Positions 1-64,000 of a DNA stretch of 64,000 bases are shown here, in pieces. Source of the DNA: Chloroflexaceae bacterium (GTDB lineage: Bacteria; Chloroflexota; Chloroflexia; Chloroflexales; Chloroflexaceae); assembly GCA_025057155.1 (NCBI GenBank), contig JANWYD010000018.1, positions 1 through 64,000 on the forward strand. Reading direction: 5' to 3'. Every line of letters begins with the position of its first letter. Positions within the stretch are counted from its first letter, which is position 1. The notes beneath the pieces are model-generated. The model worked only from the letters and a program-made list of their open reading frames with translations, did no database searches and was not told the DNA's origin. The translations under genes and the position numbers were made by a program.

Positions 1-123
1 TTTGTTTTTTTTGCGGCTGTCTTATTTACTTTGGTTTTTTTCCCTTTCTTTTTTTTTTTCCCCTTTCTATCCCCCCCCTTTGGGGGCCCTCCCGGGCGGC
101 ACCGCCGCTGCTTCGGCCCTACC
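1..123. other. Low-complexity pyrimidine stretch at the window edge
   Basis: Runs of T and then C, a composition unlike the rest of this GC-rich window, ending shortly before the nuoG stop codon. No gene is visible. It could be a contig-end artefact or a genuine T-rich downstream region of the nuo operon; the sequence alone does not decide. Confidence 0.6.
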
Positions 124-2820
124 CTACACCACCAGCTTCACCAGATGCACACGGGTGCGCGGGCCGGTCTGCACGGCGGCCAGTTCCACGCCGGGCAGGT
201 CGGCGGGAACGAGCGCCACGCCAGGCGGTACGTCAGCAACCACGCGGGCCGGCAGGGTCAGCGAGCCGGCGGCGGAGTCAAGCCGCACCTGGTCGCCGGA
301 ATGAATGTTGCGCCGCTCGGCGTCAGCCGGGTTCAATGCGACATACGGGGCCGGAATATGCCTCTCCAGTTTCGAGCCGCGCAGGAGCGGGTCGCCGCCA
401 TAGGCCAGGGGCTGGCTCAGCAGCAGCAGCGGCCGTTCGTCGGTCTGCGGGGGCGCGGGCCGGGGCGCCAGGTTGATGCTGACGGCGCCGCTTTCGACCG
501 GCGCGGGCAGTTTGATCCCCACGCCCTCGGTATTCTCGTAGTTGGTGCCATCGTAGTAAATGGCCTCATTCGCCTGGCGGCCCCAGGTCCCCGGTTTGCC
601 GGTGGCGGCCAGGGCGGTGTAGGTCACGCCAGCGTAGCCAGGCACGCGCTCGGCGATCTCGGCGGCGACCTCGGCGGCGGTCAGGTAGTCCCAGGCATCA
701 GCCGCGTCACGGGGCGCCTGCTCGCCAGCGCGGGCGCTCAGGGCGCGGCCCACCTCGGCGAAGATCTGCCAGTCGGGCCGGCTCTGGCCCACGGGGCCGC
801 GGGCCTGCCGCGAGCGCTGCACGCGCCGTTCGGCATTGGTGTACGTTCCCTCGCGCTCGGCCACGCTGGCGGCGGGCAGCACGACGTGGGCCAGGTGTGC
901 AGTTGGGGTGAGGAAGAGATCCTGCACCACCACGAACTCGGCTTCGGCCAGGGCTGCGCGGGCGGCAGGCAGGCTGGCGGCGGGGTCAAGGCCGGCGATC
1001 CAGACCGCCCGCACCCGCCCGTCGCGAAGCGCCGGCCAGAGGTCGCGGGCGCCCAGACCGGGGCGGATGAGGGGCGCGTAGCCGGGGCGCGCGTCGGGGC
1101 GCACGCCCATGTCCAGGGCGCCGCGACTGTTGCCGCCGGACAGCAGAGCGATCAGCCCGCTGTGAGCCTGTCCGGCCTTGCCGCTTAGCGCCAGCAGCGC
1201 GCCCAGGGCCTCGACCACCGCCGGCCCGGCGCTGCGCGCTTCGGCCCCGTAGATGATCACCAGACGCCGGGCTTCGCCGAGAGCGCGGGCAGCAGCAGCA
1301 ATCGTCTCCGCCGCCACCCCCGCGCGTTCGGTGATCCGCTCGACGGTCATGTCGTTGAGTACGCGCTTCAGGTCATCGAACCCGCTGCTTTTGACTGTCG
1401 GACGGTTGCCCGCGGCCAGCAATTCGCGCAGCAGTCCGTGGATGAAGGCCAGTTCTCCGCCGGGCAGGTAGCGGGCGGCGAGGGTGGCCGAGCGTTCCAG
1501 CTTGGTGGGGCGCAGGTTGGCGACGATCAACCCGGCGCCGCGCTGCGCCGCGCTGCGCAGTCGCAGTACGTAGAGCGGCGCCTCTTCTTCGGGATCGGCG
1601 CCCAGCACCAGCACCACGTCACCCGCGCCGAAATCCATCAGATTGGCATCCTTCCCCACGCCGAGCAACGCGCCCAGATCGTCGTGGGCCGGCTCGGCAG
1701 GCGCGCCGGTCAGGTGATCGAGATTGTTGCTCTCCAGTTGCTCGCGGAAGAGCTTCTGGAACAGGTAGAGATCCTCGTTGCTCATACGCGGCGAAGCCAG
1801 CCCGGCGATGGCCGCGCCGCCGCGGGAGCGTCGCGTCGCCTCGAGCTTCTCGGCCACCAGGCTCAGGGCCTCCTCCCAGCTCGCCTCGACCAGCTTCTCG
1901 CCCCGGCGGATCAGCGGGGTGGTCAGGCGGCTCTCGTGCTCGAAGAAGCGGTGGCCGAAGCGGCCCTTGTCGCAGAGCCAGATGTCGTTGACCGCCGCGT
2001 TTTCGCGGGGCATCACCCGCATCAGGCGCTCGTGGCGCATATCCAGGGTCATGTTGCAGCCCACCGGGCAGAGCGTGCAGACCGCGGGGATGGGGGTCAG
2101 CTCCCAGACGCGGGCGCGGAAGCGGAAATCGCTGCTGGTCAGCGCCCCCACCGGGCAGATGTCGGTAGTATTGCCGGAGAACTTGCTATCGAAGGGCGGG
2201 TCGCTTTTGGAGATGATCATCCAGTTGCGCCCGCGGTGGTCGAAGCCGAGCACTGGATCATCGGCCAGTTCATCCTGGAAGCGCACACAGCGCGAGCAGA
2301 GGATGCAGCGCTCGCGGTCGAGCAGGATCAGGTCGCCGAGAGGCACCGGCTTCTCGAAATGGACCTTATCGGTGTAGTCGAAACGGCTGGTGGCGGGTCC
2401 CCACTCCATGGTCAGGTTCTGCAAAGGGCACTCGCCACCCTTGTCGCACACCGGGCAATCGAGCGGATGCGAGGTGAGCAGGAACTCCAGCACCCCGCGC
2501 TGGGCGAACTTGACCTCGGGGCTCTGCGTGTTGACCACCATGCCCTCGCTGACCACCGTGGTGCAGGCGGTTTGCAACTTCGGCTGCATGGCGATGACCG
2601 GCTTGCCGTTGGCATCGAGGAGGGGTTCGCGGGTGGCGGGGTCGAGCTTCGGGGTCCCGATCTGCACCAGGCACATCCGGCACATCCCGACCGGCTTCAT
2701 TCGCGGATGGTAGCAAAAGACCGGAATGGCGACCTGCGCCATCCGCGCCGCGTCAACCACGTTCGTTCCGGCGGGGACCTTGATGGTCACCCCGTCAACC
2801 GTAATGGTTACATCCGCCAT
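124..2820 (-). CDS. nuoG: NADH-quinone oxidoreductase subunit G (NuoG)
   Basis: Large peripheral-arm subunit of respiratory complex I, passing electrons from the NuoEF module through a chain of iron-sulfur clusters. The N-terminus is ferredoxin-like, with the [2Fe-2S] motif around CRMCLVQIG (residues 45-60). It is followed by a GGECPLQNL segment (Cys/His-ligated 4Fe-4S), then CILCSRCVRFQ and DICPVGALT cluster motifs, then VCTLCPVGCNM opening a molybdopterin-oxidoreductase-like domain that fills the C-terminal two thirds. At 898 residues it is normal for the family. It is last in the nuoABCDEFG block, separated from nuoF by 95 bases holding a hairpin. No nuoH-N genes lie within the window; nothing downstream of nuoG is visible beyond the 123-base T/C-rich edge. 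Confidence 0.97.
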   Translation of the reverse strand: MADVTITVDGVTIKVPAGTNVVDAARMAQVAIPVFCYHPRMKPVGMCRMCLVQIGTPKLDPATREPLLDANGKPVIAMQPKLQTACTTVVSEGMVVNTQSPEVKFAQRGVLEFLLTSHPLDCPVCDKGGECPLQNLTMEWGPATSRFDYTDKVHFEKPVPLGDLILLDRERCILCSRCVRFQDELADDPVLGFDHRGRNWMIISKSDPPFDSKFSGNTTDICPVGALTSSDFRFRARVWELTPIPAVCTLCPVGCNMTLDMRHERLMRVMPRENAAVNDIWLCDKGRFGHRFFEHESRLTTPLIRRGEKLVEASWEEALSLVAEKLEATRRSRGGAAIAGLASPRMSNEDLYLFQKLFREQLESNNLDHLTGAPAEPAHDDLGALLGVGKDANLMDFGAGDVVLVLGADPEEEAPLYVLRLRSAAQRGAGLIVANLRPTKLERSATLAARYLPGGELAFIHGLLRELLAAGNRPTVKSSGFDDLKRVLNDMTVERITERAGVAAETIAAAARALGEARRLVIIYGAEARSAGPAVVEALGALLALSGKAGQAHSGLIALLSGGNSRGALDMGVRPDARPGYAPLIRPGLGARDLWPALRDGRVRAVWIAGLDPAASLPAARAALAEAEFVVVQDLFLTPTAHLAHVVLPAASVAEREGTYTNAERRVQRSRQARGPVGQSRPDWQIFAEVGRALSARAGEQAPRDAADAWDYLTAAEVAAEIAERVPGYAGVTYTALAATGKPGTWGRQANEAIYYDGTNYENTEGVGIKLPAPVESGAVSINLAPRPAPPQTDERPLLLLSQPLAYGGDPLLRGSKLERHIPAPYVALNPADAERRNIHSGDQVRLDSAAGSLTLPARVVADVPPGVALVPADLPGVELAAVQTGPRTRVHLVKLVV

Positions 2821-2875
2821 ATCTGCTCGCTTCCCAGGGCGTCAGTACATAATCTTCGACCGTGTCTTTGAGGCG

Positions 2876-2914
2876 GGAGGGTCTGGGCAGGCTTCGCCCT
2901 CCCAGAAACCCTCC
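2876..2914 (-). other. Intercistronic hairpin between nuoF and nuoG
   Basis: Starting one base after the nuoF stop codon, GGAGGGT and CTGGG arms pair with CCCAG and ACCCTCC around a GC-rich centre. There is no U-tract, so it is more likely an mRNA-processing or stability element, or an attenuator reducing nuoG expression, than a full terminator. The folding is read by eye. Confidence 0.5.
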
Positions 2915-2915
2915 T

Positions 2916-4250
2916 CTAGCGTTTCGCCGTCAGGGGGATCACCGGCCCGTGACGGCCATCGCCATGCCCATTCCCGTGGGGATGGTGGCGGCTGGCGGCC
3001 ACAACGGCCTCGAACTCCTCGGGGAACAGCGTCAGGGCGCTCTTGATCGGCATCACGGCGCTTTCCCCCAGCAGGCAGAAACAGTTCCCGGCCATCTGGT
3101 TGTAGATGCTGTGCAGGGTCGGAATATCCTCGGGCGCGGCGCGGCCCTCTTCAGCGATGCGATGCAGCACCCTGACCAGCCAGTGGGTGCCTTCGCGGCA
3201 GGGGGTGCATTTGCCGCAGGACTCGTGCTTGAAGAACTCGTCCATCTTGTAGGCCACGTGGGGGGCCTTCACCGTATCGTTGAGCACGATCACCGCTCCG
3301 GAGCCGAGCATCGAGCCGGCAGCGGCGACGCTCTCGTAGTCGAGGGGCACATCAAGGTGCTCGTGGGTCAGCCACGGGGCCGAGGCCCCGCCGGGGATGA
3401 TGATCTTCACCGGGCGGCCGCCGCGCATCCCGCCGCCGTACTCCGGGCTTTCGATCAACTCGCGCAGCGGCACGCCAAAGGGCAGTTCGTAGTTGCCGGG
3501 GCGGTTAACGTGGCCGGAGAGGGAAAAGCACTTGGTGCCGGGACTCTTCTCGGTCCCGTGACTGCGGTACCAGGCGACGCCCTTCTCGACGATGCGGGGC
3601 ACATTGGCAAGGGTCTCGACATTATTAATGATCGTCGGCTTGCCATACAGCCCGGCCACAGCGGGAAAGGGCGGCTTAAGGCGCGGCTGCCCGATCTTGC
3701 CCTCCAGCGACTCCATCAGCGCCGTCTCTTCGCCGCAGATATAAGCGCCGGCGCCGCGATGCACGTAGATGTCGAGATCAAAACCTGTGCCGAGGATGTT
3801 CCGGCCCAGAAACCCGGCGCGGTAGGCCGCGGCGATGGCCCGTTCGAGGGTGATTGCCGCTGCGGCGAACTCACCGCGCATGTAGATATAGGCCGTGTGA
3901 CACTCAATCGCATAGGCCGAAAGAGCCACGCCCTCAATCAATTGATGGGGATTGCGATCAATAATTTGGTGATTATTGAACGTGCCCGGCTCGGATTCAT
4001 CACAATTACACAGCAAATAACGTGGATAGACGCCTTTAGGCAGAAAACCCCACTTGATGCCAGTAGGGAACCCGGCCCCGCCGCGGCCTCGCAATCCCGA
4101 CTCCTTGACCATCGCCACGATCTCGGCGGGGGTCTTCTCCTTCAGCGCCATGCGATAGGCTTCCCAGCCCCCATGGCGACGGTACACCTCAAAGTCGTTA
4201 ATATCGGGAACGTCCAGTTCCCGCATGATAATATGCTCGCTCAGGTCCAT
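2916..4250 (-). CDS. nuoF: NADH-quinone oxidoreductase subunit F (NuoF)
   Basis: NADH-oxidising subunit of complex I, binding FMN, NADH and one [4Fe-4S] cluster. The FMN/NADH loop GRGGAGFPTGIKW lies near residue 55, GAGAYICGEETAL near 175, and the cluster ligands in SCGKCTPCREG (about 345) with a later NCFCLLG Cys. The length of 444 residues is typical. An unusual His/Gly-rich tail (HHPHGNGHGDGRHG) near the C-terminus is not a standard family feature. It lies 66 bases downstream of nuoE in the same operon. Confidence 0.97.
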   Translation of the reverse strand: MDLSEHIIMRELDVPDINDFEVYRRHGGWEAYRMALKEKTPAEIVAMVKESGLRGRGGAGFPTGIKWGFLPKGVYPRYLLCNCDESEPGTFNNHQIIDRNPHQLIEGVALSAYAIECHTAYIYMRGEFAAAAITLERAIAAAYRAGFLGRNILGTGFDLDIYVHRGAGAYICGEETALMESLEGKIGQPRLKPPFPAVAGLYGKPTIINNVETLANVPRIVEKGVAWYRSHGTEKSPGTKCFSLSGHVNRPGNYELPFGVPLRELIESPEYGGGMRGGRPVKIIIPGGASAPWLTHEHLDVPLDYESVAAAGSMLGSGAVIVLNDTVKAPHVAYKMDEFFKHESCGKCTPCREGTHWLVRVLHRIAEEGRAAPEDIPTLHSIYNQMAGNCFCLLGESAVMPIKSALTLFPEEFEAVVAASRHHPHGNGHGDGRHGPVIPLTAKR

Positions 4251-4316
4251 TGCACTACTCGCATTTCCAGCGCCGCGCGCCGCGGCGGGATGAAGAAGCG
4301 TTTTCCTGTTTGCGCC

Positions 4317-5000
4317 TCACAGCGGCGACCCCTTACGATCGGCAAGCTGGTCGTGGCCGGCATCGGCTTCGGGCACCGGCTCGGGTTCCGGCGGGGCGGA
4401 CGGTGGCGCCGCGGGAAACTGGCGCGGCCGGTACGGCGCCGCGCGGTCGATCCGGATGAGCGCGCCGTCAGGTCCCCACTCGAAATCCTCGGCGAAGCGC
4501 CCGCTGACGCCGCGCTGCCGGGCCTCGGCGGCGCGGGCGCGCAGATTGGCCAGGAGCGCGTTGACCCGCTCGGGCGTCACGTCGTAGACATAATCAAGAT
4601 TGGCCTGCAACACCGGCGCTCGGTCGCAAGCGGCCAGGCACTTGACGCGCTGGAGGGTGAACATCCCATCGCCGGTGGTCTGCTCCTCGACGATCCCCAG
4701 GCGCTGTTTCAGAGCGGCGATCAGTTCTTCGGCGCCGAGGTAACAGCAGGGCACATCATCGCACACCTGGAGCACCCAGGTTCCCACGGGACGCTTATAA
4801 AACAGCGTATAGAAGCCAACCACCTCGAAGACATCGGTGGGCGGCATATTGAGAATGGCGGCAACCTCGCGAATGGCCGTCTCGGTCAGGTAGCCGTAGG
4901 TGTCCTGCGCGAGGTAGAGCAGCGGCAGCACGGCGCTGCGCGGCGAGTGGTAACGCGAGAGAATGGCCTCAATTTCGTCCCTGTGGGTCTCCAGCAACAT
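4317..5000 (-). CDS. nuoE: NADH-quinone oxidoreductase subunit E (NuoE)
   Basis: The 24-kDa thioredoxin-like subunit of complex I carrying the N1a [2Fe-2S] cluster. Ligands are visible as CDDVPC near residue 80 and CLAAC near residue 122, the usual paired-Cys arrangement. The C-terminal 60 residues form a Pro/Glu/Asp-rich tail (PPSAPPEPEPVPEADAG) longer than in most NuoE proteins. The gene is separated from nuoD by 336 bases containing a MITE-like element, an unusually large gap for the middle of a nuo operon. Confidence 0.95.
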   Translation of the reverse strand: MLLETHRDEIEAILSRYHSPRSAVLPLLYLAQDTYGYLTETAIREVAAILNMPPTDVFEVVGFYTLFYKRPVGTWVLQVCDDVPCCYLGAEELIAALKQRLGIVEEQTTGDGMFTLQRVKCLAACDRAPVLQANLDYVYDVTPERVNALLANLRARAAEARQRGVSGRFAEDFEWGPDGALIRIDRAAPYRPRQFPAAPPSAPPEPEPVPEADAGHDQLADRKGSPL

Positions 5001-5088
5001 AAGCGTTCACCTGTGGCGCAGTTTTGAAGGGCTATCCGGGAGTATGCAGCAGGGCGTGGGAAACCCGGTTTCCTCGCACCCTGCCAGA

Positions 5089-5228
5089 TAGTCTGTGAAC
5101 GAAGTTTCCTTGCCTTTCCGCCCCCCTCCCGGCCTATCCTCGTTGGGGGGAGGAGCCAGACCCCCTTCCCCGGCGGGGGAGGGTTGGGGAGAGGGCGGAG
5201 TTGCCGAAAAACTTCATTCACAGAGTAT
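5089..5228 (+). repeat. MITE-like element, copy 1 (between nuoD and nuoE)
   Basis: About 140 bases with imperfect terminal inverted repeats: left arm TAGTCTGTGAACGAAGTTT, right arm reading AACTTCATTCACAGAGTA. The GC-rich interior itself folds (CCCCCTCCC...GGGGGAGGG). Related copies lie at 29691-29836 and 44436-44577, and a partial one at 57447-57540. There is no ORF inside. The other bases of the 5001-5336 gap contain one GGGAAACCCGGTTTCC palindrome and nothing else recognisable. Confidence 0.8.
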
Positions 5229-5336
5229 TAAGAGATTTCATAACTTTATCTCCGCAGCGCCCTGGCTTCACTATGCCGCGTCGGAAGGATCTTGCGAAGG
5301 AGCGCAGCCCTCCGCGCCTCCTCGTGATGTGCGATG

Positions 5337-6572
5337 TTACCGATCAACTTCACCCAGCACCGGATCGAGACTGGCGATCAACGCCACGAGATCGGCGACC
5401 AGGCGGCCCTTCGCCATATGGGGGAGGGCCTGGAGGTTGATGAACGAGGGAGCGCGGAAGTGGACGCGCCAGGGCCTGGGGCTGCCGTCGCTGACCACGT
5501 AGCAACCGAGGATGCCGCGGGGGCTTTCGATGCTAACATAGGCGTCGCCGCGCGGCGGCTTGAAGCCCTCCGTCCACAGCTTGAAGTGGTGGATCAGCGC
5601 CTCCATGCTGTGGGTGATCTCGCTCTTGGGAGGCGGGGCCACCTTGCGGTCGAGGGTCATATGCGGGCCAGGACCAAGGGCGCGCAGGCGTTCCCAGGCC
5701 TGCCGGGCGATCTTGACGCTCTGGCGCATCTCGGCCATGCGCACGCGGTAGCGATCGTAGATGTCGCCGTTCTTGCCCACGGGGATCTCGAAATCATAGG
5801 TCTCGTAACCGCTGTAGGGCATCGCCTTGCGCACATCGTAGGGCACGCCGGAAGCGCGCAGGTTGGCCCCGGTGAGGCCATAGGCGATGGCCGCCTCGGC
5901 GTCAATCACGCCGACGCCGACGGTGCGCTCGAGCCAGAGGGGATTGCCGGTAAGCAGGGCCTCGTACTCGTCAATGCGCTCAGGCATGATCCGCAGCAGG
6001 GCGTCAACCGTGGGCAAGAAATCCGCCGGCACATCGTAGGCCAGGCCGCCGATGCGGATGTAACTGGTCATCATCCGCGCGCCGGAGACCAGTTCAAAAA
6101 TATCCAGGATCTGCTCGCGCTCGCGGAAGGCGTAGAGGAACACGCTCATCGCCGCCAGGTCGAGGGCATGGGTGCCGAGCCAGACCAGGTGCGAGGCGAT
6201 GCGTTGCAATTCGACCAGCAGCACCCGGATCACCTGCACCCGTTCGGGGATCTCGACCCCCAGCAGTTTCTCGACGGCGAGCGCATAGCAGAGGTTATTG
6301 GAGAGCGGCGCCAGGTAATCCATGCGGTCGGTGAGCACCACCGCCTTCTGGTAGGTCTTGCTCTCCATGGTCTTCTCGATACCGGTATGGAGATAGCCGA
6401 CATCGGGCGCGACGTTCACCACCACCTCGCCATCGAGTTCCAGCACCAGCCGGAGCACGCCGTGGGTGCTGGGGTGGTGCGGCCCCATGTTGAGCACCAT
6501 CGTCTCGGTCTTGCCGGCGATGGCCGGTCCGGTGATCTCCTGGGGGGTGGGCACGTGAAGCGTATTGGTCAT
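5337..6572 (-). CDS. nuoD: NADH-quinone oxidoreductase subunit D (NuoD)
   Basis: The 49-kDa subunit of complex I, lining the quinone pocket together with NuoB. The family signature GPHHPSTHGVLR is near residue 32, with YLHTGIEKTME following and the SPRGILGCYVVSDGS signature near residue 350. At 411 residues it is full length. It is a separate gene, not fused to NuoC. The ATG start gives the usual short N-terminal extension before the first conserved block. The stop codon is followed by a gap holding a MITE-like element before nuoE. Confidence 0.97.
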   Translation of the reverse strand: MTNTLHVPTPQEITGPAIAGKTETMVLNMGPHHPSTHGVLRLVLELDGEVVVNVAPDVGYLHTGIEKTMESKTYQKAVVLTDRMDYLAPLSNNLCYALAVEKLLGVEIPERVQVIRVLLVELQRIASHLVWLGTHALDLAAMSVFLYAFREREQILDIFELVSGARMMTSYIRIGGLAYDVPADFLPTVDALLRIMPERIDEYEALLTGNPLWLERTVGVGVIDAEAAIAYGLTGANLRASGVPYDVRKAMPYSGYETYDFEIPVGKNGDIYDRYRVRMAEMRQSVKIARQAWERLRALGPGPHMTLDRKVAPPPKSEITHSMEALIHHFKLWTEGFKPPRGDAYVSIESPRGILGCYVVSDGSPRPWRVHFRAPSFINLQALPHMAKGRLVADLVALIASLDPVLGEVDR

Positions 6573-6614
6573 GGGCGTATTCTCGGCGCGCGACCCGGAG
6601 GGGGGCGCAACGCA

Positions 6615-7133
6615 TTATTCCTTCGCGAAGGGCTTATGGGCGTAGATCCGCTCCTGGTTGAAGGTAAAGGCGACCTCCTCCTCCACCAGGGGATGATCCT
6701 TGCGTTGCGGATGACCGATCCAGTCATCGGGCATCAGGATGCGGGCAAGGGCGGGATGCCCGTCGAACACGATGCCGAGCAGGTCGAAGGCTTCACGCTC
6801 CTGATAGTTGGCGGTCGGGAAGAGGGGCGTGAGGGAGGGCACGTGCGGATGCTCCTCCGGCGCGCCAACTTTCAGACAGACGCGGTGCAGGTGCAGCATG
6901 CTCACCAGGTGGGCCACCACCTCGAAGCGCGGGACACGTCCCAGATAATCGACGCCGCACAGATTCTCAAGGAACGTGTAGCGCAGGCCGGGATCATCGC
7001 GCAGGAAGCGAGCCACCTCCAGGTAGCGGTCGGGGCGCACAGTGAGGCTCAGATCGCCGCGGAACTCCACCGACTCAAGCACGGCATCGGGGAACTGAGC
7101 GGTGATGCGATGGAGCAGGATCTGGTTATCCAT
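6615..7133 (-). CDS. nuoC: NADH-quinone oxidoreductase subunit C (NuoC)
   Basis: The 30-kDa peripheral-arm subunit bridging NuoB/D with the hydrophilic domain. The conserved block with YQEREAFDLLGIVFDGHP, ending in RILMPDDWIGHPQRKDHP, lies at about residues 105-145 and is diagnostic of the family. The length is 172 residues. It is spaced 9 bases from the nuoB stop and 42 bases from the nuoD start, consistent with one transcript. Confidence 0.96.
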   Translation of the reverse strand: MDNQILLHRITAQFPDAVLESVEFRGDLSLTVRPDRYLEVARFLRDDPGLRYTFLENLCGVDYLGRVPRFEVVAHLVSMLHLHRVCLKVGAPEEHPHVPSLTPLFPTANYQEREAFDLLGIVFDGHPALARILMPDDWIGHPQRKDHPLVEEEVAFTFNQERIYAHKPFAKE

Positions 7134-7142
7134 AGGTTAGCG

Positions 7143-7679
7143 CTACTTTCTGGCCGCATCAACCTGGAGCGGCGGCTGGCTGAGGCGGATGGGCTCCTCC
7201 TTCTTGCCGCTGATCTTTTCACGCTTTACCTTCTCGTGCAGGAGCATGATCCCGTGGATCAACGCTTCGGGGCGCGGCGGGCAGCCGGCGACATAGACAT
7301 CCACCGGCACGACTTCATCCACGCCCTGCACGATAGCATAGTTGTTGAAAATGCCGCCGCAGGCGGCGCAATCACCCATGGCGATCACCCACTTGGGGTC
7401 GCTCATCTGGTCGTAGAGCCGGCGCACCACCGGAGCCATCTTCCGGCTGACGCGCCCGGCGACGATCATCAGGTCGGCCTGGCGGGGCGAAGCCCGGTTG
7501 ATCTCCATGCCGAAGCGAGACAGGTCGTAGTTGGCGCTCTGGGCGCCCATCATCTCGATGGCGCAGCAAGCCAGGCCGAAGAGCAGCGGCCACATCGCAT
7601 TGGTGCGGCCCCAGTTGACGACATATTCCAGCGAGGTGGTGATCACTCCCAGATCACCGGCCTTTTCTTCTATTCCCAT
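7143..7679 (-). CDS. nuoB: NADH-quinone oxidoreductase subunit B (NuoB)
   Basis: PSST subunit of complex I, carrying the N2 [4Fe-4S] cluster next to the quinone site. Ligand Cys residues appear in [11 protein letters not shown], in GDCAACGG and in [11 protein letters not shown], the expected order. The start is set at the ATG of MGIEEKAG (7679) because it overlaps the nuoA stop by ten bases, suggesting coupled translation; an upstream in-frame Met at 7700 would add seven residues and is less likely. The C-terminus is a short basic tail. Confidence 0.96.
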
Positions 7680-8026
7680 GTCAGAGCCCCTTTCTTCCAC
7701 TCATAGACGAACCCAATCACGAGCACCAGGAAGAAGACGCCGATGGCGATCAGGCCCGGCAGGCCAAGTTGCCGGAAGACCAGGGCGTACGGGTAGAAGA
7801 ACACCACTTCGATATCGAAGACGATAAACAGCATCGCCACGACGTAGAACTTCACCGGGATGCGCCGGATGGCGGGGCCGATTGGCTCCATGCCCGACTC
7901 GTAGGGCGCCAGCTTGCGCGGGCTGCCGCGTCTGGGCCCCAGCAGCGACGAGAGGGTAATCACGAACACGGCGATAAAGACGGCGATCAGGAAGAGGATG
8001 AGGATGGGAAGGAACGAACCGAGCAT
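7670..8026 (-). CDS. nuoA: NADH-quinone oxidoreductase subunit A (NuoA)
   Basis: Membrane subunit of complex I with three predicted helices: residues about 5-27, 60-82 and 88-110. The conserved [11 protein letters not shown] loop and [12 protein letters not shown] segment identify it. The start is taken at the ATG of MLGSFLP (8026), preceded by a good ribosome binding site, GGAGG five bases upstream. An upstream Met (MEGAMLG, 8038) lacks such a site. First gene of the nuo operon, about 135 bases downstream of the predicted promoter. Confidence 0.93.
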
Positions 8027-8168
8027 GGCTCCCTCCATCAGGCGGGCGCCGTGACGCTGCGGCGGCAGTGCGGCGGCGCGCAAGTGCTCGAACCCCGGGT
8101 GGAAGCGATGACCCGATGGTCGTGGCGGGCGGTGTGCGAGCGGGCGATCAGATCAGGCGCTACCAGGA

Positions 8169-8196
8169 ATTATACGCATCTTTAAACTTGTGTCAA
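8169..8196 (-). promoter_or_regulatory. Consensus sigma-70-type promoter of the nuo operon
   Basis: On the minus strand, TTGACA (8196-8191) and TATAAT (8174-8169) are separated by exactly 16 bases; both hexamers match the housekeeping consensus perfectly. It points at nuoA and predicts a 5' leader of about 135 nt. Of the remaining 8027-8637 gap, only a TATAAT box for icd is recognisable. Confidence 0.85.
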
Positions 8197-8510
8197 TGTG
8201 CACGATGGATGGGCAATCATATTGCAATAGGTTTACTTTTGCTGTGCGATCATCGTGAAGCATGGATCAAGCATTTCAGGGGCAATTCGCTTGCCGTTAC
8301 ACCCGGCTATGCAGGAAAGATCGTGCGCGCCCTGTGCAAATACTTTTCACTATGCTGGAATTATATGGCATTATTGCGCCCGGGGCGCAGCGTCCTCGAA
8401 CGAAGCATGCGCCCCTTGCTGGACAGGCGGCGACGATGCAGGGAAACCGTGCGGCCTCGCACTCCGGCCAGGCGGGGGGAAAAGCTGATGCATGACCGGC
8501 AATTCTAGGC

Positions 8511-8516
8511 TATAAT
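8511..8516 (+). promoter_or_regulatory. Probable -10 box upstream of icd
   Basis: TATAAT lies 122 bases before the icd start codon, preceded by GGC. No good -35 hexamer sits at 16-18 bases, so the box may be weak or activator-dependent. It is divergent from the nuo promoter about 315 bases away. Confidence 0.45.
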
Positions 8517-8637
8517 GTTGCCCGGTCACCCCCCTGTATGCGCAACGCAGCGTTCTGTGCCGGCTGGTCGCCCTCTGGCGATACGCACGGCCTGAGGGGC
8601 GGCCTGGCAAGAGTCTACCCGGGAGGAAGAAACGAGG

Positions 8638-10472
<1,835 letters not shown>

Positions 10473-10473
<1 letters not shown>

Positions 10474-10586
10474 GGGATTTGGGATTTGGGATTTGGGATT
10501 TTGGATTGGGTCGGGCGCATCGGCAGGGCATCAACCGCCCATAGATGAGCCCGATCCAGAATCTAAAATCCAAAATCCAGAATCGG
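10473..10586. terminator. GATTTTGG heptamer repeats forming an inverted pair between icd and tgt
   Basis: Tandem GGGATTT/GGATTTT units (10473-10508) face an inverted set (10556-10585); GGATTTTGGATT...TCGGGC can pair with GCCCGATCC...AAAATCC. Positioned between convergent genes, the fold could stop transcription both ways. The same heptamer repeat recurs at 20267-20300, 46165-46199 and 57114-57147. The inverted arm also encodes the last residues of Tgt. Confidence 0.5.
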
Positions 10587-11777
10587 TTTGCCGAGCCACG
10601 CTTCGTAGAGCGCCGCGAAGCGCCCCTCGATGATTGCGGTGCGAATGTCGGCCATGAGGGAGAGCAAGAAAGCCACGTTGTGCAGGCTGACCAGGCGAAT
10701 GCCCAGCAGTTCCCCGGCCCGGTAGAGGTGATGAATGTAGGCCCGTGAGAAGGTGCGGCAGGCGGCGCATGCGCAGCCTGGCTGCAAAGGATCGTCATCT
10801 TCGCGGAGCGCGGCGTTCTGCACATTGAGCTTCCACCGTCGCTCCGGGTCGCGCACCAGCGCCGTGCCGTGACGGCCCAGGCGGGTCGGGCTGACGCAAT
10901 CGAACATGTCAATACCCCGGGCCACGCCTTCGATGAGATCGTCCACATCGCCGACGCCCAGCAGGTGCCGCGCCAGCCCGTCGGGCAGGTGCGGCACGGT
11001 CATGTCAACCACCTCGTACATCTGCTCCTTGCTGGCCCCCAGTGATCCGCCGATGCACAGTCCATCAAAGCCCATATCGCCAAGGGTTTCGGCGCTCTCC
11101 CGTCGCAGGTCGGGAAATACGCCGCCGTGGACGATGCCGAAGAGCCGCTGGTCGGGATTGGGCAGGCGCTCCGCATCGCGCGCCCGATGGGCCTCAAGAC
11201 AGCGCGCCGCCCAGCGGTGCGAGCGCTGCATGCTTTCGCGCGTGTACTCGTAGCCGGCGTGGTAAGGCGGCAGTTCATCGAAGCACAGGATTATATCCGC
11301 GCCCAGGTGGTGCTGCACCTCGATGCTGCGCTCAGGCGTAAAGACGTGGCGCGAGCCGTCCAGATAACTTTTGAAAATCACCGCGTCTTCGGTCACCTTC
11401 ACCATATCATTGAGGCGCCCGGGCTGCTGGGGCCGGCGGCCCTTGATTTCGTCGGCGATCCCGCCGTGGACCAGCGAGAAGACCTGGAAGCCGCCGCTGT
11501 CGGTGAGGATGGGGCCGTGCCAGCCCGTGAAGCGGTGCAGGCCGCCGCGCCGGGCGATCAGTTCGTGACCGGGCTGCAGGTACAGGTGGTAGGTATTGCC
11601 GAGGATGATCTCTGCGCCGTGGGCGCGCAGTTCGTCGGGGGTAAGGGCCTTGACGCTGCCGCGCGTGCCCACTGGCATAAACACCGGTGTGGCAACCTCG
11701 CCATGCGCCGTTCGCAGCACGCCGGCACGGGCGCGTGAGGCCGGGTCGCGGGCCAGGATAGAGAACATTGGTGTCAT
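10563..11777 (-). CDS. tgt: Queuine/preQ1 tRNA-ribosyltransferase (Tgt)
   Basis: Exchanges guanine 34 of GUN-anticodon tRNAs for preQ1 in queuosine synthesis. Visible motifs: VGTRGSVKAL, ILGNTYHLYLQPG, TDSGGFQVFSL, the catalytic-Asp region FDCVSPTRLGRHGTAL and the zinc site CACAAC with a later His. An insertion of about 20 residues (ADEIKGRRPQQPGRLND) follows the TDSGGFQ block. The ATG at 11777 fits the usual MF.I...D start; a GTG at 11795 is possible. The C-terminus (ILDFGF and stop) is written in dispersed-repeat DNA, so the original end may have been replaced. Confidence 0.95.
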   Translation of the reverse strand: MTPMFSILARDPASRARAGVLRTAHGEVATPVFMPVGTRGSVKALTPDELRAHGAEIILGNTYHLYLQPGHELIARRGGLHRFTGWHGPILTDSGGFQVFSLVHGGIADEIKGRRPQQPGRLNDMVKVTEDAVIFKSYLDGSRHVFTPERSIEVQHHLGADIILCFDELPPYHAGYEYTRESMQRSHRWAARCLEAHRARDAERLPNPDQRLFGIVHGGVFPDLRRESAETLGDMGFDGLCIGGSLGASKEQMYEVVDMTVPHLPDGLARHLLGVGDVDDLIEGVARGIDMFDCVSPTRLGRHGTALVRDPERRWKLNVQNAALREDDDPLQPGCACAACRTFSRAYIHHLYRAGELLGIRLVSLHNVAFLLSLMADIRTAIIEGRFAALYEAWLGKPILDFGF

Positions 11778-11859
11778 ACCTGTGTATTGTACCACGTTCC
11801 TTTGCAGGGGGTGGGAAACGGAGTTGCCCCTTCTTCTTCCAGCCGGCGGCAGGGGCGTT

Positions 11860-12062
11860 TTTCCTCATCCTCCTCCGCCTCGCTACGCTCGGCGCCCCCG
11901 CCCTCTCCACCAGGAGAGGGCAGGGGTCGGGGGAGGGTAAGGAGGGTCAAGCCGGTGTGCCGCGCAGCCGCCGCTCTTCCTCCCCCGCCCTCTCCACCAA
12001 AGGTGGAGAGGGCGGGGGTCGGGGGAGGGTGAGGAGGGTCAAGCCGGTGTGCCGCGCAGCCG
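11860..12062. repeat. GC-rich palindromes with a tandem 47-base direct repeat
   Basis: The block GGGTCGGGGGAGGGT...CCGCGCAGCCG occurs at 11924-11970 and again at 12016-12062, differing at one position. Each copy is preceded by an inverted repeat of CCCTCTCCACC and its complement. It occupies the gap between tgt and the FG-GAP gene; no ORF of interest lies inside. Confidence 0.75.
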
Positions 12063-12070
12063 CGCGAAGC

Positions 12071-14494
12071 CTATCTAACGACCAGCGGCAGCAGCGCCCG
12101 GTACTCGAATGTCACCGTGTTATCGCTGCTGGTCGAGGCGGTGTTGGGGTTGCCCAGCAGGTCGGTGACGGCCCCGGCAGGGATGCTGGCCGTTACCGTC
12201 CCGCCGCTGCGCATGCCGCTGACGGCGATGGTGAAGGTGGTGGCGTTGACGCGAGTGAGGGCGGCGCTAAGCGGGCCGCCCGCCGTGCCGCCGAGGGTCA
12301 CGTCGCCAGGGGTGAAGGTGCTGGAGTCAATCGGCTCGCTGAAGGTGGCGGTGAACAGGATCGGGCCGCTGGCGGCCGGGTCGGGCTGTCCGGCGGCCTG
12401 TTCGACCGTGACGCCGGGGGCCACGTCGTCGCTCAGGAAGACATAGGCGGCGCCAGCGTCGGGGGCGTTTTCATTTGAAGCAGGACCGCTCCCATCCTCA
12501 TAGGGCGCGCCGACGACCACGGTCGCGCCGGCGATGGCTGTTGACGTGCCGAAGAGATCGCCGGCCTGGGCGTTGGCGGCCTTAAGGTAGGCCCGCTGCG
12601 TCCAGGTCGCGCCGCTGCGGGTGAAGACGTAGGCCGCGCCAGCATCGGTGGCGCTGTTGTCGTCTGGATTATTCACACTGAGGCTGTCTTCGCCGGGCGC
12701 GCCGACGGCGAGAATGTCGCCATCAATGGCGACAAATGCGCCGAAGTAGTCCACGTTCCCGGCATTGGCGGCCTTGAGGTAGGCTTGCTGTGTCCAGTTC
12801 ACGCTACTGCCGGTAAAGACGTAGGCGGCGCCGGAGCCGCCCTCGCCCGGCGCGCCGATGACCAGCGTATTGCCGTCAAGGGCGACGGCGTAGCCGAACT
12901 GGTCACCCGCAGCGATGCTGCTGGCCTTGAGATAGGCGCGCTGCGTCCAGGTTGCGCCGCTGCGGGTGAAGACATAGGCCGCGCCCGAGTTGTTGGCGCC
13001 ATTGTCATTCGGGTTGGCAGGGGTGCTGCTATCCTCGTAGGGCGCGCCAACGACGATCGTATCGCCAGCAATCGCGACCGAACGCCCGAACTGGTCCTCC
13101 GTGCCAGCGTTGTCGGCCTTGAGGTAAGCCTGTTGCGACCACGTGGTTCCGTTGCGGACGAAGACGTAGGCCGCGCCAGCGTTAGAGGCGCTGTTGTCGT
13201 TAGGGTTGGCGGGATTGCCGCTGTCTTCGTTATAGGCGCCGACAACGATGGTGTTGCCGGAGATGGCCACCGAGCGGCCAAAGTAGTCTTGCACGCCAGG
13301 ATTGCTGGCCTTAAGGTAGGCCTGTTGCGACCAGGCGGTTCCATTGCGGACGAAGACGTAGGCCGCGCCGGAGTCATCGGCGCTGTTGTCGCCAGGGTTG
13401 CCGGGGATGCCGCTTTGCTCCCCCGATGCGCCTACGACGAGGGTATCACCGTCAATGGCCACGGCGAACCCGAAGTCATCGCCCGGATCGCGAAGAGCGG
13501 CCTTGAGGTAGGCCTGCTGGGTCCATGTCGCGCCACTGCGGGCAAATACATAGACTGCGCCGGTATCCTGGGCGCTGTTGTCGTCGGGAGTGGCAGGGTT
13601 GCCGCTGTCTTCAAAGCGCGCGCCGACAACAATCGTATCACCGTCAACCGCGACGGTGTAAGCAAACTCATCGTTCGCGCTGGCGTTGGCGGCCTTGAGG
13701 TAGGTCGTCTGCACGACGGGGTCAATCGTCAGCGGGTAGATCGCCGCGGCATCGTCGAGGGCCAGCGTCACATGCCCGTCGCGCACCTCGATGCGCCCGG
13801 CGACCTCTCGCCCGGTCGCGTCCCAGGCCTGCAGGGTATGATAGTGGAGCACCGTATTCCCGGCGCGATCCAGGAAGCGCACCGCCTCTCCAGCCAGCGC
13901 CGGGCGCAGGTCGCCTTCGGGGGCCAGCCAGAGGCGCAGCGGCGCGCGTCCATCGAAGCCCTCCGGCCGCCGCTCCAGGGTAAAGCCCTGTTTAAGGCCA
14001 TCGGGACGGTTCACCCACCACTCGGTGACGGTCCGGCTCCAGACGTAGCGCGCCTGCAGGCCGCTGGCACTCACGTGCATCGGTCGGGTGAGCGGCAGGG
14101 GTTCGCGGTAGCCATAGGCGGCGAAGCGCAGCCGCCACTGCCAGGCGGCCTCCTGATCGGGACGCAGGCTCACCGTGCCGTCAGGGGCAAAGCTCACGCG
14201 CCAGCCCTGGCGGGGGTTGGCGGCGCGGTAGCCATTGGCGCTGGTGAGGAGGTGGTAGGCAGGGGGCGCCAGCAGGCGGCGCACAGCGGCCCAATCCGCG
14301 GCGTCGAGGCGCGTGGAGGCCAGCCGCGTCTCTGCGCCACGGGCGCCGGAGCTCTGACGAAAGACGGGAAGCGGACTGGCGGTGGGCCGGGCCATCACTC
14401 GCAGCAGCGGCAGGGTAAAGAGCAGGGCGAGGAGCAGGCGCCACAAGGCAGAACGGGGACGCACAGAGGCCGGGAGCGAGGGAGTGAGCAGCAC
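12071..14494 (-). CDS. Secreted FG-GAP repeat protein with Ig-like C-terminal domain
   Basis: An 807-residue exported protein of unknown partner. A hydrophobic signal segment lies at about residues 17-34. A region of about 230 residues is followed from residue 264 by seven repeats of about 62 residues, each reading YLKA..., an FG or FA centre, (V/A)DGDT(I/L)VVGA and GAAYVF, with DDNS-type acidic loops. This matches FG-GAP blades and suggests one seven-bladed propeller that may bind calcium. Residues about 695-800 form an Ig-like domain (FTATFSEPIDSSTF, TDLLGNPN). The protein ends LPLVVR, a tail type also seen on the subtilase at 59122. Likely a surface or adhesion protein. Confidence 0.85.
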   Translation of the reverse strand: MLLTPSLPASVRPRSALWRLLLALLFTLPLLRVMARPTASPLPVFRQSSGARGAETRLASTRLDAADWAAVRRLLAPPAYHLLTSANGYRAANPRQGWRVSFAPDGTVSLRPDQEAAWQWRLRFAAYGYREPLPLTRPMHVSASGLQARYVWSRTVTEWWVNRPDGLKQGFTLERRPEGFDGRAPLRLWLAPEGDLRPALAGEAVRFLDRAGNTVLHYHTLQAWDATGREVAGRIEVRDGHVTLALDDAAAIYPLTIDPVVQTTYLKAANASANDEFAYTVAVDGDTIVVGARFEDSGNPATPDDNSAQDTGAVYVFARSGATWTQQAYLKAALRDPGDDFGFAVAIDGDTLVVGASGEQSGIPGNPGDNSADDSGAAYVFVRNGTAWSQQAYLKASNPGVQDYFGRSVAISGNTIVVGAYNEDSGNPANPNDNSASNAGAAYVFVRNGTTWSQQAYLKADNAGTEDQFGRSVAIAGDTIVVGAPYEDSSTPANPNDNGANNSGAAYVFTRSGATWTQRAYLKASSIAAGDQFGYAVALDGNTLVIGAPGEGGSGAAYVFTGSSVNWTQQAYLKAANAGNVDYFGAFVAIDGDILAVGAPGEDSLSVNNPDDNSATDAGAAYVFTRSGATWTQRAYLKAANAQAGDLFGTSTAIAGATVVVGAPYEDGSGPASNENAPDAGAAYVFLSDDVAPGVTVEQAAGQPDPAASGPILFTATFSEPIDSSTFTPGDVTLGGTAGGPLSAALTRVNATTFTIAVSGMRSGGTVTASIPAGAVTDLLGNPNTASTSSDNTVTFEYRALLPLVVR

Positions 14495-14557
14495 CGGGTT
14501 CCTCCTGGTTCAACCAGAGCGAAACAGCAGCACCACACTGCACGGAAAACCATTGCC

Positions 14558-14563
14558 ATTATA
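14558..14563 (-). promoter_or_regulatory. Possible -10 box for the FG-GAP protein gene
   Basis: TATAAT on the minus strand, about 64 bases upstream of the ATG at 14494. No convincing -35 hexamer is visible. Apart from a doubtful small ORF, the rest of the 14495-14847 gap shows nothing recognisable. Confidence 0.3.
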
Positions 14564-14650
14564 GCCAGAGCTTTTGTACATGCGAAGTCGCCCGCATAAC
14601 AGTATGGTCATCCATTGCTGCCGGCGCCCTCGCAGGCATAAGGCGCAGGG

Positions 14651-14842
14651 CTATGCCACGTCGCCTCCCGCTTGCCTTTCCTCCTCACGTTCGCGTCTGA
14701 TAACAATATCGTAAGGCATGGTCGTTTCGGCTTCGCCGGCGCCCCGCGGTTCCACGAGGAGATAATCCAGAAGCGGTATAATCTCCGAAGGCTCGCCGGC
14801 TGCGAACCTCATCAGAGCAACGCTGCGTAGACCGTTTCTCAT
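14651..14842 (-). CDS. Possible small hypothetical protein
   Basis: A 63-residue ORF with an acidic/basic C-terminus (RREREEERQ) and a plausible hydrophobic stretch (EIIPLLDYLLV). It has no recognisable family and no clear ribosome binding site. It is divergent from the DUF445 gene with its start only a few bases away. Codon use is less GC-biased at third positions than its neighbours, so it may be spurious. Confidence 0.25.
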   Translation of the reverse strand: MRNGLRSVALMRFAAGEPSEIIPLLDYLLVEPRGAGEAETTMPYDIVIRREREEERQAGGDVA

Positions 14843-14847
14843 AGGGA

Positions 14848-16098
14848 ATGCCCCCGCATATGGACGATACTCAACGCGCCGCAGAGTTGCGGCGGATGCA
14901 GCGCCTGGCGACGGGCCTGCTGATCCTGGTGACGATCATCTTTGTGGTTGCGACCCTTTACCGCCATCTGGGGCCATGGGTGGGTTTTGTGCGCGCCTTC
15001 TCCGAAGCGGCGATGATCGGCGCCCTGGCGGACTGGTTCGCCGTGACGGCGCTCTTCCGCCATCCGCTTGGCTTACCTATTCCTCACACGGCGATCATCC
15101 CCCAGCGCCGCGAGCGCATCGCCGAGAGCCTGGGACGCTTCATCGAGCGGAACTTCCTCGACCCTGATCGTATTGCAGAACGGCTACGCAGGCAGGATAT
15201 CGCCGGGCGCATCGCCCAGATGCTGCGTGACCCCCGGCGCAGCACCCAGGCTGCCGATGTGGTCGCCGAGAGTATGGCCGGCCTGTTGCGCGTCGTGAAC
15301 GATGAGGAGGTTGGAGCGCTGCTCCAGCGCACGCTGAGCGAGCGCCTCGGCGCCGTGCCCGCCACCTCGCTCGTCGCGCAACTGCTGGGCATCGTCGTCG
15401 CCGAGCATCGCCAGCGCGATGTGTTGCTGCAACTGGTGCGCGTGCTGACGGAGTGGATCGAGGACAATCAGGAGATGATCCGTAAACGGATCGCTGGCGA
15501 GTTGCCCGCCTGGGTGCCGCGAATCGTGGACCAGAAGATCTATGAGCGGCTGCTCGACGGCGCGCGCAAGATCCTGAGCGAACTGAGCGAGGACCCCGAT
15601 CACCCGCTCTACGAGCAATTCACCAACACGCTCGATGCCTGGATCGTCAATTTGCAGTACGATCCCGATGTTCGCGCCCGCGGCGAGGAGTTGAAGCAGG
15701 AGTTGCTGAAACATCCTCGCCTGCGGGAGGTGGCGGGGAACCTGTGGCAGGACGTGAAGGCGAATCTGTTAATGCAGAGCGCCACGCCGGGTTCCTCGCT
15801 GCGCCTTTCCATTGCCCGTGGTCTCAGCCACGTTGGCGATGTGCTCGAACGCGACCCGGAATGGCGCCTGCGGGTCGAGGGCTGGACCGAGGAACTGGTC
15901 CGGTACGCGGTGCGGCGCTATGGGCGCGCGGCCGGCGATTTTGTGACCCAGACGGTGCGTTCCTGGGAGACCGCCGAGGTAACGCGCAAGATCGAACTGG
16001 CCATCGGGCGCGATTTGCAGTTTATTCGCATTAACGGCACCATCGTGGGTGGTCTGGCGGGGCTGGTGATCTATACCGTGTCGTTGTTGTTGTTATAG
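14848..16098 (+). CDS. DUF445 family membrane protein
   Basis: A 416-residue protein of the DUF445/YjiN type, function unknown. A transmembrane helix at about residues 20-40 is followed by the family hallmark GALADWFAVTALFRHPLGLPIPHTAIIP, split here by reading as ALADWFAVTALF and IPHTAIIP, then RIAESLGRFIERNFL. A long helical region follows, and a second membrane helix (GGLAGLVIYTVSLLLL) closes the protein. The ATG at 14848 or at 14860 (MDDTQ) may be used; neither has strong Shine-Dalgarno support. Confidence 0.85.
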   Translation: MPPHMDDTQRAAELRRMQRLATGLLILVTIIFVVATLYRHLGPWVGFVRAFSEAAMIGALADWFAVTALFRHPLGLPIPHTAIIPQRRERIAESLGRFIERNFLDPDRIAERLRRQDIAGRIAQMLRDPRRSTQAADVVAESMAGLLRVVNDEEVGALLQRTLSERLGAVPATSLVAQLLGIVVAEHRQRDVLLQLVRVLTEWIEDNQEMIRKRIAGELPAWVPRIVDQKIYERLLDGARKILSELSEDPDHPLYEQFTNTLDAWIVNLQYDPDVRARGEELKQELLKHPRLREVAGNLWQDVKANLLMQSATPGSSLRLSIARGLSHVGDVLERDPEWRLRVEGWTEELVRYAVRRYGRAAGDFVTQTVRSWETAEVTRKIELAIGRDLQFIRINGTIVGGLAGLVIYTVSLLLL

Positions 16099-16139
16099 GA
16101 GGGTTTTCCTGGGAAGGGAGTCGTCCTCGCAAACCCTCC
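16098..16139 (+). terminator. Hairpin after the DUF445 gene
   Basis: GGAGGGTTT pairs with AAACCCTCC across about 24 bases, overlapping the last base of the stop codon region. There is no clean U-tract. It lies between convergent genes (DUF445 and lysA) and may act on both strands. Confidence 0.45.
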
Positions 16140-16179
16140 CCGCGGGCGGGGATGTGGAGCAATCAGGGTTCCCCACGCC

Positions 16180-17487
16180 TCATAACGGCACATCGCGCGC
16201 CAGCAGGTCGTCTTCGGTCTCGCGGCGCTGGATGAGGCGGGCGCGCCCCTCGGCCACGAGGATAGCGGCGGGCCGGGGCGTCAGATTGTAGGTGCCGGCC
16301 ATGCTGAGGGTGTAAGCCCCGGCGGTGGCGACGGCCAGCAGATCGCCGGGACGAGCCGGGGGAAGCGGGGCATCGTGCAGGAGCACATCGCCCGACTCGC
16401 AGTAGCGTCCGGCGACGGTGACGGGCGGGCCGGGAGGCTCTCCGGCGCGATTGGCCAGCAGCGCGGTGTAGCGGGCGTTGTAGAGCGCCGGACGCGGGTT
16501 GTCGGCCATGCCGCCGTCAACGTGGATGTACCGCGTCGTTCCATCGGCGGCCAGTTTGCGCCCGACGACCGTGTAGAGAGCTACGCCCGCCCGCGCGACG
16601 ATCGAGCGCCCCGGTTCGACCGTCAGGCGCGGCAGTGGCAAGGCATCGGCGGCGCACTGCTCGCGCAGTGTGGCGCTCAGGGCCGTGGCGTAGGCTCCGA
16701 TGTCGGGTGCGGCTTCTTCGGCCAGATAGGGGGCGCCCAGGCCCCCGCCAGGGCTAAGTTCCTCCGCCGTCAGGCCGTGGCGGGCGCGCAGGCGGGCCGC
16801 CAGCTTCACCAGGACGACGACGGTGGCCCGGAGCGGTTCCAGGTCAAAGAGTTGCGAACCGATGTGGGCGTGCAGCCCGAGAAAGCGCAGGCCAGAGCTG
16901 GCGCGCAACCGCGTCGCGGCGGCGTCAAGCGCTTCGGGGGGCAGGCCAAACTTGGAGTCCGCGCCGCCGGTGGCGATGGAGGCGTGGGTGCGCGCGGCGA
17001 TGCCCGGCGCCACGCGCAGGAGAACGCCCTGGGGTCTTGCGCGTCCGTTCGTCAGCGTGGCGAGCCGGTCCAGTTCATCGAGGTTGTCAACCACCACCGC
17101 GCCGACGCCCCAGGCCACGGCGCGCTCCAGTTCCGCGTCGCCGGGGGCGTTGCCGTGAAAGTGGACCCGCTCCAGCGGCACGCCAGCGCACCGCGCCACC
17201 AGCAATTCCGCTCCGGAGACGACGTCCAGACCCAGGCCCTCCTGCGCGACGATCTGGGCCAGCGCGATGTTGAGCAGCGCCTTGGCGGCGTAGTGCACCC
17301 CGAAGGGCGCCCCCTGGCTGCGGAAGGCCTCCAGGTAGGCGCGCATCGCATTGCGCAGCGTCGCCTCGTCCAACACGTACAGGGGCGTGCCGTAGGCAGC
17401 GGCGAGGGCCTGCGCGTCGCATCCGCCGACGTGGAGCCGGCCCGCGCTGATGGTCGCCGTATCCGGCCAGATGTGGCGGGGAAGCAT
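16180..17487 (-). CDS. lysA: Diaminopimelate decarboxylase
   Basis: PLP enzyme removing CO2 from meso-diaminopimelate in the last step of lysine synthesis. The PLP Lys lies in VHYAAKALLN (about residue 67). HIGSQLFDLEP, the glycine-rich ELSPGGGLGAPY, VEPGRSIVARAG and the partner-subunit motif RYCESGDVL are all present. The start is set at the ATG of MLPRHIWPD (17487). The reading frame stays open 36 codons further, but that extension is the translation of a dispersed repeat (TAEHAEVSFLKSL), not protein-like family sequence. Length is then about 435 residues, normal. Confidence 0.95.
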   Translation of the reverse strand: MLPRHIWPDTATISAGRLHVGGCDAQALAAAYGTPLYVLDEATLRNAMRAYLEAFRSQGAPFGVHYAAKALLNIALAQIVAQEGLGLDVVSGAELLVARCAGVPLERVHFHGNAPGDAELERAVAWGVGAVVVDNLDELDRLATLTNGRARPQGVLLRVAPGIAARTHASIATGGADSKFGLPPEALDAAATRLRASSGLRFLGLHAHIGSQLFDLEPLRATVVVLVKLAARLRARHGLTAEELSPGGGLGAPYLAEEAAPDIGAYATALSATLREQCAADALPLPRLTVEPGRSIVARAGVALYTVVGRKLAADGTTRYIHVDGGMADNPRPALYNARYTALLANRAGEPPGPPVTVAGRYCESGDVLLHDAPLPPARPGDLLAVATAGAYTLSMAGTYNLTPRPAAILVAEGRARLIQRRETEDDLLARDVPL

Positions 17488-17507
17488 CGTCAAGCGATAC
17501 CATCTAC

Positions 17508-17607
17508 CAAACACGCTCACACCGCAGAGGGCGCGGAGGGGCGCAAGGGACTTCAAAAAGCTCACCTCTGCGTGCTCTGCGGTAAATCCGAGCACGTACC
17601 ATCAAGC
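17508..17607. repeat. Dispersed repeat ending in CTCTGCGGTAAATCCGAGCA
   Basis: About 100 bases upstream of lysA, bounded by ACCGCAGAG and its complement CTCTGCGGT. A related diverged copy sits at 58290-58395, sharing AAAAAGC and CTGCTCTGCGGTAA blocks. It is transcribed with lysA if the promoter lies further upstream. Confidence 0.6.
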
Positions 17608-17627
17608 GGTCATTCGGGCGGGGGGCC

Positions 17628-18263
17628 TCACGCCGCGCCCTCCAGCCCCAGGCGCGGCGCGGCGGCGCGCAGCCCGGCGATCACCTCGGCGATCAGGTCA
17701 TCGAGGGGCATGCCGATAACCTCCGCGCCATGACGCATACCCTCGCGGCTCACCTTGGCGGCGAAGGCCTTGTCCTTCATCTTCTTCTTTACCGACGCCA
17801 CCTCGACGCTGTGGATAGACCTGTCCGGGCGCACCAGGGCCACGGCGGTCACAAAACCGCTCAATTCATCCACGGCGTAAAGCGCCCGCTCCAGGGGCGA
17901 CTCGGGGGCGATGCCGCTATAGTCGGCGTGGCTGAGAATAGCGCGCAACACCTCGGGCGGCCAGCCGGTGTCGCGCAGATACTTCACGCCATAGAAAGGA
18001 TGTCCGGGCAGCGTTTCAGGCACCGGTTCGCCAGTGATCAGGGCGCGTGCCAGCGCATGCACCTCTGGCGTGTCTTCAGGCATATCGGGGTAGCGCTCAA
18101 AGTCCATATCGTGGAGCAGGCCCACAGCGCCCCAGAGGTCGGCGTCCGCGCCGTTCCGCTGGGCGAAGTGGACCATGCAGGCTGACACCGCCTCGCAGTG
18201 TTTGCGCAGGCTATCGGCGGCGACCCAGGTGTAGAGCGTCTCACGGGCGCGGTCGGTGAGCAT
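17628..18263 (-). CDS. HD-domain hydrolase
   Basis: A 211-residue HD-superfamily phosphohydrolase. Metal-binding residues are seen in RKHCEAVSACM (first His) and in the HD pair of LLHDMDFERYPD, with a later AILSHADYSG and an Asp in AVDELSGFV. The substrate is unknown; related stand-alone HD proteins act on nucleotides. The start is set at MLTDRARE (18263), preceded by AGGAGA at good spacing; the longer frame lacks support. C-terminal half is helical and basic (SVKKKMKDKAF). Confidence 0.8.
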   Translation of the reverse strand: MLTDRARETLYTWVAADSLRKHCEAVSACMVHFAQRNGADADLWGAVGLLHDMDFERYPDMPEDTPEVHALARALITGEPVPETLPGHPFYGVKYLRDTGWPPEVLRAILSHADYSGIAPESPLERALYAVDELSGFVTAVALVRPDRSIHSVEVASVKKKMKDKAFAAKVSREGMRHGAEVIGMPLDDLIAEVIAGLRAAAPRLGLEGAA

Positions 18264-18488
18264 CGGGGGTCTCCTGCTGGTCTGATTGGCGCTTGTTCTC
18301 TCTATCATACCGCAGATCGGCACGGGACGGTGAGGAGGTCCAGGCGGTGGAACAGGACCGAAGAGCTACTGTCCGCGGGCGCGGAAGAGGGTAGCATGTG
18401 CCGGGAAAATTAGTGCAAGCCTTGATTGCGGCGGTTCACGCTATGCACGCGGAGAGGCGCGGGGAGGCGCGGCCTCCCTGCAACCCCC

Positions 18489-18557
18489 GTTCCGCCCGCG
18501 GCAGATGCATGTCTCAGGGAAGCAAAGACGAGTCTGCCGCCGCGGGCGGAACCGGCG
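18489..18557. repeat. Long inverted repeat in the 18264-18693 gap
   Basis: GTTCCGCCCGCGGCAGA pairs with TCTGCCGCCGCGGGCGGAAC across about 30 bases, with one three-base bulge. Its function is unknown. Apart from this and the hairpin at 18641 the gap shows no gene. Confidence 0.6.
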
Positions 18558-18640
18558 AGCGTACCGGGCGCACGCCTCCACGGCTCTCCTCCCAACCGGC
18601 GCGCAACAGGCTACACCGGAAAGTGCGTCTTAACTTGTCT

Positions 18641-18675
18641 CAGACCTCACAGGTTTATCAAACCTGAGAGGTCTG
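18641..18675. repeat. Palindrome CAGACCTC...GAGGTCTG upstream of the GH99-like gene
   Basis: CAGACCTC-ACAGGTTT-ATC-AAACCTG-AGAGGTCTG forms a nearly continuous 16-bp stem with a 3-base loop. It lies 18 bases before the ATG, so it would sit in the mRNA leader. From memory, similar palindromes are dispersed in other bacterial genomes. Confidence 0.7.
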
Positions 18676-18693
18676 GGGGGATACGGAGCCAGC

Positions 18694-20265
18694 ATGCCTC
18701 ACCATCGCTATCTTCACCGAATCGCGCTGATGCTGATCCCGGCGATCCTGGCCGGCCTGACGCTTTCTCCGGCGGCGCCAGCGCGGGCTGCGCCGGAGCG
18801 ACCGATCATGGCCTTCTACTATCCCTGGTGGGAGCTTTCGGACTGGTCATACAGCCGGATGAGCGACCTGCCAGCGCCGCGCTACAGCGGCGGCGATGAA
18901 GAGGCCATGCGCCGCCACGTGCAGCAGGCCGATGACGCGGGCATTGACGCCCTGGTGTGCACCTGGTACGGTCCCGACGAAGACCGGTTGAACAAGCGCT
19001 GCCGCCGGCTGATCGAACTGGCCCGCGAAGGAGGCCGCGACCTGCAGGTGGCGATTATCCCCGATCACTCAGCCTGGGGCGCTCTGCGGAGCATCGAAAG
19101 TCTGGCGCGGGCTGTGGACGTGCTGAAGCGCGACTTTTTCAGCCAGCCGAACTACCTGCGCTACCAGGGCCGCCCGGTGGTGTTCTGGTTCAACCCGCCC
19201 GCCCTGGGCGACGTGGGCGCGTGGCGCGAGTTGCGCAACCGGGCCGATCCGGGACGCGAGCAGTTCTGGTTTGGCGGCACGGACAATTTCGGCTATCTGG
19301 AGATCTACGACGCGCTCTACTACTTTGACATCAGTTGGGAGCGCCGGCCCGGCGCGGCCATGGCCTCGTATGCAAGCCGGCTCGAACAGTGGAACCGCGC
19401 CAACGGGCAGAACCGGCCCTTCGTCGCCACGGTGATGCCTGGCTACGACGATCTGCGCATCCGCGGCGGCCATGCCCGCGACCGGCAGAACGGCGAGTAC
19501 TACCGGAGCACATGGCAGACGGCCATCGAGCGTAACGCGCAGGCTGTGGTGCTCACCAGCTTCAACGAGTTCTACGAAGGCAGCCACATCGAGCCGAGTG
19601 AGCGCTATGGCGACCTCTACCTCCGCCTGACCCGCGAACTGAGCGACCGCTTCCGGCGCGAGGTCGGTCAGGTCGCGCTCCCGCCGGAACCAGCCCCCGC
19701 GAATTGCCAGACCTTCCCCGAGACGGGTCACCAGGTGTGCGGGCGCCTGCTCGCCTACTGGCGCGAGAACGGCGGCTTGCCGGTCTTCGGCTTGCCGATC
19801 AGTCCCCAGCGGAGCGTCACCATTGAGGGGCGCGAGGTGCAGGCCCAGGAGTTTGAGCGTAATCGTCTAGAGCTGCATCCGCAGAACCAGCGGCCCTACG
19901 ACGTGCTGCTCGGACGACTGGGCGCCGAGGCGCTGGCGCGTCAGGGCCGCGACTGGCAGCAGTTTGCCCGGGTAAGCGGCGCGCCTGCCGGCTGTCTGTA
20001 TTTTGCCGAGACCGGTCACAGCCTCTGCGAGCCGTTCCTGAGCTACTTCCGAGGGCGGGGGCTGGAGTTCGACGGGCGGCGCGGCTACAGTCTGGCCGAG
20101 AACCTGGCCCTCTTCGGCCTGCCGCTCAGCGAGCCGCAGACCGAGACGATCGAGGGGCGCGCGCTGACAGTGCAGTGGTTCGAGCGCGCGCGCTTCGAAT
20201 GGCACCCTGACAATCCCGATCCGTACCGGGTGTTGCTAGGGCGGCTGGGGGCGGAAGGACGCTGA
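18694..20265 (+). CDS. Secreted GH99-like glycosidase with two PETGH repeats
   Basis: A 523-residue exported protein. A signal peptide (residues 1-32, ending near ARA) precedes a TIM-barrel-like domain with features of GH99/GH71-type endo-acting enzymes: IMAFYYPWWE, the DDAGIDALVCTWYG strand, VVFWFNPP and SFNEFYEGSHIEP, whose Glu residues are candidate catalytic acids. From about residue 333 two copies of a 75-residue repeat follow: FPETGH.VCG..L.YWRENGGLPVFGLP...FERNRLELHP...PYDVLLGRLG. The same repeat is in the protein at 48831. Substrate unknown, probably an extracellular polysaccharide. Confidence 0.8.
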   Translation: MPHHRYLHRIALMLIPAILAGLTLSPAAPARAAPERPIMAFYYPWWELSDWSYSRMSDLPAPRYSGGDEEAMRRHVQQADDAGIDALVCTWYGPDEDRLNKRCRRLIELAREGGRDLQVAIIPDHSAWGALRSIESLARAVDVLKRDFFSQPNYLRYQGRPVVFWFNPPALGDVGAWRELRNRADPGREQFWFGGTDNFGYLEIYDALYYFDISWERRPGAAMASYASRLEQWNRANGQNRPFVATVMPGYDDLRIRGGHARDRQNGEYYRSTWQTAIERNAQAVVLTSFNEFYEGSHIEPSERYGDLYLRLTRELSDRFRREVGQVALPPEPAPANCQTFPETGHQVCGRLLAYWRENGGLPVFGLPISPQRSVTIEGREVQAQEFERNRLELHPQNQRPYDVLLGRLGAEALARQGRDWQQFARVSGAPAGCLYFAETGHSLCEPFLSYFRGRGLEFDGRRGYSLAENLALFGLPLSEPQTETIEGRALTVQWFERARFEWHPDNPDPYRVLLGRLGAEGR

Positions 20266-20266
20266 T

Positions 20267-20300
20267 ATGATTTTAGATTGTGGATTTTTGATTTTGGAGT
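20267..20300. repeat. GATTTTGG-type heptamer repeat
   Basis: GATTTTAGATTGTGGATTTTTGATTTTGG follows the stop codon of the GH99-like gene and belongs to the family at 10473. The rest of the 20266-20581 gap contains two degenerate GGGAAAACC palindromes and a promoter. Confidence 0.55.
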
Positions 20301-20544
20301 TGGCGCGGTTGCGGCCAACACTGTATATCCGGCATAGATGCAGGGAAATCGGGGTTCCCGCTTTTACTCCACGGGCAGGGAGATGGGAAAACCAGCGTTC
20401 CCGGCCTGGTCCCCCCCTGGCCAGGGCGTAGGAAAACCCTGGATATCCCGCGCGCAACCAGAGGGTTGCGCGAACGCTCCAAAGTTAAGAAATCATTACT
20501 CAGGGGGATCGCAGGGGCCTGTGTCGTCTCATTCCGGCGCGGTG

Positions 20545-20550
20545 TATAAT
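20545..20550 (+). promoter_or_regulatory. -10 box for the two-component operon
   Basis: TATAAT lies 32 bases before the histidine kinase ATG. The upstream -35 region is poor (TGTCGT), which suggests activator dependence. Confidence 0.45.
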
Positions 20551-20581
20551 ATGTCCACATGTCTGGAAAGGCGGCGCGGCC

Positions 20582-21277
20582 ATGACAAGCATGCAAGCGG
20601 ACAACGGGAACACCGAAGCCTCCGGGCGGTTCCTCGAAATTGCTGAACGCGAAGTGGGCCGGATCATCCTTGACATTCACGATGGTCCGGTTCAGAATAT
20701 TTTCGCCGCGTTGTCACAACTGTATGTGGTGCAACGGCGCCTGGCTCAGCAGCAACCACTCTTCGAGGAGGAGTTGTTGCGCATCAAGCGCAGCATCGGG
20801 TTACTGGAACATGCGCTCAACGAGATCCGCAATTTCATGGGCGCCTTCCGTCCACCCGAGTTCCAGCGTCGCGACCTGGTCTCCATCCTCGAAGGGCTGG
20901 TAATCCAGCACGAAGAATTGACCGGCAATCCCGTCAGCCTGGAGATCCTCGGCGAGTTGCCGGCGGTGCCATTGCCGGTTAAGATCTCACTCTACCGGAT
21001 TTTGCAAGAGGCGCTTTCAAACGCCGCGCGCCATGGGCAGGCCCGGCGCCACAGTGTTACTTTGAGTTGTGACGGGCGCAGGATCACGATGGAGGTGTAC
21101 GATGACGGCCAGGGGTTCGATGTCGCCGAAGTAATGCAGCGACCCCTGGCGGGGCATTTCGGTCTGGAAGGGATGCGCGAGCGGGTGCATCTACTCGGCG
21201 GGAGCTTTAGCATCGAGAGCGCACCCGGTCAGGGCGCCCGGGTGCGGGTTGAGATACCATACGGCAGAAATGATTAG
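20582..21277 (+). CDS. NarX/DegS-type sensor histidine kinase (cytoplasmic)
   Basis: A 231-residue histidine kinase of the HisKA_3 group, with the phosphoacceptor His in ILDIHDGPVQNIFA near residue 34. The HATPase_c domain follows: N-box EALSNAARHGQA, G1 YDDGQGFD and G2 GHFGLEGMRERV. It has no transmembrane segment and essentially no sensor domain, so the stimulus must come from a partner or from the short N-terminus. The stop overlaps the response-regulator start by eight bases, indicating translational coupling and a cognate pair. Confidence 0.9.
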   Translation: MTSMQADNGNTEASGRFLEIAEREVGRIILDIHDGPVQNIFAALSQLYVVQRRLAQQQPLFEEELLRIKRSIGLLEHALNEIRNFMGAFRPPEFQRRDLVSILEGLVIQHEELTGNPVSLEILGELPAVPLPVKISLYRILQEALSNAARHGQARRHSVTLSCDGRRITMEVYDDGQGFDVAEVMQRPLAGHFGLEGMRERVHLLGGSFSIESAPGQGARVRVEIPYGRND

Positions 21278-21899
21278 AGTTTTTCTTGCCGATGATCATG
21301 CGCTGGTGCTGGAAGGGTTGCGCTCGCTCATCGAGGCCGAGGGCGACATCGAGGTGGTTGGCACCGCCAGTGACGGCGACCAGGTGGTTGACGCGGTGCG
21401 CACGTTGCGGCCCGATGTGGTGGTCCTCGATTTACAGATGCCCACGGTCAGCGGGCTAGAGTGCCTGCAGCGCATTCGCGCCGAGGGGTTGCCGGCCAAG
21501 GTGCTGGTGCTCTCGGCCTTCTACGATGGCGATACCATCCAGTCGGCCCTCGAAGCCGAAGCCGATGGCTTTGCCCTGAAGACCGAACCGCCGCAGCAGA
21601 CGGTGGCATGCATCCGCCAGGTCTACCAGGGGCAACTCGTCTTTCCGCAGGCGGCCCGGCGCTGGCTGCGTCAGCAACGGCACCGCACCGGTCCGGCCAC
21701 CGATCTCTCCGAGCGCGAGGCCGAGGTGCTCTCGCTGGTGGCCCAGGGCCTGACCAATACTCAGATCGCCCAGCGCCTGAATGTCAGTGAGAACACCATA
21801 AAGTTCCATCTGCAAAATATCTACCAGAAACTCGGAGTGAGCAACCGCACCGAAGCGGCGGGGATCTTCTTCAAACAGCGCCAGGAGGGGCGGCGGTGA
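21270..21899 (+). CDS. NarL/LuxR-type response regulator
   Basis: A DNA-binding regulator phosphorylated by the preceding kinase. The receiver domain has acidic pocket LADDH, the phospho-Asp in VVVLDLQMP and a Lys in FALKTE. The C-terminal LuxR helix-turn-helix starts at LSEREAEVLSLVAQGLTNTQ, with IAQRLNVSENTIKFHLQNIYQKLG. The start is set at the ATG at 21270, which overlaps the kinase stop; a longer TTG-started frame is unlikely. Targets unknown. Confidence 0.93.
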   Translation: MIRVFLADDHALVLEGLRSLIEAEGDIEVVGTASDGDQVVDAVRTLRPDVVVLDLQMPTVSGLECLQRIRAEGLPAKVLVLSAFYDGDTIQSALEAEADGFALKTEPPQQTVACIRQVYQGQLVFPQAARRWLRQQRHRTGPATDLSEREAEVLSLVAQGLTNTQIAQRLNVSENTIKFHLQNIYQKLGVSNRTEAAGIFFKQRQEGRR

Positions 21900-22159
21900 C
21901 GCTCTACCTGGTCTTCGGGCTGGCCGCACTGGCGCTGGTGAGCCTGATCGTTCTGCTCTGGCGCTTCTGGCGCGACTATGCCCGGCTCACCCCCGAAGCC
22001 GACGAGCACGAACGGGAACTGGCCCTGCTTAATGATGCTCAGGCCCATCGGGTCAGCGACCAGATCCTCGCTCGCCCCCTCGACCCTGATGCCGCCTGGC
22101 AGACAATGGTTGAGCGCGGGGCCGAGCGCCAGCGCCGCCGGTCCCCGCCGCGCCGGTAA
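21896..22159 (+). CDS. Small membrane-anchored hypothetical protein
   Basis: 87 residues with one N-terminal membrane helix (LYLVFGLAALALVSLIVLLW), then an amphipathic acidic segment (ADEHERELALLND) and an Arg-rich tail. It starts at a GTG that overlaps the response-regulator stop codon (GTGA), so it is probably the third gene of the two-component operon. No family recognised. A membrane accessory role for the soluble kinase is possible but is inference. Confidence 0.6.
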   Translation: MTLYLVFGLAALALVSLIVLLWRFWRDYARLTPEADEHERELALLNDAQAHRVSDQILARPLDPDAAWQTMVERGAERQRRRSPPRR

Positions 22160-22193
22160 ATGCCTTACGTAGCGCTGGCCCGGCGGGCCGGCG

Positions 22194-23543
22194 CTACGCG
22201 GTTGCCGGAGCCACGTTGCCCGCCGCTTCAGCCGCGCGCCGCACGTCCACGAAGAGCAGCAGCGCGAACCCCGCCACGAAGAAGATGATCAGCGAGATGA
22301 TCGCGATACGGTAGCTGGTCGTGAACTGGTAGGCCAGTCCGAAGAGAAAGGGCGCCAGCCAGCTCGTACCCCGTTCGCTCACCTCGTAGATGCCAAAGTA
22401 CTCCGCTTCCTGCCCCTTCGGAATCATCAGCGAGAAGACTGAACGGCTGATGGCCTGACTGCCTCCCAGCACCAGGGCGATGATCGCCGCGAGCAGGAAA
22501 AACTGCGCTGGCACGCCCGCGGGCATGAAGTAGCCGTAGATCACCGCGCCGCTCCAGATGAGCAGGCTGAGGAGAATGGCCCGCTTTGAGCCGATGCGCT
22601 GCGCTATCCAGCCAAAGGCCAGGGCGCCAAAGAAGGCTACGAACTGCACCATCAGGATCGCCTGGATGAGAATCCCCTGGTCCAGGCCAAGTTCCTGCGC
22701 CCCGAACTGCGAGGCCAGAGCAATCACCGCCTGGATGCCGTCGTTATAGAGCAGGTAGGCGCCCAGAAACAGCAACGTCTGGGGATAGTGGCGCATTTCC
22801 CGGAAGGTGTGCGCCAGTTGTTTGAAGCCAACCGTCAGATAATGCTCGCCTGGGGGGAGCCGCTTCAATGGCTCGCGGCGGCGCAGGGTCAGCAGCGGAA
22901 TGATGGTGAAGATGGCCCACCACATCCCCGCCGAGGTGATGCTGATACGTACAGCCAGGTCGGTCGGCAACCCCAGCGCCTCCCGGTTGCTGAACAACAC
23001 CAGATTGGCCAGCAAGAGCAAACCACCGCCCAGGTAGCCCATCGCCCAGCCGCGCGACGAGACCGCGTCGCGCCGGTCGGGGCTGGAGATTTCGGGCAGA
23101 AAGGCATTGTAAAAGACGATCGACGCGCCGAAGGCGAGGTTGGCGATCAGGAACAGCAGCCCTCCGAGAAAGTAGCGGTTCCCGTCCAGAAAATACATCA
23201 ACATCGTGGCGCCTGCGCCGATATAGGCGAAGGCTGCCAGCATGCCCTTCTTGGCGTGGGAGTAATCGGCGATGGCGCCCAGGATGGGCAGGAAGAAGAC
23301 TTGCAGTAGCACCGATAGCGAGACCATGTAGGGGAAGAAGGCGCCGGCGGCGACGGGGATGCCGAGGGGATAGACCAGGCCGCGCTCGTCAGCGGCGGCC
23401 TCGGTGATTGATGTGAGATACGGCCCGAGAAAGACGGTAACGACAGTAGTTGAAAAAGCGGAGTTGGCCCAGTCGTAGAAGTACCAGCCGGCCAGTTCAC
23501 GGCGATCGTCAATCGGCAGCGCGGCTGCGGTCGGGGCGATCAT
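22194..23543 (-). CDS. MFS transporter, UMF1/Atg22-like
   Basis: A 449-residue permease with about twelve membrane helices. The N-terminal block GWYFYDWANSAFSTTVVTVF is the hallmark of the UMF1 family related to Atg22. Other segments are RRDAVSSRGWAMGYLGGGLLL and GGSQAISRSVFSLMIPKGQE, also typical. Substrate unknown; Atg22 homologues in fungi export amino acids. Good Shine-Dalgarno (AAGGAGA) seven bases before the ATG. It lies 33 bases downstream of the CPBP-like gene, probably in one operon. Confidence 0.88.
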   Translation of the reverse strand: MIAPTAAALPIDDRRELAGWYFYDWANSAFSTTVVTVFLGPYLTSITEAAADERGLVYPLGIPVAAGAFFPYMVSLSVLLQVFFLPILGAIADYSHAKKGMLAAFAYIGAGATMLMYFLDGNRYFLGGLLFLIANLAFGASIVFYNAFLPEISSPDRRDAVSSRGWAMGYLGGGLLLLANLVLFSNREALGLPTDLAVRISITSAGMWWAIFTIIPLLTLRRREPLKRLPPGEHYLTVGFKQLAHTFREMRHYPQTLLFLGAYLLYNDGIQAVIALASQFGAQELGLDQGILIQAILMVQFVAFFGALAFGWIAQRIGSKRAILLSLLIWSGAVIYGYFMPAGVPAQFFLLAAIIALVLGGSQAISRSVFSLMIPKGQEAEYFGIYEVSERGTSWLAPFLFGLAYQFTTSYRIAIISLIIFFVAGFALLLFVDVRRAAEAAGNVAPATA

Positions 23544-23576
23544 GCGCGATCTCCTTCTCTCCTCACAGACGCAGGT

Positions 23577-24593
23577 TCAGACCAGGCTCGTTCCCAGGAC
23601 CGCCAGCCCGCTGGCGAGGGCCGCGGCGGTGAGCTTGCCGGTGCGGATATAGGTCCAGCCGGCGGCGAGGCCGGCGAGGCCCCCGGCAACCGGCCCCGGC
23701 AGCCACCCGCCCGGCGCGGCGCCGGCCAGCGCCGAAAGGGCCGTGGCCGCAGCAAGAGCCAGCCACGGCGCGCGGGGGCCGGCGCGGCCCTCCAGGGCGC
23801 GGGCCAGGCCGTTTTGCGCTCCGCCGCGCAGGAGTAGTTCCATGGGCAGGGCGACGAAAAAGTAGCTGGTAATAACTGACATAATGAAAGCGCTGGCAGT
23901 GGGCAGGCTGCTAGCCGGGCGGGCGCCATACAGCAGCGCGCTGGCTCCCAGGGCCAGAATGGTTGCAAGCAGACCCGCAGCCAGGGCATCGCGGAGTTCG
24001 CGCCCGCTGAGGCGCCAGGTGAAGCCCAGGCCGGGCCAGCCGCGCGCCGCGAAGAGGAGCAAGAGCAGCGGCGCCAGGGTCAATGAGAAGAAGCCTACCA
24101 GCCCGCCCTGCTGCGGCAGGGTGAGGCGTGGAACCAGGTGCAGGCCCAGGGCCAGTCCGAGGTAGGTCAGCGCCACTGCGTCGCCGAGGGCGGGTTGCCG
24201 GCGGTCGCGGGCCAGACTGAAGGCCAGGGCTGGCACGATAGTGAAAAGGATTGCCGAGATCAGTCCCACGGCGGTCAGTTCGCGCACCGCGAGGGCGTAG
24301 GCCGCGTAGAGCACGGGCGCCACGGCCAGCAGCGCGGCCAGGGCGCGCCAGTCACGCCGCACTACGCGGCCCAGCCCGTCGTACAGCGTCGCGCAGCCGG
24401 GCAGGGTCAACCCCAGGGCCAGAAGGCTAAATGCGGTCAGGCTGCCCCAACGCTCGGCGGGAGGCATGGGGGTGGCGAAGACGTGCAGCGCGAATACCCC
24501 GACCAGTAGCAGCGCGGCGACGATGGCGGCGAGAAGCCCTTCGGGCAACCCGAAGGCGTCGGTAGGATGCGGCTGGTCCTGTTCGCGAGCCAC
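23577..24593 (-). CDS. CPBP-like multi-pass membrane protein, catalytic motifs lost
   Basis: About 338 residues with roughly nine hydrophobic helices. The C-terminal region resembles the CPBP (CAAX protease/bacteriocin-processing) fold: ALPMELLLRGGAQNGLAR sits where EExxxR is expected, and WLPGPVAGGLAGLAAGWTYIRTGKL matches motif 3. However the first Glu of motif 1 is Met, and the His residues of motifs 2 and 4 are absent. It may be a non-peptidase relative. The start is set at the GTG at 24593, preceded by AGGAG; a TTG at 24620 would directly follow the M16C stop. Confidence 0.6.
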   Translation of the reverse strand: MAREQDQPHPTDAFGLPEGLLAAIVAALLLVGVFALHVFATPMPPAERWGSLTAFSLLALGLTLPGCATLYDGLGRVVRRDWRALAALLAVAPVLYAAYALAVRELTAVGLISAILFTIVPALAFSLARDRRQPALGDAVALTYLGLALGLHLVPRLTLPQQGGLVGFFSLTLAPLLLLLFAARGWPGLGFTWRLSGRELRDALAAGLLATILALGASALLYGARPASSLPTASAFIMSVITSYFFVALPMELLLRGGAQNGLARALEGRAGPRAPWLALAAATALSALAGAAPGGWLPGPVAGGLAGLAAGWTYIRTGKLTAAALASGLAVLGTSLV

Positions 24594-24620
24594 GCTGTGG
24601 CGCTCCTGTTGGGGCGGCAA

Positions 24621-27536
24621 TTACAACACCTGCACTGGCTGCAATAGTCCCGGACGTTCGCGGTTAGCCGCCTCGATGGATTCAGCCGAACCCAGGACGG
24701 CAATAGCGCCGTAGACGCTCGCGGCCTCCGCCGCGTCGGCGAAGGCGCGGAAATCGTCGGCGGTAGCGTCGAGGATCTGCTCGCGGATGCTCTGGCGGTA
24801 CTCGTCGCTGACGCCGGTCAGATGGCGCACCAGGGCGGTGTAGCCCCGCGCGTCGGGCAACTGGTAGGCGTCCAGGTCGCCAATCGTGCCGATAATGCTG
24901 CGTTCAACCGTCAGACGATCCAGTTCCACGCTCCGCAGGAAAGCGGCGGTGCCGTCATAGACATCCAGAGTCCGCAGCAGGTGAGGATCGCGGTACGACG
25001 TCCAGGCAAAAATCCCGCTGCTACGGTCGTAACTGCTGCTGGCGCCATAGGCGCCGCCCTGCACGCGGATCTTTTCCAGCAGGTAGGCGTTATAGAGGAA
25101 GCGCGTGACCGCACTGGCCGCTCCGCCGACGTTGACGCCCAGGGCCTTAAGGTTGGCGCCCTTGGCCACGTAGTTGACCTGAGCGGGGATGATCAGGCCC
25201 TCATTCGGGCCGGGCTCGGCAACGCGCCAGGCAGCGGGCGTGTACGGCGCGGCGGGCAGTTCGGCGAGAAAATCGTCGAGAGCCGCCGCGATCGTGCTGA
25301 AGGCGCGCCGGTCAACGGTTACATTGGCCACCAGCGCCGCGCGATTGACGAGATGGCGGCGCAGCGCCTCGAGCTGGGCCAGGACGCCGGGCCAGTCATC
25401 GGTGACGCGACGCTCCAGCTCGCGCACGAAGAACAGTCCGCTGATGCCGCTCATCTGCTCGTCGGCCCATTCGGCAGCGTCGAAGCGCGCCGCCAGGCGC
25501 TTGCGGGCGTAGGCGTTGCCGCTAGGGACTAGCGACGACTCGCGGCTGGCCTTGGCGCGGGTGACGATCTGGCGGAAACGCTCCTGCTCGTCCAGGCGCA
25601 TTTCGAGCAGGATGTCGCGGATAATCGCCAGCATAGCCCCGGTCTGGGCCAGGGTGCTCTTGCCGCGCACCAGCAACCGGCCCACCGGCTCGCCGGTCAT
25701 CACGTGGGTGGCAGTGATAGCCGAGGCGCTGATACCGCCGGTCTCGCGACCGATGCGCTGCACCAGGCGCACGAAATCTTCCTTTGTGGTGCCCATCTCG
25801 GTAAGGCCCCGGGCGAAGAGGGGCACGAAGGGCAGCAACTCTGGCGGGAGCGCCCGCAGGTCGAAGGCCAGATCGAGGTATACCACGCCGTTGGTAAAGA
25901 GGTCGTGGAAGAGCAACGGCGCGCCGCCGACCTCTAGTTCGTCGGTGGGAATGGTCTTGCCGTGGCGGTCGAGGTCGGCGATGGTCAGCGTAGGGATGCG
26001 AGCCAGATCCTCGGGCCGGTCGGGTTCCTCCTGCAACCGGCGCAACTCGGCGGTCTCAACCACCAGACGTTCGAGATCGGCCTCGCTCATCGCAGCGCGG
26101 ACGGCTTCGAGGCGAGCGCGTTCCGCAGCGGCGTCGCGCTCGGCCCGGGCGGGATCGGGGCGCAGCACCACGCGCACGCGGTGGGGATTGTCGAGCAACA
26201 TTTCGCGGATCAGGCGTTCAAAGATTGGCTCGCCGCGAGCCACAGCGGCCTTGATCGCTTCCAGGGGCCCCTCGAAGCGCAGCGCAGCCAGAGGATCGCC
26301 ATCATAGAGCCAGGTGTGCAGGGCGCGCAGCATCAGGCTCAGGCCGCGGGGGAAAGACCCGGTGTTGTTCTCGCGCAGGGCGAACTCGACCGTGTTCAGG
26401 GCCGCGGCCACCTGCTCGGGGTCAATCCCTTCCGTCGCCAGATGCTCAAGCGTCTGGAGCACCAGTTCCTCGACCCGCGCCGCGTCGGCGGGGTCAATCC
26501 CCTTGAGGCCCACCGAGAAAGTATGCTGGCGCAGCCCGTCGTAATAGCCGCTGCCGGTGAGACTCTCGCCCAGGCGCGAGTCCATCAGCGCCTTGTAGAG
26601 CGGGGCGGCGGCGGTGCCGACCAGGATGTAGCTCAGTACATCGAGGGCCAGCACACGGGTCATGTCGCTTTCCTCGCCAAGCATCCAGTTTATGCTGACC
26701 ATGCCCTTCTTGCCGCTCTCCTCGCTTGAGGCGGGATAGGTCTCCTCAACGACGCGAGGGGCCTCGAAGCGCGGCTGCAGGGCGATCTGCGAGGGACTCT
26801 CCAGCGGCTCGAACTGGCTCAGGTAAGCGTCGAGCACCCGCAGGCGCCGTTCGGGGTCATCGTCGCCGTAGAAGAAGATGCGCGCGTTGGATGGATGGTA
26901 CAGGGTTTCGTGGAAGCGTTTGAACTGCTCGTAGGTCAGGTCAGGAATGTACCTCGGATCGCCGCCTGAGGAGACGCCATAGGTGGTGTTCGGGAAGAGG
27001 GCCTGCTGGCTGTAGCGATAGAGCAGATTATCGGGCGACGAGTAGGCGCCCTTCATTTCGTTATACACCACCCCTTGAAAGACCAGAGACGCGTCTTTCC
27101 GGGGCAGTTCGTAGCGCCAGCCCTCCTGTTTCAGCACTTCAGGCGTCAGGCGCGGAAAGAAGACCGCGTCGAGGTACACATCAACCAGGTTGTAGAAATC
27201 GGTCAGATTGGTGGACGCGACCGGGTAGACGGTCTTGTCCGGATAGGTCATGGCATTCAGGAAGGTCTTGACCGAACTCTTAACCAGTTCAAAGAAAGGC
27301 TTTTTGACCGGGTACTTGCGCGAGCCGCAGAGCACGCAGTGTTCGAGGATGTGGGCAATGCCGGTATTATCGGCGGGCGGGGTGCGGAAGGTAATACCGA
27401 AACTCTTATTCTCATCGTCATTTTCAAGTGAGAGGAGCTGGGCGCCGGTCTTGGCGTGGCGGTACAGTCGCGCGCGAGTGTTCAATTCGGCGATATGCTC
27501 ATCGCGCAGCAATTCAAAGCCGTGGGTCAGGGTCAT
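24621..27536 (-). CDS. M16C family metallopeptidase (presequence-protease-like)
   Basis: A 971-residue single-chain peptidase of the PreP type. The inverted zinc motif HxxEH is in GIAHILEHCVLCGSRKYPVK (near residue 60), with the distal Glu in VVYNEMKGAYSSPDN. The internal M16C-associated domain is present in the middle, and the second, inactive half ends with GGAYGASSSYDRSSGIFAW. This family degrades peptides in an enclosed chamber. No signal peptide, so probably cytoplasmic. First of an operon with the CPBP-like and MFS genes, all tightly spaced. Confidence 0.92.
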   Translation of the reverse strand: MTLTHGFELLRDEHIAELNTRARLYRHAKTGAQLLSLENDDENKSFGITFRTPPADNTGIAHILEHCVLCGSRKYPVKKPFFELVKSSVKTFLNAMTYPDKTVYPVASTNLTDFYNLVDVYLDAVFFPRLTPEVLKQEGWRYELPRKDASLVFQGVVYNEMKGAYSSPDNLLYRYSQQALFPNTTYGVSSGGDPRYIPDLTYEQFKRFHETLYHPSNARIFFYGDDDPERRLRVLDAYLSQFEPLESPSQIALQPRFEAPRVVEETYPASSEESGKKGMVSINWMLGEESDMTRVLALDVLSYILVGTAAAPLYKALMDSRLGESLTGSGYYDGLRQHTFSVGLKGIDPADAARVEELVLQTLEHLATEGIDPEQVAAALNTVEFALRENNTGSFPRGLSLMLRALHTWLYDGDPLAALRFEGPLEAIKAAVARGEPIFERLIREMLLDNPHRVRVVLRPDPARAERDAAAERARLEAVRAAMSEADLERLVVETAELRRLQEEPDRPEDLARIPTLTIADLDRHGKTIPTDELEVGGAPLLFHDLFTNGVVYLDLAFDLRALPPELLPFVPLFARGLTEMGTTKEDFVRLVQRIGRETGGISASAITATHVMTGEPVGRLLVRGKSTLAQTGAMLAIIRDILLEMRLDEQERFRQIVTRAKASRESSLVPSGNAYARKRLAARFDAAEWADEQMSGISGLFFVRELERRVTDDWPGVLAQLEALRRHLVNRAALVANVTVDRRAFSTIAAALDDFLAELPAAPYTPAAWRVAEPGPNEGLIIPAQVNYVAKGANLKALGVNVGGAASAVTRFLYNAYLLEKIRVQGGAYGASSSYDRSSGIFAWTSYRDPHLLRTLDVYDGTAAFLRSVELDRLTVERSIIGTIGDLDAYQLPDARGYTALVRHLTGVSDEYRQSIREQILDATADDFRAFADAAEAASVYGAIAVLGSAESIEAANRERPGLLQPVQVL

Positions 27537-27744
27537 GGGCGTGCTCGCTTTCGCTGGGCAGGAATGGTATCACATCGTCGTGGAGCGCGCGATTGGCGGT
27601 TTCACTTGCGCGCGCGACGAATAAGGTCTATCCACAGTATTGTACCAGGTATCCGTGTAGGAGGGGCAGCCACGGCACCCGGCGCTGGCGCAGAGTCCGC
27701 CTCCAGCGGGGGGATCGGGGCGGCTAGGCTGCCCGAGACGATCA

Positions 27745-27789
27745 TTTTTCGTTGGTTTTGGCGGTGTAGCCGCCAAAACCAGCGAAAAA
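27745..27789. repeat. 20-bp stem palindrome in the 27537-27919 gap
   Basis: TTTTTCGTTGGTTTTGGCGG and CCGCCAAAACCAGCGAAAAA form a 20-bp stem with one G-T wobble around the loop TGTAG. The A/T ends give partial terminator character in either direction. The same gap also holds one GGGGAAACCCGGTATACCC palindrome (27857-27875) and no gene. Confidence 0.75.
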
Positions 27790-27919
27790 CCCGAGGTCTG
27801 GGCAAGCCCCAGAGACAGGGCGTTCCTGCGAGCGCTCCTTCGGGGAGGGGGACGGGGAAACCCGGTATACCCACTGCGGGGGCAGGATGTGTCTGGCGGG
27901 GCTGCGCCCGCGCCGATCC

Positions 27920-28432
27920 TCACCCCTCCGCTTGCAGGGCGGCGGCAATCTCCGCGAGGATGGCGCGTTCGCGTTCATTGACCCGTTCGCCGTCCAGGCC
28001 CATGAAACCGCCCTCGATGGCGGCGTTAGCCACCTGATTGCCGAGGTCCATCAGCCATGCGCGCACCTCGGCGGTGATGTCGGGGGGCGCTTTGCGCGCC
28101 AGGAGGGCGGCGGCGTCGCGGCAAACGGCTACAGCGCGGGCCGGGTCGCGCCCGAGGGCGAAGATGTCAAGCTGTTCCACGGCGGGATCGTCGGCGCTCT
28201 TGCCGGTATAGGCGTAAAAACGGTCGCGGAGGGTGAGCAGCATGGCAGCGATGAGGGGATTGGAGCGGCGCGTTTTGGCGGCGTCTTCAAAGGCGCGCAC
28301 GGCGGCAAGCACCTCCTGTGAGATCCCGATCGGCCCGCTGGGGCTCGCGCCGATCACCGCGGCGATTACGGCGATGGGCGCGCCGATCAGGGTCGCCCAT
28401 TCCTCATCGGTGTACTCGTGGCGTTCGGACAT
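27920..28432 (-). CDS. Hypothetical helical protein
   Basis: 170 residues, mostly helical, unrecognised. The N-terminus MSERHEYTDEEWATLIGAPI runs into an Ala/Ile-rich helix (VIAAVIGASPSG); a repeated RAFEDAA/CRDAAALLARKA pattern suggests a helical bundle. No signal peptide. The ATG has a strong Shine-Dalgarno (AAGGAG, seven bases upstream). It starts 12 bases downstream of the phosphotransferase stop, so the two are probably co-transcribed and may be functionally linked. Confidence 0.75.
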   Translation of the reverse strand: MSERHEYTDEEWATLIGAPIAVIAAVIGASPSGPIGISQEVLAAVRAFEDAAKTRRSNPLIAAMLLTLRDRFYAYTGKSADDPAVEQLDIFALGRDPARAVAVCRDAAALLARKAPPDITAEVRAWLMDLGNQVANAAIEGGFMGLDGERVNERERAILAEIAAALQAEG

Positions 28433-28444
28433 GCCCCGCTCCTT

Positions 28445-29476
28445 CTAGCGCAATGATAACGTAACCGTGTTCTCCTCTTCGCTTGCCTCGACGTTGAGGA
28501 CATCGGGGTGCTCCTGGAGCCACCGGGAAAGCCGGCGACCCTGGTGCAGCACTTCGAGATGATAATCGGGTTCCGCGTCGGAGGTGCCCAGCACGCGGCG
28601 CAGGTTGCCCTGGAGCCAGATCACCTCGACCAGTACGGGAAGGGCCTTGCGCTCGGCGTCGGTCAGCGGCGCGATAGTATGGTACCCTTCCAGGAGCAGC
28701 CTGGCCCGTTGCGGGTCGAGGGGGCCGGCGTACACGCCCCAGGGAAACCAGTCAGGCGGGGTGGCGCCGACGGTAAAATCCACCAGCGCGTCGGCCAGGT
28801 CCACGATCCGCGCGTCCACCGTTACCTGGTCAAAGTCAATCAGCGCGGCCACGGCATCGCCGCGGAAGATGACATTATCACGGTGCATGTCCCCGTGGAT
28901 CAGCACGTGTGGCAGGTCGGCGTAGGCCTCGTCGGGAAGCACGCTCCGCAGATAGGCGGCGCGGCGATCGTACCAGTTGAGCGGTTCGGCGAGCTCCCCC
29001 ATAATGTCTCGCTGCATCAGGCGCTCGATCAGGCCGAGGAGCGAGCCGGGATTATAGCGCGGCGCTTCGGGCGGCGGCAGGTGGGGAAAATCGGCCACGG
29101 TGCGATGGTAGCGGGCGAGAATGCTCCCCGTGCCGCTGATGTGCGCTGGCCGGTCGATGTTGAACTCGTCGCCGTCAATGAATGTGAAGACCTCGAAGAC
29201 GCGGCCGTCCACTTCGACGGCGTTGTCGCCATTGCGCGCGGGGATCAGGCGCGGGCTGGGAAAGCCGCGAATACGCAGCCAGTTGAGCAACCGATGCCGC
29301 AGTTCGATCTTGCCCCATCCCGTGGCCCGCTGGTTGCGGCGCACCACATAGCGCCCGCTGCTCGTTTCCACGAACGCGGTTTCGTTGACTGCCCCATGTG
29401 ATGCCGGACGCACCGAACGGACCGTTCCGAGGTCATAATGTTGTAAGGCGCGCTTAACGTCGCCAGGAGTAAGCAT
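28445..29476 (-). CDS. Homoserine kinase type II / aminoglycoside-phosphotransferase-fold kinase
   Basis: A 343-residue small-molecule kinase of the APH fold. An N-lobe with NETAFVETSSGRYVVRRNQ is followed by the catalytic Brenner motif LIHGDMHRDNVIF (Asp and Asn) and the metal-binding LIDFDQVTVD. The layout resembles ThrB-type homoserine kinase II and the YihE/SrkA group; the substrate cannot be assigned from sequence alone. The start is set at MLTPGDVKRAL (29476), preceded by GAGGAG; the frame is open upstream but without support. Confidence 0.8.
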   Translation of the reverse strand: MLTPGDVKRALQHYDLGTVRSVRPASHGAVNETAFVETSSGRYVVRRNQRATGWGKIELRHRLLNWLRIRGFPSPRLIPARNGDNAVEVDGRVFEVFTFIDGDEFNIDRPAHISGTGSILARYHRTVADFPHLPPPEAPRYNPGSLLGLIERLMQRDIMGELAEPLNWYDRRAAYLRSVLPDEAYADLPHVLIHGDMHRDNVIFRGDAVAALIDFDQVTVDARIVDLADALVDFTVGATPPDWFPWGVYAGPLDPQRARLLLEGYHTIAPLTDAERKALPVLVEVIWLQGNLRRVLGTSDAEPDYHLEVLHQGRRLSRWLQEHPDVLNVEASEEENTVTLSLR

Positions 29477-29690
29477 GGGTCTCCTCGTCTGCCTCTCATG
29501 CTCCGGGGAAGTTGAGAGGGGCGGCGCGGGCGACTCTGCCGCGCGCTCGCACAGGTGAGAGGTGCAGCATACGCCGTTATTATATCGGCACGAGGTACAG
29601 TGAAGCAGGAGCGGCCCTGGGAGGCGTGGAGGTGTAGGACGACCAGGTTGCCCGGGCGTGATCGGAAGGATCGCGCCGGCAGCTTTTGAG

Positions 29691-29836
29691 TAGTCGGTAA
29701 ACAAAGTCTTTCGCTACCTCCCCGCCCCCTCCCCAACCCTCCCCCGCCGGGGGAGGGAGGCCGGCGCCTCCCCCCAACGAGGGTGAGGCTGGGAGGGGGA
29801 GCGGGAAGGCCACGAAACCTGCTTTACAGACTACTG
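29691..29836. repeat. MITE-like element, degenerate copy
   Basis: Ends read TAGTCGGTAAACAAAGTCTTTCGCTACC and TTTACAGACTACTGA, matching in mutated form the terminal repeats of the copies at 5089 and 44436. The interior CCCCGCCCCCTCCCC...GGGGGAG core is conserved. It lies in the divergent 29477-29987 gap, which otherwise holds only one GGGGAAACCTGGTTTCCCC palindrome. Confidence 0.7.
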
Positions 29837-29987
29837 AGGGCCGGGGAATGGGGAAACCTGGTTTCCCCCTAACTCCTGGCCAGCCCGGAGCATGGGCGCA
29901 GCCGCGGGGGCGTCGGGCGCTTGCGCCGGAAGGCGCTCTGTGGCACAATCGTTCGCGCGAGGGCTAGAACGGGCGGAGGAGGCGGCG

Positions 29988-31991
29988 ATGGCCCATGTCC
30001 ATCAAACCATACGCCTCGATCAAAGCGAACTGGCCGCCGGCGCGGTGCTGGGGGCGCGCTTTCGCCTGGAGGCGCAGATCGGCCAGGGCGGCCAGGCATT
30101 GGTCTTTCAGGCCGTCGATCTACGCCGCGGCGGCGCGCCGGTGGCAGTGAAGATCGCTCGCCAGGATCTGGGGGCCGATGCCCGGCGCGAGGCCGAGGAG
30201 GTGCTGCGCCGGGAGGCCGGGTTGCTGCGGCGGCTGCGGCATCCCGCGCTGCCGCGCCTGTACGGCCTGGAGCGCGGGCCGCAGCGCGTCTGGCTTGCCC
30301 GCGAGCTGGTTCCCGGCCAGCCGCTCAACGTTCTGGCCCGCCAGGGGCCCTGGCCCTGGCGCCAGGTGCAGCTCTGGGCGGCCCATCTGTGCGATCTGCT
30401 CACCTTTCTCCACACCTGCGAGCCGCCGGTGGTGGTCGGCGACCTCAAGCCGGCCAATCTGGTGTGGCGTCCCGATGGCAGTCTGGCGTTGATTGACCTG
30501 GGGGCGGCGCACACCCTCACCCGACGCCCGCCGCGGGCGTCGCGCCCGCGCCATGGCACGCCCGGCTACGCGCCTCCCGAACAACTCGGCGGTCGCAGTT
30601 TCGACGAGCGCGCCGATGTCTTTGCCCTTGCCGTCACCTGTTATGAATTGCTCACCGGCCACGATCCAGCCGCGGCCCCGCTGCAATTCAACTTTGAGGA
30701 TCTCGAACGGGTCGCGCCGCTCCTCGCCGACGGGCTGCGCTCGGCCCTGGCCTTCGATCTGGCCGAACGCTGCCCCACCGCGGCCGTCCTACGCTCACGG
30801 CTGGGCACCCCTGCGCCTCCACGACGCCTCTTTCTCGGAGGGGGATCGGAACTCAGCGACCGGCGCGATCTGGAGATGGCATTGCAGCGCGCCCCCCAGG
30901 CCCTTGCCGGGGCAGTGGCGGACGGCAGTCTGGAGCGCTGGCTCGCGGCCCATCCCGATGATGGCCTGGGCGCGCTGCGCTATCGCCTGCGCCTGGCGCG
31001 GCTCGCGGCTCCGCCGCACACCGATCCGCTCGACCTGCTGCTCGCGGCGCTGGCCCCGCCTGAAGGCAGCGGGTTGCTTCAGGTCACCCCGACACATCTG
31101 GACCTGGGGGCCATCCCCCTGCGCTCCTGGCGCGTCTGGAGCCAGCCGCGGGTGCTGACGTTAACCAATGCCGCGCTGACGCCGCTGTCCTGGGAGCTGG
31201 AGTGCCCGGCTCAACCGGATGCCGACGTGCGGGTGCTCGTCGCCGGCAAAGCGCAGCGCCGGACCGCCGGGGTGCTTGCCGCAGGGGAGCAGACGCGCCT
31301 GGAAATTGTGGCTATGGGCAAGACAGGCGCACGTTCCAGCGCGCTGCGCCTCCGCTGCGGCAAGCATTACTGGAGTATTCCGTGGGAAGCTCAGGTTCGA
31401 CCGGGGGTGCCGCTGGCCGGCCGTCACGTGGAGCGGCTGGAGGATCTCGACCTCCGTCATCCTGACCTTGCGCCAGCGCTAGAGGCGCTGCTGGAGCAGG
31501 GCGTGCTCACACGCTGGCTGGGGGCCATCCAGCGGCGCGATCTGGCCCGCGAGATCGGAAGCGCCCTTCCGCACACGCTGGACGCGCTCCAGCGACGCCT
31601 GCTGGTGGGGCGCATCCTGCACACCCTTGCACCCGATCGCTTCCCTATGCTGCAGATACGCGGTCTGAATGAGACCGCGGCGCGTCCGCTCATCGCTGGC
31701 GAGCCGACCTATGCCCTGATCGAGATTGACAACCTGGCCGCGCCTGAGGTGCCTCTCGTTTGCCGGAGCCATACTTCCTGGGTTGAAGTGGCCGCCGCGC
31801 CCGCCACCCTCGAAGCCTGGTCCACCAGCCGCATCGCGCTGCGGCTGCTGCCCCCGGCTGACCTGCACGGCCCGCAGGAAGTCGCCCTGCGCCTGGCGGC
31901 CGGGGCGCTTCCCCTGACGATAACCATTCCGGTGCGGATCAACCCCGCGCGCTGGTGGCAGCGTCTCCGGCGGATGTTTCGAGTCTCCTGA
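29988..31991 (+). CDS. Serine/threonine protein kinase with divergent catalytic motifs
   Basis: 667 residues. Kinase domain at residues 20-280: glycine loop GQGGQALVFQAV, VAVK with the ATP-binding Lys, a catalytic loop VVGDLKPANLVW in which the usual His-Arg before the Asp are Val-Gly, a DLG in place of DFG (ALIDLGAAHTL), and GTPGYAPPEQ. The remaining 390 residues have no transmembrane helix and look like two beta-rich modules (LDLGAIPLRSWRVWSQPRVLTLTN and the second PTYALIEIDNL...VPLVCRSH) of the sort seen in other bacterial kinases with Ig-like domains. The start is set at ATG 29988 after GGAGGAGG. Confidence 0.85.
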   Translation: MAHVHQTIRLDQSELAAGAVLGARFRLEAQIGQGGQALVFQAVDLRRGGAPVAVKIARQDLGADARREAEEVLRREAGLLRRLRHPALPRLYGLERGPQRVWLARELVPGQPLNVLARQGPWPWRQVQLWAAHLCDLLTFLHTCEPPVVVGDLKPANLVWRPDGSLALIDLGAAHTLTRRPPRASRPRHGTPGYAPPEQLGGRSFDERADVFALAVTCYELLTGHDPAAAPLQFNFEDLERVAPLLADGLRSALAFDLAERCPTAAVLRSRLGTPAPPRRLFLGGGSELSDRRDLEMALQRAPQALAGAVADGSLERWLAAHPDDGLGALRYRLRLARLAAPPHTDPLDLLLAALAPPEGSGLLQVTPTHLDLGAIPLRSWRVWSQPRVLTLTNAALTPLSWELECPAQPDADVRVLVAGKAQRRTAGVLAAGEQTRLEIVAMGKTGARSSALRLRCGKHYWSIPWEAQVRPGVPLAGRHVERLEDLDLRHPDLAPALEALLEQGVLTRWLGAIQRRDLAREIGSALPHTLDALQRRLLVGRILHTLAPDRFPMLQIRGLNETAARPLIAGEPTYALIEIDNLAAPEVPLVCRSHTSWVEVAAAPATLEAWSTSRIALRLLPPADLHGPQEVALRLAAGALPLTITIPVRINPARWWQRLRRMFRVS

Positions 31992-31997
31992 GAATAC

Positions 31998-32089
31998 ACG
32001 GAAGGGGAAGGGGAAACCTGGTTTCCCCTTCCCCCTCCGATCCTTCCCCCTGGGCAGGGGTGTGGGGAAACCCGGTTTCCCCGCCTTTC
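31998..32089. repeat. Two GGGGAAACC-GGTTTCCCC palindromes
   Basis: GGGGAAACCTGGTTTCCCC (32012-32030) and GGGGAAACCCGGTTTCCCC (32071-32089) lie between convergent genes. They belong to the most abundant dispersed palindrome family in this window. Confidence 0.75.
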
Positions 32090-32091
32090 CA

Positions 32092-32508
32092 TCAGTTCAC
32101 CCGGTAGACGCTGCTCACCAGGTTAAGGAAGTGCTGCTCAATCTCTGTCGTGAGAGCCAGTTCTTCAGGGGTAAGGGGCAGCCTGCGAACCTCCTCGAAG
32201 AACCAGCGCACCATCGCTGACTGGTGCTGGTACGTCACCCCGTGGCGTGGCAGCACGCCATGGGCCCAGGTGATCTCCTTGTCGGCGATCGTAGGCTCCT
32301 CAAACAGCAGCACCGAGCGCACCAGTTCGCTCAACCGCTCCACCGAGACCGCCGCCAGTCGCTCTGAAGGGCTGTAGTTCTCCTCCAGACGCAGCATGCG
32401 CGACAGTTCAGGATAAGCGCGCAGCAGGCGTCCCGCGACATTCTGGCAGATCTGTTTCTGTTGCGCCGTAAGTTGATTGACCAGCCGGGTGGCGGCGAGG
32501 GTGTTCAT
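32092..32508 (-). CDS. Hypothetical helical protein, possible sensor-like bundle
   Basis: 138 residues, almost entirely helical and soluble. Unrecognised; segments such as TWAHGVLPRHGVTYQHQSAMVRWFF, read as a conserved-looking His/Trp-rich helix, and RLLRAYPELSRMLR are compatible with a four-helix or globin-like sensor fold, but this is a guess. Start at the ATG at 32508, with GGGGAAGG just upstream; an open frame further upstream is not supported. Confidence 0.65.
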   Translation of the reverse strand: MNTLAATRLVNQLTAQQKQICQNVAGRLLRAYPELSRMLRLEENYSPSERLAAVSVERLSELVRSVLLFEEPTIADKEITWAHGVLPRHGVTYQHQSAMVRWFFEEVRRLPLTPEELALTTEIEQHFLNLVSSVYRVN

Positions 32509-32679
32509 GGGCCTTCCCCTTTCACGTGGCGCCTGCGACCTGCCCAGAGTATAGCATCCCCTTATTACATTTGTTTGTTGCATATCTTTGAAATATGGTG
32601 TGCAGAAGTTGGGCATTGGATGCTGAGGGAGGACGCGGCCTCTTCGCACGCTGTGTACAACCCGGAGAGTTGCGCTGCA

Positions 32680-34023
32680 TCAGCGTCCCGCCAGGGGCAG
32701 GAAGCGTCGCTCGACGGGAAGGCCAGCCAGTTCGCGCAGGGCGAAGTAGGCCCCGCGGCGAAAGGCCGGCTCGCCGCGGGGGTCATAGCAGGCGCCGCCC
32801 GGGCAGCGCGGGTCCTCGACGAAGGGGATGCGCACAATGCCCCAGTGTTGCGCGTTTGGGCCGCTGAGCGGCGGAAAGTCCTCGTACTTGAACCAGAACA
32901 CCACCGCGACATCGCCGCGAGCGGCCATCTGGCGATAGACGGCGCGGAGAAAGGCGGCCTGCCCGGCGCTGTTCTGCTGCTGATACGCGGCGTTGTAGCC
33001 GATCTCGGTGATCCAGAGGGGGATCTCGGCGGCTGCGGGGCTGGTGGCCTGGAGGACCTGGCGCAGCCGCAGCCGCAGCAGTTCCAGGCGTTGTTCAATA
33101 CGCCCGACTTCTTCTTCCACCGGTGCGGCGAGCCGGATCTCGGCAGGGTAGGGATGGTAGCCGAGGGCGTCGGCGGGATAGGCTCCGTAAGTGCTGAAGT
33201 AACTGCTGAACGGCTCGGAGGTGTACAGTTCCGCCAGGTAGTCGCGGTCGTTCATCAGGCGGCGCCCGCTCGGCAGAAGAACATCGCTCCCCCTGGGATG
33301 CAGGCCGCCAATCACCAGGGTGATCCCTGCGCGCCAGGCAGGATCGTTGGAGCGGTGATCGCACTCGTTGCGCTTGAAGCAGCGGTACAGCTTGGTGTGC
33401 AGCCGACCGGTCACGACCGGGTCGATCCCCTCGCCTCCGGCGAAGCCCTGTTCGGCCGGCAGACGATTCTGCTCGTTGAGGATCTCGTAGGCCGCGATGC
33501 GCCCCTGATAGCGGTTCATAATCTGTAGCGCCCGGTCCAGCCACAGGCGCATGTAGGGGTTCACGCCTCCGCCATAGACCGGGTCGGTGTCGGTCTTGGC
33601 AATCAGCCCGTAGGCGCGATCGCGCGGGTCAATATCCACCAGGCCAAAGCCAAGCAAGCCCATCACTGCCAGGCCGTGGCGCGGGGCCACCTCGTTGATG
33701 AAGTAGTCGTAGCGGGCGATCTGCTCGACAAACGTGCCTGCGCCCTGGTCGCGCACCAGAAACTCCACGCGCACCCGGCGCACCCCCGCCTCAGCCAGGA
33801 TCTGTCCCATGCGCTCCTGAGCGATGTAGTTGGGCTGGTTGGGGTAGGCGGGATGGGTGCCAAACTCGTACCACGGATCGCGGGCCACCATGCCGATCAT
33901 CTCACGCGGCACGGCGGTGGTGACGGGCGGTTGCGCTCCCGCAGACGGCAACGCGACAAACGTCGGCGTCGCCAGGAAGAGCAGCGCGGCGCTCATGATC
34001 GCCAGGATGCGTCGGAAGGTCAT
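32680..34023 (-). CDS. Secreted clan GH-A type glycosidase
   Basis: 447 residues with a signal peptide (residues 1-30, AGA cleavage region). A TIM-barrel is suggested by GVRRVRVEFLVRD, the acid/base Glu in AYEILNEQNRLP (Asn-Glu pair) and the likely nucleophile Glu in PLWITEIGYNAAY, in the order expected for clan GH-A enzymes such as GH5 or GH39. An internal CFKRNECDH pair of Cys may form a disulfide. Substrate unknown. Start at the ATG at 34023 with GGGAG seven bases before it. Confidence 0.75.
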   Translation of the reverse strand: MTFRRILAIMSAALLFLATPTFVALPSAGAQPPVTTAVPREMIGMVARDPWYEFGTHPAYPNQPNYIAQERMGQILAEAGVRRVRVEFLVRDQGAGTFVEQIARYDYFINEVAPRHGLAVMGLLGFGLVDIDPRDRAYGLIAKTDTDPVYGGGVNPYMRLWLDRALQIMNRYQGRIAAYEILNEQNRLPAEQGFAGGEGIDPVVTGRLHTKLYRCFKRNECDHRSNDPAWRAGITLVIGGLHPRGSDVLLPSGRRLMNDRDYLAELYTSEPFSSYFSTYGAYPADALGYHPYPAEIRLAAPVEEEVGRIEQRLELLRLRLRQVLQATSPAAAEIPLWITEIGYNAAYQQQNSAGQAAFLRAVYRQMAARGDVAVVFWFKYEDFPPLSGPNAQHWGIVRIPFVEDPRCPGGACYDPRGEPAFRRGAYFALRELAGLPVERRFLPLAGR

Positions 34024-34255
34024 GCAGATGCTCCCATCAGACACGGTTCCTCTGATTAAACGTCCGGCGGACGGGTGTCTGACGTGCTCCTGGCCGGTTG
34101 AAGAAATGGGGAAACCGGGTTTGCCTACGCCCCCGTCCCGGGGCGGGGTCGGAAGGGCGCATTCCTCCCGGGAAACAGCCCTCGCTTGCGCGTCGCAGCG
34201 GCAGATGCTAGGATGCGCACCGCCGCATCGGTTTATAAGCACAAGGAGAGCAGCT

Positions 34256-34522
34256 ATGAGCGATCTGAAGGCCCGGTTCGAGCAGGCGGCGCAGGAGGTG
34301 CAGCAGCTTCCCCGGCGCCCTGACAACGACGCCCTGCTCAAACTCTACGGGTTGTACAAGCAGGCCACCAGCGGCGACGTAACCGGGACGCGTCCAGGCA
34401 TTCTGGATATGCAGGGCCGTCTAAAGTACGATGCCTGGGCCAAACTGAAGGGTCTGAGCGCGGAGCAGGCCATGCAGGATTACATCGCCCTGGTGGAACA
34501 CCTGAAGGCGACGATCAAGTAG
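34256..34522 (+). CDS. Acyl-CoA-binding protein (ACBP)
   Basis: 88 residues matching the ACBP family throughout: an N-terminal helix (ARFEQAAQEV), LLKLYGLYKQATSGD carrying the YKQAT signature, then GILDMQGRLKYDAWAKLKGLS with the Lys and Tyr that contact the CoA 3'-phosphate, and a final helix DYIALVEHL. It binds medium- and long-chain acyl-CoA esters in the cytoplasm. The ATG has AAGGAG nine bases upstream. ACBP is common in eukaryotes but patchy in bacteria. It is not visibly in an operon. Confidence 0.93.
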   Translation: MSDLKARFEQAAQEVQQLPRRPDNDALLKLYGLYKQATSGDVTGTRPGILDMQGRLKYDAWAKLKGLSAEQAMQDYIALVEHLKATIK

Positions 34523-34616
34523 CGCGCCCCGCGGCGCCGGACGGGAGGGAACAGGAGGGCTTTGCCCTCCTTAAAATTGTTTATGGCGCGCAGCGCAGGA
34601 GTGTTAGACTTATGGT

Positions 34617-35915
34617 ATGCTACCAGATATGCCAGAATTGATCGCCACTCCCGACGGTCTGCGCATCCTGGTAGAGGAACTGCCACACGCCTACTCGGTG
34701 TCGGTAGGCTGTTTCGTAGCCGCAGGCGCGCGCCACGAGCCCGATCCGCAGGGCGGCGTGGCGCACTTTATCGAGCACATGCTCTTCAAGGGCACTGAAC
34801 GTTACCCCTCGGCGCGCCATATCTCGCATGCGGTCGAGGGGGTAGGCGGCGTGCTGAATGCCTCCACGGCCTACGAATCTACGGTTTACTACGCCAAGGT
34901 CGCCACCCCGCACGTGGATCGGGCGCTGGATGTGCTCAGCGAGATGATCCGCCGCCCGCTCTTCGATCTGCAAGAACTGGAGAAGGAGCGCCGAGTGATC
35001 ATCGAGGAGATCCGCGGTCTCCAGGATACGCCCGGCGACTGGGTGCACGAGTTGCTGCAGCAGGCCATGTGGGCCGGCAGCCCGCTGGGGCGCGATATCG
35101 CCGGCAACGTCGAGACGGTCAGCGCCCTCGGGCGCGAGGATCTGGCCGCGTTCTGGCAGCGCCACTACCACCGCGCCAACCTGGTCGTCTCGGTGGCGGG
35201 CAAGATCAGCGCAGCGGAAGCGTATGATGCCGTGCGCGCGGCCTTCGACGGGTTGCCTGCCGGCGCGCCGACGCCCCCGCAGCCCCGCCCCGCGCCCCGA
35301 CCCGGCCCTCGCCTGACCCTGCTCAGCCGGGATATCGAGCAGGGCAACTTCTGCCTCGGCCTGCCCGGTCTCCCCTACGGCGATCCTGATCGGCGCCCGT
35401 TGCAGGTGCTCGACTCGATCCTCGGCGGGGGGATGGCTTCGCGCCTGTTCCAGATGCTCCGCGAGGAGCACGGTCTCGCCTACAGCGTCGGCTCCTACCA
35501 CAACGAACTCTCCGATGCCGGGATGTGGGTGATCTACGGCAGCGTCGAACCCGAAGCCCTGCGCGACGCGGTGGCTCTCTGCCTGGAGATCCTCCGCGAT
35601 CTGGCGCGCAACGGCGTGACCGCCGATGAACTGGAGATGGTCAAAGAACAGGTCAAGGGAGGCTTGTTGCTCTCGCTCGAGGATACCTGGTCGGTCGCCT
35701 CGCGCAATGGGGCCCACCTGCTGCGCTATGGCCATATTGCGCCGGTCGAACAGGTGATCGCCGAAGTCGAGGCAGTGACCGCTGCCGACGTGCAGCGGGT
35801 GGCCCGGCGCCTGCTGCGCAACGAGGCGCTGCACCTGGCGGTCATCGGCCCCTACGACCGCGAGGATCACGAGGAGTTGCAGACCTTGATCGCCACCGGC
35901 CTGGTGCGCCTGTAG
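34617..35915 (+). CDS. M16 family peptidase (mitochondrial-processing-peptidase-like)
   Basis: A 432-residue zinc peptidase, M16B type. The inverted zinc site is in HFIEHMLFKGTERYP (residues about 57-61), the third ligand Glu in RRVIIEEIRGLQDTP; the C-terminal half carries GGGMASRLFQMLREEHGLAYSV, split here as GGGMASRLFQML and EEHGLAYSV. Related bacterial genes process or degrade peptides. No signal peptide. The start at ATG 34617 has no Shine-Dalgarno; the Met at 34629 is an alternative. Confidence 0.92.
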   Translation: MLPDMPELIATPDGLRILVEELPHAYSVSVGCFVAAGARHEPDPQGGVAHFIEHMLFKGTERYPSARHISHAVEGVGGVLNASTAYESTVYYAKVATPHVDRALDVLSEMIRRPLFDLQELEKERRVIIEEIRGLQDTPGDWVHELLQQAMWAGSPLGRDIAGNVETVSALGREDLAAFWQRHYHRANLVVSVAGKISAAEAYDAVRAAFDGLPAGAPTPPQPRPAPRPGPRLTLLSRDIEQGNFCLGLPGLPYGDPDRRPLQVLDSILGGGMASRLFQMLREEHGLAYSVGSYHNELSDAGMWVIYGSVEPEALRDAVALCLEILRDLARNGVTADELEMVKEQVKGGLLLSLEDTWSVASRNGAHLLRYGHIAPVEQVIAEVEAVTAADVQRVARRLLRNEALHLAVIGPYDREDHEELQTLIATGLVRL

Positions 35916-35984
35916 ACACGCGCTGGCATTCCCCTTGCCATTTAACTCCCCGCAGATTCCAACATTCTGCTAGCACTCCCCGCC

Positions 35985-36013
35985 TTGACAAATCGCGCGC
36001 CCTTGGGTACTAT
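35985..36013 (+). promoter_or_regulatory. groESL promoter
   Basis: TTGACA (35985-35990) and TACTAT (36008-36013) are separated by 17 bases. A TATACT at 36011 is an alternative -10. A CIRCE-like half site, TAGCACTCC, lies at 35971 just upstream of the -35 box. Confidence 0.8.
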
Positions 36014-36022
36014 ACTCCGCGG

Positions 36023-36049
36023 TTAGCACTCTCACATCGCGAGTGCTAA
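36023..36049 (+). promoter_or_regulatory. CIRCE operator (HrcA site)
   Basis: TTAGCACTC-N9-GAGTGCTAA, a perfect canonical CIRCE inverted repeat, placed just after the predicted -10 box and 50 bases before groES. Implies HrcA repression relieved by heat shock. Confidence 0.97.
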
Positions 36050-36099
36050 TAGTTTGAATGTCGTATCGCACTGCTGAGTGTGTAGGAGGGATTGCAGCT

Positions 36100-36402
36100 A
36101 TGGGTGACTTCCGCATCCGGCCTCTCGGCGACCGCGTGGTGGTCAAGCCGGTGGAGCGTGAGGAGAAGACCAAGGGCGGTATCTTCCTGCCTGACACCGC
36201 CAGCAAGGAACGCCCCATGGAGGGCACGGTCCTTGCCGTTGGTGAGGGCCGTCGCGATGATAGCGGGAAGCTGATCCCGATGAACGTCAAGGTTGGCGAC
36301 AAGGTGCTCTTCGCTAAATACAGCGGCACCGAGTTCAAGATTGACGATGTCGAGTACCTCATCCTTTCGGAGAAGGACGTTCTGGGCATCATCCAGGACT
36401 GA
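36100..36402 (+). CDS. groES: Co-chaperonin GroES
   Basis: 100 residues forming the heptameric lid of GroEL. Family blocks: [16 protein letters not shown], the mobile loop [34 protein letters not shown], and [11 protein letters not shown] at the end. The ATG at 36100 is preceded by AGGAGGG; the open frame extends 14 codons upstream but includes the leader. Co-transcribed with groEL 52 bases downstream under CIRCE control. Confidence 0.98.
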
Positions 36403-36454
36403 GCGCCGATCCGACGTTTCCACCGCTTTGTTACCGTAAGGAGAAAACCGGTCT

Positions 36455-38098
<1,644 letters not shown>

Positions 38099-38123
38099 GC
38101 GGGATTGGGAAAATCCGGTTTCG

Positions 38124-38148
38124 GGGGGCAACCTGGAAGGTTGCCCCC
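38124..38148. terminator. Hairpin between groEL and sppA
   Basis: GGGGGCAACC-TGGAA-GGTTGCCCCC, a perfect 10-bp stem 25 bases after the groEL stop. There is no U-tract; it lies between convergent genes and may act on both. Confidence 0.6.
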
Positions 38149-38157
38149 TGGATGGGA

Positions 38158-39171
38158 TCACGGCAGCCAGCGGTACTCCAGATATGGTGTGGGTGGATTG
38201 GTAATCGCTCGCAGGCCCAGCGGATCGGCCTGAGTAGAGGGCGCGGCCAGGCGCGCCGCCAGCAGGGCGCGCAGCGAACTGCTCCGCGTGTAGCGCACCA
38301 CCAGCGCCGTCTCCAGGCCGGCCAGTTCCTTTGCTCCGGCGATCGCCTCCTCCAGATTGCCGAGTTCGTCAATCAGCCCCAGCTCCCGCGCCTGAGCGCC
38401 AGTGTAGATCCGCCCGTCGGCAAGCTCGCGCACGCGCGCCTCCGGCAGCCCCCGGCCCTCGACAATCACCTTCACGAAGCCGTCAAAGGCCTCGTCCACG
38501 ATGGACTGGAGCACGCGCCGCTCTTCGTCGGTCGGTGGGCGGGTCGGCGAACCGATGTCCTTTAGTTCACCCGATTTGTAGACATAGGTGGCCAGCCCAA
38601 GCCTTTCGAAGGCTTCTTCATAGTTGACCAGCGAAAGGATGACGCCAATGCTGCCGGTCAGCGTATCGGGATTGGCGTAGATGCGCTGGGCCGGGGTGCT
38701 GATGTAGTAGCCGCCGCTGGCGGCGGCAGGCCCCATCGAGACGACCAGGGTCTTGCCCGCCTCGCGCAGACGGCTCAGGGCGGCGTGGAGTTCGCTGCTC
38801 GCCACCACGCCGCCGCCGCCGCTGTTCACCCGCAGCACCACGGCCTTGACGCGCTCGTCGCGCTCGGCCTGGCGGATCTGGCTGAGCAGTTGTTCGTGGG
38901 AGAGTTGCACGCCGAAGGCGTCGGCGGGGGCGCCGATCACGCCACTCACTTCGATGATGACGATCCGGTCCTGCCCCGATCCTTCGACGATCTGCTCCTC
39001 CCAGCGGCTGACGGGGAGCGGCCCCGCCGCGCCGGCTATTCCGCCTCCGCCGCGCAGCACCAGCCACAGCCCGCCCAGCGGTAGAATGGCGCAGGCCAGA
39101 ACCACACCGATAATGATCGAGAGGGCGATCAACCAGCCGCGCCCGGCGGATGGTCTGGTTTGCGTGTCCAT
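38158..39171 (-). CDS. sppA: Signal peptide peptidase SppA (S49)
   Basis: 337 residues; a serine/lysine dyad protease that clears cleaved signal peptides in the membrane. A single N-terminal membrane anchor lies at residues 13-40. VLRVNSGGGGVVASSE is the conserved substrate strand, the nucleophile Ser is in AAASGGYYIS (about 152) and the general-base Lys in KSGELKDIGSP (about 201). Single-domain short form, as in Gram-positive SppA. AGGAGG lies upstream, with a long spacing. Confidence 0.93.
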   Translation of the reverse strand: MDTQTRPSAGRGWLIALSIIIGVVLACAILPLGGLWLVLRGGGGIAGAAGPLPVSRWEEQIVEGSGQDRIVIIEVSGVIGAPADAFGVQLSHEQLLSQIRQAERDERVKAVVLRVNSGGGGVVASSELHAALSRLREAGKTLVVSMGPAAASGGYYISTPAQRIYANPDTLTGSIGVILSLVNYEEAFERLGLATYVYKSGELKDIGSPTRPPTDEERRVLQSIVDEAFDGFVKVIVEGRGLPEARVRELADGRIYTGAQARELGLIDELGNLEEAIAGAKELAGLETALVVRYTRSSSLRALLAARLAAPSTQADPLGLRAITNPPTPYLEYRWLP

Positions 39172-39358
39172 AGGTATGGTATCCTCCTGGCGAGTAATGC
39201 TACAGCAATACGTGGTCTCGGCGAGGCTGCGCAGGGACGATTGCCCTTCGAGCCTCCCTCAGACAGATTCAGACATTCGAAGGTTAGAGTTTCTTCGCAC
39301 CTCCACATAAGCGGTCTGTAGAGCCGTGGAGGTGTGGAGGCGTGGAGATAAAGCCGAG

Positions 39359-40096
39359 ATGCCTAAACTCTTGCCTGCCGTCCTCCTGGCGCTCCTGGTC
39401 GCTTCAATCGCGCTCAATGTCTATCTGTTCCAGCAAGCGCGCATGTATTACCTCCTGCTCAATAGCACCCGCCTGGACCCGCATGGTCTCGGCGCGTTCG
39501 CCGATGAGGCTCTGCCGCCGCAGCAGCCGGGGCGGCGCGTAGTGGTGTTCTTCGGCGATTCGCGCGCCGCCGAATGGCCCGCACCCGATGTGACGGGAGA
39601 CGTTATCTTTGTCAACCGCGGCATCGCCGGGCAGACAACCGCCCAGGTCGCCGGGCGTTTTACGCGCCATGTCGCACCATTAGGGCCGGATACGGTGATC
39701 GTGCAGGTTGGCATCAACGATCTGCGCACCATTCCGATGTTTCCTGAATACCGCGAAACGATCATTCGCAATTGCAAAGCCAACCTGCGGACGATCGTGG
39801 GTCTGGCGTTGGAGGCAGGGGTGCGAGAGGTCATCCTTACTACAGTCTTCCTCCCTGGCCCTCTGCCACTGGAACGCCGGCTCTTATGGGGAAACGAGGT
39901 GACGGTCGCGGTAAGCGAGGTCAACGCCTATATTCAATCCCTGGCAGGCGATCGGGTCGTGGTGTTCGATGCCGCGCAGATCCTCTCGCACGGCGCCACC
40001 AGCACGTCAGGGCGTTACAGCCGCGACTATCTGCACCTGAACGCGGAAGGGTACGCCGCGCTCAATCGGGAACTGACGCGCCTGCTGGACGAATGA
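39359..40096 (+). CDS. SGNH/GDSL-family hydrolase, membrane anchored
   Basis: 245 residues. An N-terminal membrane helix (LLPAVLLALLVASIALNVYLF) is followed by an SGNH fold: block I VVFFGDSRAAEW with the Ser, block II Gly in NRGIAGQTT, block III GIND in VQVGINDLRT, and block V with Asp/His in YSRDYLHLNAEGY. Substrate probably an acyl or acetyl ester outside the membrane. The ATG at 39359 is chosen because the upstream open frame lies in a GTGGAGGTGTGGAGG repeat. Confidence 0.85.
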   Translation: MPKLLPAVLLALLVASIALNVYLFQQARMYYLLLNSTRLDPHGLGAFADEALPPQQPGRRVVVFFGDSRAAEWPAPDVTGDVIFVNRGIAGQTTAQVAGRFTRHVAPLGPDTVIVQVGINDLRTIPMFPEYRETIIRNCKANLRTIVGLALEAGVREVILTTVFLPGPLPLERRLLWGNEVTVAVSEVNAYIQSLAGDRVVVFDAAQILSHGATSTSGRYSRDYLHLNAEGYAALNRELTRLLDE

Positions 40097-40135
40097 GCTG
40101 AGGCGCGGACGACGCTGCTGCAAGGGCAGCGGGCA

Positions 40136-40603
40136 TCAGATTGCCGTAACGACCTGGCAGCGCGGGCAAAGGCCGAAAAGTTCCACCAGGTGCGCGATGA
40201 TGCGGTAACCGGTCTGTTGTTCCAGATTCTGGACGAGGGCCTGCATCCCGCAATCGTCGAAGCGCACCATGTCGCCGCAATGGGTGCAGAGCAGATGGTG
40301 ACTGTGACCGGACCCCAGCGTGTAGCGGTGGCACTCATCCAGCCCGTGGATGCGCTGAATCAACCCCAGTTCCACCAGCAGACGCACGGTGCGGAAGATG
40401 CTGGCAATGCCCGGTGACTCGCCCCGGGCAATCAGCCACTGCTCAAGCTCGTGCACGCTAAAGGCGCCGCGGTGGGCCACGATCGCCTTGAGCACCGCCA
40501 GTCGCGGCCCCGTGACCTTGTAGCCCGCCTCGGCAAGCTGCTCGGCCAGATCGGTAACGGCCGGGGGCAGGATATCACGGCGCGCATCCAGGTAACGGCT
40601 CAT
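40136..40603 (-). CDS. Fur-family regulator, probable Zur
   Basis: 155 residues. Winged-helix N-terminus (YKVTGPRLAVLKAIVAHRGAFSVHELEQW) followed by the metal-sensing half: HSHHLLCTHCGDMVRFDD with the CxxC zinc site, and a second CPRC at the C-terminus (FGLCPRCQ). Divergent from, and next to, a zinc-ribbon gene, a CobW-like GTPase and znuABC, so a zinc-uptake repressor role is the best inference. The ATG at 40603 has GGGAGA upstream. The intervening region holds a 7-5-7 inverted repeat. Confidence 0.88.
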   Translation of the reverse strand: MSRYLDARRDILPPAVTDLAEQLAEAGYKVTGPRLAVLKAIVAHRGAFSVHELEQWLIARGESPGIASIFRTVRLLVELGLIQRIHGLDECHRYTLGSGHSHHLLCTHCGDMVRFDDCGMQALVQNLEQQTGYRIIAHLVELFGLCPRCQVVTAI

Positions 40604-40796
40604 AGACTGCTCTCCCCTCTGGCGACGGCCTTCGCCGTCAGCTTTCTGATTGTACCATGGCCCGCTGGCGCCCGTTGGGACCGCTGCTGCAGCTCTCCCG
40701 AAGGCGGTTAGTTCAGCAGTGTGGACGCCTGCGCCGCCAACACCTCTGAACCAACCGGGATCTGGAGCCTGGTCTGGGGACTTCGTAATAAACATT

Positions 40797-40867
40797 AATG
40801 ATAGTGCATATCATTCTTGACATCAACCCTTCCTAATGATAGACTGTTCCATTAGAGATATGGTATC
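40797..40867. promoter_or_regulatory. Zur-type operator and promoter of the zinc locus
   Basis: AATGATA-GTGCA-TATCATT (40797-40815) is a perfect inverted repeat abutting TTGACA (40817-40822). A -10 TAGACT (40840-40845) follows at 17 bases. CTAATG-N11-CATTAG (40833-40855) spans the -10 box and GATATGGTATC (40857-40867) follows. The arrangement suggests repressor binding over the promoter of the gene at 40899, and possibly autoregulation of the divergent regulator. Confidence 0.75.
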
Positions 40868-40898
40868 ATCTGCAAAAGATGAATGGCAAGGATCATTG

Positions 40899-41138
40899 AT
40901 GCCCCTGTACGTATATTCCTGCCCCGAGTGCGAGATTGAGCTGGAAGAATTGCGCCCGGCCTGGCGCGCCGACGATCCGGTGGAGTGTCCGGTGTGTCAC
41001 GGGCTGTGCGTGCGCGAGCTGCCTTCGTTTACGGTACGATCGCGCGCCGCCGCGGCGCCGATCTATGCGTCGCCTCAGCACGTGGCGCGGGTAATGCATG
41101 GCTCTGGCTGCCCCTGTTGTCGTCCGCGCCGTCGCTGA
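40899..41138 (+). CDS. FmdB-like zinc-ribbon protein
   Basis: 79 residues. PLYVYSCPECEIELEEL and VECPVCHG give the two CxxC knuckles of the FmdB/CxxC_CXXC_SSSS regulatory-type ribbon; a third Cys group (GCPCC) near the C-terminus adds metal-binding capacity. Start at ATG 40899 after AAGGAT, directly below the predicted Zur-controlled promoter. May be a zinc chaperone or sensor for the locus, but the function is not established. Confidence 0.75.
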   Translation: MPLYVYSCPECEIELEELRPAWRADDPVECPVCHGLCVRELPSFTVRSRAAAAPIYASPQHVARVMHGSGCPCCRPRRR

Positions 41139-41202
41139 GGGCCTGTGAGATCATCCGGCGCAATCCGCCAGGTTGCGCCTCAAGCCTGGAGAGGAACGCA
41201 AA

Positions 41203-42255
41203 GTGCTGGAAACTCCCCCTCAACCGGTTCCCCTGACCATCCTGACCGGCTTTCTCGGCGCCGGGAAGACCACCCTGCTCAACCGCATTCTGCACGCCGA
41301 CCATGGCCTGCGTGTGGCCGTTCTGGTCAATGACTTCGGGACGGTCAATATTGATACGCAACTGGTCGTCGGCGTAGAGGGCGAGGCGATCTCCCTGGCC
41401 AACGGGTGCATCTGCTGCACCATTCGCGGCGATCTGTTAAATACCGCGGTCGAGTTGCTTAAACGGCCCGACCCCCCGGAGTACCTGCTCATCGAGACCA
41501 GCGGGGTGAGCGATCCCTGGGCGGTGGTCGAGACCTTTGAGATGCCGGAGTTGCGCCCGTACTTCAACCTTGACAGCGTGATTACCGTAGTTGACGCCGA
41601 GTATGCCCTCCAGCAACGACATTATGAGGACCTGATCGTTGACCAGGTCAGCGCCGCGGATATCGTGGTGCTCAGCAAGGTAGACCTGGTCACCGCGGAG
41701 CAGCGCGCCGAGGTGGAGGCGTGGGTGCGGCGGATCGTCCCCCGGGCGCGCATTCTTCCTGCGGTGTATGGCGATGTGCCCTTGAACCTGCTGCTCAACG
41801 TGGGGCGTTATACGCTGGATATACCGCTCGCCCGGTCCCACGAGCACCACGATCATCACGAGCATGGCGAGCGCTGCGACCACGACCACCACCACGATCA
41901 CAGCAAGGACTTCGACACCTGGGCCTATATCAGCGACCGGCCGTTTGCCCTCAAACCGTTGCGCGACGTGGTGCTGAACCTTCCTCTGGGTATTTTTCGC
42001 GCCAAGGGTCTGATTTACCTCGCCGAAGTTCCCCAACGCCGCGCCGTTCTCCAGGCTGTAGGCCACCGCGTTACGGTTGCGCTGACCGAGCCCTGGGGCG
42101 AGGCGACGCCGCGGACCCAGCTTGTCTTTCTAAGCACGCCGGGTGATCTGGATACGGCTGCGCTCCAGGCAGCCTTCGACGCATGTCTGGCCGACGTGTC
42201 TGCCGAGGCCGAGGTTGCCGCGCAGCACACCTGGTACCGGGGCGCGACGGCGTGA
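41203..42255 (+). CDS. COG0523 GTPase (CobW/ZigA-like metallochaperone)
   Basis: 350 residues. G1 P-loop GFLGAGKTTLLN, the metal-binding CxCC in NGCICCTIRGDL, an ETSGVSDP switch, and SKVDL as the guanine-specificity motif. A His/Asp-rich loop of about 22 residues (HEHHDHHEHG and DHDHHHDHS, residues 213-235) precedes the CobW C-terminal domain. Under zinc limitation such GTPases deliver zinc to target enzymes. The GTG at 41203 is chosen because GAGAGGAA lies six bases upstream; the TTG at 41173 is an alternative. Its stop overlaps the next Fur-family gene (GTGA). Confidence 0.9.
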   Translation: MLETPPQPVPLTILTGFLGAGKTTLLNRILHADHGLRVAVLVNDFGTVNIDTQLVVGVEGEAISLANGCICCTIRGDLLNTAVELLKRPDPPEYLLIETSGVSDPWAVVETFEMPELRPYFNLDSVITVVDAEYALQQRHYEDLIVDQVSAADIVVLSKVDLVTAEQRAEVEAWVRRIVPRARILPAVYGDVPLNLLLNVGRYTLDIPLARSHEHHDHHEHGERCDHDHHHDHSKDFDTWAYISDRPFALKPLRDVVLNLPLGIFRAKGLIYLAEVPQRRAVLQAVGHRVTVALTEPWGEATPRTQLVFLSTPGDLDTAALQAAFDACLADVSAEAEVAAQHTWYRGATA

Positions 42256-42701
42256 ACGAGGTCGCGGTCGAAGTTCGCGTCGGCGACTGGGGCGAGCGCG
42301 TGCTGGCCGCGCTGCGCAGCGAGGGGCATCGTCTGACCGGGCCGCGTCTGGCGATTATCCACCAGGTCGCCTCCCAGGAGCGGCCATTCAGCGCCGAGGC
42401 CCTCGCCGCGACCCTGGCGCCCGCCGTCGGGCGAGCCACCGTGTACCGGGCCGTAGACTGGCTCCGGCAGCGGGGGTGGCTGGCGCGCGTGCAGACCGAG
42501 CGGGGCGACTACACCTATGTTCGCACTCTGCCCGGACACCATCACCACGCCGTTTGCCTCCGCTGCGGCGCCACGCTGCTGGTCGAGGGCTGTCAGGCCA
42601 TTGAAGCCCTGACGGCGCTGCTGGCGCGTCAGGGCTTTCGTGTGCAGGGGCACATTCTGGAACTGTTTGGTCTGTGCGCTCGTTGCCAGGGGTCCAGGTA
42701 A
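42252..42701 (+). CDS. Second Fur-family regulator
   Basis: 149 residues. Winged helix GHRLTGPRLAIIHQVASQERP, recognition region VGRATVYRAVDWL, then GHHHHAVCLRCGATLLVEGC (CxxC and His metal site) and a C-terminal CARC. Translationally coupled to the COG0523 GTPase by a GTGA overlap. Distinct from the Fur-family protein at 40136, so this locus encodes two paralogous metal sensors. Metal identity is inferred as zinc from context only. Confidence 0.88.
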   Translation: MNEVAVEVRVGDWGERVLAALRSEGHRLTGPRLAIIHQVASQERPFSAEALAATLAPAVGRATVYRAVDWLRQRGWLARVQTERGDYTYVRTLPGHHHHAVCLRCGATLLVEGCQAIEALTALLARQGFRVQGHILELFGLCARCQGSR

Positions 42702-42852
42702 TGACTTGAGCCTCGCTCCGCACCGCAAGGTGTCAGGCGGGTTGCACTGTCCATATCCTCGCATCGGGCGGGGGCGTGGGGAAACCTGATTTCTCCCCGC
42801 CCCTCCAATCGGCTGTACGTCCACCGAATGACTGCGCGAAGGAGGTTTCTGT

Positions 42853-44289
42853 ATGAACCAGCGACGACTGGAGCGCCTCGCGGCGCCCCTGCTGATGACC
42901 GTTCTCAGCCTGCTCCTGGCAGCCTGCGGCGGCGGGGCGGCCACGCCGCCCACGGCCCCGCCGGCGGCTCCTACCGCCGCTCCGGCTCCGCAGCCTACCG
43001 AGGCAACCGCCGCTGCGCAGCCAACCACAGCTCCCGCTCCAGATGCTCAGCCCTTGAAGGTAGTGGCAACCTTCAGCATCCTTGGCGACTTTGTGCAGCA
43101 AGTCGCCGGCGATCGCGTAGCGCTGACCACCCTGGTCGGCCCCGGCAGTGACGCTCACACCTACGAACCAACCCCTCGCGACAGCGCTGCGCTGGCCCAG
43201 GCCGACATCCTCTTCGAGAATGGCCTGGAGTTCGAGGGGTGGCTCGACAGGCTTTACGCCGCCTCGGGATCCAGAGCGCAACGGGTAGTGGTGAGCGAAC
43301 GCATCACCCCGCTCCCCGCCTCGGAGATGGCTCACGAGCACGACCATGCCCTGGAGCACGCCTGCGAGCACTTCGGCGATCCGCCCAGGGCAGTGACGGC
43401 GGGCGCCGGCGCCGCCATTCCGGACGACCACACCCACTATCAGATCGCGTTGAGCGGGGGCGCGGGTGATGTCGCCCTGGCGCGGGCTGAAGAGGGTGAG
43501 GTGACATTCTACCTCGGGGCGGATGTGCCCTTTGCTGTCCTGTCCGGCGCCACGCCCCTCACGCCTGAAAGGACAAAAAAGGTTGGCGATGCATGCGCCG
43601 CGATCGCCATCGCCTATATCTACGACCTTGCGCCTGGCGACTATACGGTCCGCTTTGGTCCCGGCGCAGGCGAGGGGGTGGCGCTGGTGTGGGAGCTTGC
43701 CGGCGAACATACGCACGGCGGGGAAGAGAAGGACGCCCACGGCCACAGCCATGGGGAGTATGATCCTCACGTCTGGCAGGACCCGAACAACGCCATGCTC
43801 ATGGTGGAGGCCATCCGCGATGCGCTGGCGGCTGCCGATCCGGCCAACGCCGCGACCTATGCGGCCAACGCCGCCAGCTATCTGGCCAAACTCAAAGAAC
43901 TGGACGCCTTCATCCAGCAGGCAGTGCAGCGACTGCCCGAAGAGCGGCGCAAGCTCGTTACCAACCATGACACCTTCGGCTACTTCGCCTATCGCTACGG
44001 TTTCACAGTTATCGGCGCCGCACTGGGCACGACGACCGAGCAGGCCGATCCCTCGGCCGGCGAGATCGCCCGCCTGGTCGAAGACATTCGCGCCTCAGGC
44101 GTGCCGGCGATCTTCGTCGAGAACGTCAGCAATCCGGCGCTGATGGAGAACATCGCCCGCGAGGCGGGGGTGAACGTGGCCCCGCCGCTCTACACCGACG
44201 CTCTCGGGAAGCCGGGCAGCGAAGGTGAGACCTATTTGAAGATGATGCGCTACAATGTTACAACCATTGTCGAAGCGCTGGCGGTGTGA
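42853..44289 (+). CDS. znuA: Zinc ABC transporter substrate-binding lipoprotein with inserted domain
   Basis: 478 residues; lipobox LLAAC with the acylated Cys at 25, then a Pro/Ala/Thr linker to about residue 65. The cluster A-I (ZnuA/TroA) fold begins at [15 protein letters not shown], with [13 protein letters not shown] supplying the first His ligand, [14 protein letters not shown] another His, and a C-terminal Asp-type ligand region. Between about residues 158 and 300, where ZnuA normally has only a His-rich loop, a His cluster (HEHDHALEH), a beta-rich module of about 100 residues ([25 protein letters not shown]) and a second His cluster ([17 protein letters not shown]) are inserted. Length is therefore well above the usual 300. 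Confidence 0.9.
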
Positions 44290-44435
44290 AGGCCAGGATA
44301 TCGCCATCCTCGCTCCTTTCTCCCGTTAATGTTGCACCCCTCTCCGTGCTGGTTGTGTGGAGGTGTGGAGGTGTGGAGGGGTCGGGTGACGCTCTCTGCT
44401 CTACACCTCCACATCTCTACACATAACAAGGCTTC

Positions 44436-44577
44436 ATACTCTGTGAACGAAGTTTTTCGATAACTCTGCCCCCTCCCCAACCCTCCCCCGCTGGGGGAGG
44501 GAGTCCGGCTCCTCCCCCCAACGGGGGGAGGTCGGGAGGGGGGCGGAAATGTAAGGAAACTTCGTTCACAGACTATG
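44436..44577 (-). repeat. MITE-like element, copy in znuA-znuC gap
   Basis: Terminal repeats ATACTCTGTGAACGAAGTTT and AAACTTCGTTCACAGACTAT enclose a GC-rich core; the arms are those of the copy at 5089 in the opposite orientation. The right end abuts the possible GTG start of znuC (44577). The rest of the 44290-44597 gap includes GGAGGTGTGGAGGTGTGG repeats. Confidence 0.8.
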
Positions 44578-44597
44578 TGATCCACCTACGAAAAGCC

Positions 44598-45335
44598 ATG
44601 AACCTTTTCTACGGTCATCGCCGTTACGCGGAAATGGTCCCCAACGCCCCGGCGCTGGCGATTGACCGATTGACGGTGGGCTACCCGGGATCGTCGCAGC
44701 CGGCGCTGCGCGAGGCGAGCCTGATATTGCCGCCGGGTGTGCGCGCCGCCCTGATCGGGCCGAACGGCTCTGGCAAGTCAACCCTGCTGAAAGCCGTGGC
44801 GGGGCTGTTGCCGCCGCGCTCAGGGACAATCCTGATCTACGGGCGGCCTCCGTCCGCCTGCCACCACCGAGTGGCCTACCTGCCCCAGCGCGGCGATGTG
44901 GACTGGCGCTTTCCCGTGACGGTGGAGCGCATGGTGCTGGCGGGGCGGTACGTGCACCTGGGCTGGCTGCGGCGCCCCGGCGCCGAGGACCGGGAGCGGG
45001 TGCAGGCCGTGCTGCTCAAGCTGGGCCTGGAGCAATGCGCCCGGCGCCAGATCAGCCAGCTCTCGGGCGGGCAACAGCAACGGGCGCTGCTGGCCCGCGC
45101 CCTGGTGCAGGAGGCCGACCTGCTGCTGCTCGATGAGCCGCTGAGCGCGGTTGACGCCGCCAGCCGGCGCATCATTGACGAGGCGCTTGATGAATTACGG
45201 AACCAGGGCAAGACCATTCTGATGGCCACCCACCATCTGGAGCGGATTGACGAGGAGTTTGATCTGGCCTTCGCCCTGGACGACGGCGTCCTCCGCCCGG
45301 TCGCCCGGCAATTGCCTACCCTGGAGGGCGTATGA
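44598..45335 (+). CDS. znuC: Zinc ABC transporter ATPase
   Basis: Energises ZnuB. Walker A GPNGSGKSTLL, Q-loop in VAYLPQRGDVDWRFP, signature LSGGQQQRALLARAL, Walker B LLLLDEPLSAVD and switch His in MATHHLERID. The DWRFP sequence after the Q-loop is common in manganese/zinc transporter ATPases. The start is uncertain: ATG 44598, GTG 44577 (touching the MITE-like element) or ATG 44634 all lack a strong Shine-Dalgarno, so the insertion may have displaced the original signal. The stop overlaps znuB (ATGA). Confidence 0.92.
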   Translation: MNLFYGHRRYAEMVPNAPALAIDRLTVGYPGSSQPALREASLILPPGVRAALIGPNGSGKSTLLKAVAGLLPPRSGTILIYGRPPSACHHRVAYLPQRGDVDWRFPVTVERMVLAGRYVHLGWLRRPGAEDRERVQAVLLKLGLEQCARRQISQLSGGQQQRALLARALVQEADLLLLDEPLSAVDAASRRIIDEALDELRNQGKTILMATHHLERIDEEFDLAFALDDGVLRPVARQLPTLEGV

Positions 45336-46159
45336 TTGAGTGGCTGCTTGAACCGTTCCGTTTTACCTTCATGCAAACCGGTCTCGCCGCCGCGATCCTG
45401 GCGGGCGTCACCTGCGCGGCCCTGGGGGCCTACGTGGTGCTGCGCCGCATGGCCTTCATCGGCGACGCGCTGGCGCACACCGTGCTGCCGGGGCTGGTGG
45501 CGGCCTATCTGGGCGGCTGGAGCCTGTTCGGCGGCGCGCTGGCCGCCGGGCTGCTTACTGCCCTGGGCATCGGCTGGGTCTCGCGGCGGGGGGCGGTGCG
45601 CGAAGATACCGCCATTGGCGTGTTCTTCACGGCCATGTTCGCCCTGGGCATCCTGCTGATGAGCCGGGTGCGCTCCTTCCGCGACCTGAGCCACATCCTC
45701 TTCGGGAACGTCCTGGGCGTGCAAAGGGCGGATCTCGCGCAGATGGCGGCCATCGCCGCCGGCGTGTTGCTAACGCTCTTTCTCTTGCACAAGGAACTGG
45801 AGTTGACCAGCTACGACCCGACCTACGCCGAAGTGATCGGCCTGAGCGCCGACCGGGTGCGTATGGTGCTGCTGGTGCTGCTGGCCTTCACCGTCGTGGC
45901 CTGCATCCAGATCGTCGGCGTCATTCTCACCTCGGCGATGCTGGTAACCCCGGCGGCGGCGGCGGCGTTGCTCACCAACCGCCTGCCGCGGATGATGGGG
46001 CTGGCTTCCCTCATCGCCGTGGCCTCCGCGCTGATCGGCCTCTACGCCTCGTACTATGCCGATGTAGCCTCGGGGGCGGCGATTGTGCTGACCTGCACGG
46101 CGTTCTTCGGCGCGGCCTGGCTGATCCACGTACTGCGGACGCGCAGCGCAGCGGGATGA
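45332..46159 (+). CDS. znuB: Zinc ABC transporter permease
   Basis: 275 residues with about eight membrane helices; ABC-3 family. Recognised from GAYVVLRRMAFIGDALAHTVLPG near the N-terminus (read as VVLRRMAFIGDALAH) and the coupling region GNVLGV, then IQIVGVILTSAMLVTPAAAA. Translationally coupled to znuC through ATGA. Manganese transport is possible by homology, but the zinc-locus context favours zinc. Confidence 0.93.
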   Translation: MIEWLLEPFRFTFMQTGLAAAILAGVTCAALGAYVVLRRMAFIGDALAHTVLPGLVAAYLGGWSLFGGALAAGLLTALGIGWVSRRGAVREDTAIGVFFTAMFALGILLMSRVRSFRDLSHILFGNVLGVQRADLAQMAAIAAGVLLTLFLLHKELELTSYDPTYAEVIGLSADRVRMVLLVLLAFTVVACIQIVGVILTSAMLVTPAAAAALLTNRLPRMMGLASLIAVASALIGLYASYYADVASGAAIVLTCTAFFGAAWLIHVLRTRSAAG

Positions 46160-46164
46160 TCAAT

Positions 46165-46199
46165 GCGATTTTGGATTTTGGATTTTGGATTTTGGGTTG
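46165..46199. repeat. GATTTTGG heptamer repeat
   Basis: Tandem GATTTTGGATTTTGGATTTTGG units directly after znuB, of the family also at 10473, 20267 and 57114. Confidence 0.7.
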
Positions 46200-46261
46200 C
46201 CGTATCTGGTGTTTCAATCAGACCTGGCATGATGGGCATGGAAAGAATTCAACTTAATGAC

Positions 46262-46298
46262 GGTAGCGCAACCCTGACGGTTGCGCTACCTTTTTTTT
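46262..46298 (+). terminator. Rho-independent terminator of the znu operon
   Basis: GGTAGCGCAACC-CTGAC-GGTTGCGCTACC, a perfect 12-bp stem with a 5-base loop, followed by eight T. The best terminator in the window. Confidence 0.93.
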
Positions 46299-46329
46299 CC
46301 GCAGGGGCAACCTGATTGCGCCCCGTCGT

Positions 46330-46956
46330 TTATGGCAGCGACAGCATGTACGCTACCAGATCCTCAATCTGCTCGGGTGTAAGGGCGTCTTTGAAGGCTG
46401 ACGGCATGGCCCCCGCGGTGAAGCCCTCGACAATGTAGTTGTTGGGATGGGTGATCGAGACCCGCAGGTACTGGGCCGCGGTGAGGTTCGGGTCACGGGT
46501 CGCCGCTCTTGCCGCCACGCCGCTAAGGCTCGGGCCGACCAGCGTGCCACTGCCCGGTTCGACGTGGTGGCACGAGGCGCAGGTCACTGCCCCGGCGGCG
46601 AGCGCTTCGGGGGGCAGGCTGGCGAAGAGCGCGGCCCCGGCCTGCGCGTCGCCGGTGGTTTCGGGCGGGCCGATCTCCTCGGCGGTCAGCGGCTCAGGGG
46701 TGGGAACCTGCGCTCCGGGCCGCGCCCTGGTCGGCGGCGGGGTGGTTGGCGCCTTTGTGGCCGTAGGCGCCCTGGTAGGCGCTACCGTGGGCTGACCGGT
46801 AGCGCCCGAGCCGGTCTGACCGCCGCAGGCCGTCAGCAGGCCCAGGCTCGCCAGTGCGAACGCCAGCGCGATTGCCACGCGCCGGCGCCGCCTGTCTCCG
46901 ATCCAGCGACTTTCTCCCGAACGATGGAACGTGGCAGGCCCCATGTGCCTTGACAT
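46330..46956 (-). CDS. Lipoprotein monohaem cytochrome c
   Basis: 208 residues. An Arg-rich N-terminus precedes a lipoprotein signal with LGLLTACGG, then a Thr/Pro linker (TRAPTATKAPTTPPP). The haem-binding CASCHH is in the class I cytochrome c domain; the axial Met is probably in TAGAMPSAF, and the C-terminal helix QIEDLVAYMLSLP is typical. Membrane-anchored electron carrier on the outer face. The ATG at 46956 has GGAGG six bases upstream. Confidence 0.9.
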   Translation of the reverse strand: MSRHMGPATFHRSGESRWIGDRRRRRVAIALAFALASLGLLTACGGQTGSGATGQPTVAPTRAPTATKAPTTPPPTRARPGAQVPTPEPLTAEEIGPPETTGDAQAGAALFASLPPEALAAGAVTCASCHHVEPGSGTLVGPSLSGVAARAATRDPNLTAAQYLRVSITHPNNYIVEGFTAGAMPSAFKDALTPEQIEDLVAYMLSLP

Positions 46957-47152
46957 GATCATCCTCCATTGCAATCTTGCAGCGTGAGCAGAAGTTGGAT
47001 ACACCCCGACCAGCTGCGCCCGGGCGCGCGATGCCTCCCTCCGTTCCCGAGCGAGCAGGGACGGGGGAATACCGGGTTGCTCCGCCCGCTCACAACCGGC
47101 CGCAGAACGAGCATTCCTGCGAGGGTCTGGCTCTCAGACCTTCCTGAAGGGG

Positions 47153-47695
47153 TTATCTGGATAGGCTCTCGGCCATGGCGGAGGCGGAACGGAACGGAGC
47201 TTTAGGTGGAGGCCGATCACGCAGAGGAGCGTGCTGGCGCGCGGTGAGGGGTGCAGCGACGAGGATGCCGACAAGGGCCACGACGATAACCAGAGCGGTA
47301 GCGGGCAGGGGGAGGGCCTCGTAAACCGCCCGCGGGCCGCTCCAGACGGCGGCGAAGGGACCGGACACGCGCCCGGCGTCGGTGTCGCCGAGGTCGCAGA
47401 GGAAGTGCCGCTGTTCCGCAGAGAGCGCCGCGTGCCGTTCGGACATAGCGCAGTGCACCAGGCACAGCAGAGGATTCACGAGCGCGATGGTCACAATGCT
47501 CCAGCACAGGAGCGCCGCCGCGACGCGGGCGTAGATGCCGCCAGAGCATCGCCCCGGGGTGAAGGCAGGCAATGCACGAACCGTCGCGCCCCTGCCGGGC
47601 AGGAGGATCAAGGCGCGCGAAGCGCGCTCCATGAGCCCCCTGTGCCTCCCGCTGATCTGCGGCGGAACCATATGGGCGACCGACGCCGCATCCAT
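47153..47695 (-). CDS. Hypothetical membrane protein with Cys/His motif
   Basis: 180 residues, two predicted membrane helices: about 57-80 (AALLCWSIVTIALVNPLLCL) and about 132-150. Just after the first comes LVHCAMSERHAA, with Cys/His that could bind a metal; a further Cys sits in HFLCDLGD. The overall pattern is reminiscent of small metal-resistance membrane proteins, but no family is recognised. The ATG at 47695 has GGGAG close upstream. Adjacent to the cytochrome c gene, separate by 197 bases. Confidence 0.6.
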   Translation of the reverse strand: MDAASVAHMVPPQISGRHRGLMERASRALILLPGRGATVRALPAFTPGRCSGGIYARVAAALLCWSIVTIALVNPLLCLVHCAMSERHAALSAEQRHFLCDLGDTDAGRVSGPFAAVWSGPRAVYEALPLPATALVIVVALVGILVAAPLTARQHAPLRDRPPPKAPFRSASAMAESLSR

Positions 47696-47870
47696 AGCGC
47701 TCCCTCGCCGTGGCCCGAAGCGGTGTTTGGAGGATTATATCACACGTGTCGGGGAATGATGCGAGGGGCTCGCGGGGGCGTGGGGAAACCTGGTTTCTCT
47801 ATGCTCTAAACGATCGGGGAAAGAGAGTTGCTGGGAGAGCTTGGTCGCTACCAGATCTTCCCAGGGGGTT

Positions 47871-48812
47871 TTATCGTTGATTACGGCGCTCGTCTTCGGG
47901 GTCAGGGGCAACGGTTTTTTGGCTTTTTCGGATTCGGAAGTTTTTAATTTTTTTACCTATTTTCGACTGTGCATTTCGTCCTATAGAAACTCCTTTGGAA
48001 TTGTTCACATCTCCGACTACTATCTTGTCGCCGCCGATGTGCTCAATGTTAATCTGAGGCGGGTTAGGGAGGCCGTTGTTCTTGATGCCGACGACCAGAA
48101 GAAGCAGGAGCGGCACAATTACTACGAGGCCCGCACCTATTATCCACCCTACCCCTGAATCGCCACCTCCAGCCGGCGTTGAGGGTGGTGTCGGGGCGGG
48201 GACAACCGGTGCTGCCGCTGCCGTGACAGCAGGATCTGGCACAGGACTGGTCGGGGTGATCGGGGCCATCAATGCTGCGCTCCAGGGGATGGCTTTACGC
48301 TCTTCCAGGCAATTTACACCGGTTTCCAGAGCGGGACCGGCGGGGGGAGTGAAGGAGAGCGTTCCAGAGGCTCGGCCCTGGGCATCAAGGAAGCCCTCAA
48401 TACGCAGTGTACAACCAATGGGAATGCCGCTGACCTGGTAATTTGCAGGCAGGATCCCTCGCACCATGCCATTTTCCAGTGGCAGTACGATACCCTGGGC
48501 GCTCGAGCGGATCAGAATATCTTTATAGGCCAGGTCGGTCCCGCAAGCCGGACTCTCGCCGTAACGATAGGTGATCTCCAGGTGTTCAATCTGAGTTTCG
48601 TAGACCCGAAACCTGATCGTCACATCGCCCTGCGCGCCCTCCCACAAACCGTCCAGCCGCGGCGGGGTCGCCGTAACCAGCGCGCCAGGGGTTGGTTGCG
48701 CCGCCCGAGCCTGGGCGGGCGCTCCTGAGGTGAAAGCAAGGATGGCCGCGCATCCCAGCGTGACCACCACCAGGAGCGCCCCCAGGTTGCAATAGGGCCT
48801 GATCATACGCAA
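47871..48812 (-). CDS. Exported membrane protein with GDKIVVGDV-type C-terminal motif
   Basis: 313 residues. Signal/anchor helix at about 10-30, an extracytoplasmic domain (DGLWEGAQGDVTIRFRVYET, two Cys in PACGTD and GCTLRI likely paired), a Pro/Ala linker, then a strong membrane helix (WIIGAGLVVIVPLLLLLVVG). The tail beyond it carries IEHIGGDKIVVGDVNNSKGV and SIGRNAQSKI. This GDKI.VGD..NS..V.IG pattern is known to me from the linkers of NACHT/CHAT-type signalling proteins; here it would be cytoplasmic, and a CHAT protease gene lies 2.6 kb away. Function unknown. Confidence 0.6.
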   Translation of the reverse strand: MRMIRPYCNLGALLVVVTLGCAAILAFTSGAPAQARAAQPTPGALVTATPPRLDGLWEGAQGDVTIRFRVYETQIEHLEITYRYGESPACGTDLAYKDILIRSSAQGIVLPLENGMVRGILPANYQVSGIPIGCTLRIEGFLDAQGRASGTLSFTPPAGPALETGVNCLEERKAIPWSAALMAPITPTSPVPDPAVTAAAAPVVPAPTPPSTPAGGGDSGVGWIIGAGLVVIVPLLLLLVVGIKNNGLPNPPQINIEHIGGDKIVVGDVNNSKGVSIGRNAQSKIGKKIKNFRIRKSQKTVAPDPEDERRNQR

Positions 48813-48830
48813 TCTTTTTCCAACATGTAT

Positions 48831-50518
48831 TTATCGCGGGACACAGTAGTATTCGCCCAGGTCGTGCACTTCGCCGTTTTCGACGGTAACCGTAACGGTC
48901 TTGCTGCCGCAACGGGCGCTCACGGTGATGCTATAGCTTCCCGGCAGTACCTCGATGGATCGAGACTGACCATTGGGAACGTCATAGCGGCCACCGGTCG
49001 GCCCGCGCAGGGTGATGGTCAGGACGCCGCCAGTTTTGTTCGTTACCTCGATTACCGCCGTCTGGCGCACGCAGGTATAGGTCAACGTGTAGGTCTCCCC
49101 GTCTGCGACGGCAAAGCGTCGCGACTCGCGGCCACAGGCGCTGTCAACGGTCACCTCGTACTCTCCGGGCATCACTTGCCGGCTGACAGTCTGCCCGCCG
49201 GGGACGGTAAAGCTCTCGGATGTTGGCCCCACCAGGTTGACCCGGATCGGTTCGTTGCTGGTATTAGAGATGCTGACGGTCGAGGTTCGTCCCGGGCATT
49301 GGAGCGTAAGCTCGCGCACTTCATTCGCGGCCAGCGAAAAACTGACAGCTACGCTACCGCAGGGCGCCGTGGCGGTGCCGCGATAGTCGCCGGGTCGCAC
49401 CCTGCCCGTCTGCCGTCCGCCGCTGCCCACCACGAGATTGAGCGCCGTCGGGCCGGTCAGCGCCAGGCGAGCAGTACCGCCCGTCTGGTTCACCAGCCGC
49501 ACCTCGGCGGTGTCCTCCTGGGCGCAGGTGATCGACAACTCCACGGTCTTACCGGCCCCGACGCTGAAGTTGGTCGTGGAAGTTCCGCACCATGCGGTTA
49601 CAACCGCCTGGTAGCCTCCGGGCGCAATGACGGCATCGAAAACGTCGCGGACCACGGACCACGCCGTGGCGGTGGGCCCGGCCAGGCTTACACGGACGGG
49701 TTGGCCCGTATTGTTCATGATCTTCAACGCCGCCTGTGCGGGGATGGGGGCCGGCGCGGCGCCGTCGTAGGCATCGATGCGTGGACCTGCCGGAAAAGGC
49801 GGGGGTGGCGGAGCACCGCCGGGTTGCTCCGGCGGCGGCGGCACGTATGACGGCGGTTGCCTGGGATAGAGCGCCGAGCCGAGCAGCCCGAGAAGCACAT
49901 CGAAGGGCCGGGCGTTTTCGGGATGTAGTTCGAAGCGCGCCCGCTCGAACCACTGCACCGTATACTGCCGGCCGTCTTCAAGGGTCTCGGTCTGCGCGTC
50001 GCTCAGGGGCAAGCCGAAGAGGGCCAGGTTTTCGGCCTCGCTGAAGCCGGGTATGCCATCTAACTCGAGCCCGTTGGCGCGCCAGGCCTCCAGGATCCGG
50101 CCACACACGTTATGGTTGGTTTCAGGGAAGAATCGGCAGCCTGGCTGGGGACTGCTGGCAGGAAAGCTACGCCAGTCGCGCTGATCCATCCCGAGACGAT
50201 CTTCGCTCAGCCGTCCAGGAGAACATTGTATGGCGGCTGATTCTCCGGGTGTAGCTCGATCCGGTTGCGTTCGAACCATTGCGCCTGAATGCGTTTGCCC
50301 TCGATGAACTCTTCTTGTTGCGGCCCGAGCGGGAAGCCGAAGACGGCCAGCCCGCCGTTGCGCTCCCAGAATTGCCGGATGGGCCCGCTGATGCAGTGCC
50401 CGGTTTCCGGAAAGCAGCGCTCGGAGTCCTGGGCGCTCACGGCGCCGTTGCCCGGAATGAGGAGCGCGCCGAGGATCAGGAAGATCAAACTGACCAGGCT
50501 CAATCTGCTTAGACGCAT
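48831..50518 (-). pseudogene. Secreted PETGH-repeat / Ig-like repeat protein, split by a one-base deletion
   Basis: The signal peptide and first repeat (MRLSRLSLVSLIFLILG... to PPYNVLLDG, stop) are in one frame from 50518, with GGAGGGAG upstream. After 50215 the second frame carries the second repeat (FFPETNHNVCGRILEAW...ERARFELHPENARPF). Adding one G in the run at 50215 restores VLLGRLSEDRLG, matching the consensus in the GH99-like protein. A Pro-rich linker and four repeats of about 80 residues follow (each with ..NxTG.P..V.L.GPT, a PG-Y turn and a Cys), resembling PEGA- or Ig-like modules. Real pseudogene or sequencing error. Confidence 0.75.
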
Positions 50519-51385
50519 GGCTCCCTCCTTGATGAGCGTTCGTCGTTGAAAGCCTGCAAACAGGATGGGCGTTTTGATTCAATAAACGCGCTGAGGTCAG
50601 ATCTTGGCGCGCCCGGATGGTGGATCCGCCACCGATCGCCTGATAGAGAAATTCAGCAACTGTTTTTTTACGTCCCTGCTTGAGTATACTTCTCTGAGAA
50701 GTCTATGTGCCAACAGGATGTCCTGATCATCCCGTAAGGCAACTTCTGGACAAGCCCATAGCCATACTAAATAGGTAAGAAAACGACACTTTTTTCTTTT
50801 CTTTATATGCCAAGTATTTCATACAGGTAAAGTTGCTAAATTAACACTTAAATGATTCAGTCTTACTGATGTCCTGGCGTATAACGGCAGACGCCGCCAG
50901 CGCGGAGCGACGCGGCTCAGCGGGCGCAGCGGGCAATCGGTCGCCCGGCGCCGCTCGGCGATTGCACCACCGCTTCCGCGCCATCCGTCTGTTTCCACGC
51001 GCCTGGCTGCAGTCTGGCTACACGGGCGGTATGCGGCTCGCTCCACCTCGCTGGCGTTGGGCCCCGGCAACTGGCAGGCGCCGGGTGTGTTCGCCCCGCC
51101 GGCGCGACGGTTTTCGCGATGGCAGCACTTCCTTCGTTTTCCGTACGTGTTCAGAGTCGGGGCAACCCCGCGGACCTGGGAGCGAGGGCGTCCCGCCCTC
51201 GTCAGGATTCGAGGGCATCTTGCCCTCGCTCCCAGGAGAAGTGTGGACACGCACCTTTTTCCCTTGTTCCCGGCGCGGGTGTCGCCGTGAATGGCCTCAT
51301 CGTAGTGACGGTTGCAGGTAGGAGTCGAAGGGGGAAGCCCCCGCGATCCTGGCGCCGGGCGAGCTACCCTGCTATGGCCCGCTGG
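50519..51385. other. 867-base non-coding stretch
   Basis: No convincing gene. 50600-50870 is clearly AT-richer than the surroundings and includes the perfect palindrome ACTTCTCTGAGAAGT (50688-50702). From 50880 GC-rich sequence resumes, with low-complexity ORFs on both strands that have no protein character. Confidence 0.5.
51175..51236. repeat. 62-base palindromic repeat, copy 1
   Basis: CCTGGGAGCGAGGGC at one end and GCCCTCGCTCCCAGG at the other, with nested GAGGGCGTCCCGCCCTC and GAGGGCATCTTGCCCTC hairpins. Its reverse complement matches 54664-54725 closely. Confidence 0.8.
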
Positions 51386-53293
51386 CTACTGGTCGCCCTC
51401 CGAGGCGGGTTTGCCGCTAACCGTCTGCCTCGGTTTGAGCCCCCACCATAGCGCAACTATTATGAGTACCAGCAGTATGACCGGCAGTATGAGCCACCAT
51501 GGCCATCCCCTCCAGTTGGGGCGTATAGGCGTGGTCATTGCCGGAGCCGTCACCGGACCGGGGTCGCCGGTCAGCACAAAGCCGGCCCAGTAGTAAGGGT
51601 GGGCATAGCGCGCATCCGCCCGCAGGGTCGCCTGGGCTGCCTGGAGCGCCTCTGCTTTGCCTTTGCCCGCTCGCAACTCCTGGTAAAAGGCGGTCATCAG
51701 TTTGCTGGTCGCCTCGTCGTTGACGTTCCACAGGCTGGCCACCACCGTCGGGGCGCCGGCATAGATGAAGGCCCGGTTCAGCCCTACCAGGTCGTCCCCC
51801 CGGCTATGCGCGCCGAGCTGGGTCTGGCAGGCGCTGAGCACCACCAGGTTAGCCTTCTCCAGGGCCAGGCCATACACCTCGTGCACCTCCAGCGCCCCGT
51901 CGGCCTCGCCGCCCGGGGCCAGCAGAATGCGCGAGAAGAGTGGTGCGACAGTGTTCAGTTCACCGTGGGCGGCCAGGTGCACCATGCCTGCCCCGGCGGC
52001 GTGGTCGCGGAGCGCCTGCTCGGTAGCCGCGGGGCCGGTGAAGGCGTCGGTCGGATACAGTCGCTTGATCGCTGTCACCTCGGCGTCAACATATGGCAGG
52101 GGGGGTAGGCCGGGGAGTTGGCCCTGGGCAAGGGCGAGCAGCCTGCTCGCTTCGCCCTTGCGTTTGGCCAGAATGAAGGGCAACACGCTGGCGCTGGGCA
52201 CATGGAAGAGGGTGTGCGCCTCGCCGAAGAGCCGTTCACCCAGCGGCAGCGCGGCGAAGGGCAGGTAGTGCAACGCCTCGTGCGGAACGATGCCGACGAC
52301 GGGGGTGGTGAGCTGATCCGCGAGAGGGTCAAGCAACCAGTCAGCCAGCCGGTCGAGCTCCGCCGGCCGCGGGTCGTCCAGGGTGTCGAAGCTGCGAAAG
52401 GCCACGATGGCGTTACGCAGTTCCTCCGCGCTGACCGGCAGTTTGACGGTGCTGAAGGTGGCGCGGGTGATGACAAAAGCCAGCGTTACCTGCTCGGTGA
52501 CGAAGTAGGCGAGCAGGGTGGTATCGGCATCGAGCAAGGCCTGCACCTGGGGGAGGCTCAGCGGCTCGATGCTGACCAGAGAGGCGTACTCGGGATTGCT
52601 GAGCCGCAGTTGCGTGAGCAGGGCGGTGTACTCCTGTTGCAAGGCATCACGCTGAGCAATGAGGTCGGGGAGCGGGTCGGGGGCGCCTGGCGCAACCCGA
52701 TGCGCGGCCGCCTCGCGCAGGCTCTGTTCGAGGGCGGCGAGCTGCTGGCGCAGGCGTTGTTCCTGGGCGATGAGCTGCGGGGCGCTTCCGGTCGGAACGG
52801 CCAGGGGAGCGTTGCCGAGCTGGTCGAGAAAGGTGCGCGCCCGGGCCCGTTCGCTCAGCGCAAAGGCCTCCTCCTGCTTGCCAAGCCGGACGCTGAGGTC
52901 AATCGCGCGCTGGTAGACGGGAGCATTCTGAGATGCGAGACTGGTTTTGAACTCCTCGAGGCGGGCATTGGTGCGAAGGGTTTCGAGCGCCGTAATCGCT
53001 TGCTGGTAGTGGTCGAGCGCCTGGGCGTCCCGCCCCTGGGCTTCGAAAATCACGCCGAGGTTGTTGAGGGTGGCGCCCTCGCCCGCGCGGTCGCCGACCT
53101 CCCGCACTATCTCCAGCGCCTGCTGGAGATAATCCAGCGCCTAGGCGTACTGCCCCTGGGCTTCGAACACCCCGCCGAGGTTGTTGAGGGTGGCGCCCTC
53201 GCCCGCGCGGTCGCCGACCTCTCGCACTATCGCCAGCGCCTGCTGGAGATAATCCAGCGCCTGGGCGTACTGCCCCTGGGCGCGGAACACCGC
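51386..53293 (-). pseudogene. TPR-CHAT protease, N-terminus lost and an in-frame stop
   Basis: The intact part (from a GTG at 53107) is 573 residues: the end of a TPR array, a helical region, and a CHAT caspase-like domain with the catalytic His in MVHLAAHGELN (about 380) and Cys in VVLSACQTQLG (about 427). A C-terminal membrane helix follows (WWLILPVILLVLIIVALWW). Upstream, two more TPR units in the same frame (GEGATLNNLGGVFEAQGQYA) are interrupted by TAG at 53141-53143, replacing the CAG codon of the repeat. Homology ends at about 53293, where unrelated DNA begins. Translation from 53107 could still give an active, shortened protease. Confidence 0.7.
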
Positions 53294-53331
53294 GCAAAAA
53301 GCCTAGTGTGAAGCGATTTTTGCACCGAAAA

Positions 53332-53679
53332 CTAGTACTGGGCGATCTTCGCGCTCGTTAACTCGCGCACGGTACCGCTCCCGACCCAGCAAGCCGTGTG
53401 GGAGTCGGACGTCGGGAGGCGCTTGGCGACGGCGATGGCCGCCGCATTCAGCGCGGCGCGGCGCCGGCCAATCTTGCGGATGGCCCAGTTCACGGCCTTC
53501 TTCACGAAATTGCGCTCATCGTGCGCCTTCTGTTCACCGCGGGCGAGGTAGCGGCGGAGCAGTTCAGCGGGGGCGCTTTTGTCCTTGCCGGCCACCTGCG
53601 CCATCAGGACAAAGCCGGCTCGCTTGACGAACCCTTCCGTCCGCTCGCTACGGAGCGGGTAAACTGCCGCATCCTCTGC
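53332..53679 (-). pseudogene. AlkD-like DNA glycosylase, C-terminal fragment
   Basis: The open frame reads EGFVKRAGFVLMA, then DERNFVKKAVNWAIRKIGRR and a final VRELTSAKI, the C-terminal HEAT-like part of AlkD DNA alkylation repair proteins. About half the family's length of roughly 230 residues is missing at the N-terminus, and no start codon with a ribosome binding site exists before the upstream TAG. Lies directly against the truncated CHAT gene, as if the two remnants were joined by a deletion. Confidence 0.75.
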
Positions 53680-53800
53680 CTACAGAAAACATCCGGAGGT
53701 CGTATGGTCAGCCTCGGGTGGTTACTGTGAGGAAACGGCGTATGTTAGAGTAAATAAGGGATAGTCAGACCGTCGCCTGTTATCTCAGAAGGAGCAACGC

Positions 53801-53832
53801 GAAGGGCCAGCGCCATTCGGCACTGGCCCTTC
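53801..53832. terminator. Hairpin GAAGGGCCAG...CTGGCCCTTC
   Basis: A 10-bp perfect stem with an inner GCC/GGC pair, followed by GTC. It lies in the 53680-53919 gap, which otherwise holds no recognisable gene. Confidence 0.55.
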
Positions 53833-53919
53833 GTCATGCGCTGAAACGGGTATCGCTGCTACTCCGGTGCCTCTAGCGGGAGCAAGCTCACGGCCGCGTT
53901 GACCGCCGGCGAGCTATTA

Positions 53920-54660
53920 TCAAGGTGCCGCCGCAGTGGACAGCCAGTCGCTGAGGTAGAACTGGCGCGCCGCGTCGTGGTCGGCGGAATAGTAGATCGC
54001 CGGGTCGCGCAGATCGCCGACTACGCGCGCCGTATGGTCGCTGTCGGGTAGCCAGACGGCCAGGGCGTAAGTGGTGGTGTAGCCGCCGGGCTGGCGCAAC
54101 TGCACCTGGCTCGGGATGGTCAGCTTGAAGGGGAGCGACTGCCCGCGGTAGGTGATGATGCACAGCAGATCGGCCGAGGCGTCCGGCGTGATCAGCGCCG
54201 TCACCTGGTACCAGGCGCGGCCAAAGGCGTGGTAGCGCTCGCGGTCGGCGGAGTCGCCCAGGCGGGCGAGCAGCGCGCGCATCGGCGCGCCGAAGAGGTG
54301 GGGAGCGATGCGCGGGTCCTCGAAGAAGGCCTGCAGCGTCAGCGGCAGGAAGAAGGCGTGACTGAGCGCGTAGCCCTGGCGCAGCGGTGAGTCGCGCGGG
54401 ATCTTGATGCCGATGCTGTGCCACATCTCCCAGCGCTGGTAGAAGAGATCGGGCAGGCGCAGCCGGGTCGTGCCCGCGATGGGTGTACGCTGGATATCGA
54501 ACACATTGCAGAGCGTCCCGTTGATCGCGTGGTCGAACCAGAAGTCGTCGAAGATCAGTGCCGGATAGGGTGTCTCCCCTAGTTGGCGGACGAGCGGGGC
54601 AAGGGCGGGCGGGCAGTAGTCGGGCAGGAGGGTGCGCGTGCTGATCGCCAGCGCGCGCAC
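53920..54660 (-). CDS. Hypothetical protein, probably truncated at the N-terminus
   Basis: 246 residues, unrecognised. Aromatic-rich (ALIFDDFWFDHAINGTL, LFYQRWEMWHSIG) with a later beta-rich part (ADLLCIITYRGQSLPFKLT). No signal peptide or membrane helix. The GTG start directly touches an AGGAGG, and a 62-base dispersed repeat begins three bases further upstream, so the original start was probably removed by repeat insertion or rearrangement. Codon use agrees with coding sequence. Confidence 0.5.
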   Translation of the reverse strand: MRALAISTRTLLPDYCPPALAPLVRQLGETPYPALIFDDFWFDHAINGTLCNVFDIQRTPIAGTTRLRLPDLFYQRWEMWHSIGIKIPRDSPLRQGYALSHAFFLPLTLQAFFEDPRIAPHLFGAPMRALLARLGDSADRERYHAFGRAWYQVTALITPDASADLLCIITYRGQSLPFKLTIPSQVQLRQPGGYTTTYALAVWLPDSDHTARVVGDLRDPAIYYSADHDAARQFYLSDWLSTAAAP

Positions 54661-54663
54661 CCT

Positions 54664-54725
54664 CCTGGGAGCGAGGGCATCTTGCCCTCGAATCCTGATG
54701 AGGGCGGGAGACTCTCGCTCTCAGG
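54664..54725. repeat. 62-base palindromic repeat, copy 2
   Basis: CCTGGGAGCGAGGGCATCTTGCC to TCTCGCTCTCAGG, the inverted relative of 51175-51236. It touches the 5' end of the gene at 53920. Confidence 0.8.
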
Positions 54726-54727
54726 CT

Positions 54728-54868
54728 CTACTTGTTACCCCAAGTGTGACCAGATACGAGTGAAGCTTCTCCCTTCGCATAGACGCTGTTGTGGAAGTCC
54801 TGCGACCAGTTTGGTCCGGCCTTCCATTCACGAATGCCCACACGCTGATTGTCGAGCGTAACGGAAAG
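54728..54868 (-). pseudogene. Fragment of an unrecognised coding sequence
   Basis: The minus-strand frame reads LDNQRVGIREWKAGPNWSQD and ends SGHTWGNK with a TAG, looking like the C-terminus of a real protein. A stop codon lies just upstream and no start is available. Family unknown. The rest of the 54661-54998 gap shows nothing else. Confidence 0.3.
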
Positions 54869-54998
54869 TGGTCATTGTAGCAAAATAGAGCATGAGCGCG
54901 AGGTTCTGCGAGGATGATAACATGCCTGTGTAACGATCCGGGTAATGCAAAACAACCCCGCCGCAGCAGCCCGCAGGCCGCCGCAGCGGTGTACGTGT

Positions 54999-55218
54999 TC
55001 AGGCGTTGCTGAAACCCAAATCCTTCTCGCGCAGGCTGACCCGGCGCCCTTTTAACAGGATCAGATTATCCAGGATCTCCCCATCCAGCAGCTTGCCGGC
55101 CGCGACGATATGCCAGGTCACGAGGATGTCCTCGGGGGAGGCGTCGACCGAGCCGGACGGGTGGTTGCGCGCGTGATCAGCGCCGCGTTAAGCTTGAGCG
55201 CCTCACGGTGGGCCGTCC
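54999..55218 (-). pseudogene. RadC/JAB-domain protein, frameshifted C-terminal fragment
   Basis: The minus-strand frame ending at 54999 reads RNHPSGSVDASPEDILVT, then GKLLDGEILDNLILLKGRR and VSLREKDLGF, the metal-binding C-terminal region of RadC (NHPSG with the JAB His). The preceding part, GTAHREALKLNAALIT, is in a different frame, joined near 55170 by a lost base. Everything N-terminal is missing and replaced by transposase-like sequence. Not expressible as a functional protein. Confidence 0.75.
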
Positions 55219-55480
55219 CGCAGCGGAACGGCCGGTCGCGGCGGATCGTGCGCTCACTGACGCCCTGGCCGCAGACCCGAGCCGTGCTCGTCGCGCCGTT
55301 GGCATGCGCCACGCGCCGAGCCTGGCGCGCTGTTGGGGGACCGTAAGGCAGGGAACGACGACTCGCCCGCAGCGGTTCCAGTGGGTACGGCGGCAGGACC
55401 GCGTCACGGAGCGACGTAGCCGATCGGCGACAACGAGCAAGAAACGCACGACCCCGAAGGCGCAGCAGCTTGTCCGTCAG
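55219..55480 (-). pseudogene. Decayed transposase-like sequence
   Basis: Minus-strand pieces in two frames recall the middle of IS4/IS701-type DDE transposases: FLLVVADRL in one frame and AVLPPYPLEPLRASRRSLPY followed by GPPTA in the other. Frameshifts and loss of both ends leave no functional ORF. No terminal inverted repeats were found. Lies where the radC homology breaks off, suggesting an old insertion. Confidence 0.4.
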
Positions 55481-55534
55481 GGTCTCAAAGGGATACGGAA
55501 GAGTCAGGCGAATATATGCGTCCGCTTGAAATAG

Positions 55535-55546
55535 CTTGTATACAAG
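55535..55546. promoter_or_regulatory. Palindromic operator CTTGTATACAAG
   Basis: A perfect 12-bp palindrome 53 bases before the marR start, overlapping a probable promoter (TTGAAA at 55526, AT-rich TATATTCTAT from 55552). A site of this type is expected for autoregulation by a MarR protein. Confidence 0.65.
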
Positions 55547-55598
55547 ATACTTATATTCTATCATTCTCGCCGTTGTCGCCTGTGCAGAAGGAGCCGCT

Positions 55599-56033
55599 GT
55601 GATTGCGCTTGAGGAGTGCCTGATCTTCTTGCTGGCCAAGGCCTATCAGCACGTCAACAGCGTGGCCCGGACGCGCCTGGAGTCCTTTGGGGTGACCCCC
55701 ACCCAGTACGCCCTGCTGCACGTGCTGTGGGAACACGGCCCGCAAAGCGGTGCGGCCCTGGGCGCCCGCCTGCGCCTGGACAGCGCCAGCATCACCGGGT
55801 TGATCGACCGCCTCGCCCACCTCGGTCTCGTGGAACGCAGCCCCGACCCCACGGATCGCCGAGAGAGCCTGGTTGCCCTCACCATCCGTGGCGCTGAGCT
55901 TCAGGCGCCTTTGCAGGAGGCCATTGCTGCATTTAACGCCGAGCTCGACGCAATCCTTGGCGCGGCAGAGAGCGCCCGCCTGCGCGCGCTGTTGCGTGGT
56001 CTTATCAGCGCTTATCCATTACCAACGCGCTAA
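55599..56033 (+). CDS. MarR-family transcriptional regulator
   Basis: 144 residues. Winged-helix core: VTPTQYALLHVLWEHGPQSG, LRLDSASITGLIDRLAHLGL as recognition helix, and the wing VERSPDPTDRRESLVALT with the signature DRR. Dimerisation helices flank it. The GTG at 55599 is chosen because AGGAG lies six bases upstream; the earlier in-frame start lies in the promoter palindrome. It overlaps or nearly touches the MaoC-like gene, so it likely controls it. Confidence 0.92.
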   Translation: MIALEECLIFLLAKAYQHVNSVARTRLESFGVTPTQYALLHVLWEHGPQSGAALGARLRLDSASITGLIDRLAHLGLVERSPDPTDRRESLVALTIRGAELQAPLQEAIAAFNAELDAILGAAESARLRALLRGLISAYPLPTR

Positions 56034-56050
56034 TGAGCAATGGAGGTTCA

Positions 56051-56538
56051 ATGACACCCCCACCCTTTTTCCTTGAAGATCTGGTTCCCGGCGCCATCTT
56101 TCGCACGGGAACGCTCACCGTCGACACCGCAGCGATTACGGCATTCGCGGCGCAATTCGACCCCCAGCCCTTTCATCTCGATCCCGTTGCCGCAAAAACA
56201 AGCGTGTTCGGCGGCCTCGTGGCCAGCGGCTGGCATACGGCTGCACTCACAATGCGCCTGCTGGTCACAAGCGAGCTGCAACTCGCTGGCGGCCTGGTCG
56301 GCTCGGCATTACTGATTTGCGCTGGCCGCGGGCCGTGTTCCCCGGCGATACGCTCTCCGCTGTCGTCGAGGTGCTTACGGTGCAGTTCTCGGCGAGCCGA
56401 CCGGAGCGAGGCGTCGTCAAGCTGCGGACGACCACGATCAATCAGGGCGGTGAGCCGGTGCTGATGATGACCTCGGTGCAACTGGCGCCCCGTCGCACCA
56501 GCGGCCAGCCAGAGGAGAACCCCGAGGCCCACGACTGA
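56051..56538 (+). pseudogene. MaoC-like dehydratase, one-base frameshift
   Basis: Hot-dog fold protein acting on enoyl- or hydroxyacyl-CoA type substrates. The first frame reads FEDLVPG-like FLEDLVPGAIF, then FDPQPFHLDPVAAKTSVFGG and VASGWHTAALTMRLL, up to GGLVGSAL. The rest, LRWPRAVFPGDTLSAVVEV, then RPERGVVKLRTTTINQGGEPV, lies one frame over. Inserting one G at 56305 gives a continuous GLVGSGITDLRWPR. The length would be about 163 residues, complete. The start at ATG 56051 has GGAGG five bases upstream. Either a recent mutation or a sequencing error. Confidence 0.75.
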
Positions 56539-56559
56539 TGCTGTTCGGGACGATCGCCG

Positions 56560-56734
56560 AATCCGGCGGATTGAGGACCACGATTGGCGGCTCAGGTTCG
56601 GTATAGGCGTCCACGTAGCAGAACACGCCGCGGAAGCGAACGTCCAGGCGCGTATAGCGCCCGGCGAACTCCGCCGCGGCGACGTCGCGCAGCCGAGCTT
56701 CGGTGCGCCGCTTGACCGCCTCCGGAACCTTCAC
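56560..56734 (-). pseudogene. N-terminal fragment of a small conserved hypothetical protein
   Basis: Starts MKVPEAVKRRTEARLR and continues GRYTRLDVRFRGVFCYVDAY before losing protein character. From memory, this matches the beginning of a short conserved protein of Chloroflexi and related phyla. The remaining part overlaps the MaoC-like gene on the other strand and reads as unrelated sequence, so the gene is truncated. Confidence 0.5.
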
Positions 56735-57113
56735 GCCCCTCTGTCGGGGTCAGGCGCCCAGACGCCGCGCGGCATCGTTGAGTCTTTCTTCTTTGCTCGG
56801 GGTAGGCGGCTATCGGCCATGCTCGCTGGCTTCACCTTCCTCGCCGTGGTCCGAGGGTATGCGCGGGTCCAAGGAACCGCGCCAATGAGCTCGCCGCCCT
56901 CGCCCCGCGCCTCGCCGCAGCATCTGGCGAAGCCACCGAATCGCTTCGCCGAGACGCCGCGCCGCCTCGCCCGCCGCGGTCGCCCGGCGCTGCTGCGCGA
57001 TCTCACCGCGCCGGCGCCGCGGATCGTGGCGCTCGGCGAGCGCCGCGGGCAACCGGCGGTGGCGGCGCTGGCGCCGGCGATCGTGAAGACGGGGCGGTGC
57101 TGGGAGTGATATC
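56735..57113. other. Non-coding GC-rich stretch
   Basis: Open frames on both strands are Arg/Ala-rich and show no recognisable domain. Probably the remains of decayed genes. Nothing else seen. Confidence 0.4.
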
Positions 57114-57147
57114 CATTTTGGATTTTGGATTTTGGATTTTGAATTGA
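57114..57147. repeat. GATTTTGG heptamer repeat
   Basis: Four tandem GATTTTG units, fourth locus of the family at 10473, 20267 and 46165. Confidence 0.7.
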
Positions 57148-57322
57148 CGTATACGGCTCATCCTTGCCGTTCCCCGGCGCGCTCCACCGTCCATCTGCGC
57201 ACGTACCGCCCTTGCGCAGATCAGGCACAAACCCCTGCGGAGTTTTCACGCGCTCAGCGAGGGCTTATGAAGATTAAGAAAGGAATCCGATATATCACCA
57301 TCATCCCTCTGGCAGCATCACG

Positions 57323-57405
57323 CGCTGCGGGCTAAAGCCCTCGCTCAGGACCTGGAAGCCCCGCAGGGGCTTTCGTGACCTCAGGCAGGGCTTTAGCCCG
57401 CAGCG
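57323..57405. repeat. Long inverted repeat with GCTGCGGGCTAAAGCCC arms
   Basis: CGCTGCGGGCTAAAGCCCT (57323-57341) is a perfect inverted repeat of AGGGCTTTAGCCCGCAGCG (57387-57405). The interior contains a nested GAAGCCCC/GGGGCTTTC hairpin and CTCAGG repeats. Likely a cruciform-forming dispersed element. Confidence 0.8.
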
Positions 57406-57446
57406 TTCGGCGATACCGGAATATGTTCTTAACGTTCATCAGTGCT

Positions 57447-57540
57447 CTGTGAACTAAGTTTTTCGGTAACTCCGCCCCCTCCCCAACCCTCCCCCGCTGG
57501 GGGAGGGAGTCCGGCTCCTCCCCCCAACCTCCCACCAACG
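57447..57540. repeat. MITE-like element, partial copy
   Basis: One terminal arm (CTCTGTGAACTAAGTTTTTCGG) and the GC-rich core of the element at 44436 are present. The other arm is missing, the sequence passing into a second repeat family at 57573. Confidence 0.65.
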
Positions 57541-57572
57541 GGGAGAGGCGCCGCTCTTAAAGTGAGAAGGGG

Positions 57573-58017
57573 TTTTTGGCATTCCAATGCGCTTACGATC
57601 CTCACCCCTCGCCCCCTTCTCCCGCTCAGAGAGAGGGGGAATTTGGCGTCTCTGTGCCCCAAATGGGGGATGCGACGCGAGGATGCGCCGGAAAACTCTA
57701 CACATGAGAACCCGTTGGGGGAGGCGCCGGACTCCCTCCTCCAGCGGTTTAAGGGCGGACAGAACACCCGAGCGAACATCGCCGCTACCACATTGGGACG
57801 GCCCCGAGCACGGCGCTGGCCGCCCCTCTCCCGCGCGCGGGAGAGGGGGGCAGGGGGTTAGAGTGAAACGGCTCATCCCAACGCCATGAATCACATCTGC
57901 GCTCATGCGTTCTGTCTGCCCCTAAACGCTCAGGGAGAGAGAGGGAGTTGGGCGTCCCAATGCCCCGGATGGCGAATGCGACGCGAGGATGGGCCAAAAA
58001 ACCCTACGCCTGAGAGC
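57573..58017. repeat. Second MITE-like family, two tandem degenerate copies
   Basis: 57573-57715 and 57900-58017 share TTGGCGTC, GATGCGACGCGAGGATG and an end reading AAAACTCTACACATGAGAAC or AAAACCCTACGCCTGAGAGC with the better element at 61783. The unit GGCATTCCAATGCGCTTACGATCCTCACCCCT (given in parts) is nearly identical in the copies at 57577 and 61818. No gene lies in the 57148-58153 stretch. Confidence 0.7.
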
Positions 58018-58153
58018 TGACTAATCCCCCCTCTTCATTGTCGTCCACGCTCGCCCCTGACCGTCCAGCGAGCCTGGCTACAAAGATGGCTCCATGGCAA
58101 TGCGGCGCGGTGACCTTGACGATCTCCGCGCCGCATCAGAAAGCCTGAAAAGC

Positions 58154-58228
58154 TGGTGAGCCGGGTGGGAATCGAACCCACGACCCTCTGATTAAAAGTC
58201 AGGTGCTCTACCCCTGAGCTACCGGCCC
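58154..58228 (-). tRNA. tRNA-Lys (anticodon TTT)
   Basis: The minus strand gives a complete cloverleaf: acceptor GGGCCGG paired with CCGGCTC, D arm AGCTCAGGGGTAGAGC, anticodon arm CTGACTTTTAATCAG with TTT anticodon, T arm GTGGGTTCGATTCCCAC, and a genomically encoded CCA end. Confidence 0.97.
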
Positions 58229-58289
58229 ACTGGCATTATAGCTCAGGGACGCTGCGGCGTCAAAGCAATTGCCTGGAAAGTGGGTGCAC

Positions 58290-58395
58290 GTTTACCGCAT
58301 ATGTACTCGCTGCAGAGAGCGCCGAGGGTTGTAAAAAGCCAATTCTCCGAGCGCCCCTGCCTGCTCTGCGGTAAGTCTGAACACACACTCCTTAT
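58290..58395. repeat. Dispersed repeat related to 17508-17607
   Basis: Shares ACCGCA...CGCTGCAGAG, GTAAAAAGCCAA and CTGCTCTGCGGTAAGTC blocks with the sequence upstream of lysA. It lies between tRNA-Lys and the lipoprotein gene. Confidence 0.5.
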
Positions 58396-58488
58396 GATGC
58401 TATTGACACCCATCTTCATTCGCAATATAATGGCCTAGCATTCGATGAATAATTACGATATTTACCTGGATTTAAAACTACCTTAATC

Positions 58489-58935
58489 ATGCGCCTGTTA
58501 TTACTGGCCGCTTTAATCTTGATGAGCGTCTTTGCGTTCACCGGGTGTGGCAGGGTCCCGCAAGGTGGCGCGCCAGCGCCGACAGCTTCGCCGGTCACGC
58601 CGACGATACCGCCGGGCGGCGCCACAGGCGATACGGACAAAGGCGGGCCGTCGGCCTGTCCGCGGCTAGATCCGGTCCTCTACGCCCTCACCACGGCAAA
58701 CGATCCCGCAGCCGTCGCCGCTGCATCGAATATCCCCTATGATCAGGGCCGGGTGCTCGTCTTTGTTACTGTTACCGCCTCGGTGGATTTTGACCAGTAT
58801 GACGCAACCCTTACCGCCCAGACCGATCAGTTGGCGCAGGCGCTTGTACCCCTGAGCGAACTTTGCCGTCTGGCGAATGATCCGAACGTTGCTGCTGTGC
58901 GTCCTCCCGATATGGCTGCTCCAACACGTCCGTAA
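58489..58935 (+). CDS. Lipoprotein resembling a subtilase prodomain
   Basis: 148 residues. Lipobox FAFTGC (Cys about 20) and a Pro/Thr-rich linker precede a domain of about 85 residues. The domain ends LCRLANDPNVAAVRPPDMAA, which parallels the propeptide of the neighbouring subtilase (LRALAADPAIAYVRRPDY); VLVFVTVTASVDFDQYD is also alike in layout to its VEVVAEVDAANVAAAQ. It may therefore be a stand-alone inhibitor- or chaperone-like prodomain, tethered to the membrane. This rests on eye alignment of short segments. Preceded by no strong Shine-Dalgarno. Confidence 0.6.
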   Translation: MRLLLLAALILMSVFAFTGCGRVPQGGAPAPTASPVTPTIPPGGATGDTDKGGPSACPRLDPVLYALTTANDPAAVAAASNIPYDQGRVLVFVTVTASVDFDQYDATLTAQTDQLAQALVPLSELCRLANDPNVAAVRPPDMAAPTRP

Positions 58936-59121
58936 GCTGCTTCATCTCATCCCATCTGGCAGAAAAACGAGGAATATCTGATTCTCTTTGCGTCCACCTG
59001 CGGGTTGTGCTGCGACACGCCCCTGGTGGCGGGTCCTGGATAACCCGGGTTTCCCGCTGCGGTCTGCTGCGGGCTTTACGCTATTCCTGAGCAAGTATGT
59101 CCTGGAAAAGGAGGAACGGTA

Positions 59122-60957
59122 ATGGCACGCTTGCTGGGGGGGACCGGAAGAAGAGCAGTCAGGCTGCTGGCGGTCTTTGTGCCTGTGCTGACGCTGGCGA
59201 GCCAGCTTCTGGCCCAGGGGAGCCAGCCGCCCGTTTCGCTTGATACCACCACGCTGGCGACTATTATCCCCGATCATTTCAGCTTCGACCCGGCTGAGGA
59301 ACCGGATGCCAGGTCGGCTCGCGATCCGAACCTTGACTCGGCGCTGGCGACGCTCGCCGACGCGGGCGCCACCGGCGCGGCTCTGGCGAGCATGGCCGAG
59401 GCCGCCGGGCTGAAGGTTGACGGCGACCTGGTCGAAGTCGTAGCCGAAGTAGACGCGGCGAACGTCGCCGCCGCTCAGCAGGCGATCCAGGCCGTTGGCG
59501 GGCGGGTGGTCTATACCAGCATGGATAACACCCAGATCCAGGCCCTGGCGCCGGTCGGCGCCCTGCGCGCCCTGGCCGCCGATCCGGCTATCGCCTACGT
59601 GCGTCGCCCCGATTACCTGACGACCTTTGGTGAACTGCAGGCCGGGGCGCGGACGACCGTGGGCGTGACTCACACGAATGCCGCTGCCTGGCACAACGCT
59701 GGCTTTCGCGGCGCCGGGGTGCGCATTGCGGTGATTGATGGCGGCTTTCAAGGCTATACCACCCTGCTTGGCACCGATCTGCCCGCCAGCGTAGTGGCGC
59801 AGAACTTCGCCTCGACCGGCGATATCGGCGGCGGCACCCCCCACGGCACCGCCTGCGCCGAGATCATCTACGACATGGCCCCGCAGTCGAGCCTGTACCT
59901 GCTGCGCATTGCCACGGCTCTGGATTTGCAACGCGCGGTGACTTATGCCATTCAGAACGGCATCCAGGTGATCTCTTCCTCGATCGGCTTCTACAACCTG
60001 GGGCCAGGCGATGGCACGGGCTTTCTGGCCAGCGAGGTGGCGCGGGCGCGCAGTGCCGGCATCGTCTGGGTGACCGCCGCCGGCAATCAGCGCCTGGAGC
60101 ACTGGGGTGGAACCTTTGCTGATGCGGACTCCGATGGCGCGCACGAATTTGCCTCCGGCGTCGAGATCAACTGCATTGCCCCTCAACCAGGTGGCGAGTG
60201 TGCGGCGATCCCTTCCGGCTACGCTTTGAGGGCCTTTCTCCGCTGGGATAACTGGGCCCCGCCAGTGAACCAGGATTATGACCTGGCGATCGTGCGCTGG
60301 AACGGTAGCGCCTGGCAGCGCGTCAGCACTGGAGGCGACAGCTTTCAAAATGGCGGCGCGAACCAGCGGCCAACCGAGTTCGCGGTTGCGCAAACCTCGG
60401 GCGCCGCAACCGCCTACGGCGTGGTCATTCAACGTTACCGGGCCACCCGCGCGGATGTGAACTTCAACCTGTTTGTAGCTAACGTTCCCGCCCTGCGCCT
60501 GAACGTTCCCGCGCGGAGCCTGAGCGATCTCGCCGACTCGCCCGGGGCGATCACCGTGGCCGCGCTGGATGCGCGCAATCCCTTCCCCCAGGAGCCGTAC
60601 AGCTCGGAAGGGCCGACCAACGGCCCGGGCGGCACGCTGAATGGCGGCCTGCTCAAGCCGGATCTGGCGGCGTTTGCCAATGTTGACACTCGCGCCTACG
60701 GCACAACCCCGGGCCAGCAGTTCAATGGCACGTCGTCGGCCACGCCGCACGTCGCCGGGGCCGCCGCGCTGGTGCGCGGCGCCCTGTCTGGCTATACTCC
60801 CGCGCAGGTCGCCTACTTTCTGACCAGCCGGGCGATTGATATGGGGCCGCCTGGCCGGGATACGCGCTTTGGTCACGGGCGTCTCTGGCTGGGCGATCCG
60901 AGCAACACAGCGCCGCCGCCTTCCCTCGAGGTCTACCTGCCAAGGTTGCAACGGTAG
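59122..60957 (+). CDS. Secreted subtilisin-like serine peptidase (S8)
   Basis: 611 residues. Signal peptide to about 35, then a propeptide (about 80-170, ending IAYVRRPDYLTTF). Catalytic Asp in VRIAVIDGGFQG (about 205), His in GGTPHGTACAEII (about 237) and Ser in FNGTSSATPHVAGAAAL (about 534). A 150-residue insertion between His and Ser includes two Cys (INCIAPQPGGECAAI) likely bridged, and a beta-sandwich-like piece (YDLAIVRWNGSAWQRV). The protein ends EVYLPRLQR, a C-terminal motif shared in type with the FG-GAP protein. AGGAG precedes the ATG. Confidence 0.93.
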   Translation: MARLLGGTGRRAVRLLAVFVPVLTLASQLLAQGSQPPVSLDTTTLATIIPDHFSFDPAEEPDARSARDPNLDSALATLADAGATGAALASMAEAAGLKVDGDLVEVVAEVDAANVAAAQQAIQAVGGRVVYTSMDNTQIQALAPVGALRALAADPAIAYVRRPDYLTTFGELQAGARTTVGVTHTNAAAWHNAGFRGAGVRIAVIDGGFQGYTTLLGTDLPASVVAQNFASTGDIGGGTPHGTACAEIIYDMAPQSSLYLLRIATALDLQRAVTYAIQNGIQVISSSIGFYNLGPGDGTGFLASEVARARSAGIVWVTAAGNQRLEHWGGTFADADSDGAHEFASGVEINCIAPQPGGECAAIPSGYALRAFLRWDNWAPPVNQDYDLAIVRWNGSAWQRVSTGGDSFQNGGANQRPTEFAVAQTSGAATAYGVVIQRYRATRADVNFNLFVANVPALRLNVPARSLSDLADSPGAITVAALDARNPFPQEPYSSEGPTNGPGGTLNGGLLKPDLAAFANVDTRAYGTTPGQQFNGTSSATPHVAGAAALVRGALSGYTPAQVAYFLTSRAIDMGPPGRDTRFGHGRLWLGDPSNTAPPPSLEVYLPRLQR

Positions 60958-60966
60958 GTAGAGACG

Positions 60967-61001
60967 GCCCGGCGGGTGGTCTCTACGACCACCCGCCGGG
61001 C
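60967..61001 (+). terminator. Hairpin after the subtilase gene
   Basis: GCCCGGCGGGTGGT-CTCTACG-ACCACCCGCCGGGC, a perfect 14-bp stem, nine bases after the stop codon. Lacks a strong U-tract. Confidence 0.7.
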
Positions 61002-61137
61002 GACGTTTCCCGATGTGCGGGGCGGATTTCACCACGCCCGTATGCCAGCGGCGATGCCATGTTCCGCCGCACACCCGCCAGATTGGTCGCATCATCTTTC
61101 GCCAGGTCGTGTATACTCTCTACATACCGGCAAGTTC

Positions 61138-61176
61138 AGTTGGTGGGAGGGCCGCAGCGAGCGAAGCCCTCCCAAC
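61138..61176. repeat. Inverted repeat GTTGGTGGGAGGGC...GCCCTCCCAAC
   Basis: A GC-rich hairpin with an 11-bp stem and one extra bases pair in the 60958-61343 gap; one GGGGAAACCTGGTTTCC palindrome follows at 61193. No gene is seen in the gap. Confidence 0.55.
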
Positions 61177-61343
61177 CGTCAGGCGGGGGTATGGGGAAAC
61201 CTGGTTTCCTCGCCTTCCAACCGGTGGCGGGGCTTCCTGGCACCGTGGTGGGCCAGGGCGCCGGGAAGCCCCCTTTCCCCGCGTTCACGTTGGTGATGCG
61301 CGGCGCGGCCGCGCGAGTGGCTGGCATCTAGAAGGAGTGAGGC

Positions 61344-61625
61344 ATGGCCCGGCTCAGTGAGGAGGAGATTACGGCGCGACTGGAGGGGCTGAGTGGCTGG
61401 ACGCGCCGTGGCGAGAAGATCGTGAAGACCTACAAACTGCCGACCTTCCCGGCAGCGATTGCCTTCGTGGTTGAGGTTGGCTTTCTGGCCGAGGCCGCCG
61501 GCCATCATCCCGATGTGGATATCCGCTACAACAAAGTGACGCTGGCGTTGACCACCCACGATGCCGGCGGGTTGACGGAGAAGGATTTCCAACTGGCCGC
61601 TGCCGCCGATGAGGCGATGGGGTAG
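61344..61625 (+). CDS. Pterin-4a-carbinolamine dehydratase
   Basis: 93 residues covering the whole PCD/DCoH fold: LEGLSGWTRRGEKIVKTYKL, FPAAIAFVVEVGFLAEAAGHHPD with the catalytic His pair, VDIRYNKVTLALTTHDAGGLT with the third His, and a final DFQLAAAADE helix. Dehydrates 4a-hydroxytetrahydropterin. AAGGAG lies eight bases before the ATG. No phenylalanine hydroxylase gene is in the window, so a moonlighting or cofactor-recycling role is open. Confidence 0.95.
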   Translation: MARLSEEEITARLEGLSGWTRRGEKIVKTYKLPTFPAAIAFVVEVGFLAEAAGHHPDVDIRYNKVTLALTTHDAGGLTEKDFQLAAAADEAMG

Positions 61626-61782
61626 GAAGTAGAGCGCCGTCGCAGCAGGAGGTGGCGTGGGCGGGCTTCGCCCTTCGGGACCTTCCCATCAGGCAGAGGC
61701 GTGGGGAACACCGGGTTCCCTACCCTCCTCCAGGCGACGCTGGGGCCGCCAGGCATCCCTGACGGTAGGGGCATGGGGAGCC

Positions 61783-61956
61783 TTCTCAGGTGTAGGGTTT
61801 TTCGAGGGAGAAGGGGTTTTCGGCGTTCCAATGCGCTTACGATCCTCACCCCTCCGCCCCCCGCTCCCGCGCGCGGGAGAGGGGGAGTTGGGCGTCCCAA
61901 TGCCCCGGATGGCGCATGCGACGCGAGCATGCGCCGGAAAACCCTACACCTGAGAA
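61783..61956. repeat. Second MITE-like family, complete copy
   Basis: 174 bases bounded by terminal inverted repeats TTCTCAGGTGTAGGGTTTTT and AAAACCCTACACCTGAGAA. The interior has GCTCCCGCGCGCGGGAG and GGCGCATGCGACGCGAGCATGCGCC hairpins. Related copies at 57573-58017. It lies in the 61626-62089 gap, which otherwise holds degenerate GGGGAACCCTGGTTTCCCC palindromes. Confidence 0.8.
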
Positions 61957-62089
61957 CATGGGGAACCCTGGGTCACCCACCCTCCTGCAGGCAACGACGA
62001 GGCCGCCAGACGCCCCCGGCGGCAGGGGCGTGGGGAACCCTGGTTTCCCCATCTCCTTCACGCCGGGACGCGCCGCAGGATTACGCGCA

Positions 62090-62827
62090 ATGGCCGAAAT
62101 TGACGGGATCTTTTACGCCCAACGCGGGCAAGGAACGCCGGTCATCTTGCTCCACGGGGCCGGGGGCACGCACCGCCACTGGGGCGAATTGTTCGCCCCC
62201 CTGGGCGCCACGGCGCGGCTGATCGCCCCGGATCTGCCCGGCCACGGGCGCTCGGCGCCGCCGGGGTATACCACCATCGCCGGGTATGCCGGGGTCGCCC
62301 TGCGCCTGCTTGATGCGCTGGGCCTTGACCGGGCCGTGCTCGCCGGTCACTCGATGGGCGCCGCGGCGGCCCTCGAGGCGGCCCTGGCCGCGCCGGATCG
62401 GGTGCGCGGCCTGGCGCTGATCGGCGCCAGCGCCCGCCTGCGGGTGGCCCCGGAGTTGCTCCAGGGGCTTGCCACTTATCCCGACGCGGCCATTGAATTG
62501 CTGGTCCAGTTGATCTACCCCGGAGCAGCGGCGCACCTGCGCGCCCCGGCGGCCGCCGAGTTCCGGCAGTGCGACCCGGCGGTGCTGCAGGGCGATTTCG
62601 CCGCCTGCGATGGCTGGGACGCGCGCCCGCGCCTGGGGACGCTGCGCCTCCCCGCGCTGGTGATCTGCGGCGAGGCCGACCGGATGACGCCCCCGAAGCT
62701 GGCCCGCGAGTTGCAGTCCCTGCTCGACGCCGACCTGGTCATGCTGCCGGGCGTCGGGCACATGCCAATGCTCGAGGCCCCCGCGGCCACCGCCGCGGCG
62801 CTCCTCACGTGGCTGGAACGCCTGTAG
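62090..62827 (+). CDS. Alpha/beta-fold hydrolase
   Basis: 245 residues. The oxyanion HGAGGTHRHW segment, the nucleophile Ser in LAGHSMGAAAALE, the acid Asp in VICGEADRMTPP and the His in LPGVGHMPMLEAP give a full triad. Cytoplasmic; related to esterases and MhpC/BioH-type enzymes, substrate unknown. The start is set at ATG 62090 (MAEIDGIFYAQ); the upstream open frame is repeat DNA read as protein. Confidence 0.9.
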   Translation: MAEIDGIFYAQRGQGTPVILLHGAGGTHRHWGELFAPLGATARLIAPDLPGHGRSAPPGYTTIAGYAGVALRLLDALGLDRAVLAGHSMGAAAALEAALAAPDRVRGLALIGASARLRVAPELLQGLATYPDAAIELLVQLIYPGAAAHLRAPAAAEFRQCDPAVLQGDFAACDGWDARPRLGTLRLPALVICGEADRMTPPKLARELQSLLDADLVMLPGVGHMPMLEAPAATAAALLTWLERL

Positions 62828-62849
62828 GGGCCGCTGGCGCGCCAGCGGC

Positions 62850-62960
62850 GGGGACGCGCGGAAACCGGATTGCCCCGCCCTCCTCCAAGCGGCGCTGGGG
62901 CCGCCTGGCGCCCCAACCGGCAGGGGCGCGGGGCAACCCGGTTGCCCCGTATTCACATCA
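62850..62960. repeat. Palindrome pair downstream of the hydrolase
   Basis: GCGGAAACCGGATTGCCCCG and GGGGCAACCCGGTTGCCCCG, members of the GGGGAAACC...GGTTTCCCC family, between convergent genes. Confidence 0.65.
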
Positions 62961-62964
62961 AAGA

Positions 62965-64000
62965 TCACTTCCCAATACAGAACCGCGAAAAAATCACATC
63001 GAGCAGGTCATCGCCCACGGTCTCGCCGGTAATCTCGCCGAGGGCGTTGAGGGCCGCGGTCAGGTCGCCGCCGATGAGATCGGTGGGATGCCCGGCTTCC
63101 CACCCCTCCAGGGCGGCGCGGAGGTGCTCTTCGGCGCGACGCAGGGCGTCGCGGTGACGCGGGTTGCTGACCAGGCGGGCCTCGGCGGCGGCGGGCGGCA
63201 CGCTGCCCAGGAGCGCGGCGGCCACGGCCCGGGCCAGGTCCGCAATGCCTGCGCCGGTGCGCGCCGAGGTGGCAACGCTGCCTAGCAGCCGCGGATGGGC
63301 GAATGGCGTCTCGGGTGAACCATCCGCCGCGGAGCGAGCGTCAATCTTGTTCCACACCAGGATGGTCGGTTTCTCCACGGTAAGTCCGGCGATCTCGGCG
63401 TCGCCCGAAGTGAGGGGCTGCGCCGCGTCGAGCACCAGCAGCGCCAGGTCGGCGCTGTCAAGGGCCGCTCGCGCCCGCTCGATGCCCAGTCGCTCGACCG
63501 GGTCGGCGCTCTCATGGATGCCTGCGGTGTCCACCAAGGTCACCGGAATGCCTTCCAGGTTGGCCGTCTCTTCCAGCGTGTCGCGGGTGGTGCCGGGAAC
63601 GGGCGTGACGATGGCCCGGTCGGCGCGCAGCAGGGCGTTGAGCAGGCTGGACTTGCCGACATTGGGCCGGCCTACGATGGCCACCCGCGCCCCCTGGCGG
63701 TAGATGATGCCCTGCTCGGCTCCGGCCAGCAGACGCTCCACGGTGGCCAGACTGGCGCGCAGGGATGGGCCGAGGTCCTGCGGTTCAACCTCGTCTTCGG
63801 GAAAATCCACCACCACGGTAACGTAGGCCAGACACTCCAGCAGGGCCGCGCGGACGCCGCGCACCTCGCGGGCGAGCCAGCCCCCTAACTGGGCCTGGGC
63901 CAGAGCCAGCCCGGCGGCGGTGCGGGCGCGGATCACGTCGAGGGTGGCCTCGGCCTGCGAGAGATCGATCCGCCCGTTGAGAAAAGCGCGCAGAGTGAAC
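62965..64000 (-). CDS. mnmE: tRNA modification GTPase MnmE, partial (runs off the window)
   Basis: With MnmG, makes the 5-carboxymethylaminomethyl modification at U34 of tRNAs. Only the C-terminal about 345 residues are inside the window: FTLRAFLNGRIDLSQAEA at the edge, the inserted G domain with P-loop GRPNVGKSSLLNALL, PGTTRDTLEE, DTAGIHES and NKID, and the hallmark C-terminus DDLLDVIFSRFCIGK with the essential Cys. The frame is open to base 64000, so the start lies outside. Confidence 0.96.
   Translation of the reverse strand, partial: FTLRAFLNGRIDLSQAEATLDVIRARTAAGLALAQAQLGGWLAREVRGVRAALLECLAYVTVVVDFPEDEVEPQDLGPSLRASLATVERLLAGAEQGIIYRQGARVAIVGRPNVGKSSLLNALLRADRAIVTPVPGTTRDTLEETANLEGIPVTLVDTAGIHESADPVERLGIERARAALDSADLALLVLDAAQPLTSGDAEIAGLTVEKPTILVWNKIDARSAADGSPETPFAHPRLLGSVATSARTGAGIADLARAVAAALLGSVPPAAAEARLVSNPRHRDALRRAEEHLRAALEGWEAGHPTDLIGGDLTAALNALGEITGETVGDDLLDVIFSRFCIGK

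Follow-up and report, generated by a model that had tools for sequence, protein, structure and literature searches.

A predicted PPC-like beta-sandwich inserted in the histidine-rich loop of ZnuA/AztC-type zinc-binding proteins, with evidence for movement apart from its host gene

Results and discussion

Computational analysis of the window (the whole 64,000-nucleotide stretch of Chloroflexaceae DNA) revealed that the substrate-binding protein (SBP) of an Azt-like zinc transport operon carries a module of about 113 residues within its His-rich loop. The module is predicted to fold as a beta-sandwich, was found at this one position of zinc SBPs wherever its host protein was read, and has moved apart from the genes that host it. 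Zinc SBPs with accessory domains and the PPC fold are already known; new here is the combination of the domain, its position in the His loop, and its mobility, and no description of the module was found among the papers searched. The way in which zinc SBPs acquire zinc when it is scarce is not yet settled, nor is the purpose of their His loops.

Host protein and operon context

The N-terminus of the host protein showed a lipoprotein signal (lipobox LAAC, Cys25), followed by a Pro/Ala/Thr linker and then a zinc-type SBP. Pfam ZnuA matched the 478-residue protein with 315.9 bits (cut-off 29) in two stretches split by the insert. AztC was the top-scoring NCBIfam model (312.5 bits, under the cut-off of 350), and the downstream ATPase and permease likewise scored best with AztA and AztB, though none of the three reached its equivalog cut-off (Table 1). 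The predicted scaffold showed the two-lobed SBP fold and resembled Paracoccus AztC (Z 36.8, rmsd 1.9, 45% identity) and ZnuA 1pq4 (Z 30.3). For the metal site of three His and one acidic residue, H102, H306, and H372 were conserved and D449 nearly so (Gly in L059, the copy from Acidimicrobiia). By its Pfam domain, predicted fold, and site residues, the protein is a cluster A-I zinc SBP, for which zinc binding and uptake are predicted, and the best explanation is that it serves a Zur-type, Azt-like zinc ABC importer as its substrate-binding lipoprotein.

Between 40.1 and 47.0 kb, the gene order was a divergent Fur-family gene (minus strand) followed by genes for an FmdB zinc ribbon, a CobW GTPase, a Fur-family protein, the SBP, an ATPase, and a permease. 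A cytochrome c gene was also identified there, and none of the genes identified in this region encodes an AztD chaperone. In relatives, a homologue of the divergent Fur-family gene directly adjoins the gene of the module-bearing ZnuA. The CobW-family GTPase has a long His-rich stretch of its own (HEHHDHHEHGERCDHDHHHDHS), and its gene overlaps the start of the next Fur-family gene. In addition, a second cluster A-I SBP (L108, on contig C3 of the same genome, G000) has neither module nor His loop and is accompanied by its own ATPase and two permease-like genes; this system is probably of the manganese type.

Table 1. Coordinates of the host gene, its insert, and the neighbouring features in the window
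Feature	Position	Strand	Basis
Divergent Fur-family regulator, putative Zur	40136..40795	-	Pfam FUR; synteny
Perfect palindrome AATGATA-N5-TATCATT, putative Zur operator	40797..40815	.	Core pattern; conserved in relatives
Second, weaker palindrome copy, 38 bp on	40835..40853	.	38-bp spacing also in relatives
FmdB-family zinc-ribbon protein, first gene of the operon	40836..41138	+	TIGR02605 above cut-off
CobW-family GTPase, zinc metallochaperone type	41173..42255	+	Pfam cobW and CobW_C; NCBIfam CobW 201.5 bits and ZigA 192.6 bits, both under cut-off
Fur-family regulator, putative Zur, directly upstream of the SBP gene	42183..42701	+	Pfam FUR
ZnuA/AztC-type zinc ABC transporter substrate-binding lipoprotein, 478 aa	42853..44289	+	Pfam ZnuA, NCBIfam AztC, scaffold fold, residue positions
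First His cluster, residues 159-165, MAHEHDH (H161/H163/H165)	43327..43347	+	
Inserted module, conserved core ~residues 169-281, ~113 residues (HACEHF ... PDDHTHY ... C248 ... LVWE)	43357..43695	+	Alignments A4/A5; AlphaFold2
Second His cluster, residues 286-300 (H286/H288/H296/H298/H300)	43708..43752	+	
ZnuC/AztA-like ATPase	44577..45335	+	Pfam ABC_tran; top NCBIfam AztA 207.9 bits, cut-off 220
ZnuB/AztB-like permease	45332..46159	+	Pfam ABC-3; top NCBIfam AztB 225.4 bits, cut-off 280

Predicted fold and sequence family of the module

The first-pass annotation had described a His cluster, a beta-rich domain, and a second His cluster in the loop of a ZnuA protein. This architecture was borne out: the open reading frame lies where it had been placed, the Pfam ZnuA match is interrupted at the insert, and AlphaFold2 predicted a separate, confidently modelled beta-rich domain. 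The module is conserved in 14 sequences besides that of the window, its GC3 is similar to that of the remaining gene and even along it, and its predicted fold is confident, so it is neither a chance product nor the result of a frameshift. An assembly artefact was also rejected, because the module is present in independent MAGs and in named draft genomes, GC3 is even, and the scaffold of L059 is Acidimicrobiia-like.

The same annotation had called for a structure prediction of the insert and a profile search with the module alone. From a 14-sequence alignment of the window and genome-locus sequences (segment 43339-43716), AlphaFold2 modelled the isolated module with a mean pLDDT of 92.6 and a pTM of 0.87, as one short N-terminal helix and a beta-sandwich of about nine strands, and a disordered low-complexity insert was rejected on the strength of this prediction. 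The full-length model showed the same domain, again folded with confidence, joined to the scaffold by low-confidence flexible linkers. The insert matched nothing in Pfam and NCBIfam at E <= 10, and the module matched no PDB sequence; across the three databases, single-sequence and profile searches alike gave chance-level matches only, by which a known sequence family was rejected. At the level of the whole protein, ZnuA alone matched and ZinT was not found (Pfam, E <= 10).

By structure, the top PDB matches of the module in Foldseek were the collagen-binding domains (CBD) of ColG collagenase (E 9.2e-06). VIA-align 2 superposed the model on the ColG CBD 5iku with Z 10.8 and an rmsd of 2.9 over 102 residues, on 1nqd with Z 10.3, and on a Bacillus PPC domain with Z 8.3, and CBM6 and CBM_E1 carbohydrate-binding modules ranked lower. 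The module thus resembles the PPC (PF04151)/ColG collagen-binding domain in its predicted fold, but it differs in having no Pfam match and in lying within a transporter protein. Collagen and calcium are the ligands for which the PPC fold is best known. The PPC domain PF04151 was found neither in the window module (Pfam, E <= 10) nor among 13 members (E <= 5). In hhalign, comparison with a profile of PPC domains from the same bacterial family gave a probability of 3.7%, with the expected register in the C-terminal half (reversed control, 0.4%), which is below significance and leaves PPC membership by sequence unsupported. The earlier suggestion of a module without a recognised family, as a candidate for a new one, therefore held for the sequence and not for the fold: the sequence family is new because no sequence match was found, yet the fold, as given by the AlphaFold2 model, is a known PPC/CBD beta-sandwich.

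Invariant positions of the module in the 15 sequences include H169, C171, P178, H193, C248, and E281, with H173 nearly invariant; the invariant residues are mostly His, Cys, and acidic, together with a single conserved Trp. Even the diverged copy of genome G425 (22-37% identical) retains the H-A-C-x-H motif along with the second His and the second Cys; their persistence there suggests that these positions are important. C171 and C248 could be either metal ligands or a disulfide.

Distribution and separate movement of the module

The module was detected in 12 of the 41 genomes of the window's Chloroflexaceae-type family and in 13 of the 158 genomes of the class, the additional one being G425, which belongs to another family of the order. 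A sample of 400 genomes of the phylum, with 10 candidates scored per genome, gave no further module genome, and in the class sample of Acidimicrobiia the module occurred in one of 247 genomes. A named-genome scan with two short peptide patterns, which did not return the diverged G425 copy, identified carriers in Candidatus Viridilinea, Chloroploca, Oscillochloris fontis, several Chloroflexales MAGs, and the Acidimicrobiia MAG MO_035.B13 (L059). No convincing relative was found among plasmids and phages, and none in viral contigs. Weak Chloroflexota matches of the single-sequence search (E > 0.002) were discarded, being absent with profiles and, where read, unrelated or out of frame. Further copies, including stand-alone versions, may exist in other phyla.

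Every module copy whose host protein was read lies in a ZnuA loop with His clusters on both sides, and in other proteins of the same genomes the module was not found. Most members of the window's ZnuA type retain it. Genome G313 has two different module-bearing ZnuA genes (L048/L049), one of them with HSEEEAHG-type repeats after the module.

On a scaffold tree built with the loop removed, module carriers appear at three places: the window's group, G425 amid module-less ZnuAs (97/86), and L059. The starred branches of this tree require at least three changes of module state, and the module-less sisters L092 and L103 resemble a nested loss. A constraint placing all carriers together was rejected (p-AU 1.8e-75); a constraint placing L059 with the window's group was also rejected (p 0.008), a result to be read with caution because L059 sits on a long branch. 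Independently of the tree, when compared with Chloroflexales, the module of L059 is 42-54% identical and its scaffold only 33-39%, whereas among Chloroflexales the scaffold is on average better conserved than the module (means of 72% vs 58%). Moreover, L161, the nearest Acidimicrobiia relative of L059 (83% and 85% identical in two scaffold parts), has no module. Thus, the rejection of a single origin, the closer similarity of the L059 module than of its scaffold, and the empty loop of L161 together indicate that the module moves apart from its host gene.

At the module site, L161 has only GHDHGDEE-type His repeats and L092 only DHAHDQEA repeats, and in comparison with the carriers these are matched empty and occupied sites. 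The His-repeat DNA flanking the module is a plausible recombination point. The module is dispensable, since the sister ZnuAs L092 and L103 do without it. A defined, foldable domain in a zinc SBP loop with close module-less relatives (L092/L103 in Chloroflexota; L161, ~84% identical, in Acidimicrobiia) offers matched pairs with and without the domain, and the case indicates that an accessory domain passes between distant bacteria independently of the host gene.

Proposed role of the module

Several zinc systems provide points of comparison. The host protein shares with AztC of the Paracoccus denitrificans AztABCD system the scaffold fold, the H/H/H/D site, a flexible loop at the insertion site, and the nearest relatives of its partners (AztA/AztB). 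In AztC, however, the loop is short and AztD is a separate chaperone, whereas here a whole domain occupies the loop and the operon has no AztD. The AztC loop is required for zinc transfer from AztD (PMC6689063). Streptococcus AdcA is likewise a cluster A-I SBP with a His loop and an extra beta-rich accessory domain, the ZinT domain; this domain and the His loop jointly aid zinc recruitment and uptake under restriction, and zinc passage from ZinT by way of the His loop has been proposed (PMC7858048). In contrast to the PPC-like module within the His loop described here, ZinT lies at the C-terminus, is lipocalin-like, and has a site of three His. ZrgA, a zinc SBP of Vibrio, contains a long stretch rich in His along with a disulfide that is conserved (PMC9820375), but its ferredoxin-like fold is unrelated to cluster A-I SBPs and it has no inserted domain.

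The role that we judge most likely, at close to an even chance, is the collection or transfer of zinc in cis, a function comparable to that of AztD or of the ZinT domain in AdcA, because the module stands at the AztC-type loop, is flanked by His clusters, and belongs to an Azt-like operon without AztD. In such a mechanism, the PPC-like beta-sandwich spliced into the His-rich loop, which in AztC accepts zinc from AztD, would bind zinc through H169, H193, and usually H173, with C171 and C248 as further ligands or as a disulfide. The module and its flanking His clusters would capture scarce zinc on the outer side of the membrane and pass it on to the cleft of H102/H306/H372/D449, and the module would thereby do in cis the job of AztD or of the AdcA ZinT domain. 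Zinc binding, zinc transfer, and AztD replacement by the module are proposed by analogy with these systems, and from the place of the module, its invariant His and Cys residues, the surrounding operon, and the fact that zinc SBPs alone have acquired it repeatedly. Counting against a zinc role are the other usual ligands of the PPC fold, the low His content of the module itself (4 His in 118 residues), and its dispensability in L092 and L103; furthermore, the two invariant Cys of this exported protein may form a simple disulfide. A broader proposal, which we regard as doubtful, is that of a new zinc-binding beta-sandwich family that moves as a cassette via His-repeat DNA into zinc SBP loops across phyla and makes one self-chaperoning protein of the AztD/AztC pair.

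The fold matches could also mean that the module is not a zinc binder but tethers the surface lipoprotein to a matrix polysaccharide, a wall polymer, or a protein, or recruits zinc that such a ligand has bound. We consider this unlikely: its nearest folds are indeed collagen-binding/PPC domains and then CBM6 and CBM_E1, and the cluster A-I SBPs Lmb and Lbp carry laminin-binding names in the PDB, but the invariant residues are of the His, Cys, and acidic kind with one conserved Trp, and the module was found only in zinc SBP loops between His clusters. The low-confidence flexible linkers, and the finding that the flexible loop and Z-loop of AztC govern transfer and dissociation (PMC7463823), would suit a structural or regulatory cap that orders or shields the His loop and tunes access to the cleft, or the way the protein docks with the permease or a further chaperone, again without zinc of its own; such a cap seems rather improbable, as it leaves the invariant H-x-C, second His, and second Cys of very diverged copies unexplained. 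Least probable, and in our view quite unlikely, is a calcium-stabilised spacer from secreted PPC-domain proteins, neutral or nearly so for zinc uptake and spread through His-repeat recombination. The ColG CBD, the nearest fold match, was solved with calcium, His repeats border the site whether or not it holds the module, and L092 and L103 look like a nested loss. Against such a spacer, however, most members of the window's ZnuA type retain the module, its residues are strongly conserved, and other zinc SBPs have acquired it at least twice.

Putative operators and neighbouring features

The core pattern of the perfect palindrome at 40797 occurs as a single copy in the 5.1-Mb genome. The pair of palindromes at 38-bp spacing recurs in L053, L054, L057, L058, and L060, where it separates the divergent Fur gene from the operon or from znuA. 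The twin palindromes and the Fur-family genes are consistent with Zur control, the identity of the regulator being inferred. The twin palindromes were also observed near a second metal SBP in L106 (2363).

The SBP and ATPase genes are separated by an unusually long gap, in which two perfect inverted repeats rich in GC were identified at 44481-44531 (CCCTCCCCC-GCT-GGGGGAGGG and CCTCCCCCC-AAC-GGGGGGAGG); these are possibly an attenuator or a small mobile repeat. Further along the window, the protein encoded at 48831-50582 (minus strand) has about four beta-rich repeats in tandem, which end in motifs that contain Cys, with Pfam matches below threshold only.
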